NCBI GenBank assembly: GCA_948567375.1
Contig: OX419755.1
Coordinates: 72,792,944 to 72,856,943, forward strand
Source of the DNA: Lunularia cruciata
Taxonomy: Eukaryota > Streptophyta > Marchantiopsida > Lunulariales > Lunulariaceae
Reading direction: 5' to 3'
DNA: 64,000 nucleotides
Shown here piece after piece: positions 1 to 64,000 of the stretch (position 1 is its first letter; every line of letters begins with the position of its first letter). Made by a program: the position numbers and the translations under genes. The notes under the pieces were generated by a model. The model was not told where the DNA came from. It ran no database searches and worked only from the letters and a program-made list of their open reading frames with translations.

Positions 1-700
1 CATCACTCTCCCAAAGATCTCTACTCGTTGAGAACATGCGCTCACCCATATAGTTGGATCATCCAAGTCCAATACTATAGTAGCATCTCAACAAATGGTT
101 GTAGGTAAATCTAGATCTCGTCCATAGAGTAGAAAGTACAGAGAGAAGGATGCTAAGGAGGCTTGTTGGCTGAACCAATAGCCCATGGCCAACCAAGGTA
201 TTTGGAGATCCCAATCTCCCAAGTGGCCTCTCTGCAAACCATACTTTTGCAATCCTCTCTTCATTGTCTGGACCACTCTCTCTACTAAGCCATCTGCCTC
301 AGGGTGATCTCGGGAGGTAGTATGGTGATCAATCAAAGCCTTTTCACACAAGACCTGAAACTCCCCCAAGAACTTTGTACCCTGATCAGTCAAAACCTCA
401 GCTGGTGCACCAACATAACTAAGAGCTCGATCCACAAATGAGTAAGCTATCCCTTCACTAGACTTGTTAGGAAGTACCACCAACTCAATCCACTTGGAGA
501 AGTGCTCCACCATCACCAAGACATACTGATGATGTCTCACAGTCAGCGGTGAAGGTCCAAAAAAGTCCAAAATCCAATGGTAACCCAATCCCAAGGTAAC
601 CCAATCCCAATGGGTGTAACTGTGGTGTAGGAGCATTGAATGATGCTCTAACTCGGTCACAAACCACACATCTGGCAACAAATTGCTGTACCTCAATCTG
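1..700 (-). pseudogene. Integrase of element A (partial)
   Basis: Integrase joins retrotransposon cDNA to the host chromosome. Reading leftward, a zinc-binding CVVC pair lies at about 660-675, then the catalytic core with LDFFGP, TDQGTKFLGEF and DHPEADGLVERVVQTMKRG, giving the D, D and E positions of a DDE integrase. An open stretch of 202 codons covers 88-696. The zinc region and the core are in different frames, so at least one indel lies between them. The C-terminal part continues past position 1. The fold call rests on family motifs. Confidence 0.85.
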
Positions 701-1357
701 CATACCGTGCTACCAATAATGACTCTAGAGTAAGCTATATGTATGCTTTACTCCAAAATGTCCTAGCTCCTCATGAGCATGACGGACCAACTGTGGTCTC
801 TGAGATGGAAGCGGTACTACTCGCACTCTACCATTCTCCCATACATGCAAAAGGTGTCTACCCTCCAATTTGAACCATCTGGCTTGCTAAAGAACACGGT
901 CTCTCTCCTTGGCCCCAATTGTGCCACCCACATTACCAATGCAAAGATAGTCCATCACTAAGACATCATCATGAATGTCTTGCTGAATTGTACCAATATC
1001 TTCACTCTCTGGATCCATGACCTCAATAACTCCTCTTGTATGCTTTGAGCGAGATACCACCAAAGCCTCAGAAAATATACTAAGAAAGGTAGATGCATGC
1101 CAACCTGGCACCATCTCCTCATCTGTCTCATCATGCCAACGTGCTCCAGTCTGATCCTACTGGCTGGGACATGGGTTTCTACTCAACCCATCTACATCAC
1201 GGTTCACCACTCCAGGTCTGTGAAAAACCGTGAAATCATACTCTTGTAAAATTAGAGCCCATTGTGCAAGCTTCTTTGAAAGCTTATTGGACTCCATCAA
1301 CCACTTCAGTGGCTGATGATCAATGATTAGAGTGAAGGGGTTACTGAATAGGTAACA
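701..1357 (-). pseudogene. Decayed RNase H-integrase connection of element A
   Basis: This stretch lies between the recognisable RNase H and integrase domains and must hold the end of RNase H and the integrase N-terminal region. Only short open stretches remain and I see no clear motif. Short plus-strand open frames here look like chance. Confidence 0.5.
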
Positions 1358-2430
1358 TCAGAAATGTGCTACTGCCCAAACTGCTGCCAAGCATTCTCCC
1401 TCATATGAACTATACTTTGCCTCCGCTGAATTTTTGGAGCGACTAGCATAGGGCACCACAAACTTCCCCTCATCATCATGCTGGGTGAGCATCGCTCCAA
1501 GCCCCAACATACTCCAATCATTATGAACCTGAAATGGTCGTCCTCTTATCGGTCTCCTCAAAATAGGAGCAGATGTCAAGCTCTCCTTGAGCTCTACAAA
1601 AGCTCTCTTTTGCTCATCTCCCCAACACCACTCATGTGTAAGCTTAGTCAGCTTTGTCAAGGCCTTGGCAATGGCACTAAATCCTATAACATAGCAGCGA
1701 TAGAAGTTTGCCAACCCAAGAAATGCTCGCACTCTGCTCACATCTGTAGGCTGAGGAATACATGCAATAGCCTCCAGCTTGGTCTGTTGAACACCAAGTC
1801 CTCTAGGGTAGATAGTGTGACCCAAATACTCAACCTGCTTGTGGAAGAACCTACACTTCCCAAGATGTAATTTGAATCCATGAGATCTCAAACCTCTCAA
1901 ACACCTCCAACAACTATCTCTCATGCTCCTCCACAGTAGTGCTATAGACCAAAATGTCATCAATATAGCACCAAGCAAAATCCAATCCAACTAGGATCCT
2001 ATCCGTGACCCTTTGGAACTCAGCATGAGCATTCTTTAACCCAAACGGTAAGAACCTCCACTAATATAACACATCCTTGCCATGAGGATCAATAGCTCAT
2101 AATGCTATCTTGGACTTATCCTCCTCCTTGATTGGCAGTTGATGATATCCCACTCAAAGATCCAAAGTATTGAAGACCTTTGCATGCCCAATCGCATCAA
2201 AAATCTCCTCCAGTGTAGGCATGGCATACTGATCAGCCCTGGTCTGTTGGTTGATAGGACGGTAATCTCCACATATCCGCCTATTTGTGTTCTTGCCATG
2301 CATATCCTTCTTGGTTGGTATCACTATCACTGATGCATACTCTCCATGTGAAATCTCCACCAAACCAGCCTCAAAAAGGTCACTACTCAAGCTTTGAATC
2401 AATGTCCTCTCCATATCACCATATCGATAA
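1358..2430 (-). pseudogene. Reverse transcriptase and RNase H of element A
   Basis: RT starts near 2430. It shows the N-terminal palm (GDYRPINQQT near 2265, then the AMPTLEEIFDAIG helix) and ends with a YIDD catalytic box at 1956-1967. The thumb and connection follow (LGHTIYPRG, FLGLANFYR), then RNase H (PFQVHNDWSMLGLGAML; SYEGECLAAVWA). The RNase H first acidic residue appears as HND rather than the usual TDA. The region is split over at least two frames: the N-terminal part is in the gag-pro-MTase frame, and from about 1990 a 210-codon open stretch is in another. Family-typical order supports Ty3/gypsy. Confidence 0.88.
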
Positions 2431-2989
2431 GGATGTCAAAAAATTGGTGTTTTGCTAGTCAACTCAATCCATATACTAGGTCCCTTCAAAGCATCCAAAT
2501 CCTTCATATTGAAGGCAAAACAACTTGTGTGGCTCCTCAAGAACCTCCAAACCCGTCTCCAGTAAGCTTGGGTCCAAGATCTGGCTCCCAAGTATCCTTT
2601 GTAATTGTAATAGGAGTGGAAGACATACTAACTAGCTACTACATTGGGCCCTTAGGAGCAATAGTGTCATGCTCATGACCACTAGAGGTCCCAACCTCTA
2701 TGTGAAAAACTTGCTCTGTTATGGCTACAAGCTCCACACGTCCTCTAGTTGCATCCCAAATGGACCAAGGGTGTAATCTAAGTAGCCCACGCTCACCTGG
2801 ATGGACTCCAAGTAGACCACTCTCCATAGTAGCTATTGGTTGTGTCCCAAGAATACCATGTCCACTCGGTCCATCGCCCCAGCATGTGCCTGAATCGTCT
2901 TGATAGGCACTGAGCTCACAAGTGTCCGAGTAGTGATGCCTATCAAGCGCATCCTATGCTACTCTGCCAAGCCAAGGCTCATAATCCAG
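2431..2989 (-). pseudogene. Linker between MTase and RT of element A
   Basis: About 560 bp separate the last MTase motif from RT. A 62-codon open stretch at 2639-2827 is rich in Gly, His and Glu and matches no domain I know. In the intact ancestor this probably was polyprotein linker or an aspartic-protease-like remnant. No function is claimed. Confidence 0.4.
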
Positions 2990-3930
2990 GTCAAACAAAT
3001 CAGGTCCATAGCTTGACCTAACACTTGATGCCTAGTGCCTCTGACATTGCTGGAATAGCAGTTATACCTATGCAAAAACCCATCACCCGCACTCTCTCAT
3101 TGGCGTAGGGTCCACCAAATGCTATAACTATGAGTCCCAAACAAGTCCAAGTCCTCCCTCTCAAAAATCATGAGAGCTTGGGAAACTCGTGATTGTGGGA
3201 AATGCAGTTCTAGGCTATCCAACTAGGTTCACCACTGCTATAGATGACCTATCAGCCACTACCACTATTTGAGACTGACGCCCAACATCCAAGATGTCAT
3301 CAACAAGGATGTGGTCAAGTAGTTGAATCCCATCATATGCATGTTGTAAAACCTCTCCGGGTAAGAGGTTCGTCCACCAAAGACAGACAATGAGCCCGTG
3401 ATTGCACTCTGGCTGCATCCAACAATATAGCAAGTCCCATCCAAGAATGGACTTGATGTGTACTCACCACCACTCTGGTGCAAGAATCACCCATCAAAGG
3501 AACGTTCTCCAAAAAGTAAGCTGGGGAAATAGACTGATGAACCTAGAGATGTCTTAGTATCCGTAACATCTCCCAAAACACACCAGAACAACAATCCTGA
3601 AGACCCAAACCTCAGCCAGCACGTGTATGTCCTTGGCATAGCCATCCAAAAATCACCAAGTGAATAGGCCCATGTCTCTCCAAATCATGCGCCCCCAGTA
3701 AGGAAATGTTTGCTGGTAGGGCTTTTAAGTAACCTCTGACTACTGACACCGGTAATAACTCCAGATTCCGATAGGCTAAGTGTGCCACATGATGTAGAGA
3801 GACTCACCTAACATTCTCATCTCTCTCTACATACAAATACCTTTGTACTCGTATACCCGCCTATAATACCGCAACTAGTCCGGTGCTAAACCCACCAAAC
3901 AACTCCAATAGACATATCCCCTCTACTAGA
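2990..3930 (-). pseudogene. C5-cytosine DNA methyltransferase domain inside Ty3/gypsy pol (degenerate)
   Basis: The domain would methylate cytosine in DNA using S-adenosylmethionine. The motif order is that of C5 MTases: motif I LLELFGGFSTGL (3876-3911), an acidic YVERDE stretch (motif II position), motif IV-like FGWLCQG with the Cys codon at 3636-3638, motif VI LENVP (ENV codons at 3501-3509), motif VIII-like QSRAH (3390-3404), a conserved WWTNLLPGE then DDILDVGR block (3280-3380), and a motif X-like LGQAMDL (3001-3027). The usual Pro before the catalytic Cys is Leu, either decay or a family trait. Motifs I to VIII share the reading frame of the gag zinc knuckle and protease; a frameshift near 3384 and several TAG/TGA stops kill it. 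It is about 310 residues, placed between protease and RT. I recall MTase-bearing retrotransposons from Klebsormidium and Symbiodinium; I know of none described for a land plant. Confidence 0.85.
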
Positions 3931-4140
3931 TACTTCCAAGGAATGAGTGTGGTATGCAAAGGTGTCAAAGTAATAGACTCTGGAGGCTCATCCTCATGCT
4001 CATCTCCTGATGGTACAAAAGCTCCACTCCAAGCTTGTTGCACCAACTGATCTGCATGCTGCTACAATGCCTCCTCTGAACTCCACAATGGAACATTCAA
4101 GGTGGATGGAACAATCCCACTCTTACTCCAAATCCAATTG
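3931..4140 (-). pseudogene. Protease-MTase linker of element A
   Basis: An acidic stretch (GDEHEDEPPE) precedes the MTase motif I in the same frame, with an in-frame TAG at the position of a probable Gln codon just upstream. It looks like polyprotein linker. Confidence 0.45.
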
Positions 4141-4665
4141 ATCTCCTTTGGTACTGGAGTATCCTTTGCATGGGTTGTCTTCTCCAACAAGTCACCAGGC
4201 CAAGTAACTGCACCACTGAAAGCTAAAACTAATGTTGCCATGGTCCTGGACTATAGTGAGCCAAGACTGCCACTACTGAAGCGTACTGGTAGGCAACATA
4301 CCCATCCCTCACCAGACTGCCAACTTGGTCTATATGAGGCTATCTCCTCCCATCAGTCAATATTGAAACCCATGGGGTATAACACTGCTCCCCCAACTAG
4401 CACATCATATGACTCACCTATTGTCACAATAGCCTGAGCTCTCACCACCAAGCTATTAGTCGGATGACCAGGCTGAACTTGGACCACCAGCTCCCCACAT
4501 GTGATAAATTGTGTTGAACCACCACCTAGAGATGTCTGGATCTAAAATGGACACCTCTCCACATCGGTCTTCCGTAACTCTAGACCAACAACTACAACCT
4601 TCCCCAACATAAGGGGCTACGCACCTAAGTCTAACAAGATTCTTTGCAGTGTATAGACCTTCCCT
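4140..4665 (-). pseudogene. Aspartic protease-like domain of element A
   Basis: A retropepsin-like start ILLDLGA (Asp codon at 4629-4631) is followed, after a TAG at a probable Gln codon, by PLMLGK. Further on come ITCGELVVQVQPG and ESYDVLVGGAVLYPMGFNID, which resemble the second half of a retropepsin fold with its ILG-like turn. The classical Asp-Ser/Thr-Gly triad is Asp-Leu-Gly here. The domain follows gag in the same frame and precedes the MTase. Role by family: processing of the polyprotein. Confidence 0.65.
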
Positions 4666-6650
4666 AAAGATCCCACCAAGTGGAAAATCCCCCTTTGGTT
4701 ATCCAATAGGACAACACCATGTGTGAACCGCACTCTCTCAAAGGCCGGTCTAGTTGGCAACTCCTCCAATCTAGCCGTTGTTGCCTGCCATAAACCAATG
4801 GTTGCTAAACGGATCCCATGCTCCTCAACCAAGTCAGCTCTACTACAAACCACCTCTACTCTAGTAGTAGGAACCGCATCATCCCTACTCTCATAAAGCA
4901 TGGTAGCCAACCGGAACACTGGAGCTAGGTCAACTCCCAATGTAAACATGTAACTGGCTGAAAACAAAAGGCACCACATAATCAATTGAGCCGCTCCTAA
5001 CATTGTGCTAGACTTAGTCTGTGTAGTAGCAAGTAGCTGACTAGCAGGTAGTCCATCATGCTTTCCATCACCACCTACCACACCTGCATTGGGATGTCTA
5101 GGAATCATGGATGTTGTCTGTAATGCCTCAAATAGTGTGAAAGATTGGGGAAGTCTGACCTTTCTTCCAACCTCTCCTCTCTGTGGGTCCAACTCCATTG
5201 ATGCTCCTCTAGGTTTTGGAGCATGTACTGCACTCCTAGTCACTACTACATATGCATCCACATGAGCTGCTCCACACATGAAGTCCAAAGTATCTCTGTC
5301 ACCAACATATGAGGTAGAAGCCTCAACACTCAAATCTGATCTCCTTTGAGCAATGGCCATACTAGCCAATCTTTGCTCCAACTGCTCAATCCGAGTAGCC
5401 ATAGTTGTATCAAAAGTAAGGGTAGTTACTTCACCTCTACTAGGTATAGATCCTCTACCACCACCTCTACTAACTTGTCTTCCATGAACTAGAGCTCCTC
5501 TACTACCTGCCATAGCAGCCCTACCACTCTGTAACTCCGGGTGTAGGTCAAAGCATTGGTCACTAGTGTGACCAAATCTGTGGCAATGCTCACACTGCCT
5601 CTGTGCTGGCTATGATGCACCGGAGGTATTAGGTCCGCTTCCTTGAGTACACTCTCCTATGGTGAGGTCCACCACAAGTCCAACAAGCAACACCACTACT
5701 CACTGGCTACTGCTGACCCAAAAATGAAGGTAAGAGTCTAGCTCCACTAGGCCCTCCAATTGCTCCATAGGATCTGGGCTGTCCATCCTCAAAACCAATT
5801 GGCCTTGGTGCACTCTCCTGCACTCTAGAAGAAGTAATAGCTATGGATAAGGTCTCCCTACCAAATCTAGATATCACCACCCTCTCTTCCACCATGTTGA
5901 GCTCAATACGCCCAGCCAAACCAAAGATCATTGCCAAAGTAGGCAAAGTAGCCTATAACAACGTAGCATCACAAACTCTACATTGCGATTCCTTGTCTAG
6001 TATCCCATACCAAAACTGGACTACCTGGGCCTCAGTAACTCCTTGAGTGAAACTGATCAGCCGCCTCATGCAAGTGTATGCCTTGCGTAGGCTCTCTCCA
6101 GCCTTCCGTTGGAACTCTACAAGCTCCTTAGCTTGTCAATCCACACTCCTTGGTAGTTTTGCCTCAAACACAAGAAGAACTCCACCATGGGGTTAAACCT
6201 TGGTACCACACCACCTCCTACAGCAGTACCTCTACTCATGGTAACACTATCTCCAGCTAGTGCACCTCCATTAGCTCCACCAACACTACTTGAGCTAGAA
6301 CTTATAGGTACAGCCGATCTACTCTTGGCTAAAAAACTTGAAGTGATAGAGACATAGTTTGGAGACCAGTACTATCTCCATAACTCAATCTCCTCCAAAT
6401 GAGCTCTCCAGAACTCATGGTAGTCAACGGACCCTCCAAATTCTAAAACAACCCCTTCCATAACATGAAGGGCGTAAACAAAGTTGGGTTCAGCATCTAT
6501 TGTAGATCACACCAACTATCAAACTCCTAGATGAAGTCATCCAACTCAATGGTACCCATTGTACCAGAGTAATGCTTAGGGCCTTTGGAGGCCCCATAAA
6601 TCTTGTCCATGTCCCACAACAACGGTGCAAACACACCGTGCACTCTCAAC
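4666..6650 (-). pseudogene. Gag of element A with CCHC zinc knuckle
   Basis: Gag packages the element RNA. A perfect zinc knuckle CEHCHRFGHTSDQC (C-x2-C-x4-H-x4-C) lies at 5553-5594. The ORF continues from it in the same frame through a Ser/Gly/Arg-rich linker, a helix EQLEQRLASMAIAQ and on to the protease (298 open codons at 4617-5513). The capsid part, at about 5950-6620, includes YGASKGPKHYSGT and LDDF followed by FDSWCDLQ and is broken by stops. The same capsid sequence, on the other strand, flanks elements 2a and 3b, which defines copy B. Confidence 0.8.
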
Positions 6651-7222
6651 TGAATCAGCTCTTGTGTTGAACTCCAACTTAGAGTCAATCTCCTCCCTCA
6701 CTAAGACCTGAGATATAGGCTAATATCAAGCGTCATTCCAAGTAAAACCATTATATATTGTAGGGCTAACTCCTCTAGAATCCCCAACAAACTCTGTCGT
6801 GACAAAGTAACTGCAATTGCAACTGCAAATTGGAACCACAAACTACAACAGCAAGTCGTAACCGCAAGTACCCCACCAAGTGCCAACACCACCAAGTGCC
6901 AATACCAACTAAGCAACACGCTCTAATGTAACTCTAACCGAGATAACTACACTAGGGGAAAGTGCAACCTGTAAACTACCATCACAACATGCAGTCTCAC
7001 AATCTATAGGTCATCACTTCTTGCCTCACCAAAGAGGAACAAAAATAGTCTGACTGGTCATCACTCTAGCCTCACTACCGAGAGCACACCAGAACACCAA
7101 TGCTCAAAAGTCAAGGCACCTCACACAAACGTGGTGCACAAACAGGAAGTAGAGAATGGAGAGGGTCCAATCACAAGAATCTAAACAAAAACTCTCCATC
7201 TCATAAAACATCACGAGATTGA
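6651..7222 (-). other. 5' leader of element A
   Basis: Sequence between the primer binding site and the recognisable capsid. A 72-codon open stretch at 6701-6919 is low in complexity and probably not coding. Gag may begin within this stretch but I cannot fix the start. Confidence 0.4.
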
Positions 7223-7235
7223 CTCTGCCACCATT
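7223..7235 (-). other. Primer binding site of element A (degenerate)
   Basis: On the minus strand, right after the LTR end, the sequence reads AATGGTGGCAGAG. This is a decayed version of the plant initiator-Met tRNA site TGGTATCAGAGC, which is seen intact in families 2 and 3 here. Confidence 0.6.
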
Positions 7236-8531
7236 TGACATTTGACCTAAGAGAAGTTTGTATCTAAGTCCTAAGCTACCAAGATCACCAAGAATGTGAT
7301 CAAATTGCCTCTCCTAGCCAAAGCTACAGGTGTATAGATAACAGTGGATAACCATTAGGACAACAAGTAAGGGTGGACTAGTTGGCTAGGGCACCAATCT
7401 AAGAACAAGAGATATAGGGATCAAACTCTATTGCACACAATTTAGCAGTATGGGCAGATTTTTCCAACCAATGACCAAGATCTACTCTAAACTAGCTGGC
7501 TTGTTGGCCCTTCTAGGCCTTTGTAGCCTCTCATAGCCCTATGCCTTGAAGCCTCAAAATGCCAAAATTCAGCCAAATGAGGCCTTTCTTCTTGCCACTT
7601 TGAACCTCATCCAAAATCTCACAAAACTTCTCCAAACTTACAAAAGTCCTCCAAATTGGCAAAAGTCCTCCAAATCTGGCCAAAATCTGACATAAACCCT
7701 AAATTTAGTTGACAGCCAAATCCTATACTAACTCTTCACTCGAGCCAAATTGAAAACACAGGTTTCTCCAAATCACAAATTCATGAGAATAGCTTCCAAA
7801 CTCCACCTTCAATTTTACTTTTTGAGCCCAACTCGCAACAAATTGGTCATGCCTTCATCTCCTGAACTCAAAATCACAACCACTACTCAAAAATTGCTTC
7901 TTCTATGCTCAAAAATTGGCCAACACTTTTGCACATTGTGTGCCTTACTGCCAAATTTGCATCAAATAATGAGCTTCTGCACACCAAGGAGAAACTAAAC
8001 TTCAATCAAGTTACCAATGATCCACCAAGCTTGGAGATACCACCAACACTCAAAGTTCATGCATATGATTTCCTCTTGATCTCACTTCTTAGATGTAATC
8101 AGATTGTTTACAACTCCCTAATACACTAAACTTAGATCAGTACTTGATCTGTCACTCTATAAACTACCAACAATGGGGCACTGATTACAATCAAGCCACA
8201 TCCACTCTAGCTAAGAGAATCCAAGTGATGCTCATTGGCCTCTATCTACCATAGCTAAGAACTTGAAGACTCAACCTCAAAGAAGTGAGCTCTCGGGAGC
8301 TGCATTTCAAAAGTATACTCCTAGACTCAAGCTAGGTCTGAAACCCTAACGGTCTCGTTGATGGCACACTTGACAGTGCAAAGTGATGGTGGGCCCCACC
8401 ATGAAGTCAGTATCCTGAACACAAAATCTGACCATCGGAAAGTAGTCTCTAAGAAACTATTGAAATAACTCTAACTACTAGCACTGGAACTCTAGTGTCT
8501 GAGCTATGTAGATGTGACACTACAAATGGCA
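7236..8531 (-). repeat. 5' LTR of family 1 (element A)
   Basis: About 1.3 kb. Read on the plus strand it begins TGACATTTG and ends CAAATGGCA, an imperfect inverted terminal pair with TG..CA ends. Its last ~430 bp also occur at 56880-57320, including the block TGATGGCACAC and a GTGGGCC box, which confirms it as a repeat. No gene is visible; the short open frames at 7750-8129 lie within the LTR. Confidence 0.75.
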
Positions 8532-8996
8532 TGATAGTGCACATTGTGAGTCCACACCATTGTTGGGGGATATAGACAAGATTTATAGGCTTCCAAAGAC
8601 CCCAAGTGCTACTCTAGTATAATGGGTACCATTGAGTTGGATAATTTTACTTTGAAATTCAATAGTTAGTGTGATATGTAACAGATACAAAACCCAACTT
8701 TGTTCACACCTTTCATGGCATAGAAGGAGTTGTTTCAACACTTGGAGGGACCATTGATTGATGAATACCACAAATTCAAGAGAGCACACTTGGAGGAGAT
8801 TGAACTATGGAAATAATATTGATCTTCAAATTATATCTTCATTACTTCAAGCTCGGTTTCTAGAGGTAGTACATTAGTATCCACAAGTTCTAGCTCTAGT
8901 AGCATTAGTGTATCCAATGGTTGTGCACTTGTTAGAGATGGTGCTATTATAAGTAGAGGTACCAATACAAGAAGTGGTCTAATACTAGGTTCTAAC
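8532..8996 (+). mobile_element. Element B, gag segment 1 (family 1)
   Basis: Plus-strand family-1 gag homologous to the reverse complement of 6240-6650: shared blocks include GACAAGATTTAT, ACAATGGGTACCATTGAGTTGGAT-like and TAAGTTCTAGCTC-like sequence. It starts right after element A and is cut at 8996 by element 2a. Any part of B to the left lies beyond the window. Confidence 0.85.
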
Positions 8997-9479
8997 CATA
9001 ACAATATGGAGTTTGTAGGCGAGTTAGTTGAGATAAATGAAGTAGCAAGTAGGCCAAATTAGCCAAGAATTATAAAAGTATTCTAGAAGCATATAGGAAG
9101 ATACTTGGTACCTTCTAAGTATCAAGTAATTTGCATGCCAAATGGTGACTTCTAGGGAGAAGCTTCTTGGCTAACTTAGCTTGCATGCCAAGTAGGTGAC
9201 TTTTAGAAGGAAGTTTCCCGACTAGCTTAGTTTGCATGCCAAGTAGGCAGCTTCTAGAAGGAAGCTTCTCAAGAAGCTTCTTGGTTAGCTTGGCTTTCAT
9301 TCTAAGAAGGCAGATTTTAGGAAGCTTCATGAAAAGTTTCTCAAGAGCCTTGTATGCTCCCTATAGATACCAAAGCACAAGCTCATGCTAAACATTTGGA
9401 GTTTCTTTAATTCAAAAGTCTCAATGTGATCTTTTACTCCAATCTTCCATTCTCCTATTTCTCTCCTTGGTCTTTTATA
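8997..9479 (+). repeat. 5' LTR of element 2a
   Basis: 483 bp. The TG start has decayed to CA, and the end is TTTTATA where the family reads TTTTACA. It holds several GAAGCTTC palindromes (for example 9261-9268 and 9273-9280) and a TATA-like CTATAGATA near 9361. A primer site TTTGTATTAGAGC follows at 9480-9492. Confidence 0.85.
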
Positions 9480-9739
9480 TTTGTATTAGAGCATGAATAG
9501 GATGGATGGAATTTATGAGCCACAAAATGCATCTTTGCCAAACCATCAGGAAGTTTCTGTCCATCTACTACCCAAGCATTATTTCATACAATTCATTATC
9601 TCACGCTTGGGCAAGAATTTTTTGAATGCAATTACCTTGTCCGATGAACTCTTGGTGCTTCCAATTGTAACTTATAGAAAATGTTAAACATGTTGCATCT
9701 ATGTGTTAACTTAGATAATTATAGTAGTTTGATAGAGTA

Positions 9740-9830
9740 GTAACCATGACAACAATTCTCAAAGTTATCATTGTTGTGTAGTAACAAATCAAGCACCTTA
9801 CTCGATTGTTGCAAGGACAAGACCATCATC

Positions 9831-9871
<41 letters not shown>

Positions 9872-10640
9872 AAACAACATGGAAAAGAACACCATTTTGA
9901 GAAGGAAAAAGGCATATCACATTTTCAAAGCCCATGGTATTTGAAGGCAAGAATCTCAAAGACAAAGTAGAGAATTTTGTATTTGATTGCAAATCTTATT
10001 TTGAAGCCACAAATCTTCAAGATGAATGGAGATAGATTCTCTTGGATTTGAGCCAATTGGATGGAATGGAAAAATCATGGTGGCAATTTAAAGTGGAGCA
10101 AGCTGAATAGTAGTTTGTTGTGACAATATAGACATGGGAAGAATTAGAGTGCAATAATTAGGTGATTCTAAGCTGTAAATGCCACACAAGCCGCATGAGA
10201 TTGATTGGTAGGATTGAAATGGATTGGTTCTTTAAGAAGCTACATCACTCTATTCCAAAACTCCATATTGAAAATTCTAGATATAGTAGAAGATGAAGCT
10301 ATGGATCAATTTATGAGGGGTTTAAAGTCATGCAAAACAATAGAAGTGACCATATAGTAGCCATTGGAGTGTCATTGACCTTCACAAAACTTGTAAATAC
10401 ACTACACACAAGTGGAGGAGCTAGCACTAATGGAGATTGATGAAATCCAGTAGACTCCCCTTGACACTACATATAGCAAAAGACTAAAAAAAATAGTGGT
10501 TGCTTTTATTGTCACCAAATTGGACATTGCATTGCTGAATATTGACTTAAGAATGGACTATCCCAACAACTTGCACAGTAGAGTTCATAGAACGTGATGA
10601 TTAGGGAAATGAAGAGTCCCAAAGAGAAAATTCAAGCCAC
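9740..10640 (+). pseudogene. Gag of element 2a with CAA repeat and zinc knuckle
   Basis: Degenerate gag homologous to that of 2d. A (CAA)n tract at 9830-9871 encodes poly-Gln in the ancestral frame. A zinc knuckle CFYCHQIGHCIAEY is readable near 10505-10550, with the last Cys decayed to Tyr. Stops are frequent. Confidence 0.75.
9830..9871. repeat. (CAA)n microsatellite
   Basis: About 14 CAA units inside the gag of 2a. The 2d copy has only a few CAA/CAG codons at the same place, so the tract expanded in this copy. Confidence 0.95.
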
Positions 10641-10689
10641 CTATTGGGAACTTGATTAGTTCCAATGGAATAGAAAGCTTGACCTATGC

Positions 10690-12969
10690 AAGTTTTCTTC
10701 ACTTGCAAGGTATGATATTTGATCATGGTTGTAAGATTTTGGTTGATTTTGGAAGTTTAGAGAATTGTATGTCCATGCAATTATTAAAAGAATAAGGTAT
10801 TCTAACAAATCAATAATTAGAAATAGATTGATGATGGCGGATCGTAGAAAGTGTTTTGCATTCTGTACCTCACATCCTATTACATTCAAGATTAAAAGGA
10901 ATATTTGGAGTGTATGAGGTTTGTAAGTGCACCTCTACACTATGATGTGATTCTAGGTTTGCATTGGCTTGAACATCATAAGGTTCAATTTGATTTGACT
11001 TGATGACAAACTCAAGTACAACACCAAGGAAAGAAGTACCAATTAGATTATTGGCACCTTTGAGTAAGACACCTAAGAATAGTCAATCCTAAGATGAGAA
11101 GTTTGTCAATATATTATCCATAACAAGCTTTGGAAGAAGATATTCCTATTTTGCAATGTGGAGCAAGCAAATTGTGGATTGAGAATCTAATGAGTGCTAG
11201 AAGCCTCATCAAGCAATGGTTGATAAAATACTGCAAGAGTTTGTAGATGTGTTTTTGGATGATCTACCAAAGGGGTTACCCTCTGATCATGATATACCCT
11301 TCAAGATTGAGTTATTGCCAAGAAGTACTCTAGTGAATAGACCAATCTATTGGCCCTCACTAAGGGAGTTGGAAGAGTTTTGAATAACATTAATAGAATT
11401 GTTGGAAAAGGATTTCACATGACACAATACATCTCCTTGGGGAGCACAAGTACTATTTATCCCAAAGAAAGATGGGAGACTTTGCTTCTATATTGATTAC
11501 CGTGGTCTCAATAAAAAATAATGAAATATGCATATCTCTGCCTTAAATTGATGAATTGCTAGAGCAATTGAGTGAAACATGATAGTTCTCCAAGTCGGAT
11601 CTCCAAAGCAACTATTGGCAAATTCTCATTGATAAGAAGGATGTGCAAAAGATTACCTTTCACACAAGGTGTGAGCATTTTGAATGGAGAGTTCTACCAT
11701 TTGGGCTCACTAATGCCTTGGCAATCTTCATGGATCAAATGCATCTAATGTAGAGTTTGGATGTGCTATTGGATTGATATGTGATAGTGTTCTTTGATAT
11801 TATTTTAATCTATAGCAAGATGGAGGAAAAACAAAAGAATCACGTGCAAGAAGTCTTAAGACAATTATGTCAATGAAAGTTTTACTACAAGAAGTCAAAG
11901 TGTAATTTTTGGTAAAAGGAAGTTATCTTCTTGGGACATAAGGTCTCATCAAAGGGGATCAAGGTGGTAGAGGAGAAATCAAGGCTAGTATTGATTGGCC
12001 TTGTCCAAAGGATGCCATAGAAGTGCAAGCACTTAATGGGATGGCAAGTTTTTATAGACAATTCATCCATTACTATCCTTGATTCATTGGCAATTTTTGG
12101 CAAACACTCTTTTAGCTACCCAACACCAAGCTTGCTTTGTCCATGGCCTATCATCCTCAAACCAATAGATGAACCAAACATGCAAATTTCACCTTGGAGG
12201 ATATGCTTCATGCTTTTATCAACATTCTCCATACCAACAAAGATGAATGTCTTGCAATTGCTAAGTTTGTCTACAAGAATTCCAAGTAGGCAAGTACCAA
12301 ATTCTCTACCTTCTTTCTTAATTTTAGCCAAGACCCATTTGTTCCAAATTCTCTTCTTGCTCCTCTTCCATCTCATGTCCCTCATACTTCTACCTTCTTG
12401 ATCATAATATCCTAATCCCTACAACAAGCCAAATCTCATCTCCTTGTTGCTCAAAATCATCAAAAACAATATGTGGACCAACATTGATATGATCTTACCT
12501 TTCAACTTTTCAATGATAAGATCATACTTTTTGCTAGTAATCTACACCTCTCACTAGATACCCAAGTTCATAAACTCACTTCTAATTGGATAGGTCTATT
12601 TGATATCACCCAAATCATTTCTCTTGTTGCTTATTGACTTGCCTTACCTTATCATATGTAGATCCATCTTGTCTTTCATGTTTCCAAGTTGAAACCCTTT
12701 GTTGCTAATCCATTTTCCTTTTCCTCGTGTGTCCAACCTCCTCCCATCTCTATGGACAATCATGGGGAGTATGAAGTTGATCTATCCTTGCAAATTACCA
12801 CATTCAACCAAACCGGCAACAACTTACTAAGTACAAAGTCCTTTCGAAAGGTATCTCCTTCATGTTGCCACTTAGTAATTCTTTCTCATTTCCATAATGC
12901 ACAAATGGCCATCCAGGACTTTGAAGCTTCCATGGTGATAAGGATGTCACCAACTAGCAGTGGCAAATA
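10690..12969 (+). pseudogene. Protease, RT start and integrase end of element 2a
   Basis: Protease-like VDFGSLEN near 10740, where family-2 copy 2d has VDSGSSKN, so the catalytic Ser-Gly context is changed. RT motifs are recognisable near 11460-11800 with a broken FxDD box near 11790. At about 12078 the sequence jumps from the RT connection (FIHYY) to the integrase core. The integrase tail and a decayed chromodomain follow to 12969. Confidence 0.75.
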
Positions 12970-13456
12970 TGTAACAATATGAGTTAGTCTAAACTAACAA
13001 AATAGAAAATATTCCAAATTAGCCAAGAATTGTAAGGATATTCTAGAAGCATTTAGGAAGTTACTTGGTACCTTCCAAGTATTGTGTAATATGCATGCCA
13101 AGTGGTGATTTCTAGGATGAAACTTCTTGGGAAGCATAGCTTGCATGCCAAGTAAGTGAAGTGGCTTCTAGGAAGAAGCTTCTTGGGAAGTTTCCCAACT
13201 AGCTTAGCTTGCATGCCAAGTAGGCAGCATCTAGAAGAAAGCTTCTCAAGAAGCTTCTCGGTTAGCTTGGCTTGCACTCTAAGAAGGTGGTTTTTAGGAA
13301 GCTTCATGAGAAGCTTCTCAAGAGCCTTATTTGTTCCCTATCAATACCAAAGCTCAAGCTCATGCTAAACATTTGGAGTTTCCTTCATTCAAGAGTCCCA
13401 ATATGATCTTTCACTATGATATTCCATTCTCCTATCTCTCTCCTCTATCTTTTACA
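12970..13456 (+). repeat. 3' LTR of element 2a
   Basis: 487 bp, TG at 12970 and ACA at 13456. It follows a polypurine-like stretch (12956-12969) and contains GAAGCTTC palindromes like its partner. Confidence 0.87.
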
Positions 13457-14127
13457 TTAACCTTTTGGTGGAGTTCTTCCAATGCTTGAGATAAAACTAC
13501 CAAGGAGTGCAGACTGACAAGCCAAAGGCTTGCAAGAGTTTAACAAAAGGTTGGAGACGGCATATGCAAGCATACACATGAGAAAGTTGATCAATTTAAC
13601 TCAAGGAGTTATTGAGGCCTAAAAAATAAAGTTTTGGTATGCTGTACCAACAAGGAATTGCAACATAGAGTACAATATGGTATGTTGTTTTAAGCTATCT
13701 CATCAACTTGGCGGTGATCTTTAGATTGGAAAAGCACTTTGAAGTTAACATGGTGGCAAATCTAGATTTGGTAGAAAGACCTCATACACAACTTTTATTT
13801 CTTCTACAATGCACCACACCATGTCAGATTTTGTGGATAGAATGGATTGCTTTGAGATCATAGAGCAAGTAGAAGACCTAGTGCAAATAGACCCTTACCC
13901 TCATTTTTGGCTCAACAATAGCCAATGAGTGGAGGTGTTGCTTGTTGGACTTGTGGTTGACCCCACCACAAGAGAGAGTGCACCCAAGTAATGGGCATGA
14001 TACCTTTGGAGCACCTCAACAAACCTAAAAGCAACATGATCATAACCATATATTTTGTCACACTAGTGATCAATGGTTTGATTTACACTTGGAGTTGTAG
14101 AGTGGTAGGGCAGCCATGGCAAGTAGT
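13457..14127 (+). mobile_element. Element B, gag segment 2 (family 1)
   Basis: Resumes family-1 gag exactly where 2a interrupted it. It matches the reverse complement of about 5510-6205, including GGTGGAGTTCTTC and GGTGTTGCTTGTTGGAC and a decayed zinc-knuckle region (CACACTAGTGATCAATG). It is cut at 14127 by a family-3 LTR. Confidence 0.88.
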
Positions 14128-14624
14128 TGTAATAATCCAAAGATAGAAGAACATAAAGTGAAATCACTAATACTCTAATGCTCCAAAGGAGCACTTTGAC
14201 TTTATTATATAGCAAATATGGACCTCTTCAAGGGAGCTTCACCCTTAGATTAGATATATGAATTGGTGACATACTAGCCATAGAGTTATTTTGTTGGTCA
14301 AACAAGTTTTACCAAATGGAATATTTTGGGATTTTTTTTATAAAACTTTGAAAATAAAATGGAAGTCGTACCATTGGAAAGATCATGATGAAATCAACTT
14401 AGAGTGAAAGAAATTTCCATTATTTGAGGCCTAATTCTTTTATTTAGACTTCCAAAATTGGCTCTAAAGTTTTAAGTTTATTTTTTGCCTTTGCTTTATT
14501 ATTGGAAGTCTTGTTTTGGTGACTCTTCTATCCATTCTACTTAGACTATCATGTATAACACCTCAAAAGATATAAACAAGTCAATTTTCACCTTTTGCTA
14601 ATTTGTCTAGCTAATGGCATTATA
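14128..14624 (-). repeat. LTR of family 3 (copy 3b)
   Basis: 497 bp starting TGTAATAATCC and ending GGCATTATA on the plus strand, related to the LTRs at 55491-56072 and 61331-62069 (TTATATAGCAAA, GAATTGGTGACAT and GGTTGGTCAAAC-like blocks). The flanks do not show a target duplication. Confidence 0.8.
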
Positions 14625-16500
14625 GAACTTCCCTAATTTAAGATGCAACATCCTCCTTGTTGCAAAGTTGTTGCTCAAAAGAATGCACTAATACTAGTGC
14701 AATGGTCAAGTTAGCTATGGGCTTCCAAGTTGCCTAATACAAGGGGTACCCTTTTCCACACATTGATGGTAAGTACCTTAGGTGCATTTCTTGAGAATGT
14801 GCTTGATTTAGTATTCCTTTGTTCCATCAATGAGATCTAGACAAGTTTGAGATTCTTGTGTGGAAGGGAAGTGTGGAGTCTGGGGTGCACAACTGCATAG
14901 CAAAGAAACATAGAACAATAGATGGATCTTTATGTGTGGAAGTAGGTCAAACTGATATGCCATTGCTTCAACTGAATGGAGGATGGGAAAGGGGCCAATA
15001 ACGCACAGGTTGAACTTACAAGGGCCAACCAATGTTATGTTGGTTGTGGATAGCCACTCTTGATCACCAACTTTAAACTCCATGTGCCAACAATATGCAT
15101 CTGCATATTGTGTTTGCTAATTTTAGGCTATCCATAACATGTTCTTAGAATTCTCCACGCCTTGGTGGATCCTTGAAACAAAAGCATAAACAACAACTTT
15201 TGTAGCCATTGGACTAACTATTATTAAGCTCAAAGGATGTTGTCCATATATGAGGAAGAATAGTCTGACCTTTGTGTAGCCTTTCATCAAATTATTATAG
15301 ACAAATTCCACTATTAGAAGTAATGTGTCTCACCTTTCTTACTCCTCAAAAGTGAATCCTTGTAGCATGTCCTCAATAGTGTAATTGACTCACTCTATTT
15401 GTCCATTGGTTTGTGCATGGTATGCAATGGACATTGTAAGTTTGGTTTTGAAGACTTCGAAGAGTGTTCTCCAAAAGAAACTAGTGAATTGAGTACCATG
15501 ATCTATGATGAATATTTGAGACATTCCATGTTGAGAGAGGACCATAGCTAAGTACAATTGAGCCAATTGCGGCACAATCAAGTCCTTGACCATCAGACAC
15601 AAATGAATTATTTTTCAAAGTTGATCTATAAAGACTACAATGGAGTCTATACTTAAGATGGTCTTGGGCAATTCACAAACTAGATCTATGATGACCTACT
15701 CATAACATTTTTTAGGGGTAGAAAAGGGTGAAAGAGACCTATGGGGGTTTGATTAGCTAATAGAGTAAGCAACTTTGAACATACTCTATCACATCTTTGC
15801 CTATTTTGGGCCAATAGTTATGGAATTTTTCTGCATCAAAAGTCTTGTTCACTTCAACATGACATGCAATTGCAAAATCATGGCATTTAGCTAGAATGGT
15901 GGTTTTTAGGTCTGGAGTGTTAGGGATCCATAACTTGACATCAAGGAAGGTGAGTTCTTAGGTACTAGCTATGCCGTTGGATGTTGAGGTCCTACAATCT
16001 ATGGGTTCGGTTTTGTAGCATCACACATCCTCATTCTAACATTTGGGTTTATTGTGACCTCTACAACCATATTGTTCACCATGGGCATCTGGGTCTGCAT
16101 CTACAAGTTGCTTCTTGCACTCCACATATATTATAGTCATGTTGAACCATTGTCTCTACTATGCTTAACATACCTATCTACAAGAGAGATCTTTTTGTGT
16201 TTCTAGGTAGACTAAAGGTTTTTGATTTATCTCCACTATAAATGCCTTCTTGACATGATAGTGCTTACAATGCTAGGTAGTAAGGATAATTGCCAACACT
16301 TCTCTTGGTGGTATGATAATTTCACTCTGCTTGTAAAAAATTTCAAGAGAAATATGCAATTAGGTGCCATCTATCATCCCATTCTTGTTATAGAACTGCT
16401 CATATTGCAATGCTTGATTCATCTACATCTATAGCCAACTTGCTTTGAAGTTTGGGATCATACCATTTCAAGATTAGTGCATGTATTAATGCATCTTTCA
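14625..16500 (-). pseudogene. Integrase and RNase H remnant of 3b
   Basis: From right to left: RNase H remnant, a spacer, then the integrase core with DHGTQF (second catalytic Asp) and a tail reading MEFKVGDQEWL..GPCKF near 14990-15083, which is the typical integrase C-terminal KVGD-like barrel. Frames are broken by stops. Confidence 0.7.
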
Positions 16501-16519
16501 ATGCTTGAAAGAAATTGAG

Positions 16520-16893
16520 CCCCATGTCAAGGATGACAAGGTGGTAGAGGACCTACACTTGGTAGAAGCCAAGTACTTGCTCTTTCTTTTGATACAACAA
16601 TGGCTACTTGAACAATTGGAGCACATATTGGCTAGCATTGCTATAGCTCAAATGAGATCATACTCAAGTGTTGAGGTTTCTACTTTTGATATTGGTGATA
16701 GAGATATCATTGATTTCATGTATGGATAAGTATAGGTAGATGCATCCACTACAATGATTAAGAGTGTAGTATATGCTCCTTAGCATAGAGGAGCATCTAT
16801 GGAGTTGGACCCATAAAGAAGAGAGACTAGTAGATAGTTCAGACTTCTTGAGTCTTTCACACTTTGTGAAGCACAACAAATAACATCCATTGT
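16520..16893 (+). mobile_element. Element B, gag segment 3 (family 1)
   Basis: Family-1 gag resumes: TTTTGATACAACAATGGCTAC, a helix LEQLEHILASIAIAQ, GDRDIIDFMYG and MELDP, collinear with the element A ORF at 5145-5410. It stops at 16893 at the 5' LTR of element 2b. The left border with 3b is placed to within about 20 bp. Confidence 0.85.
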
Positions 16894-17340
16894 TGTAATG
16901 ATATGGAGTTAGTAGGCAAGTTAGCAAAGGCTACTAAGTTAGTAAAATAAGCCAAATATATGGTCTAAGAATATTCTAGAAGCATCTAGGAAGCTTCTTG
17001 GTCAAATGTTCTAGAAGTACTTTGGAAGCTTCTTAGTATCTTCTAAGGATTGGGTAACTTGCACATGAAGTTAATGGCTAGCTAGCTTGTACACCAAGAA
17101 GGTGGCTTCTTGAAGGAAGGTTCCTTGGAGACTTCTTGGGTAATTTAGATTTCACTCTAAGAAGGTGACTTTGAGAAGGAAGCTTCATTGGAGTCTTCTC
17201 AAGAAACTTTTGTTACTTTGCTATAAATACCAAAGCCCAAGCTCATACTAGGCATTTGAAGTTTCTCTCACTTTAGTATTTCCAATGTGATTTTCCATTC
17301 CAAACTTCCCTTCTCTTATTTCTCTCCTTAGTCTTTTATG
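16894..17340 (+). repeat. 5' LTR of element 2b
   Basis: 447 bp, starts TGTAATGATATGG and ends TTTTATG (family end TTTTACA). It is followed by the primer site TTGGTATTAGCG at 17341. TATA-like CTATAAATA lies near 17221. GAAGCTTC-type units are fewer than in 2d. Confidence 0.83.
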
Positions 17341-19501
17341 TTGGTATTAGCGTAAGCATGAGATGGATTGAATCTATAGACCATTAAATCAATCTCTCCC
17401 AAACCATTGCTATTTTTATATCTATGTATTTCCACAAATACATCCATCATTTCCAAAAATTCATCACTTCTTGCTTTGGCCAAGACTCTTTGAATACATT
17501 CACCTTGTCTGATGATCCATTGGTCCTTCTTGTTCTTACTTACAAAATGTGGTATGTGTGTTACATCTATGTGTTAACTTAGAGAATCATAAGACAAGAG
17601 TGCAGTAGAGTAGTAATCATGGTGGCAATGCTCTAAATTAACATTGCTATCTAACAACTATCAAGCATCTTACTTGATTGTTGGAAGAGAGTAATTATGA
17701 TGGTCATGACAAGAGCAATTAGAGAGAGAGTGGCATTTTGACAAGGAGAAGATTGAGTGCAATTTCCAAACCAAAGGTCTTTGAAAGCAAGAATTTACTG
17801 GAAGAAGTAGAGAATTTTTTGTTTTATTATGAATTTTATTTTGGAACCATAAATCTTGTAGATGATTAAAGGTAAATCTTCTTGGCATCAAGTCAATTAG
17901 ATGGAGCGATAATACTTTGGTAGCAAATTTGGGTGGAGCAAACTCAATAGCAATTTGTTGCTCTAATCTCAACATGGAAAGACTTCAAGTGTATAGTCAT
18001 TAGGCAATGCCAAGCTACATATTTTGCATAAGCCGCACAAGATCAATAAGAAGAAATAAGAAAAAATGGTTTAGTTAGAAGTTACATTTCTTGATTCCAT
18101 AATACAAAGATGTTGATTTTTGATAAACAAGAAGGTGAAGCTTTAGATCACTTTATGAAAGACTTGGAATCACGTACCAAATAAGAAGTAATGATGCATG
18201 AACCTAAGCATCTAGAAGAAGCCATGTAGATGGTTGAGAGCTTTGAATCCTTGGTTACCACAAATTAAGCTTGACCTAGACCTCCAAAAAACATGCAGAT
18301 ACACCAAGCACAAGTGGAAAAACTGGCACCAATGGAAATTTATGCCATCCAACATAGACCACTTGGTATAATACACCAAAAGTGGTTCCAACAAAATGGT
18401 AGTTGCTTCTATTGTTACCAAATTAGATATCACATTGCATAATGCCCATTGCAAAATAGACAACCTCAACCAATTACCCAAATGGAGTTTGTGGAGCAGA
18501 ATGATCAAGAAAATAAAGAATCTCAATAAGAGATACCAAGACACTTATTGGGAACTTGATAACTTTCAATGAGATTGAAAGCTAGACCTATGCAAGTTTG
18601 ATTCAATTGCAAGGCATGATGTTTGATTGTGGTTGTAGAATTTTGGTTGATTTTGGAAGTTATGAGAATCAAATGTCCATGAAATTAGCAAAGGAATTAG
18701 GCATGCATGTTAAGTCAATATTATGTAGCAACTTGATGATGGCGGATGGTAGAAAGGGTTATGCATTCCAAACCTTACAACTTGTTACATTCAAGTTCAA
18801 GGAGTATTTTGAGACATGAGATTTGTAGTTGCTCCTTTGCATTATGATATCATTCCATATCTTCCTTGGCTTGAACATCATAAGGTTCAATTTGATTGGG
18901 CTTGATGATAAATTCAAGTACAATACCAAGGTAAGAATTACTGATTAGGTATATGGTACCTATGAGTGAGACACTTAAGAATAATCAATCCCAAGATGGA
19001 AAGTTTTTAATATAATGGTTGTGGAGCAAGCTTTGGAGGAAGATATCCTTAGCTTTGCAATGGGAATCAGACCTATTATGCAAGAGGAAATTTTTGAGGA
19101 TCAAAATCCAATGGTTGATCAAATAGTTCAAGAGTTTGTGGATGTGTTTTTAAATGACCTTTCAAGATTGAGCTATTGCCAAGTAGTACTCAAACTATCA
19201 AACCAATCTATAGGCTCTTACAAAAGAAGTTAGTGGAACTTTGAACAACATTGATCAAGTTGTTGGAGAAGGATTTCATACAACATAGTTCATCTTTGTG
19301 GGAAACACTAATGCTATTTTTACTAAAGAAGGATGGAGTGCTTTAATTATATTTTGACTACCATGATCTTAATAAAAAAACCATGAAGAATGTGTATCCC
19401 TTGCCTTGAATTGACAACTTGTCAGAATAATTAAGTAGAACACAATACTTCTCAAAGTATATATGCAAAGTGGTTATTAGTAGATCCTCATTGATTGGAA
19501 G
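17341..19501 (+). pseudogene. Gag, protease and RT start of element 2b
   Basis: Degenerate gag (17600-18560) with a zinc-knuckle remnant CFYCYQIRYHIA near 18405, a protease-like ILVDFGSYEN near 18640 (the Asp-Ser-Gly of 2d is Asp-Phe-Gly) and the RT N-terminus near 19250-19495. The region ends abruptly at about 19500 where minus-strand element 2c begins. Confidence 0.75.
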
Positions 19502-21662
19502 AAGGTGGAAGTATGAGGGATATGAGATGGAAGGGAATCAAGAAGAGAATTTAGAACAAGTGGGTCTTGGCCAAAATTAAGGAAGAAAGAAGAGAATCTA
19601 GTGTTTGCATGTTTGGAATTATTGTAGGCAAACTCAATAGTTGTAAGATATTTATCCCAATTAGTATGATCAATGTTGAAAAAGGTACAAAGCATATCCT
19701 CCAAGGTGCAATTTTCACGTTTAACTTATCCATCAGTTTGAGGATGATAGGCCATTGACAAAGTAAGTTTGGTGCCAAGTATTTGGAATAGTGCTTGCTA
19801 AATTTTTTTGGTGAATCAAGGATCACAGTTAGAAATGGGTACTTCAAGTATCCCATGATGCTTGAAGATATTGTTAAAGTAGATTTGGGCCAATGTTGGA
19901 GCATACACTATATCAAATGGTTGTTGCCAAATGGATTTTCTTACTAAGCTTATCCATAAACATGATATTGCTTTGTGAACTTGCTCTGTCTTGGGCAAGG
20001 AGGTGATGAAATCTAAGCTCATGTGTTCCCATCAAGTAGATGGGATGGGAAGTAGTTGAAGGAGACCACTTGGTTTTTGGTTGTTGGTCTTGTTGTATTG
20101 ACAACTCTCACAAGATTGAACAAACTCTTCAACATCTTGTGCCATGTTGGGCCACCACCATTGGCATTCTAGGCTACTCAAGTTCTTGTCCACACCCATG
20201 TGACTAGTGATTGGTAAGTCATAGACTTCTTGAAGATGCACAAGTCATAGATCACCCTTGGTTAGAACATAGATATGATTCTCAAAATAGAAGGCCTTCC
20301 TTGAAGGAGAAGGTGTTGTATTCCTTGTTGCATGCTACAAGAAAACTTTGTACCATATGAAAGAAAGAGTCTTGTTGAAAATTGGTCCTAAATTTGATTT
20401 GGACTTTCAAGTCAATTGATATTGTTGCAATTGCCGTCGTGATGAGAGAAAGAGTATTCAAATCAGGTCATCATTTTGATAGAGCATTGGGGATGATATG
20501 GAACCTACCAAGTTTGTACCCAAGTTTGATGTCAAAAAACTATATTTTTTCCTCATATCAATGATATTGACTCTTTGTGTGCTCCAAATATAATGCATGC
20601 AACAAGGATTTCTGATCAATTTGTATGATCACTATTTCACCAAGAGATAATACCTCCATACCTTGGTGGCAAATATCATTTGCTAGTTATTCTTGATCTT
20701 GAGTAAAGTTATTCTTATGGTATTTAGTTGGCAAGACATAAAGACAATGTGATGTAACCCATATGGAAATTCCTATTGCAACACAACTCCAATGGAAAAG
20801 TTAGAAGCATCAAACTTAACCACACAAGGTAGTTGAGGATTATATGGTTGAAGAATGAATTAAAGACATCATATGTTTCAGCTTTTAGAATGCTTCTTTG
20901 TGCTTGGTGGTCCACTAAAAGCTTGAGGTCTTTTCAAGAGGTCGGTCATTGGTGTGACCACATGATCATAGTAGTGGATGAATCATCAGTAAAAACTTGC
21001 TAATCCATTAAATGCTTGCAATTTTATGGCATCCTTCAAAGTAGGCCAATTAGTAATAGCTTTGGTTTTATCTTCTTCCATCTTGATCCTCTTTGATGAG
21101 ATCTTATGACCCAAGAAGGTAACTTCCTTCTACCAAAAGGCATAGTTTGACTTCTTGTTGTAGAACTTCCATTAACATAGTTGTCTTAAGACTTCTTGCA
21201 CGTGATTTGCATATCTTGCTTCCGTCTTGCTATGAATTTACATATCATCCAAGAACACAACCATGTACCAATCCAATAAGCTATCCAATACTTGGTGCAT
21301 CTGATCCATGAAGATTGTCAGAGCATTATGAGCCCAAAAGGTAGAGCTCTCTATTCAAAATGTCTACACCTTGTGCAAAAGGTAGTCTTTTGCACATCTT
21401 GTTTATCAATGAAAATCTACCAATAGCCAATTTGGAGAAGTATTATGCTCTACTCAATTGATCAAGCAAGTCATCAATTCAAGGCAAGGGATATGCATGC
21501 TTCATTGTTTTTTATTGAAGCCATGATTATTAATACAAAAGCAAAGTCCTTCATCCTTCTTTGGGACAAATAGTACTAGTACTCCCCAACATTGTATGAA
21601 ATCCTTGTCCAACAACTCTATTAGTGTTGTTTGAAGCTCATCCAACTCCTTTGGTAAGAGCC
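19502..21662 (-). pseudogene. RT, RNase H and integrase remnant of 2c
   Basis: Reading leftward: RT (20950-21650), RNase H (20300-20950), the integrase zinc region ESCQYNKTNNQKPSG (20032-20241), the core with LDFITSLPK (19816-20022) and the FAYNNSKHA segment (19477-19704). Frames change several times. Confidence 0.78.
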
Positions 21663-21667
21663 GATAG
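21663..21667. repeat. Target-site duplication GATAG, left copy
   Basis: Five bases just before the TG of the 2d 5' LTR, identical to 27307-27311. Confidence 0.92.
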
Positions 21668-21758
21668 TGTAACAATATGGAGTTTAGCGATGAAGTTAGT
21701 TGGGCTTATGAAGTAGGAAATAAGACAAATTAGCCTAGTATATTCCGGAAGTATCTAG

Positions 21759-21948
21759 GAAGCTTCCCGGCTAGCTTAGCTTGCATCTCAAGTAAGTAGC
21801 TTCTAAAAAGAAGCTTCTAGAAGCTTCCAACTAGCTTAGCTTGCATGCCAAGTAGACGGCTTCTAGAAGTAAGCTTCTTGAGAAGCTTCCTAGTTAACTT
21901 GGCTTGTACTCTAAGAAAGCGGCTTGAGGAAGCTTCTTGAGAAGCTTC
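21759..21948. promoter_or_regulatory. Heat-shock-element-like array in the 2d 5' LTR
   Basis: GAAGCTTCTAGAAGCTTC at 21810-21827 is four alternating nGAAn/nTTCn pentamers in perfect phase, the consensus site for heat-shock factors. TTCTAGAA at 21861-21868 and two further GAAGCTTC pairs follow, ending about 20 bp before the TATA box. Heat response is inferred. Confidence 0.65.
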
Positions 21949-21969
21949 TCAAGGGTCTTGTATGCTACC

Positions 21970-21977
21970 TATAAATA
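21970..21977 (+). promoter_or_regulatory. TATA box of the 2d LTR
   Basis: TATAAATA, conserved at the same place in the 3' LTR (27195-27202). Transcription would be expected about 30 bp downstream. Confidence 0.7.
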
Positions 21978-22081
21978 CCAAAGCCAAAGCTCATGCTAGG
22001 AATTTGGAGTTTTCCCACATTCAAGTGTCCCAATGTGAGTTTCCATTCTCCTATTTCTCTCCTTGGTCTCGGTCTTTTACA

Positions 22082-22094
22082 TTGGTATCAGAGC
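22082..22094 (+). other. Primer binding site of element 2d
   Basis: TTGGTATCAGAGC directly after the LTR, complementary to the 3' end of plant initiator-Met tRNA, the usual primer of plant Ty3/gypsy elements. Confidence 0.9.
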
Positions 22095-22352
22095 AGGAAT
22101 GGGATAGATGGAATTTAAGGACCACCAAATCCACTTCCGCCAAACCATTGGGATTTTCATGTCCAAATATTACCCAAGCACCGCTTCACACAATTCATCA
22201 CCTCACGCTTTGGGCAGGATTTTCTACATATGATCACCGTGTTTGAGGAACCCTTGATACTTCCGATTATCACTTATGGAGAAAGGTGGATGTGTTGTAT
22301 CTATGTGTTAATCAATTAGATAAATTGGGAGTAGTAGGATAGAGTAGGAGCT

Positions 22353-23280
22353 ATGGCGGTAATACCAGACGTTATCCTTGCAATGTAGCAACAAATCAAG
22401 GACCTTACTCGATTGTTGGATAAACAAGACTAACAACAACAAGAACATATAGAGAGAGTGCCAATCTGGGACGGAGAAGATCATATTCAATTTCCAAAAC
22501 CCAAGGTGTTTGAAGGTAAGAATCTTCTGTGCACAATGGAGAATTTTGTGTTTGATTGCGAACGTTACTTCAAAGCCACCAATCTTCAAGATGAACAGAA
22601 ACAAATTCTCTTGGCTTCTAGCCAATTGGATGGTGTGGCAAAACTTTGGTGGCAATTCCGAGTGGAGTGAGCTAAACAACAAATTTTTGCACCAATCTTG
22701 ACATGGACAGAATTCAAGGATGCAATACTTGGTTGATTTCAAACTATAAATGCCACCCGAGCTGTACAAGATAAATTGGCGGAGTTGAAGCATATTGGCT
22801 CCGTAAGAGGATACATCACACAATTTTAGAATATCATCATGCAAATTCCAAATATACAAGAAGGAGAAGTTTTGGATTGATTTGTGTGGAGATTGAAGTC
22901 ACGAAGCAAATTGGAGATGACTATGCAAGAACCACAAAATGTAGAAGAAGCCATGCAATTGGTTGAGCATTTTGATTCCTTGGTTGCAACAACTTGGTCT
23001 CAACTTTGTCTTACATCAAGCTTACCAGTACAATATGCACGGGTGGAAGAAAGAGCACTAATGGAGATTGATGCTATCCAACGGAGTGCACTTGGTGTAG
23101 CAAATAGAGAAAGATTGCAACAAAATGGAGGTTGTTTTATTGTAGCCAAGTTGGACATTGCATTGTTGAATGTCCACTTAGGAATAGGCAACCTCGACAA
23201 GTTGCCCAGATGGAGTTTGTGGAACCAAATGATCAGGGAAACAAAGAATCCTAGTATGAGATTTTGAGCCACCTATTGGG
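22353..23280 (+). pseudogene. Gag of element 2d
   Basis: Candidate start ATG at 22353 opens MAVIPDV, but stops follow at once (a TAG and a TAA at probable Gln codons). A capsid-type stretch with ENFVFDCERYFKATNL and QLDGVAKLWWQF lies at 22458-22670. A CCHC zinc knuckle is present near 23133-23173 but one T has been lost within it relative to copy 2a, so it is read in two frames. Confidence 0.83.
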
Positions 23281-23329
23281 AGCTTGATTAGTTCCAATGG
23301 GATTGAAGGCTCAACCTATGCGAGTTTGC

Positions 23330-24180
23330 TTCACTTGCAAGGTATTATATCTAATCGGGGTTGTAAGATGTTGGTTGATTCTGGAAGTTCAAAGAATTGA
23401 ATGTCTATGCAAGTAGTAAAGGAATTGGGTATTCCTATCAAGCTAGTGATTGGAAGTAGTTTGATGATGGCGGATGGTAGAAAGTGTTCTGCATTCTGCA
23501 CCTCCCATCTTATTACCTTCAAGATTGGGAAGGAGTATTAGGAGTGTATGAGGTTTGTAGTGTATGAGGTTTGTAGTGGCACCTCTACACTATGATATCA
23601 TTTTATGATATCATTCTGGGTCTACCTTGGCTTGAACGTTATAAGGTTCAATTTGATTGGACCCAACACCAAATTCAAGTACAACACCAAGGTAGGAATT
23701 TCTGATTAGGTTGTCTGGCACCTTTGAGTAAGACACTAAAAATAATCAGTCCCAAGATGGGAATTTTGTCAAGAAGGTAGCCATAGAGCGAACGTTGAAG
23801 GGAGTGGAGTCCCAAGATGGGAAGTTTGCCAAGAAGGCAACCATGGAGCAAGCTTGGAAGAGAGATGAGTCCCTGGAAGGGAAGTTGGTTAGTAAAGCAG
23901 CCATAGAGCAAGCTTTGGAGGAAGATAAGTCTGTATTCATGGTGTGGATCAAGGTGATTGCACCAGAACAATCAGAGGAGGGCCAAGAGCCTCATCAAGC
24001 AATGGTTGATCAGATAGTTCAGGAGTTTGCATATGTGTTTCCGGATGATTTTCCAAAGGGATTACCCTCCGATTGAGGTATGCTGTTCAAGATCAAGTTA
24101 TTGCCAGGGAGTACTCCAATAAGTAGACCAATCTATCGGCTCTCACCAAACGAGTTGGAGGAGTTGTGAACAACACTTAC
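23330..24180 (+). pseudogene. Protease of element 2d and linker to RT
   Basis: Retropepsin start MLVDSGSSKN with the catalytic Asp-Ser-Gly at 23377-23385, preserved only in this copy. The linker at 23760-23970 contains tandem near-repeats of about 60 bp (TCCCAAGATGGGAA and GTTTGCCAAGAAGGC-like units repeated three to four times), then a conserved acidic stretch (VFPDDFPKGLP) just before RT. Confidence 0.78.
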
Positions 24181-25330
24181 AGAGTTGTTGGAGAAGGACT
24201 TCATACAACATAGTACCTCTCCTTGGGAAGCACCAGTACTATTTGTTCCAAAGAAGGATGGAGGACTTTGTTTTTGTTTTGATTACCGTGGGCTCAATAA
24301 GCAACCCGGGAAGAATGCATATCCCTTGCCTCGGATCGAAACTTGCTCGATCAACTAAGTGGAGCACGCTACTTTTCCAAGTTGGATCTTTGCAGCAACT
24401 ATTGGCAAATTCCTATTGATAGAGAGGATGTGCAAAAGACTACCTTTTATACAAGGTATGGGCATTTTGAGTGGAGAGTTATACCTTTCGGACTCACTAA
24501 TGCTCTAGTAGTCTTCATGGATCAGATGCATCGAGTGTTGGATAGACTATTGGATTAGTTTGTGGTGGTGTTCTTGGATGATATCTTAATTTATAGTAAG
24601 ATAGAGGTAGAACACGTGAATCATGTGCAAGAAGTCCTAAGACAACTACGACAATGGAAATTTTACTGCAAGAAGTCAAAGTGTGCCTTTTGGCAGAAGG
24701 AGGTTACCTTCTTGGATCACAAGATCTCATCAGAGGGGATCAAGATGGATGAAGAGAAAATCAAGGCCATTATTGATTGGCCTACCCCAAAGGATGCTAC
24801 AAAAGTACAGGCATTCAATGGATTGGCCAGTTTTTACCGACGGTTCATCCATTATTATGTTCATGTGGTTGCACCATTGACTGACCTCTTGGGAGAGAAC
24901 TTGAGAGTCTAGTGGACCACCAAGCATAAAGAAGCATTCCAGAAGTTAAAGTATATGGTGTCTTCAAGACCTATTCTTCAACCATATGATCCTCAACTAC
25001 CCTGTGTGGTTGATTTTGATGCTTCTAACTTTGCAATTAGAGCCATGCTGCAACAAGAATTCCCAGATGGACTCCATCCCATAGATGAACAAAACTTTGC
25101 TACTCGAGATCAAGAACAACTTGCAATGGTATATGCCACCAAGGTATGGGGGCATTACCTCTTGGGGAAACAAGTAATCATGCAAATTGATCACAAACCA
25201 TTGTTGTAGACCTTACACTTGGAACACATGAAGAGTTGACATCATCGATGGAAGGAACAACTCCAACTGTATGACATCAAACTTGAGTACAAACCAGGTC
25301 AGTTCCATATCATCCTTGATGCTTTATCAC
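24181..25330 (+). pseudogene. Reverse transcriptase and RNase H of element 2d
   Basis: RT with FSKLDLCSNYWQIPI, RVIPFGLTNA and the catalytic FLDD at 24571-24582, then thumb and connection (FNGLASFYRRFIH), RNase H with VDFDASN, QLAMVYATKVW and QIDHKPLL, and a tether. TAG at 24556-24558 interrupts just before FVVVFLDD. RNase H also has a TAG after DHKPLL. Confidence 0.88.
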
Positions 25331-25559
25331 AACAACCTAATTTGAAGTCTCTTCCTCTCATCACAGCGGCAATTTCAACAGTGTTAGTTGATTCCAAGGT
25401 CCAAAACGAGTTTCAATCAGCTCTACACCAAGATCCTTTCTTCCAAATGATACATGGTCACCTTATAGCATGCAATAAGGAGTACAACACCTTCTCCATC
25501 AAGGAGGGCCTTTTATTCCATGAGGACCAGATCTATGTTCCAACTAAAGGTGATCTTTG

Positions 25560-26620
25560 ACTTGTATGCCTTCAAGAACCATGATTTACCCATCGCTGGT
25601 CACCTTGAGTACCCTCCAACGTCAATGGTGGTGGCCCAACATGACACAAGATGTTCAAGGATTTGTGTGATTGTGTGAGAGCTGCCAACGTAACAAGGCT
25701 AGCAACCAAAATCCAAGTGGACTCCTTCAACCACTTGCCATTCCATCTGCTTGCTGGGAGCATGTGAGCTTGGATCTCATCACATCCTTGCCAAAGACAA
25801 AACAAGGACACACCGCAATCGTGGCGTTTGTGGATAAGCTTAGTAAGCGAATCCACTTGGCACCAACCTATGATACTGTGGATGCTCCAACCTTAGTGCA
25901 AATCTACTTTGACAATGTCTTCAAGCATCATGGGATGCCACATGTACTCATCTCTGACCATGATCCTTGATTTACCGGGAAGTTTTGGCAAGCAATCTTC
26001 CATATACTCGGCACCAAGCTTGCTTTGTCCACGGCCTATCATCTTCAAACTGATGGCCAAACCAAAAGTGCAAATTGTACATTGGAGGATATGATGCGTG
26101 CTTTTGTCAATGTCTACCATACCAATTGGGATGAATGTCTTGCAGTTGCAAAATTTGCCTACAACAATTCCAAACAAGCACGCATTAGATTTTCTCCTTT
26201 CTTTGTCAATTTTGGCAAAGATCCACTTGTTCCAGATTCTCTTCTTGCTTTCCCTCCATCTTAGGTTCCTCATACTTCCACATTCTTGACCACTATATCC
26301 CAATCTCTCCAACAAGCCAAGTCTAACCTCCTTGTTGCTTAGAATCGCCAAAAACAATATGCGGACCACTATCGCCGTGATCTCACTTTTGAAGTCGGTG
26401 ATAAAGTCATGCTATCCTCTAGTAACCTCCCTCTCCCACTTGATACCCAAGTTTTTAAACTTGCACCTTATTGGATAGGACCCTTTGATATCACCCAAAT
26501 TGTCTCTCCTGTTGCTTATCAACTTACCTTGCCTTGTCACATGCGTATCCATTTTGTCTTTCATGTTTCCAAGTTAAAACCCTTTGTTCCTAACCCCTCT
26601 TCCTTTTCCTCTTGAGTCAA
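25560..26620 (+). pseudogene. Integrase of element 2d
   Basis: Zinc region CESCQRNKASN, core with LDLITSLPK (Asp 25773-25775) and ISDHDP (Asp 25956-25958). The third catalytic position, 36 codons later at 26064-26066, is AAA (Lys), where DDE integrases have Glu. Copy 2a also has Lys there. The tail shows EVGDKVML, a GPFDI barrel and FHVSKLKPF. Stops at 25968 and 26262 break the frame. Confidence 0.85.
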
Positions 26621-26654
26621 ACCTCCTCCTCTTCCTGTCCCTATCAATGATCAT

Positions 26655-26850
26655 GAGGAGTACAAAGTTGATCGTATCCTTGTGCGTTGCCATATTCAAC
26701 AAGGCCGTTGCCAACATACGGAGTACAAGGTCCTTTGGAAAGGGTATCCCCTTCATGATGCCACATGGGAACCTCTTTCTCACCTCCAAAATGCATATAT
26801 GGCCATCCAAGAATTTGAAGCTTCACTGGCAACGAGGACATCACCAACTA
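26655..26850 (+). pseudogene. Chromodomain of element 2d
   Basis: C-terminal domain reading YKVDRILVR, then EYKVLWKGYPLHDATWEP and LSHLQNA: the three-strand plus helix signature of a chromodomain, which in chromoviruses guides integration toward particular chromatin. Element 2b has the same domain at 30620-30800. Confidence 0.87.
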
Positions 26851-26864
26851 GCGGTGGGGGAATA
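26851..26864 (+). other. Polypurine tract of element 2d
   Basis: GCGGTGGGGGAATA immediately before the 3' LTR; copy 2b has GCAATGGGGGAATT at the same place. It would prime plus-strand DNA synthesis. Confidence 0.8.
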
Positions 26865-27306
26865 TGTAACAAAATGGAGTTTAGTGATGAAGTTAGTCGG
26901 GCTTACGAAGTAGCACATAAGACAAATTAGCCTAGAATATTCTAGAAGTATCTAGAAAGCTATCTATCTAGAAAGCTTCTTGGGAAGCTTCCCGACTAGC
27001 TTAGCTTGCACCTCAAGTAAATAGCTTCTAAAAGGAAGCTTCTAGAAGCTTCCAACTAACTTAGCTGGCACGCCAAGTAGGCGGCTTCTAGAAGGAAGCT
27101 TCTCAAGAAGCTTGGCTTTTACTCTAAGAAAGCGGCTTGAGGAAGCTTCTTGGGAAGCTTCTTGATAAGCTTCTCAAGGGCCTTGTATGCTACCTATAAA
27201 TACCAAAGCCAAAGCTCATGCTAGGCATTTGGAGTTTTCCCACATTCAAGTGTCCCAATGTGAGTTTCCATTCTCCTATTTCTCCCCTTGGTCTTGGTCT
27301 TTTATA
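26865..27306 (+). repeat. 3' LTR of element 2d
   Basis: 442 bp, TGTAACAAAATGG to TTTTATA (family end ACA mutated to ATA). It is longer than its partner mainly by extra GAAAGCTTC-type units near 26960-26990. It includes a 20-bp perfect palindrome at 27034-27053 and six GAAGCTTC octamers. Confidence 0.94.
27034..27053. promoter_or_regulatory. Perfect palindromic heat-shock element
   Basis: GGAAGCTTCTAGAAGCTTCC reads the same on both strands and is four nGAAn/nTTCn units in phase. Confidence 0.65.
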
Positions 27307-27311
27307 GATAG
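27307..27311. repeat. Target-site duplication GATAG, right copy
   Basis: Matches 21663-21667 and marks where element 2c resumes. Confidence 0.92.
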
Positions 27312-28794
27312 ATTGGTCTACTCACTAAAGTACTTTGTGGTAATAACTCAACCTTGAAATGCATACCACAATCAAAGGGTAATCCCTTTGGAAGATCATT
27401 CACAAACACATCTACAAACTCTTGAACTATTTGATCAAACACTGCTTGATGAGGCTTCTTGTCTTCATCAATTTTCCATGCACAATTGGCTTGATTCACA
27501 TTGCTAAAATAGGCTTATCTTCCTCCAAAGCTTTCTCTATGGCTACTTTACTAACAAACTTCCTATCTTGGGATTGACTATTCTTAGGTGTCTTACTCAA
27601 AGGTACAACACAACCTAATTGGTAGTTCCTACCTTGGTGTTGTACTTAAATTTTTCATCAGGTCTAATTAAATTGAACCTTATGACGTTCAAACCAAGGA
27701 AAATCTAGAATAATATTATAATGTAGAGGTGCCACTACAAACTTCATACACTCCAAATACTCCTTCAAAATCTTGAATGTACCAAGATATGAGGTATAGA
27801 GTATAGAACACTTTCTACCAACTACCACCATCAATCTACTTCTAATCATTGGCTTGATATAAATACTTAATTCCTTTGCAAATTGCATGGATTTACAATT
27901 TTTTGAATTTCCAAAATTAACCAAAATCCTACAATCACTATCAAATATCATACCTTGCAAGTGATGCAAACTTGCATAATCAAGCTTTCAATCCCATTGG
28001 AACCAATCAAGTTTCCAATAGGTGGCTTGAGTTCTCCTATTGGGATTCCTCATTTCCTTGATCATCACGCTCCACAAACTCTATTTGGGCAATTTGTCGA
28101 GGTTGTCTATTCTTGTTGTACATTCAACAATATGATGCCTAATTTGGTGACAATAAAAGCAACCATTATTTTGTCTCAATCTTTCCTTCTCTGAAGGGCC
28201 AAGTGGTTTCATTGAATGACATTGATCTCCATTGGTGTTGGCTCCTCCACCCGTGTTAGTGTGTGGGCAGGTTCTATGAAGGTCAAGGTCAAGACCAAGT
28301 TGTCATAACCAAGGAATCAAATTTTTACTTTGAAATATCATTCACAATCAAACACAAAACTCTCTAGTGCATACAGGAGGTTCTTGCCTTCAAATACCTT
28401 GGGCTTTGGAAATTGGATTCACTCTTCTCTTCCTAAAAATGGTGCTCTTCTTACATGTTCTTATTGTTGATTATCTTGTTCTTCTCACAATCGAGTAAGG
28501 TACTTGATTTGTTGATGCATGGTATGATAACTTTGGACATGGCTACTACTTTCTCAAACTACCTACAATTTATCTAAGTTAACATGTTGGTGCAACATAT
28601 CCATTGTTCTCCATAAGTTACAATCAAAAGTACCGAGGGTTCACTAGACAAGGTGATCATATTCAAAAAATTCTACCCAAAGCGTGAGATGATGAACTTC
28701 ATGAAATGATGTTTGGGTAGTACATGGATAAAAAAATACTAATGGTTTGGCAAAAATAGATTTGGTGGTCTATAGATTCTATCCATCCCATTCT
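27312..28794 (-). pseudogene. Protease and gag of element 2c
   Basis: Minus strand. The pre-RT linker with FVNDLPKGLP and LVSRPIYL lies at 27302-27499. A protease-like ILVNFGNSKN within the 102-codon open stretch 27664-27969 has the catalytic Asp changed to Asn. A decayed zinc knuckle and capsid follow at about 28090-28650. Inactive. Confidence 0.78.
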
Positions 28795-28807
28795 TGCTCT
28801 CAACCAA
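28795..28807 (-). other. Primer binding site of element 2c (decayed)
   Basis: Minus-strand TTGGTTGAGAGC next to the LTR, a changed version of TTGGTATCAGAGC. Confidence 0.65.
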
Positions 28808-29281
28808 TGTAAAAGACCAAAGAGAGAAATAAGAGAATGGAAGATCATAGTGAAAGATCACATTGGGACTCTTGAATGAGAGAAGCTCCAAATATATAGC
28901 ATGAGCTTGGGCTATGGTATTTATAGGAAATATACAAGGCTCTTGAGAAGCTTCCTAAAAGTTGCATTCTTTGAGTGCAAGCCAAGTTAATCAAGAAGCT
29001 TCTTCAAAAGCTTCCTCCTAGAAACCACCTACTTGGCATGCAAACTAAGCTAGTTGGGAAGCTCTTCAAGAGCTTCTTTCTAGAAGCCATCTACTTGGCA
29101 TGCAAGCTAAGCTAGCCAAGAAGCTTCCTCCTTGAAGTTGCCACTTGGCATGTACATTACCTGATACTTGGAAAGTACCAAGTTGTTTCCTAGATACTTC
29201 TAGAATATTCTTATAATTCTTTGGCCTATTTCCTATTTTGTTAGTCTCGTCTAACTCATCTATAAACTCCATATTGGTACA
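28808..29281 (-). repeat. 5' LTR of element 2c
   Basis: 474 bp. On the minus strand it begins TGTACCAATATGGAG and ends TTTTACA. GAAGCTTC units and a TATA-like motif are present. The flank after 29281 returns to plus-strand element 2b sequence. Confidence 0.87.
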
Positions 29282-29284
29282 CAC

Positions 29285-30834
29285 TATCATGACGTCCTTA
29301 TTTGAAGGTTATTCTTGAATCTCCTATGATAGCAACAACCACCATGATATCAACCAACTCAAAGATACACATAGAGTTCAAGACTATTTTAGAATAGAAC
29401 CCCTTCTTTCAACTAGTGCAAAGTCGATTTGCAATGCATGACAAGGAGTACAACACTTTTTCCTTCAAGGAAAGCCTTCTATCTTGTGAGAATTTAATCT
29501 AAGTTCAAGCTATAGGTGATCTCCATCTAATGTGGCTTCAAGAAGCCCATGACCTACAAGTTGTTGGTCATTTGGATGTAGAGAAAACCTTGTTCACTCC
29601 AACATCAATGGTGGTGGCCAAACATGGCATAAGAAGTTCAAGAGTTTGTTTGATCTTATGAGAGTTGCCAATGCAACAAGATCAAGCAAAAACCAAGTGG
29701 ACTACTTCAACTACTACCCATTCCAACAACTCAATAGAAATATGTAAATCTCAACATCATCATATCTTTGCCCAAAATGGCTATACCGCCATTGTAGCAT
29801 TTGTTGATAAACTTAGCAAGCATATTCACATGGCAACCACCATGGATTTTGTGGATGCTCCAATACTAGCCAAGATTTAATTTGACATTGTCTTCAAGCA
29901 CCATGGGATACCCAAGGTTCTCATCTCTAACCATAATCCTTAATTCATTGCTAAATTTTTGCAAGCACTCTTCAAGCTTCTTGACACCAAGTTTTGCTTT
30001 GTCTACGGCCTATCATCCTCAAAACTAATGGGCAAAAAAAAAATCAATTGCACCTTGGAACATATACTTTGTCTTTTGTCAATGTTCACCATACCAATTA
30101 GGATACTTGTCTTGCAACTGCCAATTTTGCCTATAATATATCCAACCAACCAAGCACTAGGTTCTTATCCTTCTTCTTGAATCTTGGGCAAGACCCACTT
30201 GTTCTAAATTCCCTTCTTAATCCCTTTCTATCTCATGTTCCTCATACTTCTACCTTCTTATCTATGTTATCTTAATCCTTAGACCAAGCCAGGTCTCATC
30301 TTCTTGTTGCTGAAATTGGGAAAAGCAATATATTGATCAACATTATTGTGATCTCACCTTTCACAAGGTGATAGGTTCATGCTTTCTTCCAATAATCTCT
30401 ATCTCTTGCTTGATATCTAAGTTTTTAAACTTGTTCTTAATTGCATAGGTCCATCATTTGATGTTACTCAAATAATTTCTCTTGTTGCCTATCAATTTTC
30501 ACTGCCTAATCATATGAGGATCCATCATATCTTCCATATTTTCAAGGTAGAACCTTCCATTTCTAATCCATTTTCCTGTTCCATAGTCCAACCCTTTTCT
30601 CCTCCCATCCTTGTCAACAATCATGAGGAATACAAAGTTGATTGTATAATTGCACGTCATGGCATCCAATGTGTCCACCAACAACACCAAGAATGTTATG
30701 TCATTTGGAAAGGGTATCCTCTTCACAATGCTACATGAGAGCCCTTTTCTCATCTCCAAAATGCACAAACGGCCGTCCAAGAGTTTGAGGATTCCATGGA
30801 AATGAGGACCTCACCAACTAGCAATGGGGGAATT
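29285..30834 (+). pseudogene. Pol end, integrase and chromodomain of element 2b
   Basis: The RNase H-integrase tether resumes near 29290. The integrase core shows AIVAFVDKLSKHIH (29665-29880) and later segments to 30180. The chromodomain (EEYKVDCIIARHG, YVIWKGYPLHNAT) is at 30620-30740 and a polypurine tract at 30821-30834. Stops are frequent. Confidence 0.77.
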
Positions 30835-31283
30835 TGTAATAATATGGAGTTAGTAGAAGCTACAGAGTTAGTAGAATCAGCTACATATAGTAAAAATAAG
30901 GCAAAACTAGCATAATGCCCAAATGCTAAGGATATGCTACAAGCATCTAAGAAGCTTTGGGGTGAGAAGCTTCAAGGTACCTTCCAAGGATCAAGTAACT
31001 TGCACATCAACTTAACAACTAGCTTAGCTTGTATGCCAAAGTAGATAGCTTCTAGAAGGAATCTTCCTTGGTAGATTCTTAGGTAGCTTAGCTTGCACTC
31101 CAAGATGATAGCTTTGAGAAGGAAGCTTATTTGGAAACTTCTCAAGAGCCTTATATTGCTTTGCTATAGATACCAAAACCTCAACTCAAGCTAAGTATTT
31201 GGAGTTTCTGTCACTTGAGGGTTTCCAAAATGACTTTCCATTTTGATTTGTCATTCTCCTATTTCTCTCCTCTGTCTTCTACA
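30835..31283 (+). repeat. 3' LTR of element 2b
   Basis: 449 bp, TGTAATAATATGG to TCTACA, closest to 16894-17340 (shared GAGTTAGTAGAA-like start and TTGCTTTGCTATA). Confidence 0.83.
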
Positions 31284-32129
31284 AGTAGATAGGTAAATTG
31301 TGAAGCATCAAGGAGATTATTGCTGCAAATAAATGACTGAAAGGAAGAAGTTGTTGTTGGTCAAAGCCAAAATCTAAGGCTTAAGCGCTCTTATTATAAG
31401 TCTTGAGAAGGGAACAAAACCTCTTACAACACCACGCTAAAAGATACTTGGCAAGGAAAGAGAGAAGGTAATCAAGTCTTGACTTATAAGAGTTTAGACC
31501 AAGGCGTTAGCACCTCTTTTCCATCAAGCTATGCCTTAAAGAGTTGGACAAACAAAAGTATCTAAAGGTCCAAATACAAAAATGTAGCTAAGGAGAGACC
31601 TTAAAAAACGTACATAAAGTGAATTCTTGCTAACCGGTTAGCAAGACTTCACGTTAGGACCGAAGTCAATTTTGTGGTATAAATTGAATAACTTTGTAGC
31701 TTCTAGCACATTTATACCTTAATGCTTTTGGTAAAAGAAGAAATAAATATTACTTTTAATCGTTCTCAGGTTATTTAATATATAATCATATATTATATAA
31801 ATTAAAATTTGGGATAAATTGTTATCATAATATATATACATATACTACATATAAATCTATAAACAAGATCACCTGTCACCATATATCATGTTCGGAAATT
31901 ATGTTATTCTTTTTAATAATATATTTATATGATCTTTGTTCCATTTATCTAACTGAATTCGACTTAACGAAGTTCGAGGTCATATCCAGTTTTGAGTACT
32001 TAGATCTTGATTAACTCTCTTCGGCGTTTTTGGCTGTCGAATGCGTCCTTTGAATCATGTAATTCGAAAGATATATTCTACATCCAAGATAGCATTCTAA
32101 CGGTGTTTGATATTGCGAACTCCCCTGCC
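31284..32129. other. Unassigned stretch after the nest
   Basis: No gene recognised. It is AT-rich with a TATATATA-rich part near 31780-31850. It does not read clearly as a continuation of element B, so the right border of B is unknown. Confidence 0.4.
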
Positions 32130-32530
32130 TGACAAAGCTTGTAAAAGTTAGAGCTTAGTCACAACTCTCTCTTCAGTCTCCGAAGTGGTGGACCTCTTCC
32201 AGATCAGCTCGAATTGCTCGAGGATCCACTCTATCTCGAGTCTCGCCGGCAACAACTTCACCGGCACGACCCCGTAAGGATACGAGGAACTCCTAAATCA
32301 CTAGATCTCTTATACAATCGATTAGTCGAAGGGATTCCTGAGAGTTTCTTCCAACTCACATCTTTAGGTCACCTCAATGTTTCATCCGACGGGCTCTCTG
32401 CCCTCATTCGGGGAGGCCAAGTTTCTACGTTTAATGTCAGCAGTTTCCAAGGAAAGGCCGGCCTATGTGGTCCCCCTTTGAACGTCACTGAGTCTCCTCC
32501 ACCATATCTTAATATCTAGTCCGGGTGCCC
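32130..32530 (+). pseudogene. Leucine-rich-repeat receptor fragment
   Basis: The end of an extracellular LRR domain of a plant receptor-like protein or kinase. A repeat NNFTGT is readable near 32251 in one frame, then NRLVEGIPESFFQLTSL, a degenerate final repeat SSDGLSALIRGGQVSTF and the capping FQGKAGLCGPPL with its Cys. The open stretch 32214-32519 covers the end, while the upstream part is in another frame, so at least one indel is present. No transmembrane segment or kinase follows within 2 kb. A cut-off gene relic is most likely; an exon of a gene with long introns is possible. Confidence 0.65.
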
Positions 32531-34010
32531 TGATTTGGATGTTGTTAGGGTTGTGTTCAGATCTTCAACTGAAGAGCATGTGATACGCTTATTTATTGGG
32601 AACTTTTTCTCGATCTCCTTACATAAAAACCCCAAACAATGAATTTGATGTGAAATACCTTGACCTCGAAAAAGAATTTGACCTTATGAGTAGAGCGGTG
32701 GAAGAAGAATTTGACCATAAGAATCGTGATATGGGAAGAACTTGACCTTGGGATTCTACTTCTAGAAGATTTTAATATGGAAGATTGACTGCTTACAAAA
32801 CGAGTTACCTTTTGAGCAACTTTTGAACAAATATTCCATCTATCTTAATTTCATTATTGCCAAGAAGAGAACTGAAACTAAAATGATTCAAAAAGTTGAG
32901 CTTTTGAGTATTTAAACATGAAGTGAGATTAGAATAAGGGAATGTGAAGTAAAATTCAAGTTATTTGCTAAACTTGCTTGTCAAGTTAAAACTGAATTCA
33001 AAGTTACACTCAAAATTACATTTAAAGTTCAAAGTAGAGTTTGGATATATCATCAACCTAGGATCATTACCTTAACTCGGAGATTATTTGACTTTGAATA
33101 AATTTAACGTTATTGGAGTCTTTTGGATTAGGAATGGATTACCTGATGGGTCTTGATACTACACCTTGAGTTTAGACCGATGGGAGTTTAGATTACTCGC
33201 CACTTTTAAATCTGAATATAATAAGAGTTCATAACTCAGTGAAGAGTTCTTTTCATTTCAAGACTCTTGTTTTAGTGCAAGTAAATATATAATGATGAGC
33301 AGTGGTCTCCTAAAAATTTGGTAGTATCTCATTGTAGGGGCCAAGAAGGTTAGAAGATCTTAAGATGATTCATGGTGAAGAAAACCTTATTGCTTATATT
33401 ATATAGAACTTTCAGGTAATGAAAAGGAGGAATATGAGTTTTATAAGTTTACACCATTTAAAAAATTTATTGAGGCAAGTTATACTCAAGTTATGGTAAT
33501 TTATTGTTTACATTTTATTGTGTTTATTTACCCTTTACTGTGTTGATAACTCTACTTTATCGAATATGAGAGCCTTTCCTGTTTGTGGTGCGGGAACGTG
33601 CGATTATAGGGTATAGGGAGAGGCGCTCACTATCAATAGTTGGTAAGACGATACCAAAAAGATAAGAATGTCTAGGTGAGGATGGGAGCTGGTCTAGCGT
33701 CACCAACTCACACTTGTTTGACATGCATGCAATTTATAATTGAATAGTGTAAATAAAGTGAAAAATTCAAAAGAGATTAATTTTGTGAGCTAAAAAATGT
33801 GATTTACAACTAACATCTCCTTAAATATAAATTCTCCGATTTAAAATTTTTAATTTAACTTCAAACAATGAATGCTATTTAAAACTTAGATGTGTTGTTC
33901 TGATAACGTTAAATATAATTTCGAAACTTCTCAGCATACATCACATTAAGATGTTGATCCACGTTTTGATGTTTACAACAAGGTTTAAACATATTATGTG
34001 AGTGTACAGC

Positions 34011-34067
<57 letters not shown>

Positions 34068-34640
34068 TTAACATGGAATTTTGCATCTATACTTTAAAAA
34101 TGTAGAAATATTTTGTAAGTAACATTTAGATAGATAGGTAGTTATTTTAGCTCCTTATAATGTATTTATAAAAGAAAAGAAAAATACTAAAGACTAAAGC
34201 ACATATCAAAGATAGAGTGCATTTATATGATATAAAGATGATTGGAAATATACTTGTAATTCATAGATTTGTCACATAAGTTGATTAACCATTAGGGAAA
34301 CAAGGGAAATTTACAACTACAAGATTTGCAGCGAGTGAATGAAGTATGTTTGTTTAATGCAATATCAAAGATTGTACTTCATAATATTTTATATGCATTT
34401 TTAATTAATTTTTAATTTTTTATAAGTTTTTGTCTCATATAAGTAGAATACGTTGGCAACCATAAGTCTAAATGGAGACCTAGGAACATTTAAAACAAAT
34501 GATATTTCAAAATTTGAGCCTAAATTAAAGACTTTAAATAAAAATTTAAAGTTATTATGAATGTCAAATCATGAGAAAGGAGAGAGCTGATGTACAATTA
34601 GTGAATGAAAACTATGAGAGCTGACACTTACAAAACCTTA
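32531..34640. other. Gene-free AT-rich stretch
   Basis: No coding signal seen. It holds the TA microsatellite and many short runs of A and T; nothing else recognised. Confidence 0.5.
34019..34063. repeat. (TA)n microsatellite
   Basis: About 22 AT units without interruption. Confidence 0.97.
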
Positions 34641-37600
34641 GATTCATACTTTCTTCATAGGAGTCATTGATATGTTGATTGCACAACCTACTCTTGATAC
34701 CTAATTATTATGTTGGTAGAGAGAAGGCAACATAGAACACAAGAAGAGTAAGAGTGGTGCTCCTTGGCATCTAATATGATAAACTCTCATGCACTCCTTG
34801 ACAAATGTGTTGAATGCCATGTCCATAGCTCCATATAAATCCAAGGCTAGAGGAACAAAGAGGTAATCTCTCTATTTATCCCTATACTTGGAGATCTTGC
34901 GTGTTGATGCTCCGCTCACCACTCATCCAAGAGGATGAGCAATCACTCCCTCCAAAATTGTATCATGTGTAGGGTCTGTAATGACAACATCTGTGACTTT
35001 CACCTGATCATCTTGGACCAAGTATAAGTTTGCTCTAACATGTGTCATCTGCAAAGAATATAAACGCTCTCTCCTAGCAAGGTACCCGCTCTCTTGTGCC
35101 ATAGCAAACACTATATCCCTGATGTCATCATGGGTAGCTATCCTTTGTCCTCCACAAGGACACTATGTCATATGGACCAATGCTATATCTAGTGTAGAAT
35201 TACACTCACAAGTGAATAACAAAGATGCAGATGGGTGGACTAAACCTAGGTGGAACCTCATTGTTGTAGAGAAAGTGGCAAGTGCAAGTTGTAATGCCCT
35301 AATGCATAGTCAAGCTAGGATCCAAGAACCTGTACCCTTGCTAGAGCAAGAGGAAAGACATGCTCTAGTGACCCAAGAAATAGATGAGTCAACTAAGAAA
35401 GAATGTAGCATATGTTGACATTGTTGCTCCATCAAGGAAGACTGAAAACCTATGGTCCAATCTGATAGTAGTGAAGCAAAGGATGGAAGGTCCTTCCATG
35501 CTTAGTGGAGATAGACTATCTCTTATTTGCCACAATAACACTTGGAGAGAAAAGGATCTCTCTTCTACCTTGGGCACATAAGACTCCAAAACTTTCCTAT
35601 CAATAACCACAAAATAGGAGGAAAGTAGAGGTACCAAGAGAACCCAACTACCCAAAAACACTACAAGTGCCATCTCCTCCATAGATAAAAGGCCTACCCT
35701 TCACATGAGATTGGTAGAGATGTTTGTCTATGTGCCAAATCCCTATTAGACACTCAAATGTCCTTAGTCCAATGATATCACCAAAGACTCCATTAATTCT
35801 CTTATCAAAAGCTCTCAAAGTTGATAAGAAAGTCAAGGAAGGAGGAACCATTCATTGCAGAGAGGGTGAGTCGATCAATGGGCAATACTAGAGTAGAGTT
35901 ACCAAATGCCACCTATAGGTTTCCTAGTAGAGGAAAGTCATCCACATAGAGAATATCCTTTGCAAGGGTAGTGTCTAAGAAGCATGTGACAAAATCCTTG
36001 GATCCTATTAGCACTCCAAGGATATGTTGTCCATCTATAGATGTGACACACTCCTTTGGAAGCTCAGGTGGGGAGGGATACCTGAAGGGGACCATGCTTT
36101 GCACTTTGACACCTTGACTCTCAAGCCAACAAGATGTAGCTTTGTAGTCAAGTGATCAAAGGCTTGCCTAATCTGATCTATGGGGCCCACAATGTGTGTA
36201 TCATCTACTTAGGAGGGAAATACAAAGCCTAGCATGGCCAAATTAGTAGATAAGAGAGCTCTAAAGTGAGCCATGCCAAACAAAGGTCCCCTAAAGATCT
36301 CCCTATCATGTACCAACAACTAATTTCAAGATGGTGACTCCTAGGACTCCCTCCTATGACCACCCATGCTGGTAGTAAAAGGAAAAAATATAGCCATAGA
36401 ACAATCACATGAAGGGAATGAAACTTGGCAAGGATCCACCAGCCTCCTTAAGCTCTCTAAAGATGGATGCAAAAGAGATGCTATTAAAAGCATTCTCAAC
36501 ATCCACCTATAGTAGAATCCACTTTGGATTGATATCTAGGAATGCCCTTATGCATAGAGAAATAGCCTTGCAACCTCTAGGTGTAGCTGCTCCAAAATCA
36601 TGTGGATGGAGGTGCTCTCAAAAGTGAGATTGATATTGAAGGACAATGGTATGGCTAACCAAGTGCAAAAAGATTTCTCCAATTGTAATTGGTCTAATGC
36701 CTTCTATACTCTTCTCCACTATGAGAAGTCGACTAGACCTTAACACCAGACTCATTGACATAGGAATATCTCTCCTTGCTATTATTATAGCCACCTAAAA
36801 CAACTCGGTAAATCCACTAGAAGGATCATGTGCCTGAAAGTAATCTCTAAGATGTTCATATACCATCCTTGATAAGCCTCCTGAGGAAAGATGAGGGGCA
36901 AAGCACAATGCTGGTGAAAGAAGTGACCTATCAAGACATAAAAGCTACTCATGTTGATAATCTAAGACCTCTAATGGTACTCACTCTCATGCTAAAGGAT
37001 GTAGTGAGTATAGGGAAGAGATAGTCTCATCAGTAGGACTAGCCCTAGACAAAGGATGTAACGCTTGTGTTGCTCTACTAAACTCTCATACTTGACCCAA
37101 TGTCCTACACTATTATATAGAGTGGACTTTGTGGTATTGTGTGATAGAATCTATCTCCTAAAACATGCAGCCATAACAAATTCTTCTTGTAGGGCAGCCC
37201 AATCTCCCGCTTAGAATTGACAAAATCTAGCAACCAACTCTTTATGCCCCGCATGTTCTCCTCTAGTGCAACGAAGGCACCATCAAGGGAATAAGAGGAC
37301 TAAGAACCATGCTAACTCGTCCAAGGAATCACGTGCCAAATGATCAAATAGTAGGCAAAAAGCCTATCTAGCCTCATCATGGAGTTTACAGAGTAGCCTA
37401 TGGAATAGACGTGGACATGGAAAACTTGTTTCAAATAACTCCAAAATACAACCCACTTGAGATGCTAACCACTTTCAAGACTAGATTGATATCCTTGGAA
37501 TGGTCAATGAAGGGATAGAGGAAGTGTGCATAATGTAGAGTGTCACCTTTGACAATGTGGTCGCTTGCCTCACATGAGCATCCCAATTGGTCCAATCATA

Positions 37601-37720
37601 GTCCTTATGCATCCTATAGGTAAAGCGTCAATGATAGACCATGCATGGTGTATCTCGAGCCGCTCTAGGCGGCCCCACATGGGGAACTGTAGCCATGGCT
37701 AGCATAAGAATAACGATCGT
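34640..37720 (-). mobile_element. Degenerate reverse-transcriptase element, not Ty3/gypsy
   Basis: Minus strand. From right to left: an N-terminal stretch GRLERLEIHHAW-type near 37650, a region with AKASQVGCILELFE-like sequence near 37410-37480, an RT palm with VDVENAFNSI near 36500, PLFGMAHFRALLS near 36260, then a decayed ADD-like position followed by HIVGP-type sequence near 36190, and a C-terminal region with DPTHDTILEGVIAHPLG at 34923-35000. The VxNAFNS and FG-AHFRAL pattern recalls LINE-like RTs. Stops are frequent and no LTR or tail is visible. The family name is uncertain, and short plus-strand open frames here are shadows. Confidence 0.6.
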
Positions 37721-40700
37721 AAGACACAATACTCCTCTCCATATCTCTCCATACCTGCAAAACCACAACCCCTCACATCCCAACTCACATGAGTAAATAC
37801 AATTTCTCCAAACCCTAAAAACTATAAACTCTAGTAACTTTCAATTTCCATCTTAAGATTTTCAAACTAAGTTCTCATGGAACTCAAGCATGAATACCAA
37901 GAGATGAAAATGAAAAATGAAAATTCCCAACCAATTTGAAGTGAAGTGGTCACTCTAAACCTTAAAAAACCTAAAAGTACATCTTACTTTCTACTAAATT
38001 CTCCATAACTTTCAATCTAGGTACCATGGAACCGGAATGGAAAAATGAACACAAATAAACTATTCACTTATGTGAAGTATGCTGATGAACTCTCTAAAAC
38101 TCTAGAATATCCTCTCCCCTTCCTCTCCATGTCTCGTTCTTCTTCGTTTCCATAACTAGGATGGTTGGCTGGGGTTACCATGTCCGCGTAATGCTGATAG
38201 AGAGTTACTTCAAAACTGAATAATCGTAAGTTGGAACCTTTAGTTGACAAGAGTTTGCTTTCTAGCAAGATTGAATTAAATCGATGTCAACAGCTCCAAC
38301 CAAGTCAAAGATCCCAATTCAGAAAGCTTAGTTGCAAATGGCACGAGAGACGATGACTCCCTTGAGTTGAAGGCCCTACGTAAAACGCCTGATGTGATGT
38401 GAGGAATGATTCGAGAAGTGTGGCTTAAGGAAGCCGTGACTTCAAGATAAATTCTCTTGCGAGCAACCTGTCTGCAACAAGTTTCATAAGACCAGAACAA
38501 AAGTCCAAATACCGGTCAAAGATGATGAAATCAAGTACCCTGTGCACTAATAGTAATGGTAATTACATCTTTTTACTGATCCGAATCCGATATCTATATT
38601 ATTAAGAGAAGACAAGGTCCATGTATTTCCTATTTTCCCTAGAGTGGATGATGGCTTATGGCATATGGATTATTTTGGGGTCGCCATTCAATCAACATAA
38701 TATTAAAAGGACTAGAAAAGAAATAATTACAATGTTTATCCAATTTTTTATGACTTTTTAGATGTACTTTTTCTTTAAAGAGTTATACTAACGACAAATA
38801 TCTATTGATAAGTATAGTAGTAAATTAACTTGAGTGCATTCCAGTATATCTTTCGTTATTACTTTGGGGGTATGCGTATGCGTAGTTTTATGCGTATTAT
38901 AGCTACCTTGTCAATTTTTTGATGGGCAGTCCATAAATATTTATCTTGGATATGTAAGGGAGGGACTCGCTAGAATTTTATGAAGATTAACTAGATTTTG
39001 ATTCTTTTTTAATACTCAGATTAAACGGTCTTGAAATTCAAACTGATGAATATGTTTAATTTTTCTCTTCATTTATTTACAGGTTTCCACAAATACTTCA
39101 CCAAACTGGTTCCTCGTGCCATCCTCCTCCCGGAATATATGCCATTAAAACCCCCTATTGTTGGAAAACCATTTTCAATACAATTAGATTCTCCTTTGAA
39201 AACTTTATCTACTTTTACACAACTATATTAAACCGTGGACTTATTTTTTTAATTAAATTTGATGTGCTTCACACTAAAGTTAAGGAGGTGCCTACTAACA
39301 ATATTGATATCAGTACTCATATCATTAAATGATGAGTAGGAGTATGATGATGATGAAAATGATGATAGAGTATTGATATCAATACTCATATCATTAAAAT
39401 CTTCCTCATACATATCAACATATATATATAGTAATGTTTGCTAAAATCTTAAAAAGTGATGTTTTGCTGTATTTTTATACCCTAAAATTATCAAGAATAC
39501 CAATAGATTGAAATCTCTAAATCTATATCATTAAAAATACAAGTCAAATTTATCTATTATAAAATTTCGGAATTAGATGTAAATAAGATACTAATTGCTG
39601 ATATTTAAATGTGAATTCAATGACATACATGAGATTCAAATTATATTAAATTTTTAATTAATTCTAATCATATTATATAATTCTTGAATTTAACCTATTT
39701 TATTTTAATTAAAATCAGATTGGAAGCTCAAACCATAATAGAAAATGAAAGCTTCAAAATGGGATAACGTTATACATAATATAAAATAAATATTTAATTT
39801 AATTTAATTAAAAATCCCCTAAAATTTTAAATACCACCTTTCATTTTTATCCAAAAAGTTATAGAATATAAATTAAATAGCACTGAAAAGAAACATCTTC
39901 ATCATACTTATCTACATCCAGTTGTTCAGTTTTCCATGACAACTTTTGCTAGTAAACTATCTTTTCTTAAAATATGTAATCAGTTTGAGGTTGGAAGTAG
40001 TCTATATTATTGAGACCACCTATCTAACTTATAGTATGCTAATTTTATATTAACGGATCCTACTGGATTATATATCTTAAAGTACAATGCTCATAAGAAT
40101 CTTGATACTTCAGGAAAGTAATATGACATGAGCACCCAATTAATCTATTATAAAATCGCCGTATAATCTATTATAATAATAGCCATTCCATAATCTGAAT
40201 TATTTTCGATAAAGAAAATGAAACTTCAAGATAATTAACAAGCTGAATTCGAAATAAACTGCGGATAATATTCTGAACTCAGAAACAAGATAATTAACAA
40301 GCTGAATTTGCTGAATAATATTGCGAACTCAGAAAACAAGAAACGTTACACTCTAGAAGTTCAGGACATCTCGTAACCTCAATTGAGATTTCTGACTTAG
40401 CTTAGTAGATCTCTGACTGATGTGTAACTAAAAGAGAGGCAAGCATGAAGAAGTCTTAAGAATAAAGTAAAGCCTCACTTAGACTGTGTTTGTGAATAGA
40501 TGTTTAATATGATGTAAAAAATGTGACTTATCTCCTATAAGTATGAGCTATATTACTACATGTCATCATGTGTTGTTCTAAGTCTTAGCTGTTCAAAAAA
40601 GTGCTGCAGCTTTCCAGATCCGGATTGAAACACCGTTTAATTATCTATACCGTTTAATTTTCTATACCGGCAGTTTCCGTATGCACAGGTCATAGAGACT

Positions 40701-41280
40701 TTGCTTTTGGTGAATTGATCCTCTTTTGTACTTGTTATTTTGTCAAGAATCTATTTTTTAATTACATGTATGGCACTACGTTAGTACTACTCATTGCATC
40801 TCACGACGCAGACCAGTTATAAAATTTAGACTTTTGCCAAAAGACTAATCAACTTTACTCTCTAAACAGGGAAGCGACACACAGATAACTTTACTCTATA
40901 GATGAGGAAGTTTGTTGCTTGCTCATGTACATTTAGTAGTTTGTTGCAAACAGAAGTGGGCAGTTATACCCTTCCATTTACATATGAGTCTTGACTTAAT
41001 CTCTACTGCACTGATGGCAAATGAAAAACCTAAAATGAATAGTGCCTTGTTAGAACAGACCTTCATATCCTTTCATGTTCGTCATAGAAAATCACTTAAA
41101 CTCAACCCCTTATGTGGCAACAATAAGATCAACTCTGATTCGGAAAAGAGTGTGGTTCATTGTTGTAGTTACAACTGATTCAACCAAATTGATGTGGTCC
41201 AAACTAATTCGGATAAGCACATATTAAACCCCACCTAAAGAAGGCATACAAAGCCCCAAGACAAGTCATTGGGTAACGGA
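37721..41280. other. Stretch without recognised genes
   Basis: AT-rich, with no conserved domain seen. At about 38283-38399 (plus) a short open stretch ending VMSTOP is rich in charged residues (SLELKALRKTP); it may be a relic exon but nothing proves it. Small ORFs at 38068-38500 (minus), 39031-39231 and 40912-41178 are unremarkable. Confidence 0.4.
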
Positions 41281-42000
41281 AGCTAGACGTCATCCGGGAA
41301 ATGCATCCGTGAATGGTTGAAATGGTTGAAATGATGTTCAGAGAAGGACCGTAGATCCAACCTGATCGAACGCTGTGCATCGAACTGCCAATCTCGGGTT
41401 CCTCCCATTCGATGTGACGGAGCTACCGTGGTAAATGATGAACAAAGGACCGTCGCTAATCCGATGTGGTGGATCGGAGGCGCATGTGTTGGTGGAGGAC
41501 GTGATTGAGTGTCTTGTGGAATGGATAGGTGGGGTGAAAAAGAGAAGAATGTGTGAATAAGTTTCGGGCCACATTGTGCTGAGAATGCCAAGGAGTTCGT
41601 TGATATGCTTAGAGGAGGAACTACTACTACAGGATAGGAGTTCGTGTCTGTTTGCTGCTAAGAGAAATTGCTGATTGTGTCGGAAGTGCTGATGCAGGAA
41701 AGTAGGAGGAGCTAAATCCGCAGGGAGGAGGTGCAAGATTAGTAAATAGAGGAGGAGCCACTGGAGTTTGGAGTGGTCGTGAGCTGACAAAGTGGGATAA
41801 GGGGGAGGAGGGAAATCTTGAGAGTTTTCTTGCGGATATTGTCAACCAGAGGTTGCGTGAAAGAGTAACCACAGGGAGGGAGTGAGTGCAGACGTTACGG
41901 TACGCCGCTTTTGCTGCGCCGCTGGGTTTGGAGTACCACAGTCTTATATTTTCTTCGTAGCGTGCTAGCAAATGTTTGACGGGAGGTTATTAGACCGAAC
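41281..42000. other. GC-richer flank with overlapping minus-strand ORFs
   Basis: Base composition rises sharply compared with the AT-rich left side. Minus-strand open stretches of 102, 150 and 114 codons overlap in different frames (41283-41971). They are rich in Ser, His, Pro and Leu and match no family I know. This could be an exon of a divergent gene or unspliced leader of the next gene. No function is claimed. Confidence 0.3.
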
Positions 42001-43686
42001 ATATCCCTCGACTTTATCGGGGCCAAGCCTGGCGTGACTGCCCGGCCAATGCTTGGGAGAGAGGTACAAGCGAGGGTTCCTTGGGGCCTACCCGGAGTCT
42101 AGAGCGAGACTTCCTCGGGCCGTGTTTTCTTGAGTTCGAGAAAGCCTCGCCACGTGCCACTTCGCCTGTGTTGCCTCGTACACTACGCTCCCTGCGACAT
42201 TCGACAGGCGGCTTCTGCTCATTTATCCCAGCAGGTCGGAAAGCCCTCACCACCAGTTATCGATTGGTCCTTTGCATGCGACATCCAATTTCCATTCAAG
42301 CAGTAGAAGTGTTGTGCGATTTCTCGTTCTGCTTGTAAGTTGAAGACTCGATATCTGGTCATCGGAAGGGATCAGTTTCAGTTGTTGAACGATTAGTTCG
42401 GCCCGCGGAAGCGTACTAGAGGACATTTTTTTCATCGCACTGCATGCCGGGTACTGGTCAGAAATTCTCTAATCCTCGTCTCAAGCGTTCTTTACTCGTA
42501 GATTCATTAGAAACCCTGAATTCGAAACCCTTCGCGGGAACATACTCGATGTATCCACGTTTCTCGTAACTCTTTTAGACTGAGATGTAAACAGCTGATT
42601 TCCGGTGTGCCTCCACTGTAGATTCTCTTCACCTGATATTATCATACGTGTTGTGAGCCTGCATTGAGTTTTATGTTGAATCCGGAGAGCCTGGGGGGTC
42701 TGGACGGAATTTGATGTTGTTTTCGATTTGCAATATAGTTGATAAGTGCGAGAATGTGGTGTTTGAGTCAGCTTTGTATGGCATTGGAAGCCAGCCAGCT
42801 ATAAGCGTCAATGCTGATGACGTCGAATAAATTAGCAGAATGATGATCTTCACATAATGTTTGGAATGAAGGATTGCCGCCTGTCGTGGAATTTGACGAC
42901 TAGTAGTCCGTCGTCAAGCTGACAGGTTCTATGGTTAAGGAATAGTGGACAGATCGATATATTGGCTTGTTGATGAGATCTGTTTCGAAATCGAACTGCT
43001 GGGAGAGGTTGGAGAAGTTAAACTTTGCAAATTGGTATATCAAGTATGTGTCATCATCCCAGTCTCGGAATTATGAGTGGGGTATATATGGATGGGGATT
43101 GGACGATATGAATGTCCTGAGTCGCATGTTTAAGTGACCTTCTCCTCATCCTCGCGGTCAGGTTTTGCGAGATCGGGCCGGGTAATCTATTCCCCCCGTG
43201 GTCGAATACCCTATCAACCCTAGAAGAGTAGATCTCAACAGGGCGACAGTCTTTGTCACTGCAAGTGTGTGATCGGACTCCACCGTGCAGAAAATATGAC
43301 TGACCTTAGGAGTGGCACTGTCAAGATAAGTTGCGACCTCAGTTTCTCTTACCCCTTTGGAACCCTCCTCGGGATGTTACTACGAAGTAGTATCATTTAC
43401 CGTAGAGTTTGGCCTGAGATAAGCATTTCTGTACGAGGAGTTAGAAATGTACGTCCGCCTAAATTACGTCTCTGGTCCAGCGTTTTTCTTCTAACAGCTT
43501 ATATTTGAAGTAGCTTTTTAGATAACTCCTATTCAGACCGTAGTGTCTACTCATTAACATCATTCTCTTGAGTCGTGTCGCGTAATATGGACATGGTGTG
43601 ACAACAGGTTTAACGGAGTTTTAGCTGAAATTGGTGTCGTGGTGGTCAAATTCTCTGTATAACACTTAAAGTATCCTGCTGCCTTA

Positions 43687-43773
43687 ATAGTTATGACGAT
43701 CTTACTGGGCTACCATCATATGTCAGAGTTAGTCCAGTCAGACGTGGGTTGAAACCTGGTTTTTTACAACGGG
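43687..43773 (+). repeat. tRNA-like (SINE-like) repeat, copy 1
   Basis: Shares TATGACGAT, ACTGGG, CCATCAT, GTCAGACGTGGGT and TTTACAACGG with 46294-46384. GGTTGAAACC at 43747-43756 resembles a polymerase III B box. Confidence 0.5.
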
Positions 43774-43897
43774 TTCTGTATTCCAGTACACAATATGCAG
43801 CCTTAATGAATCTTCTCATTTCCCGGTTTTATACTAATTTCGTCTTGCACGTTTTTGGTATACATTGCATATCATGCATCTCATTTGCATTCAATGA

Positions 43898-43950
43898 GTT
43901 CTGGATCCCCCGTTCCTCCAACGGCTCTGTCCTCATTTCTCAATATGCAG
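43898..43950 (+). repeat. Hairpin repeat, copy 1
   Basis: GTTCTGGATCCCCCGTT then AACGG and CTCATTTCTCAATAT, a diverged copy of the repeat seen three more times in intron 2. Confidence 0.65.
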
Positions 43951-44068
43951 CCTTCATGAATGTTCTGGCGAACTACTAATCTCACAAAATTAAACCGCAT
44001 CTTTGATGCAGATAAGAACAACTGAACAAGTCCCACTGAACAACTTCCTTACAACATTTGAGCACGTC

Positions 44069-49069
<5,001 letters not shown>

Positions 49070-50754
49070 ACAGTCCTAGATGTCATGTCAGATCAGGGAA
49101 GGTAGGAGAGAAGTCGTAAGACTTATTTGTCAATAGTGTTTGGAGGTAAATTTTTGGGACTAAGACTTAGGATCGATAATCGTGAGTGCAAACGCACTAC
49201 TTTGTAATGAGCTGTATTGGATATGTTGAAAGAAACCAGGTGAGGTAGAATTTACTCTTCATACTGTATTCTGCTGTATCGAATGATATAGATTTTCCTG
49301 ATGTTGATGGAGTATTGTGGATGGAAACTCATTTCGAAGAACCTTTGGACATGCAACAGCAAGCAGCCGCTTGGTGGTAGTGGGCTTATCAAGAAAGTGC
49401 TCATGTTCAAAAGATATCGTGAACATGCCTCTGCACGTATTAGCAAGGATTGTATTTCGTATTTTCAGTTACAAGATTTGCCTGCGCCGTTTCTTCCTTG
49501 AATCTTCCAATTTTTATCGACCTATTCTTGAAATCTGCAATTGATAGAGATATTGTTCGCTCTATCAGGCGGCTAGTAATACTAGCTTCTACACTGCTTC
49601 ACAAAGTCACCTCAAGAATCGATGCTGAGATTTTCCACAACGAGTATTTGATTGTAGGCATAGTTCGGTGATGGAAACGAGATGGAAAGCTCACCTTTAT
49701 GGCGTCGAAAACGTGACATTCATTGTAATTGCAGGGTTTCTTTTGGATTAACACCTAACCTTGACTCCAGTCCTTGAATTGGAATCGTGGAATCGACAGG
49801 CCAACTTTGGAACAGCTCTTTCTCATATCAGTTGGAACGGAGTACAGCGGTTCTAAAGTGTGCAGTCCATAGCTATTGAGGGGAGTTCGTTCATTCTCAT
49901 GCAGGACAAAAGGCGTCCTGGTAAAATAGAGAGGTGCCTTCACGGCGGAGGAACTAAAGGAATACTCGCCACCTTGAACGTAGGAGATAATGTCCTTTTA
50001 GCTAAACAAGTGCTGAATCTTACGTTGTCGTAGGTCCTCCCAGCAAAAACGTTTCACTAATGGCTAATAGCAGAAAGAGTGGAAGGCTTCACGCAGCATC
50101 TGAACACTAGTGCAGATTTCAGATGACTGGATTTGAATATGCGTTTCATCCGACACCCTTGTAGATCTGACCCAAAATTTGAGTTCCAGCAATTTGTGAA
50201 GGCTTTCGATTCCCCCTTCCAGATGTCTAGAAAACCGAGGGTGTACACCACGTTCAGACAACGTTCGAAGTTCGGATTCACTTCGTTTATCCTGCGTCTG
50301 TAACTTATGGTCAATGATATCTCATAAAACTACAGGAAATGAAAGATCAGATGGAGTTTTAATAGGGAATTCTAATATTTTACATATTATGTAAAATAAG
50401 TTTGAAAAATGGTATGCATAAAACTTTAAAATCTTATAATTTCGCCGGAGAGATGAAACTAGAACATGTCTTCAAAGTTGGTAATTAAGTCTTCGAGCGG
50501 GAAGAGGCTCAATAAGTTTACTTACTAATGGAAACACTTGTGCATAAGGAACTGAAATCCTCATTCGACTTTTTCCTGAATGCCGGGGCGCTACAAGCGG
50601 AAGTTCCATACATCAATGGAGCCGTAAAGTCGCTGCCAGCTGTTGTTAGAAGTAAAATAACTGGTTCAGGTTCGTGTCTGGTTCCCGAGACTGGAACTGT
50701 TCGTCTTCTAATACGTACATTCGGTGAGAGAACTAGTGTGATCTTTCTTGGGAG
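49070..50754. other. 3' flank of the acyl-CoA synthetase gene
   Basis: The first few hundred bases are probably 3' UTR; AT content then rises. Short open frames (49301-50314) do not resemble known proteins. Nothing else recognised. Confidence 0.4.
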
Positions 50755-50900
50755 TACCGGCACTTTGCATCCACTTATCAGACGTTCCTGCGTGTCCTTC
50801 TGTGCGGGAAGCTGTTCAGCCGTGTTCCTGGCAATATTTGACCGTTACAGATGGTTTACGCAGTTAATGACCTAGTATGTGATGTGCTTAAATCGGAGTC
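50755..50900 (+). repeat. Dispersed repeat, copy 1
   Basis: Blocks CTTTGCATC, ACTTATCA, GAAG-TGTTCA-CC and CAGTTAATGACCTAGTA align with 63418-63560. The 115-codon open stretch 50528-50875 overlaps it, ends with FDRYRWF near its end and is probably part of the repeat rather than a host gene. Confidence 0.6.
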
Positions 50901-51960
50901 GAGTGGCCGTCTTACAAGAGCCTTATACTTCTCATAGTTACAAAGCACCTTCAGTGGAGTAATTTACTCTAGTTATTGGTTCTAGCTTAGAAGCATAAGC
51001 ATGTTTGTTGAGTCAGCGTGCAGGCCTCAAACCGTCCAACGGTCTGCTCTTTAAAATCTGTCAAGAATCGATCACTCCTCGGATATTTCTACTTGTCCCA
51101 TAGTCGCCAAACCGTTGCTGAATCGACTATGTGATAATAGTTAGGTGTTCAGATATAGAACCATGAAGCCTTTTTCAGGCAGAGCCTCGGGATCCGTAAA
51201 CTTGTGTACGGGTACATGCAAGCTTCAGGTTCCGAGAAATGAACGCTTCTGTAAATTTGGGTATGGGTAGAGTGACGCCCTGGACAGGAGGAGGGGTTTC
51301 AGTTCTGGAGTCCGGCTTTTGATTAGTGATTATTTACGGCTATCAAGATTAGTTGGAATGCCCAAATAAAGTCAACTTTTAGTTAAAATATGTTAGCATT
51401 TGGAGGAGCGGGAAAAATAGCAAATATAATATGTGTTTGTTTAAATTTGAACATTCTCCTTCACATATTGAGATGACAAGAGTGTTGAGTGATGGAAAAC
51501 AAGAGAGTGTGAACTAAGTGAAATTTGGTGACTTGGTGACAAGAATATTGAGTGATCGAAGACAAGAGGGATTGTACACTAGTGAATGACTAACCAACCA
51601 CTAGTGAAACAAATAAATAAGACTCCTTTCACACAAACCGGAAAGGTGCACAAATTTAATTTAATTGTATGAAGTACGCATAGAGCATTGAGATGGAGAG
51701 ATCGGGAGGTTGTCAAGTTCAATTCAACTCCACAAGTGTTGAAGTTGATGATACTCAATTCAAGATTACGCCTCTTCAACCTCTTAGATTTCAAGAGTTG
51801 CTCTAAGAAGTGGTAGCATCAATTCCAATGTAACCAGTAAAGGAGGAGCCTCACATTGAGATACACAAGCAAAGGAGCAAAGATAGCTTCAGGATGATTC
51901 CTCATCATTACGCTCAAATTTAGATTATTTAGATGATCAAGAACATTTTAGTCAGATTCA
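50901..51960. other. Stretch without recognised genes
   Basis: No coding or structural signal seen beyond scattered short frames. Confidence 0.4.
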
Positions 51961-53930
51961 CATTGGGAATAGCAAGAAACCAATGCAGAATGCAATGTTT
52001 AGTTACATAGCCACCTACCTTGTACAACATGGAAAGGGATTTCCTCCAATAGTGAAGGGTGGCAAGCTCTACAAGAAATGAGCATGCTACATGAAATCTT
52101 ATGAAGATGCTAGAGATTGGAAATTTAATTACACAAGGGAGGGTTTGACCACAAGAGAGTTAAAGAGAGGGTAGATAATTATAGAAGAGAATCAAATCAT
52201 CTCTATCCACATTTTGATAGGATGGATACAATGTTTGGTGGTCGTGCTAACATTTCTTCCCCTGCTCTTGTGAGTATTGGTGGTATTGAACGGCTATTAC
52301 AATCATTGAAAATACATGCTCAATTCATGCCAAAGAAGAAGATTTGGTAGAAAATAATCCTCTTGATTCAATTCCACTCACATTATCCATTTTCCATACC
52401 AATTACACAAGAATCCCATGAAGATTTAGTGTTACAAGAAGTTTTAGAAGGAGTACTCAAACCACTCAAACTAGAGTCAAGTGCTGTGAGTCGGCCTATC
52501 TCTCACTCAGGATGAACTTCTGATGGCTATTATGGTAGCACACCATGGACTAAGAAGGCAAGGAACCCCAACTCCATCATACTCCTCCAAGGCTAACACT
52601 CCAAGACTCAAGACATTGCTCACTATAGAACTCAATGAGAGAGAGATAGTTGAAAATGAAAGGATGTTGAGTACCTCCTCACCCCTTGTTTATATACTTG
52701 TGAAATAGTTATGTACCAAAGTTACTAATTACCATAGTAACTCAAGTTACTAGACTAAAAGTCAAGTAAAGTCAAAAAGTAGAAAGGAATATCCATTCAC
52801 ATGGGCATATTCTAATAGCATGTGATCTTATCTTGACCCAACCACTAAGTCAAGGATTCCTTCACATGGGCTATCTTAAGACTATAAAAGAATCCAAAAT
52901 AAAAAGGCTTGCAGGCCCAAGAGTTCTCAACTCTTTCCTCAAAGCCAAACACCTAGGAATAATACCAAGTCAACACACTAGAATCCAAAATAGTGGTGCT
53001 CATCTTTTCCACTTCCTCTAAAGTAAGGTCCTCTCTATCTTAGCTATGACTAACTTTAGCTAATCATGACTAATGTAGAACCATGCTTTATCTCTATATA
53101 AATAATATCTCTCAAGTATTTGTAATGCCAAGCTAAATATCACAATACCACACACATGCACAAATGGGTGTTACAGTGCATGCATAACCAGAGTACATGA
53201 GTAGCATAAAGGAGGAGGAGAAGGGAATTACTATCCTTGTCATCCAAGTGGAGTATCAAGAGCACAAGGACCATGAGCACAAGATGAGGATCTTCCTTGT
53301 TTGAAAGCTCAAGAGTTGTCAAGAGTACAAGTACAAAAAGAAAGAAGATAAGTTTTAGAGGAGGAAGCTAGAGGCACACAAAAGGAGACCAAAGAAACAT
53401 CCAATGAGAATGAGTAGAACATTGCAACTTTGAAGGAGAACATCAAAGGAGAAGGAAGAATCAAGGAAGAGAAAGCACATTTCTAAAGCTACTAAGATCA
53501 CTTTTGAAATTACAAATTTATTTGAGGATTTAGCTAATCATACCAGATTGAGGAGTGAGTCTCTTGAAGCTAGAGAAAGGTGCAAGATAGCCTAGATCAA
53601 AGCATCAAAATCTGCAAATATTGAAAAGCATTGCTGAAAAGTAGATGCAATGAGATCAAAGGTAGAGAAACTTAGAATTAGAGAGAGAAATGCAAAATCC
53701 AAGAAAGTCTACTCCATTACCTTGGAATTAGCAAGAGTAGGCATAACTCACAATGAAATCAAGACTATTATTAGAACACTCTCCAAAATAGATTCTTATC
53801 CACCACCGGGTGGTGGATCAAGCTATTATTATAGTATTGATACTAAATTCCCAATGCCTTATTACACACCATGTGCTAGTAGGAATGACAAAAAGGACAA
53901 TGAGTGGGAACATTGAGAGCAATAGGAGTT
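51961..53930 (+). pseudogene. Unrecognised degenerate ORF region, possibly DNA-binding plus coiled-coil
   Basis: In one plus frame a stretch near 52160-52310 reads VDNYRRESNHLYPHFDRMD then MFGGR, with the His-hydrophobic-FDxMD pattern that often ends trihelix/Myb-like domains of transposon-encoded and plant proteins. Further on, 53500-53910 encodes a Lys/Glu/Arg-rich helical segment (SKVEKLRIRERNAKSKK), then a Pro/Gly-rich tail with PPPGGGSSYYY. Stops separate the parts. It could be a relic of a PIF/Harbinger accessory protein or an unknown gag. Function not assigned. Confidence 0.3.
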
Positions 53931-54149
53931 GGAAATGTGAGTTTAGAAGGAAGATTAGCCCAAAGAGCAGAAATGTAGACAATTCCATGGATCAAATTTA
54001 TGTAAAAAATTATATATTACAAACTCTACCCTATATATCTTAGACATTTTATTTTATGTTGTGAAAAATAAAAGAAACAAAAGAGAACAATATACATTGT
54101 GAAAATGTTAAACATACAAGACTAGAAGGGAGCAGTCAAAACCTGCACA

Positions 54150-54820
54150 ACCATGAATAGGTTTGCGTAGCAAAAGCATGCAAACCATATTGTTTGCATT
54201 GCACAACACAAACCATACATTGCGCTATACAAACCATATGCTTAGTATTGCAAGTTTGCACAGTGCCGCACAAACCTGAACTACTAAGCTATTGAATACT
54301 ACTTACCAATTGCTGGTGGTGCTAGGTTTGCATGGCCTATTTTGGTGGCTGTTTGTTTGCTTGTTTATTTAACAATATTGTGTGCACTTACCTGCAAATT
54401 TTTTGGTATGTGGATAGTTCCTTTTGATGTATCGTATTGTTCTATTGTATACCATATGGTTTAGTTTTGCCTATTTGTTCCATTGTATTATACAATATGG
54501 TTTTCTTGGAAATCTTTTAGTCACATGGGGCTCAAGATTTGTGAAGCATATACAAAGAGTTGTGGTGTTCACTATTTATGATGAATATAGATCATATAGA
54601 TGCAACAAAAATACAATAGCAAGGCAATCACTAAAACTACTTCATGACCATGAATGTAAAGTGGAAATATATAAAACATCCAAGGTGAAATACCTAGCAA
54701 ACCATGCTTCTTTCTTCCTCAGCCATGCAAACCATGTGAGAGGTTTGTGTGGATGGAATGAAAACCTAAAGTGGTTTGTGCGGTGGCAGTAGGTTTGCAG
54801 ATGTGGTTTGCACTTGTGCT
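54150..54820. repeat. GGTTTGCA/CAAACC motif-rich block
   Basis: The hexamer CAAACC or its complement occurs many times: in CAAACCAT form at 54178-54270 and as GGTTTGC or GGTTTGT at 54150, 54325 and 54735-54810. Copies are scattered, not a strict tandem array, and the orientation changes along the block. A 122-codon frame at 54424-54792 overlaps it without recognisable domains. Confidence 0.55.
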
Positions 54821-55490
54821 CAAGTAGAAAATTTGCAAATTCAAAAAATCAAATTGATTGGACTTGGTTAACAATTCAAAAAATCAACAATTCAACATTA
54901 CTCACATGAGGCTTGGGATACTTGATACCAAGAGCAATATTCAATCCAAGGGAATTCGAATCAAGTTCCCAAATTTGCTTTGCTGCACTTCAAATATGAT
55001 CCTTGTCTATCCAACACCATTTTATATATGACATGTGATCAATGAGAGTATGAAACCTTATAGACCACGGTCCTTCTCTTGTTTTACCACTTCATTTGTG
55101 CTCAACATTTCTTTTGTAAGTATCCATTTGGGCACTCAAATTTGGGAAAAGCCTTGGTGCTTTGGGAGGTGATGCTTGACCAGTTTGATGACAAGAAACC
55201 CAGTGCTTCAAGATTGTGCTTTAGGAGAATGTACTTCAAAGGTGAGATAACTAAAAACCATGGTGCTTTGAGAGAATGTATTCATAATTGAGATAACTAA
55301 AAATCCTAGTTCTTTCAAAGGTAGTGCTTGGTATCTTTCCTTTCTCCTACACTCTCTTTGAGACTTGCTTGCTTACCCTAAATCTCTTACTCCCAGTGCT
55401 TCTTGATACACTCTCAATGCTTCTCATAGTAAACCCAACAAACACTAAACCTAACAAACAGGCAGATGGTTTTGAAACTCTCCAACATCT
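54821..55490. other. Stretch without recognised genes
   Basis: A 70-codon frame (55079-55291) has no known match; it contains near-repeats of GGTGCTTTG-GAGAATGTA-like sequence at 55150-55290. Nothing else seen. Confidence 0.4.
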
Positions 55491-56072
55491 TGTAATGTTT
55501 TGAGGACAAAAGAATCACCAAGAGAAACTCAAGGCTTCATCTCTCAATACTTTGGTACCCTAAAAGAGCACCTTATCTTTGTTATATAGCAAAGAGGATC
55601 TACTCAAAGGGACCTCCACTCTTGGCTTAGCTACATGAATTGGTGACATGTTAGCAAGCTCCACCCTTAGATTAATTATATGAATTGGTGACATGTCAAT
55701 CCTTGTCCTATTTGGTTGGTCAAACAAGTTTGACCAAAAGGAATCTTTGGAGATTCTATCTATAATAAGCTTAGAACAACATGGGTGAGTTACTGTTGGA
55801 AAGCTCTCAACAAGACAAATAGGGGAGGAAGAAGGAAACACCTTTACCCCAAAGGAAGGGAATCTTTCATTTTTTGAGGCCTAATTCATCCGTTGAGCCT
55901 CCAAAGCTAGCTTTGAGCTTTGAAGTTGTTTTTGGTCTTTGCCTTATAAATAGAAGTACTCTTTTAGTAACACCTCTATACGATCTACTTCAACCATCAT
56001 ATATAACATCTCTCCATATATTACCAAGCCAATTTTCACCTCTAGATAATATGTATAGCCAATGGTATTACA
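55491..56072 (-). repeat. Solo LTR of family 3
   Basis: 582 bp, TGTAATG to GGTATTACA. Flanked by CATCT on both sides (55486-55490 and 56073-56077), with no internal element sequence adjoining. Internal blocks TTATATAGCAAAGAGGATCT and GGTTGGTCAAAC match the LTR at 61331-62069 in the same orientation. Confidence 0.9.
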
Positions 56073-56077
56073 CATCT

Positions 56078-56769
56078 CCAACAAATAAGTAATTTCAAAT
56101 TGGTTTCAAAACACTTTGTACTTCCACTCTCCTCTTGAAACAGTCTCCAACATCTCCAACAAAGAGGCAACTGATTTTTCATAACACTCTCTAACAAATG
56201 ACAAACAAACAACTTCAACATGATTTCAAAATATTGTACTTCCCTTCTCCTCTTGAGGGCACACTCTCCTCTTGAATAGACAAGTTTGAACTTCTTGCAC
56301 TTCCAAAAACATCCCAAAATTGTGCCAGTTTGAATTTTGCCTTGTTTTCCTTTCACCTATTAACATAAAAAAATCCTTCTAAACATCCCAAAATGCTCTT
56401 GAACATTATTCTAACTCTCAAAATTTTGTCCTTCATACTATCCCAAAACTCCAAACTAATATGATACATCTCTTTTACTTGTCTTTGATCACTTCTCTTC
56501 TTCTTAAACATTTTGATAGACTATATATCAAGAAATAGCTTCAACCAAAACCCTTTTGTAGCATTTTTCCAAAATACTCTTTGATTTTTAGTTTTTTGAA
56601 AAACCTCTTTGAATCAAAGTTTTTCCATGAAATGTCTCAATTTAATTTTTTTTCTAACTCAATTTAGGTTTGAGGTATATTTACAAAAATATTTACATAT
56701 TACCAAAAAATTCAAATATATTTCTAGTATAAACTTATCTATCTTGTTCAAACACAATAGCAATGTCTT
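56078..56769. other. Stretch without recognised genes
   Basis: T-rich and A-rich runs, with two near-repeats around CTCTCCTCTTGAA (56130 and 56265). No domain seen. Confidence 0.4.
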
Positions 56770-56877
56770 GTCATGCATATATAAATCACTACACAACATA
56801 TATCACTATCAACATCACACACTATATATGCACAACTCACACATAAGTCATACATGGACTCTCAAGTGCCACAATAA
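56770..56877 (+). repeat. 105-bp direct repeat, left copy
   Basis: CATGCATATATA to CTCTCAAGTGCCACAAT, closely matching 57331-57433 (shared CAACATCACACACTATA and ATGCACAACTCACACAT). Confidence 0.85.
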
Positions 56878-56879
56878 TC

Positions 56880-57320
56880 AAAATCAATTTATTCACAATT
56901 CATATCATACTCAATTAGATCAACTTGATCTATCACTCACCAATTTGCCAACAACTAGATACTTATTACAGTCAAGCCACACCCACTCTAGCTAAGAGAC
57001 TCCAAGTGACACTCACCGGCCTCTTTCCACCATAGCTAGGAACTTGAAGGCTCAATATCAGAGAAGTGAGCTCTCTAGAGCTGCACTTCAAAAGTATACT
57101 CCCAGGTCTTGACCTAGATCTCCAACCTAATGGTCTTGTTGATGGCACACCCGATGATGTGAATGGTGCAAGTGACGGTGGGCCTCACCATGTAGTCAAT
57201 ACTCCAAACACAAAATCTGACCGTCAACAAGTAGTCTATGAGTAATTGCCAAAATACTTCTCACTACCAACACTACTACTCTAGAGTCTGAGTAATCTAG
57301 GTGCGATACTACAAATGTCA
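56880..57320 (-). repeat. Family-1 LTR fragment
   Basis: About 440 bp collinear with 8100-8531 (GAGAAGTGAGCTCTC, TTCAAAAGTATACTCC, GTTGATGGCACAC). It ends CAAATGTCA at 57320, the LTR terminus. The other two thirds of the LTR are absent. Confidence 0.85.
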
Positions 57321-57330
57321 TGATAGCTAT

Positions 57331-57433
57331 CATGCGTATATACGTCGCTACACAACATACATTGATGTCAACATCACACACTATAGATGCACAACTCACA
57401 CATGAGTCATACATGGTCTCTCAAGTGCCACAA
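57331..57433 (+). repeat. 105-bp direct repeat, right copy
   Basis: Partner of 56770-56877. It overlaps a 16-bp perfect palindrome CATGATAGCTATCATG (57319-57334) at the LTR edge. Confidence 0.85.
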
Positions 57434-57720
57434 TTGCCATCCTAGTTGATGGTTAGGTCCTTCTAACTCCAAATAGCCATCTACTCCAAATATATGGCAT
57501 ACCTTATGGTGGGCAAAAGATCAAGAGGCCGGGTGCTATCGAGCCACACCATTAGTCGTATGTCTACATTCTATACCATGTAAAGGATGAAATAGCTATA
57601 GGTCAAGTACATCTAGGACACAACCACTATCCTTGAGGAACCACCATGAGGCAAGGAGGAAAACATGGCATATGCCATCCTCTTGAATAGCTATCCCACA
57701 CTAATATAATAGCAACTCCA
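57434..57720. other. Stretch without recognised genes
   Basis: Nothing recognised. Confidence 0.4.
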
Positions 57721-57812
57721 CCAAAAGAGCCGCATAATATACACCGTAAGCCTACCTATAGGCTATACCTACCTACCAAAAGAGCCGCATAATATACACC
57801 ATAAGCCTACCT
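57721..57812 (+). repeat. 37-bp direct repeat at the truncation point of 3c
   Basis: CCAAAAGAGCCGCATAATAT plus ACACC, one variable base and TAAGCCTACCT, at 57721-57757 and 57776-57812. One base differs. The second copy abuts the point where 3c RNase H stops. Confidence 0.9.
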
Positions 57813-58908
57813 TTTGCGTCTCGAGGTAAACTAGAGGTTTGTGGTCTGTCTCTACTACAAATGCCTTCTCGCCTAGGTAGTGCTTCCAATGCTTGGTTGC
57901 TAGAACAATGGCCAGCTCTTCTCGTTCTGTGGTGTGGTAGTTGCGCTCTGCCGGTAACAACTTTCGAGAGAAATATGCAATTGGATGCCATCCGTCATGC
58001 CACTTTTGTTGTAGGACTGCTCCTATTGCTACGCCTGATGCATCCGTAGCCAACTTGATTGAATGTTTTGGGTCATACCACTTCAAGATTGGTGCATGTA
58101 GCAAGGCGGCCTTCAATTCTTGAAAGGCCAACTCTTGTGCAGTTCCCCATGTCCACTTCTTCTCCTTGCCAAGTAGTGCCGTTAAAGGCTGTGCAACCTT
58201 GGAGAAGTCCTTGACAAATCTACGATAGAATCCCGTCAACCCCAAGAAGCTCTTAAGTTGAGTCTGATCTTCTGGGGCACTCCATTTTTGAATGACCTCT
58301 ATTTTATCTATCAATACTTGAATGTCCTCTGCACTTACTCTATGCCCTAAGTAGTCTACTTCAGACTTGCCAAACTCACACTTTGAGATTTTGGCATACA
58401 ACTGATTTTGTCTTAGAATCTAGAGGACCTCTCTTAGATGTTGTTTGTGTTCTGTCATCGTGCTACTATATACTAAGATATCATCCAAGAAGATGATAAC
58501 AGACTTATCCAAGTATGGACAAAATATGTCATTCATTAGGCTCATGAAAGTGGCAGGCGCATTGGTGAGGCCAAAAGGCATCACAAGATACTCAAAGTGG
58601 CCATACTTGGTTCGAAAGACAGTTTTGTACACATCCTCCTCTGCAATTCGGATTTGATTGTAACCGCTTCGCAAGTCTAGTTTGGTGAAGTATCTCGCTC
58701 CATGGAGTTGATCAAACAGGTCATCCATGCGATGTAAGGGGTATTTGTTCTTCATTGTTTGTTGATTGAGACCCCGATAGTCAATGCACATGCGCTTTGT
58801 ACCATCCTTCTTCTTCACAAACAAGACAGGGGCCCCATATGGTGATACGCTAGGTTGGATGAACCCTTTCTGTAGCATCTCCTCAATTTGAGTCTTACAC
58901 TCCTCCAA
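57813..58908 (-). pseudogene. Reverse transcriptase and RNase H of 3c
   Basis: RT from 58908: [47 protein letters not shown] and catalytic FLDD (58480-58491). A TAG near 58420, probably a former CAG, is the only break before the thumb (KCEFGKSEVDYLGH) and connection (SFLGLTGFYRRFV). RNase H keeps LATDASG, EREELAIV and ETDHKPLVYLETQ, then diverges. Apart from the stop the frame is continuous over about 1.1 kb. Confidence 0.93.
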
Positions 58909-59090
58909 CTCATGAGGTGATAGGTGATATGGGGCCTTACAAGGAGGTGTCTTCCCCGGAAGTGTCTCTATTTTGTGATCTACTCGCCTTTTAGGTGGTA
59001 ATCCTAGGGTAGATCATCAGGAAAGACATCTTGAAACTCATCCACCACATCCTTCAATTTCTCAGGAATTTGTCCAGCGAGTTGTGCACT

Positions 59091-59600
59091 CTAGACTTCT
59101 CTTATTAGACCCATAAAACATCTATCGGTCTTACAGACAGTTGTCGTCCCTACGACATATAGAGGCAGTTTCTGCCTGTGTGATTTTTCTTTAACCCCAA
59201 TGATTGACCATTGGTGGGTTCTCACTACTTTCTTCCTCCAATCCACCATTGGGTTGTACTGCTCCATCCATGGCATGCCTAAAATTGCATCATAACGAGC
59301 TAACTGTATCACTCGCCACTCAATTGCTTCTTGATATTCTCCTACAGAGAGGGTTACCCGTCTAGGTAATGATTCAATCCTCTTTGTTTGCCCATTTGGT
59401 AACTCTACTTCTTCACTTCCATCTCTCTCTAGATCCATTCCCAATCTGATTGCAACAAAGCGAGACAAGAAATTCTTTGTTGCTCCCGGATCTATTAATA
59501 CTCTCACTTGATTACCTTCTAGGATTCCATTCACAACAATCAATTGTGAGGTTGCCTTTCGGGATCTTTGCGCATTATTCTTCTTCCTTCCCTCGCTTCT
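59091..59600 (-). pseudogene. Retropepsin of 3c
   Basis: VLIDPGATKNFLS carries the catalytic Asp in an Asp-Pro-Gly setting, followed by RLGMDLE, the flap region VELPNGQTKRIE and the DAILGMPWM turn, in the order expected of plant Ty3/gypsy proteases. 150 open codons at 59091-59543; coding sequence extends upstream to about 59600. The RT is reached after a further ~180 bp in which the frame is disturbed. Confidence 0.88.
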
Positions 59601-59638
59601 CTGCTTCCTTATTGAGCCAGTAAGGCCGCGAGGTACAT

Positions 59639-60745
59639 TTACTGGTGATCTTCATTTTCCAAAGTGGTTTCCACCTCCTCTTCTTCAATGTGCCTCTCCA
59701 TGTTGTTCAAAGATCGCCTGTACGTAGGCCGAGGGCCTCTAGGGAAACAAGTGCGACAATTGGTAGATATGTGCCCAATACGGCCACAATTGTAACAACG
59801 GTGTTGTTCTCCTCGAGTCCCTTCTCCTCGTGGGACTCCATCTCTTCGTTCTTCTACCCGTCCTTGCTCTCCTTGAAGCGGCCGTGCTCCTCGATCCAGG
59901 AATCGAAGGTTGCCCAATTCCATCGATACTGGTCCACCCATGTGTGGCATTTCTGCCCTATAATGTTGAGGTGGAACTACTCCTTCACCTCCACCTAATG
60001 CTCCGGCTATTCTCTGCGCACAAGCAATGGCTTCAAATACCGTGCGAGGGTTTTGCACCATGACTTCTTGGTGAATCCGCTCTTTCAATCCTCGTTTGAA
60101 ATTGTCGAGAGTCTCTGCTAGACTCATGTCGGTAATTGTGACTTGTAGATCCAGAAATGCCTCCACATACTCTTGTACGCTATTCTTCTGTCTCAATCCC
60201 CATAGTCGGGTTTGAGCCATCTGCACAGAATCCACCGATTGGAAATTCTTGAGCAGTCCTTCTTGCATTGTTGTCCATGTGACTTCCCTTCTCTCTGCCA
60301 GCATGGATCGTTCCCAAGCATCATACCATGTGAGGGCTTTATCGATCAAGTACCCACATGCAAACACGCCTGTAGCATGCTCTGTGATCTCTGTTGAGAA
60401 CAATCAAAAATATCAATTCATTCTCGAGATCCAATTCTCCACTACTCCCATCGTACGCTGCCCCTGGTAAGGCTCGATGTTGCAGGTCTTCTTCATCCGG
60501 AGTAGCAATGTGGCTTCATCGTTGATAGGGTTTGTAGGCACGGGTGCCTCTCCAAGTACTTCAGTCGTAGGTACTGGGTTTTGAGACGGCTCTTCTTCTT
60601 GCATGGCTTGATCGTTCCTGAGGATCTGCACTTGACTTTGCAATGTCTCCATGGTCATCTTAATCTCTTGAAATTCATTCAACATCCCTTGCATTCCTTG
60701 CACCAGCTCTTGCAACTGCGGATCCATGGTGCCTGCAACACCCAA
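59639..60745 (-). pseudogene. Gag of 3c
   Basis: Starts at ATG 60743-60745 and runs 369 codons to TAA at 59639-59641, interrupted by only two TGA codons close together near 60405-60415. It has an N-terminal helix with LQELVQGMQGML, the capsid core (YLIDKALTWYDAWE; ILKNF-like LLKNFQSVD; QNPRTVFEAIACAQRIAG) and a zinc knuckle CYNCGRIGHISTNC near 59740-59800. Pol follows in a different frame. Confidence 0.9.
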
Positions 60746-61317
60746 TTGCTAACGTCTACTTCAATACAGAGTCAATATAATCACTCTGGAAGGCGCACGA
60801 ACTATCGGAACTACCATTGGGACCTTAGAAGCTATCACTCGTTGATAATACTCCTCACCAAAATTCCTAACCACAAAATCTCTAAACATCAATTTCGGCC
60901 TCACTACATAACGGATTTCTACTTGAGTGTTGAAAGGGAGAGGATTTGGGACATTCATATCCATATTATCATAATAGAATGTAGATCGTCAAATCCCACT
61001 CTCTGTCATATATCACCACAAGTAGAATCACCGGGTTTGGTGAGTTCATCACTCTGTCCATGAATTCAGCACCGAAGTGATAAACTAGCGATACTCTCAT
61101 CTGCTCACGCTGGATGTACATAACCTTGATGTGGAATGGGTTTGAGAATGGAAAGCTAGGTGCGGGAAATTGTCCCCCCGGCGCATCCATCCCATCCGCT
61201 CTCTAAAGTCCTTCCTAAGTCTAGCGATTACTCTATGTTCTCCACCTCAAATTACTCAGTTTCAGTAGTTCGTGCTATTCCAAGAGGGGTGATCCACTCT
61301 CTTGGACTAGAACACTT
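60746..61317 (-). other. 5' leader of 3c
   Basis: Untranslated stretch between primer site and gag. The 60581-61063 plus-strand frame is a shadow. Confidence 0.6.
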
Positions 61318-61330
61318 GCTCTGATACCAT
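61318..61330 (-). other. Primer binding site of 3c
   Basis: Minus-strand ATGGTATCAGAGC directly after the LTR, matching plant initiator-Met tRNA. Confidence 0.92.
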
Positions 61331-62069
61331 TGTAATACTCCAAGGACAAGAGAAGAGAGAAAACACAGATTGCACACTCAAACATTCGATGCCCCAAGGG
61401 AGCACCTTCTCTTTATTATATAGACAAAGAGGATCTCCTCCAAGGAACCTCCACCATAGGATTAGGGACACAGATAGGTGACATGTCAGCAAGCTCCACC
61501 CTTGGATTACTGACTTGGATGGGTGACCTGTCTGGTCTAGGTCCTATCTGGTTGGTCAAACGAGCTTTGACCGGAGGGAATCTTTTAGGGAATCTTCCTG
61601 TAGGAATCTCAGAATCACATGAGTAAGGTACCGTTGGAAAGCTCTCGACGAGACAAACCAAGGGGGAGGGAAGGCCAGCTTTTTCTTTGTTGGGAGGGGA
61701 ATCTGCACATTTTCGAGGCCTAATTCATCCGTTTAGGCCTCCGAAATTGCCTTCAAAGATTTCAAGCATATTTCGGTTCCTACTCTATTAGTAGAAGTCC
61801 CCTTTTGGTGATACTTCTTTCTGATCTGTTTAGTCCATCATGTGTAACATCCTTCCAGATGTTACCAAACCAATTCTCACCTTTAAATCATATGTCTAGC
61901 TATTGAATCTAAGGTTCTCAAGTCTATTTCGGTTTCTGCCCTATTAGTAGAAGTACTCTTTTGGTGATACTTCTATCTGATCTATTTTGACCATCATGTA
62001 TAACATCATTCTAGATGTTACCAAAACAAATTTCACATCTAGATCATATGGCTAACCCTTGGTATTACA
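61331..62069 (-). repeat. 5' LTR of 3c
   Basis: 739 bp, ends TGTAATACTCC and GGTATTACA (inverted terminal pair). TTATATAGACAAAG near 61416 is a TATA-like candidate in reverse orientation. An internal near-duplication (GGTTTCTGCCCTATTAGTAGAAG against the preceding CGGTTCCTACTCTATTAG) explains why it is longer than the solo LTR. Confidence 0.92.
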
Positions 62070-62488
62070 GCACCACACAGCCTATCAAGAGCTAGTGCAA
62101 CTTGTATCCACATTGGGCTTTGGTCTTTTCTCTATGCATTTTTGAACATAGAATGATCTTTGATTAAATCAACCAAGGCATTGAAGGAAAAATTGTACAT
62201 TTTTGTTAGTTTTCTAAAACCATTTGGTGCTAATCCTTTGAAAAATTTCAATAAAAATGCAGTACTATAACAACATAGAATCCTTTCTTGCAAATACCGT
62301 GATTTTGTAGCAAAGTTCCACCACCTTGTTAAAAAATGAAAGGGCTCATACTCATTGTTGCTCCACTTGTCATTCCACACCTCAATGTTATTATCAGCCA
62401 AATCACTTTCTACTTCATTAATTAGAATGAATCTCATATATTTTGTTATTCCTTTTTGAAGCAAATTATTGAGGTTGTTGCACGACAT
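62070..62488 (-). pseudogene. PIF/Harbinger-like transposase N-terminal fragment
   Basis: A 118-codon open frame (ATG at 62486-62488) ends FNALVDLIKDHSMFKNA; beyond the stop (TAG) the same frame continues QSPMWIQVALALDRLCGA and is then cut at the family-3 LTR. The FxxLVxLIKxHxxFxN then QLALALxRLG pattern is typical of the region before the DDE domain of Harbinger nucleases. No catalytic motif is present in this fragment. The 3c LTR probably inserted into it. Confidence 0.5.
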
Positions 62489-63417
62489 TGCAAACCTTTC
62501 ACACTATAGGTACAACCTTTCCCCCTCTAGTTGATAAGTGCTTCAAGGCAATTCTCTTGTTATGGTAGTGTGGTGAAATATGTCTTAACCAAAAATGAGA
62601 AATGATAAATGTGCTACTAATCTCAATAAATGTGCTAGTTGGAAGGAAAGACCAGAAAGTGCTACTCAAAGCTTCTTCATACTAGAGAGGAAATCTAGAT
62701 ATAATACTCTTGGTGGTGGCAAGTAATTTCACTTCTAGCTATAGTGCTAAATATCAATGTTCTTCAACTCAACTTCTCATTGCAAACCAATGATACTTAT
62801 CTCTACATTTCTTGTATCTCACATCCCTGCCGTTTCAAGCAAAATTTCTTGCATTAACTGAACATCTCAATGCAAACCAATAATATTGATCTCTAAATTT
62901 CTTGTATGTCACATCTTGGCCACTTTGAGCACAAAAATAATTTTCATGTGTATTTCTCAAGGATTAGAACTTCTTGTGTGTTTGTGAATAGGACACACAT
63001 ACACACATGAAACATGATACAACATGAGAAGGTGACATACAAAGGAAGGGTGAATAGAGTGCAAGGGCAAACAAACACACCAAAGTAATGTGCTAATGAT
63101 CATAAAATGTGCTAATGAGCGTGCTAAGATCTCAAAATGCAAATATCTCCCAACTATGAAAATGCCTACACTAAAAATGCATGGGCTTTGAAATTTTAGT
63201 AACTTTGAAATTTCATGATTAATCTTAACATTAGTGTGAACAAGAATTTTATGGGATATCGGTGACACTCTATTCCCATAAATATTTACGGTTATAGGTA
63301 GACTAATTATAAACTTTCATCAAATTTCTTTTACCTCGTAAAAGCTTTTATGGATCTCTAGAGAATGTCCAAAAACTTAAATCTAAAACCTTGTAGTGTG
63401 AAATTTCTTAGAGTACA
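62489..63417. other. Stretch without recognised genes
   Basis: AT-rich. A near-repeat of about 60 bp (GCAAACCAATRATA to TTTCTTGTAT) occurs at 62785-62820 and 62873-62910. The minus-strand frame at 62957-63268 has no known domain. Confidence 0.4.
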
Positions 63418-63560
63418 CAAACTTTGCATCTACTTATCAAAAGTTTGTTTGGGTCATTCTTTACGAGAAGTTGTTCAACCATGTTCATGATAATCTTTGA
63501 GCATTATAGGTGGTTAACATAGTTAATGACCTAGTAGCGGGCTTCAAAGTTAGCTTCTCC
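63418..63560 (+). repeat. Dispersed repeat, copy 2
   Basis: Matches 50755-50900 (ACTTTGCATCTACTTATCA, AGTTAATGACCTAGTA). Confidence 0.6.
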
Positions 63561-64000
63561 CCAAAAATTATGGGCTCAAGACCCATAAGTTTTGTTACAA
63601 TCACCTAACAAAATTGATGAATTTATAAATAAACATCCTTGTAAAAAGAGTTATGGGTACCAAAAAATGGTTTACAAGTCGGACGGGTTTCAATTTCAAA
63701 TTGATATGCGGCTTTACAATAAATTACATTAGTGAAATCCAACAATTAATTAGTGTCTTGATTTGAGGCAAATACTTACCATATTATCCTAACCACTTCC
63801 TTTGCATTATGTCAAATGGAGAATGATGCAAGTGAAATTAATGAATAAGCATAATTTGAAACAATTGGAAATTTATTAACACTCCCAATTCTTGGTTTTG
63901 AATAGCTTGTATGCAAGGGAGATGGTTTCATGTAGTTTATGGTGAATGTGTTAGATATAGAGGACTAAACACACCATACCTTGCTTGATATTGCAACCCT
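63561..64000. other. Stretch without recognised genes
   Basis: AT-rich, nothing recognised. It may continue the dispersed repeat at 63418. Confidence 0.35.

What the first reader, a model, noticed from the sequence alone, without database searches (positions are those of the whole stretch)
2990..3930. Cytosine DNA methyltransferase domain carried by a Ty3/gypsy retrotransposon in a land-plant-like genome
Between protease and RT of element A lies an about 310-residue domain with C5-MTase motifs in order: LLELFGGFSTGL (I), FGWLCQG with catalytic Cys (IV), LENVP (VI), QSRAH (VIII), a WWTNLLPGE/DDILDVGR block and LGQAMDL (X). Host elements are normally silenced by methylation; an element that carries its own MTase could methylate itself to stay hidden or preserve its DNA. 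From memory, such fusions are reported in Klebsormidium and Symbiodinium; I know of none in land plants.
Basis: partly seen in the sequence, partly recalled or inferred. Interest (0 to 1): 0.96.

Follow-up and report, generated by a model that had tools for sequence, protein, structure and literature searches.

The report
Liverwort retrotransposon carrying DNA methyltransferase
The window holds a decayed copy of an abundant liverwort jumping element that carries its own DNA-methylating enzyme, the kind of enzyme plants use to silence such elements; relatives occur in another liverwort, a moss and green algae.

The parts
1..8534 (-). decayed copy of the MTase-carrying Ty3/Gypsy family; continues left of the window for about 1.3 kb to C1:72791641
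   Evidence: 87.9% identical to L008 over 8,671 columns; left end read in L045; flanks GCAC / ACAC, 3 of 4 bases alike
8096..8534 (-). 5' terminal repeat A1
   Evidence: matches L008 67-512; 373 of 439 bases identical to this copy's own A2
5553..5594 (-). gag zinc-knuckle-like motif CEHCHRFGHTSDQC
   Evidence: translation; by eye, no Pfam match
4599..4637 (-). protease active-site region LLDLGA*PLMLGK (LLDSGAQPLMLGK in L008)
   Evidence: translations; by eye; no Pfam match here, though some relatives carry precomputed aspartyl-protease domains (P0019 PF13650)
2977..3923 (-). C5-methyltransferase domain, DNMT3-type, broken by stops and frame changes
   Evidence: nine colinear profile pieces; 851 of 960 bases identical to L008
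2639..2641 (-). in-frame TAG between ORF1 and ORF2 (next codons decayed here)
   Evidence: alignment with 14 loci, all with TAG
1361..2414 (-). RT and RNase H
   Evidence: 1361-1990: RT_RNaseH_2 3.4e-25, RT_RNaseH 2e-14, RVT_1 0.0026 below its cut-off; the rest by colinearity with L008
63..845 (-). integrase core region
   Evidence: colinearity with L008 7868-8647, whose ORF2 has rve 1.2e-12 and Integrase_H2C2 2.6e-18; the window stretch itself was not scanned

Best explanation
A dead copy of a high-copy Ty3/Gypsy retrotransposon family of a liverwort that carries a DNMT3-type cytosine methyltransferase in its first reading frame (gag-protease-MTase), ahead of an in-frame UAG in a leaky context and of RT-RNase H-integrase-PHD. 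Shown: domain order, canonical motif order, invariant catalytic residues among relatives, open frames in other copies, near-identical end repeats in some copies, UAG plus CARYYA, relatives from algae to liverworts. Inferred: most product stops at the UAG, so the MTase is made in about Gag amounts and packed with Gag, while a minority reads through to give RT and integrase; the MTase then methylates the element's own cDNA before or at integration, so new copies arrive marked and host CG/CHG maintenance takes over. My odds: identity about 0.97, readthrough about 0.65, cDNA methylation as main role about 0.45.
Against: No activity, expression or methylome data. pN/pS of the linkers is only a little higher (0.52-0.59), and the copies were chosen for good MTase hits. 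MTase-free repeats show the same CG/CHG decay. KnitGypsy-Dnmt3 gave no methylation in yeast, called inconclusive by its authors. Conservation of the TAG context is not telling by itself, as neighbouring columns are 98.9% alike. No special RNA structure after the stop (z 0.16). The catalytic-loop block 641-650 of the model has pLDDT 50.
Confidence: 0.6

Rival explanations
1. The MTase acts in trans on resident copies or nearby chromatin and damps the family's own activity, so that the host tolerates it (copy-number control).
For: Suggested among other roles in the discussion of PMC5890265. A C-terminal PHD finger (2.2e-10) could guide integration to certain chromatin (inference).
Against: The pattern count of 4,125 places and A1/A2 identities up to 99.7% show no obvious restraint.
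Confidence: 0.2
2. The methyl mark protects cDNA from a host nuclease or deaminase, or acts on RNA, rather than preparing silencing.
For: Both are discussed as options in PMC5890265.
Confidence: 0.15
3. A non-catalytic role: the domain binds DNA or multimerises, as DNMT3L does (recalled).
For: Fold kept.
Against: Catalytic CQG and motif VI and VIII residues invariant in 17 relatives.
Confidence: 0.08
4. A passenger without selected function.
For: 4 of the 14 chosen loci have stops in the MTase; the window copy is dead.
Against: Motifs kept from Klebsormidium and Closterium to Marchantia. In the same loci RT is open in 7 and INT in 6 of 14, so MTase decay is not special; the choice by MTase hits favours the MTase, however.
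Confidence: 0.05
5. Chance motif string or misread frame.
For: Single pieces do not reach PF00145.
Against: Nine colinear profile pieces with controls near E 8; 88.6% identity to an open copy.
Confidence: 0.01

Closest known systems
KnitGypsy-Dnmt3 of Klebsormidium nitens (de Mendoza et al. 2018, PMC5890265; abstract, sections 9-11 and passages read)
   Same: Gypsy domain set, DNMT3-type domain without rearrangement, DIRS-like repeat order (A-coding-B-A-B, which the same paper spells out for SymbioDIRS), signs of purifying selection. Klebsormidium P0089 has the same order PR-MTase-RT-INT.
   Different: Land-plant host; MTase in ORF1 ahead of a conserved in-frame UAG (the Klebsormidium MTase is described as in the Pol ORF, and model P0089 runs through); far more places in the genome; PHD finger (not mentioned in that paper's main text; none found in the partial record P0089); separate clades in MTase and RT trees.
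SymbioDIRS-Dnmt3 and SymbioLINE-Dnmt of Symbiodinium (PMC5890265)
   Same: Retroelements carrying DNMTs; SymbioDIRS-Dnmt3 has the A-coding-B-A-B order.
   Different: Tyrosine recombinase or LINE machinery; here an rve integrase.
Marchantia polymorpha and Sphagnum fallax database proteins (e.g. P0002, P0022)
   Same: PR-MTase layout; best Marchantia 72% and Sphagnum 50% identity over the MTase.
   Different: Gene models filed as hypothetical proteins or similar; I could not read their DNA.
Host DNMT3 and DRM of the same genome (L020, L019)
   Same: DNMT3-related catalytic domains.
   Different: DRM has the rearranged motif order. 35 retroelement MTases lie on one side of a branch against 18 host and phage rows, support 79/93, on a 144-column part of the domain.

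Membership tests
Ty3/Gypsy LTR retrotransposon | RT and RNase H ahead of an rve integrase | tested here: met
   L008 ORF2
Ty3/Gypsy LTR retrotransposon | short target-site duplication, TG...CA ends | tested here: met
   4 bp in 7 of 9 copies with both flanks read (L018 needs the start read one base later; L010 and L016 not); ends TGTC...GACA
Ty3/Gypsy LTR retrotransposon | two like terminal repeats, one at each end | tested here: not met
   split order A-coding-B-A-B instead: B-A-B at the 3' end in 13 of 14 loci, A1 at the 5' end in 11. Filed as Gypsy by gene content; repeat order is atypical
Ty3/Gypsy LTR retrotransposon | tRNA primer-binding site after the 5' repeat | tested here: inconclusive
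   usual iMet string (recalled) absent in L008; only a partial resemblance
DNMT3-type C5-methyltransferase | motifs I, IV, VI, VIII, X in canonical order | tested here: met
DNMT3-type C5-methyltransferase | closest to DNMT3 by sequence and fold | tested here: met
DNMT3-type C5-methyltransferase | ADD and PWWP domains of animal DNMT3A/B (recalled) | tested here: inconclusive
   no Pfam family found in the 700 residues of L008's ORF1 frame before the MTase nor in the tail after it; that ORF1 frame is not full length
DNMT3-type C5-methyltransferase | de novo methylation activity | not testable with these tools
   needs an assay
KnitGypsy-Dnmt3 lineage | A-coding-B-A-B repeats with Gypsy genes | tested here: met
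   legend and text of PMC5890265
KnitGypsy-Dnmt3 lineage | MTase in the same ORF as Pol | tested here: not met
   a TAG separates them in 14 of 14 loci. So I call it a relative and variant, not a member in the strict sense
KnitGypsy-Dnmt3 lineage | common ancestry of MTase and RT | tested here: inconclusive
   the streptophyte groups recur in both trees, but only 4 bryophyte-type rows are in the RT tree and P0048 moves
DIRS/PAT elements | tyrosine recombinase instead of rve integrase | tested here: not met
   rve and H2C2 integrase in ORF2
CARYYA leaky-stop expression | stop followed directly by CARYYA with an open in-frame extension | tested here: met
   13 of 14 loci (L017 not); extension of 1,037 aa in L008 and L010
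CARYYA leaky-stop expression | measured readthrough | not testable with these tools
   needs a reporter

The most novel reading that the evidence does not exclude
One capture of a DNMT3 gene by a Gypsy element, older than the split of streptophyte algae and land plants, has been kept ever since as a packaged self-methylation system: a leaky UAG makes the MTase at Gag level, it methylates the cDNA in the particle, and the element inserts already methylated. In this liverwort the family has reached thousands of places.
Probability: 0.3. Interest if true: 0.88.

Novelty: new variant of a known kind. Interest (0 to 1): 0.72.

Why it matters
Plants silence retrotransposons by cytosine methylation, so an element that has kept its own methyltransferase while reaching thousands of places is a paradox. 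The only Gypsy case I found in print is an alga. Here the same kind sits in land plants, among them Marchantia polymorpha, a model liverwort, so the open question of what such enzymes do for the element becomes directly testable. The position ahead of a leaky stop, hence at Gag rather than Pol level, gives a concrete mechanism to test. The congruent groups in MTase and RT trees also question the view that the Klebsormidium capture was a separate event of that lineage.

Tried and rejected
Chance motif string: rejected. Local one-off fusion: rejected by 123 scored PF00145 hits of 2,161 candidates, some of them host genes, and 4,125 pattern matches; that pattern allows 3 mismatches, so it does not show an intact TAG in each.

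Self-methylation footprint: C>T against L008 at CG 124 of 411, CHG 191 of 786, CHH 138 of 2,533 looked like support. Five pairs of MTase-free repeats in the window show the same excess (C/T differences at CG 50-75%, CHG 44-75%, CHH 28-37%; small counts, not polarised, ages not matched). Not counted as support.

RNA structure after the stop: none. Primer site: left open.

Single capture: 35 retroelement MTases on one side of a branch, 79/93, 144 columns; one viral-contig sequence (L052) is drawn next to them. Suggestive only. Viral contigs hold distant MTases (80 of 196 relatives kept, best segments 22-47% identical); no retroelement among them was looked for beyond the listing. Plasmids: one 69-residue piece, no match.

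Genome-wide comparison of TAG with other codons at the stop: not done.

Organism: Lunularia cruciata is my inference from size and liverwort affinity; not tested.

Not in print: rests on paper searches of an open-licence library; repeat and stop-codon topics on 41, 42 and 68. PMC5890265: abstract, sections 9-11 whole, passages. Passages only: PMC9985172, PMC12344493, PMC9516144, PMC6453930, PMC4132726, PMC3441728. Other papers: search listings only.

Full report
WHAT WAS CLAIMED AND WHAT IS THERE. The translation shows them: LLELFGGFSTGL, FGWLCQG, YFLENVP and QSRAH in one frame, WWTNLLPGE...DDILDVGR in the next, LGQAMDL in the third. Single stop-free pieces give no PF00145 match. A profile built from relatives matches nine pieces in order from 3923 to about 2977, profile positions 1-317 of 318, E-values 7e-16 to 0.07; five 3-mer shuffles reach E 8.3 at best. 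The domain is 851 of 960 bases identical to the open copy L008, with 8 stops and 3 small deletions. It is dead.

THE ELEMENT. The copy runs from about 8534 down to 1 and on to C1:72791641, about 1.3 kb left of the window; 87.9% identical to L008 over 8,671 columns. It sits in an older, fragmented copy of the same family, pieces of which lie on both sides. In the same genome (566 Mb, 74 contigs) the PF00145 search scored 123 of 2,161 candidates, all over the cut-off; most match profile positions near 48-120, many inside long open frames, and some are host genes. I fetched 20 loci, 14 of them element loci chosen for long open frames. L008 reads: two zinc-knuckle-like motifs and protease LLDSGAQPLMLGK (by eye, no Pfam match), MTase, TAG, then a 1,037-aa frame with RT, RNase H, H2C2 and rve integrase and a C-terminal PHD finger. 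The MTase is open in 10 of 14 loci, RT in 7, RNase H in 9, integrase in 6.

THE STOP. ORF1 and ORF2 of L008 are in one frame, split by one TAG. All 14 loci have TAG there, and 13 of 14 have CARYYA after it (L017 does not). CARYYA after a stop is a documented readthrough signal, important in tobacco mosaic virus and other plant viruses (passages of PMC4132726). Neighbouring columns are 98.9% alike, so conservation by itself is no evidence; the match to a hexamer expected once in 512 and the long open extension are. No RNA structure stands out downstream (z 0.16). The 28-base pattern around the stop occurs 2,053 + 2,072 times with up to 3 mismatches, and 0 times backwards. If every place were a full 10-kb copy this would be about 7% of the genome; many will be fragments.

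ENDS. Eleven of 14 loci show the full 5' repeat A1 beginning TGTCACGCC, and 13 of 14 show B1-A2-B2 at the 3' end, ending ACGACA. The B1-A2 joint reads GACA-GC-TGTC, a palindrome, and AGGGGGG stands just before B1. Seven of nine copies with both flanks have 4-bp target duplications. A reading that fits (inference): reverse transcription makes B-A repeats, the DNA is circularised, and the rve integrase opens it at the palindrome, giving A-coding-B-A-B. KnitGypsy-Dnmt3 is reported with the repeat structure of a DIRS element (legend), spelled A-coding-B-A-B for SymbioDIRS. A1/A2 identities of ten copies run from 90.3% to 99.7%, so some insertions are recent; the window copy has 373 of 439.

WHO ELSE HAS IT. 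Two searches returned 48 and 44 proteins, 91 different ones. In the first, 15 records are Marchantia and one Sphagnum; in the second, 36 are Closterium, two Klebsormidium and one the chlorophyte Monoraphidium; the rest are metagenomic. Two layouts occur: PR-MTase-RT(-INT) in the named streptophytes and some metagenomic proteins, and RT-MTase-INT(-PHD) in many metagenomic proteins, with RT-MTase in Monoraphidium. MTase tree (75 rows: 72 of 91 proteins with enough coverage and 3 of 10 own copies): liverworts, Sphagnum and seven metagenomic proteins group at 99/97; Closterium, Klebsormidium and the RT-MTase-INT group stand apart (three Marchantia rows are mislabelled meta there). RT tree (43 rows: 41 proteins, 2 own): the streptophyte side against the RT-MTase-INT side at 100/97, own copies with Marchantia at 100/100, joined to Closterium at 92/74; P0048 moves between the trees. 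Sphagnum falls beside Marchantia rather than outside both liverworts (98/78): a transfer, or noise from a gapped gene model. With host and phage enzymes added, 35 retroelement MTases lie on one side at 79/93.

HOST. The DRM exon L019 is closest to three Riccia sorocarpa proteins (63-74%), then Sphagnum and Calypogeia, among the 120 of 1,019 hits listed: a complex thalloid liverwort. Lunularia cruciata (assembly 580 Mb, Ty3/Gypsy bursts; passages of PMC9985172) fits by size; that paper's main text does not hold the word methyltransferase. The species remains an inference.

HOW IT MOST LIKELY WORKS. Shown: anatomy, invariant catalytic residues, and pN/pS of the MTase of 0.44, near RT (0.36) and INT (0.42) but only a little below the linkers (0.52 and 0.59), from chosen copies. 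Inferred: a Gag-PR-MTase product in large amount, a minority readthrough product with RT, INT and PHD, and methylation of cDNA. Against: C>T decay of the window copy lies at CG (124 of 411) and CHG (191 of 786) rather than CHH (138 of 2,533), but MTase-free repeats show the same bias, so it reads as host methylation. KnitGypsy-Dnmt3 was inactive in yeast, inconclusively, while SymbioDIRS enzymes methylated CG. Rivals: copy-number control, protection of cDNA, a non-catalytic role, a passenger.

NOVELTY. Retrotransposon-borne DNMTs are known (PMC5890265), and a 2025 paper repeats this for streptophytes and dinoflagellates (passage of PMC12344493). New here, as far as my paper searches show: land-plant hosts, thousands of places, the MTase upstream of a leaky stop, the PHD finger, and a hint that the streptophyte elements share one origin. 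I file it as a new variant of a known kind.

Noticed in passing
L008:9349-10000 and other element loci: Split direct repeats A-coding-B-A-B in an element with an rve integrase; B1/A2 joint is the palindrome GACA-GC-TGTC. Fits opening of a two-repeat circle at an internal site.
   Followed up: partly
window 8532-8997, 13457-14127, 16540-16894 (+); L045:58-469: Fragments of an older copy of the same family (71-76% identical) on both sides of the window copy: the window copy is nested in it.
   Followed up: partly
window 56769-57753 (-): A further 3' end fragment (B1-A2-B2) of the family, about 82% identical.
   Followed up: no
window 8999-31283: A dense array of other repeats, 67-83% alike, in both orientations; not identified.
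   Followed up: no
window 1-7300 and repeats at 9-31, 55 and 61 kb: C>T decay concentrated at CG and CHG, little at CHH, in MTase-carrying and MTase-free repeats alike: suggests host CG and CHG methylation.
   Followed up: yes
P0023-P0044 (metagenomic, most of them), P0087 (Monoraphidium): Related elements with the MTase at another place, between RNase H and integrase, several with a PHD finger too.
   Followed up: partly
P0004, P0006, P0009 (Marchantia), P0022 (Sphagnum): Gene models that run from MTase into RT, with parts of the linker that other copies have missing; likely model introns over the stop (inference).
   Followed up: no
L008 around 505-520: The A1/internal joint holds TCTGAT-TAC-ATCAGA, an inverted repeat where a primer-binding site is expected; priming mode unclear.
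   Followed up: no
L020:4841-5389 (-), L019:4731-5942 (-): Host DNMT3-like exon (DNMT3C 3e-16) and host DRM exon of the same genome.
   Followed up: partly
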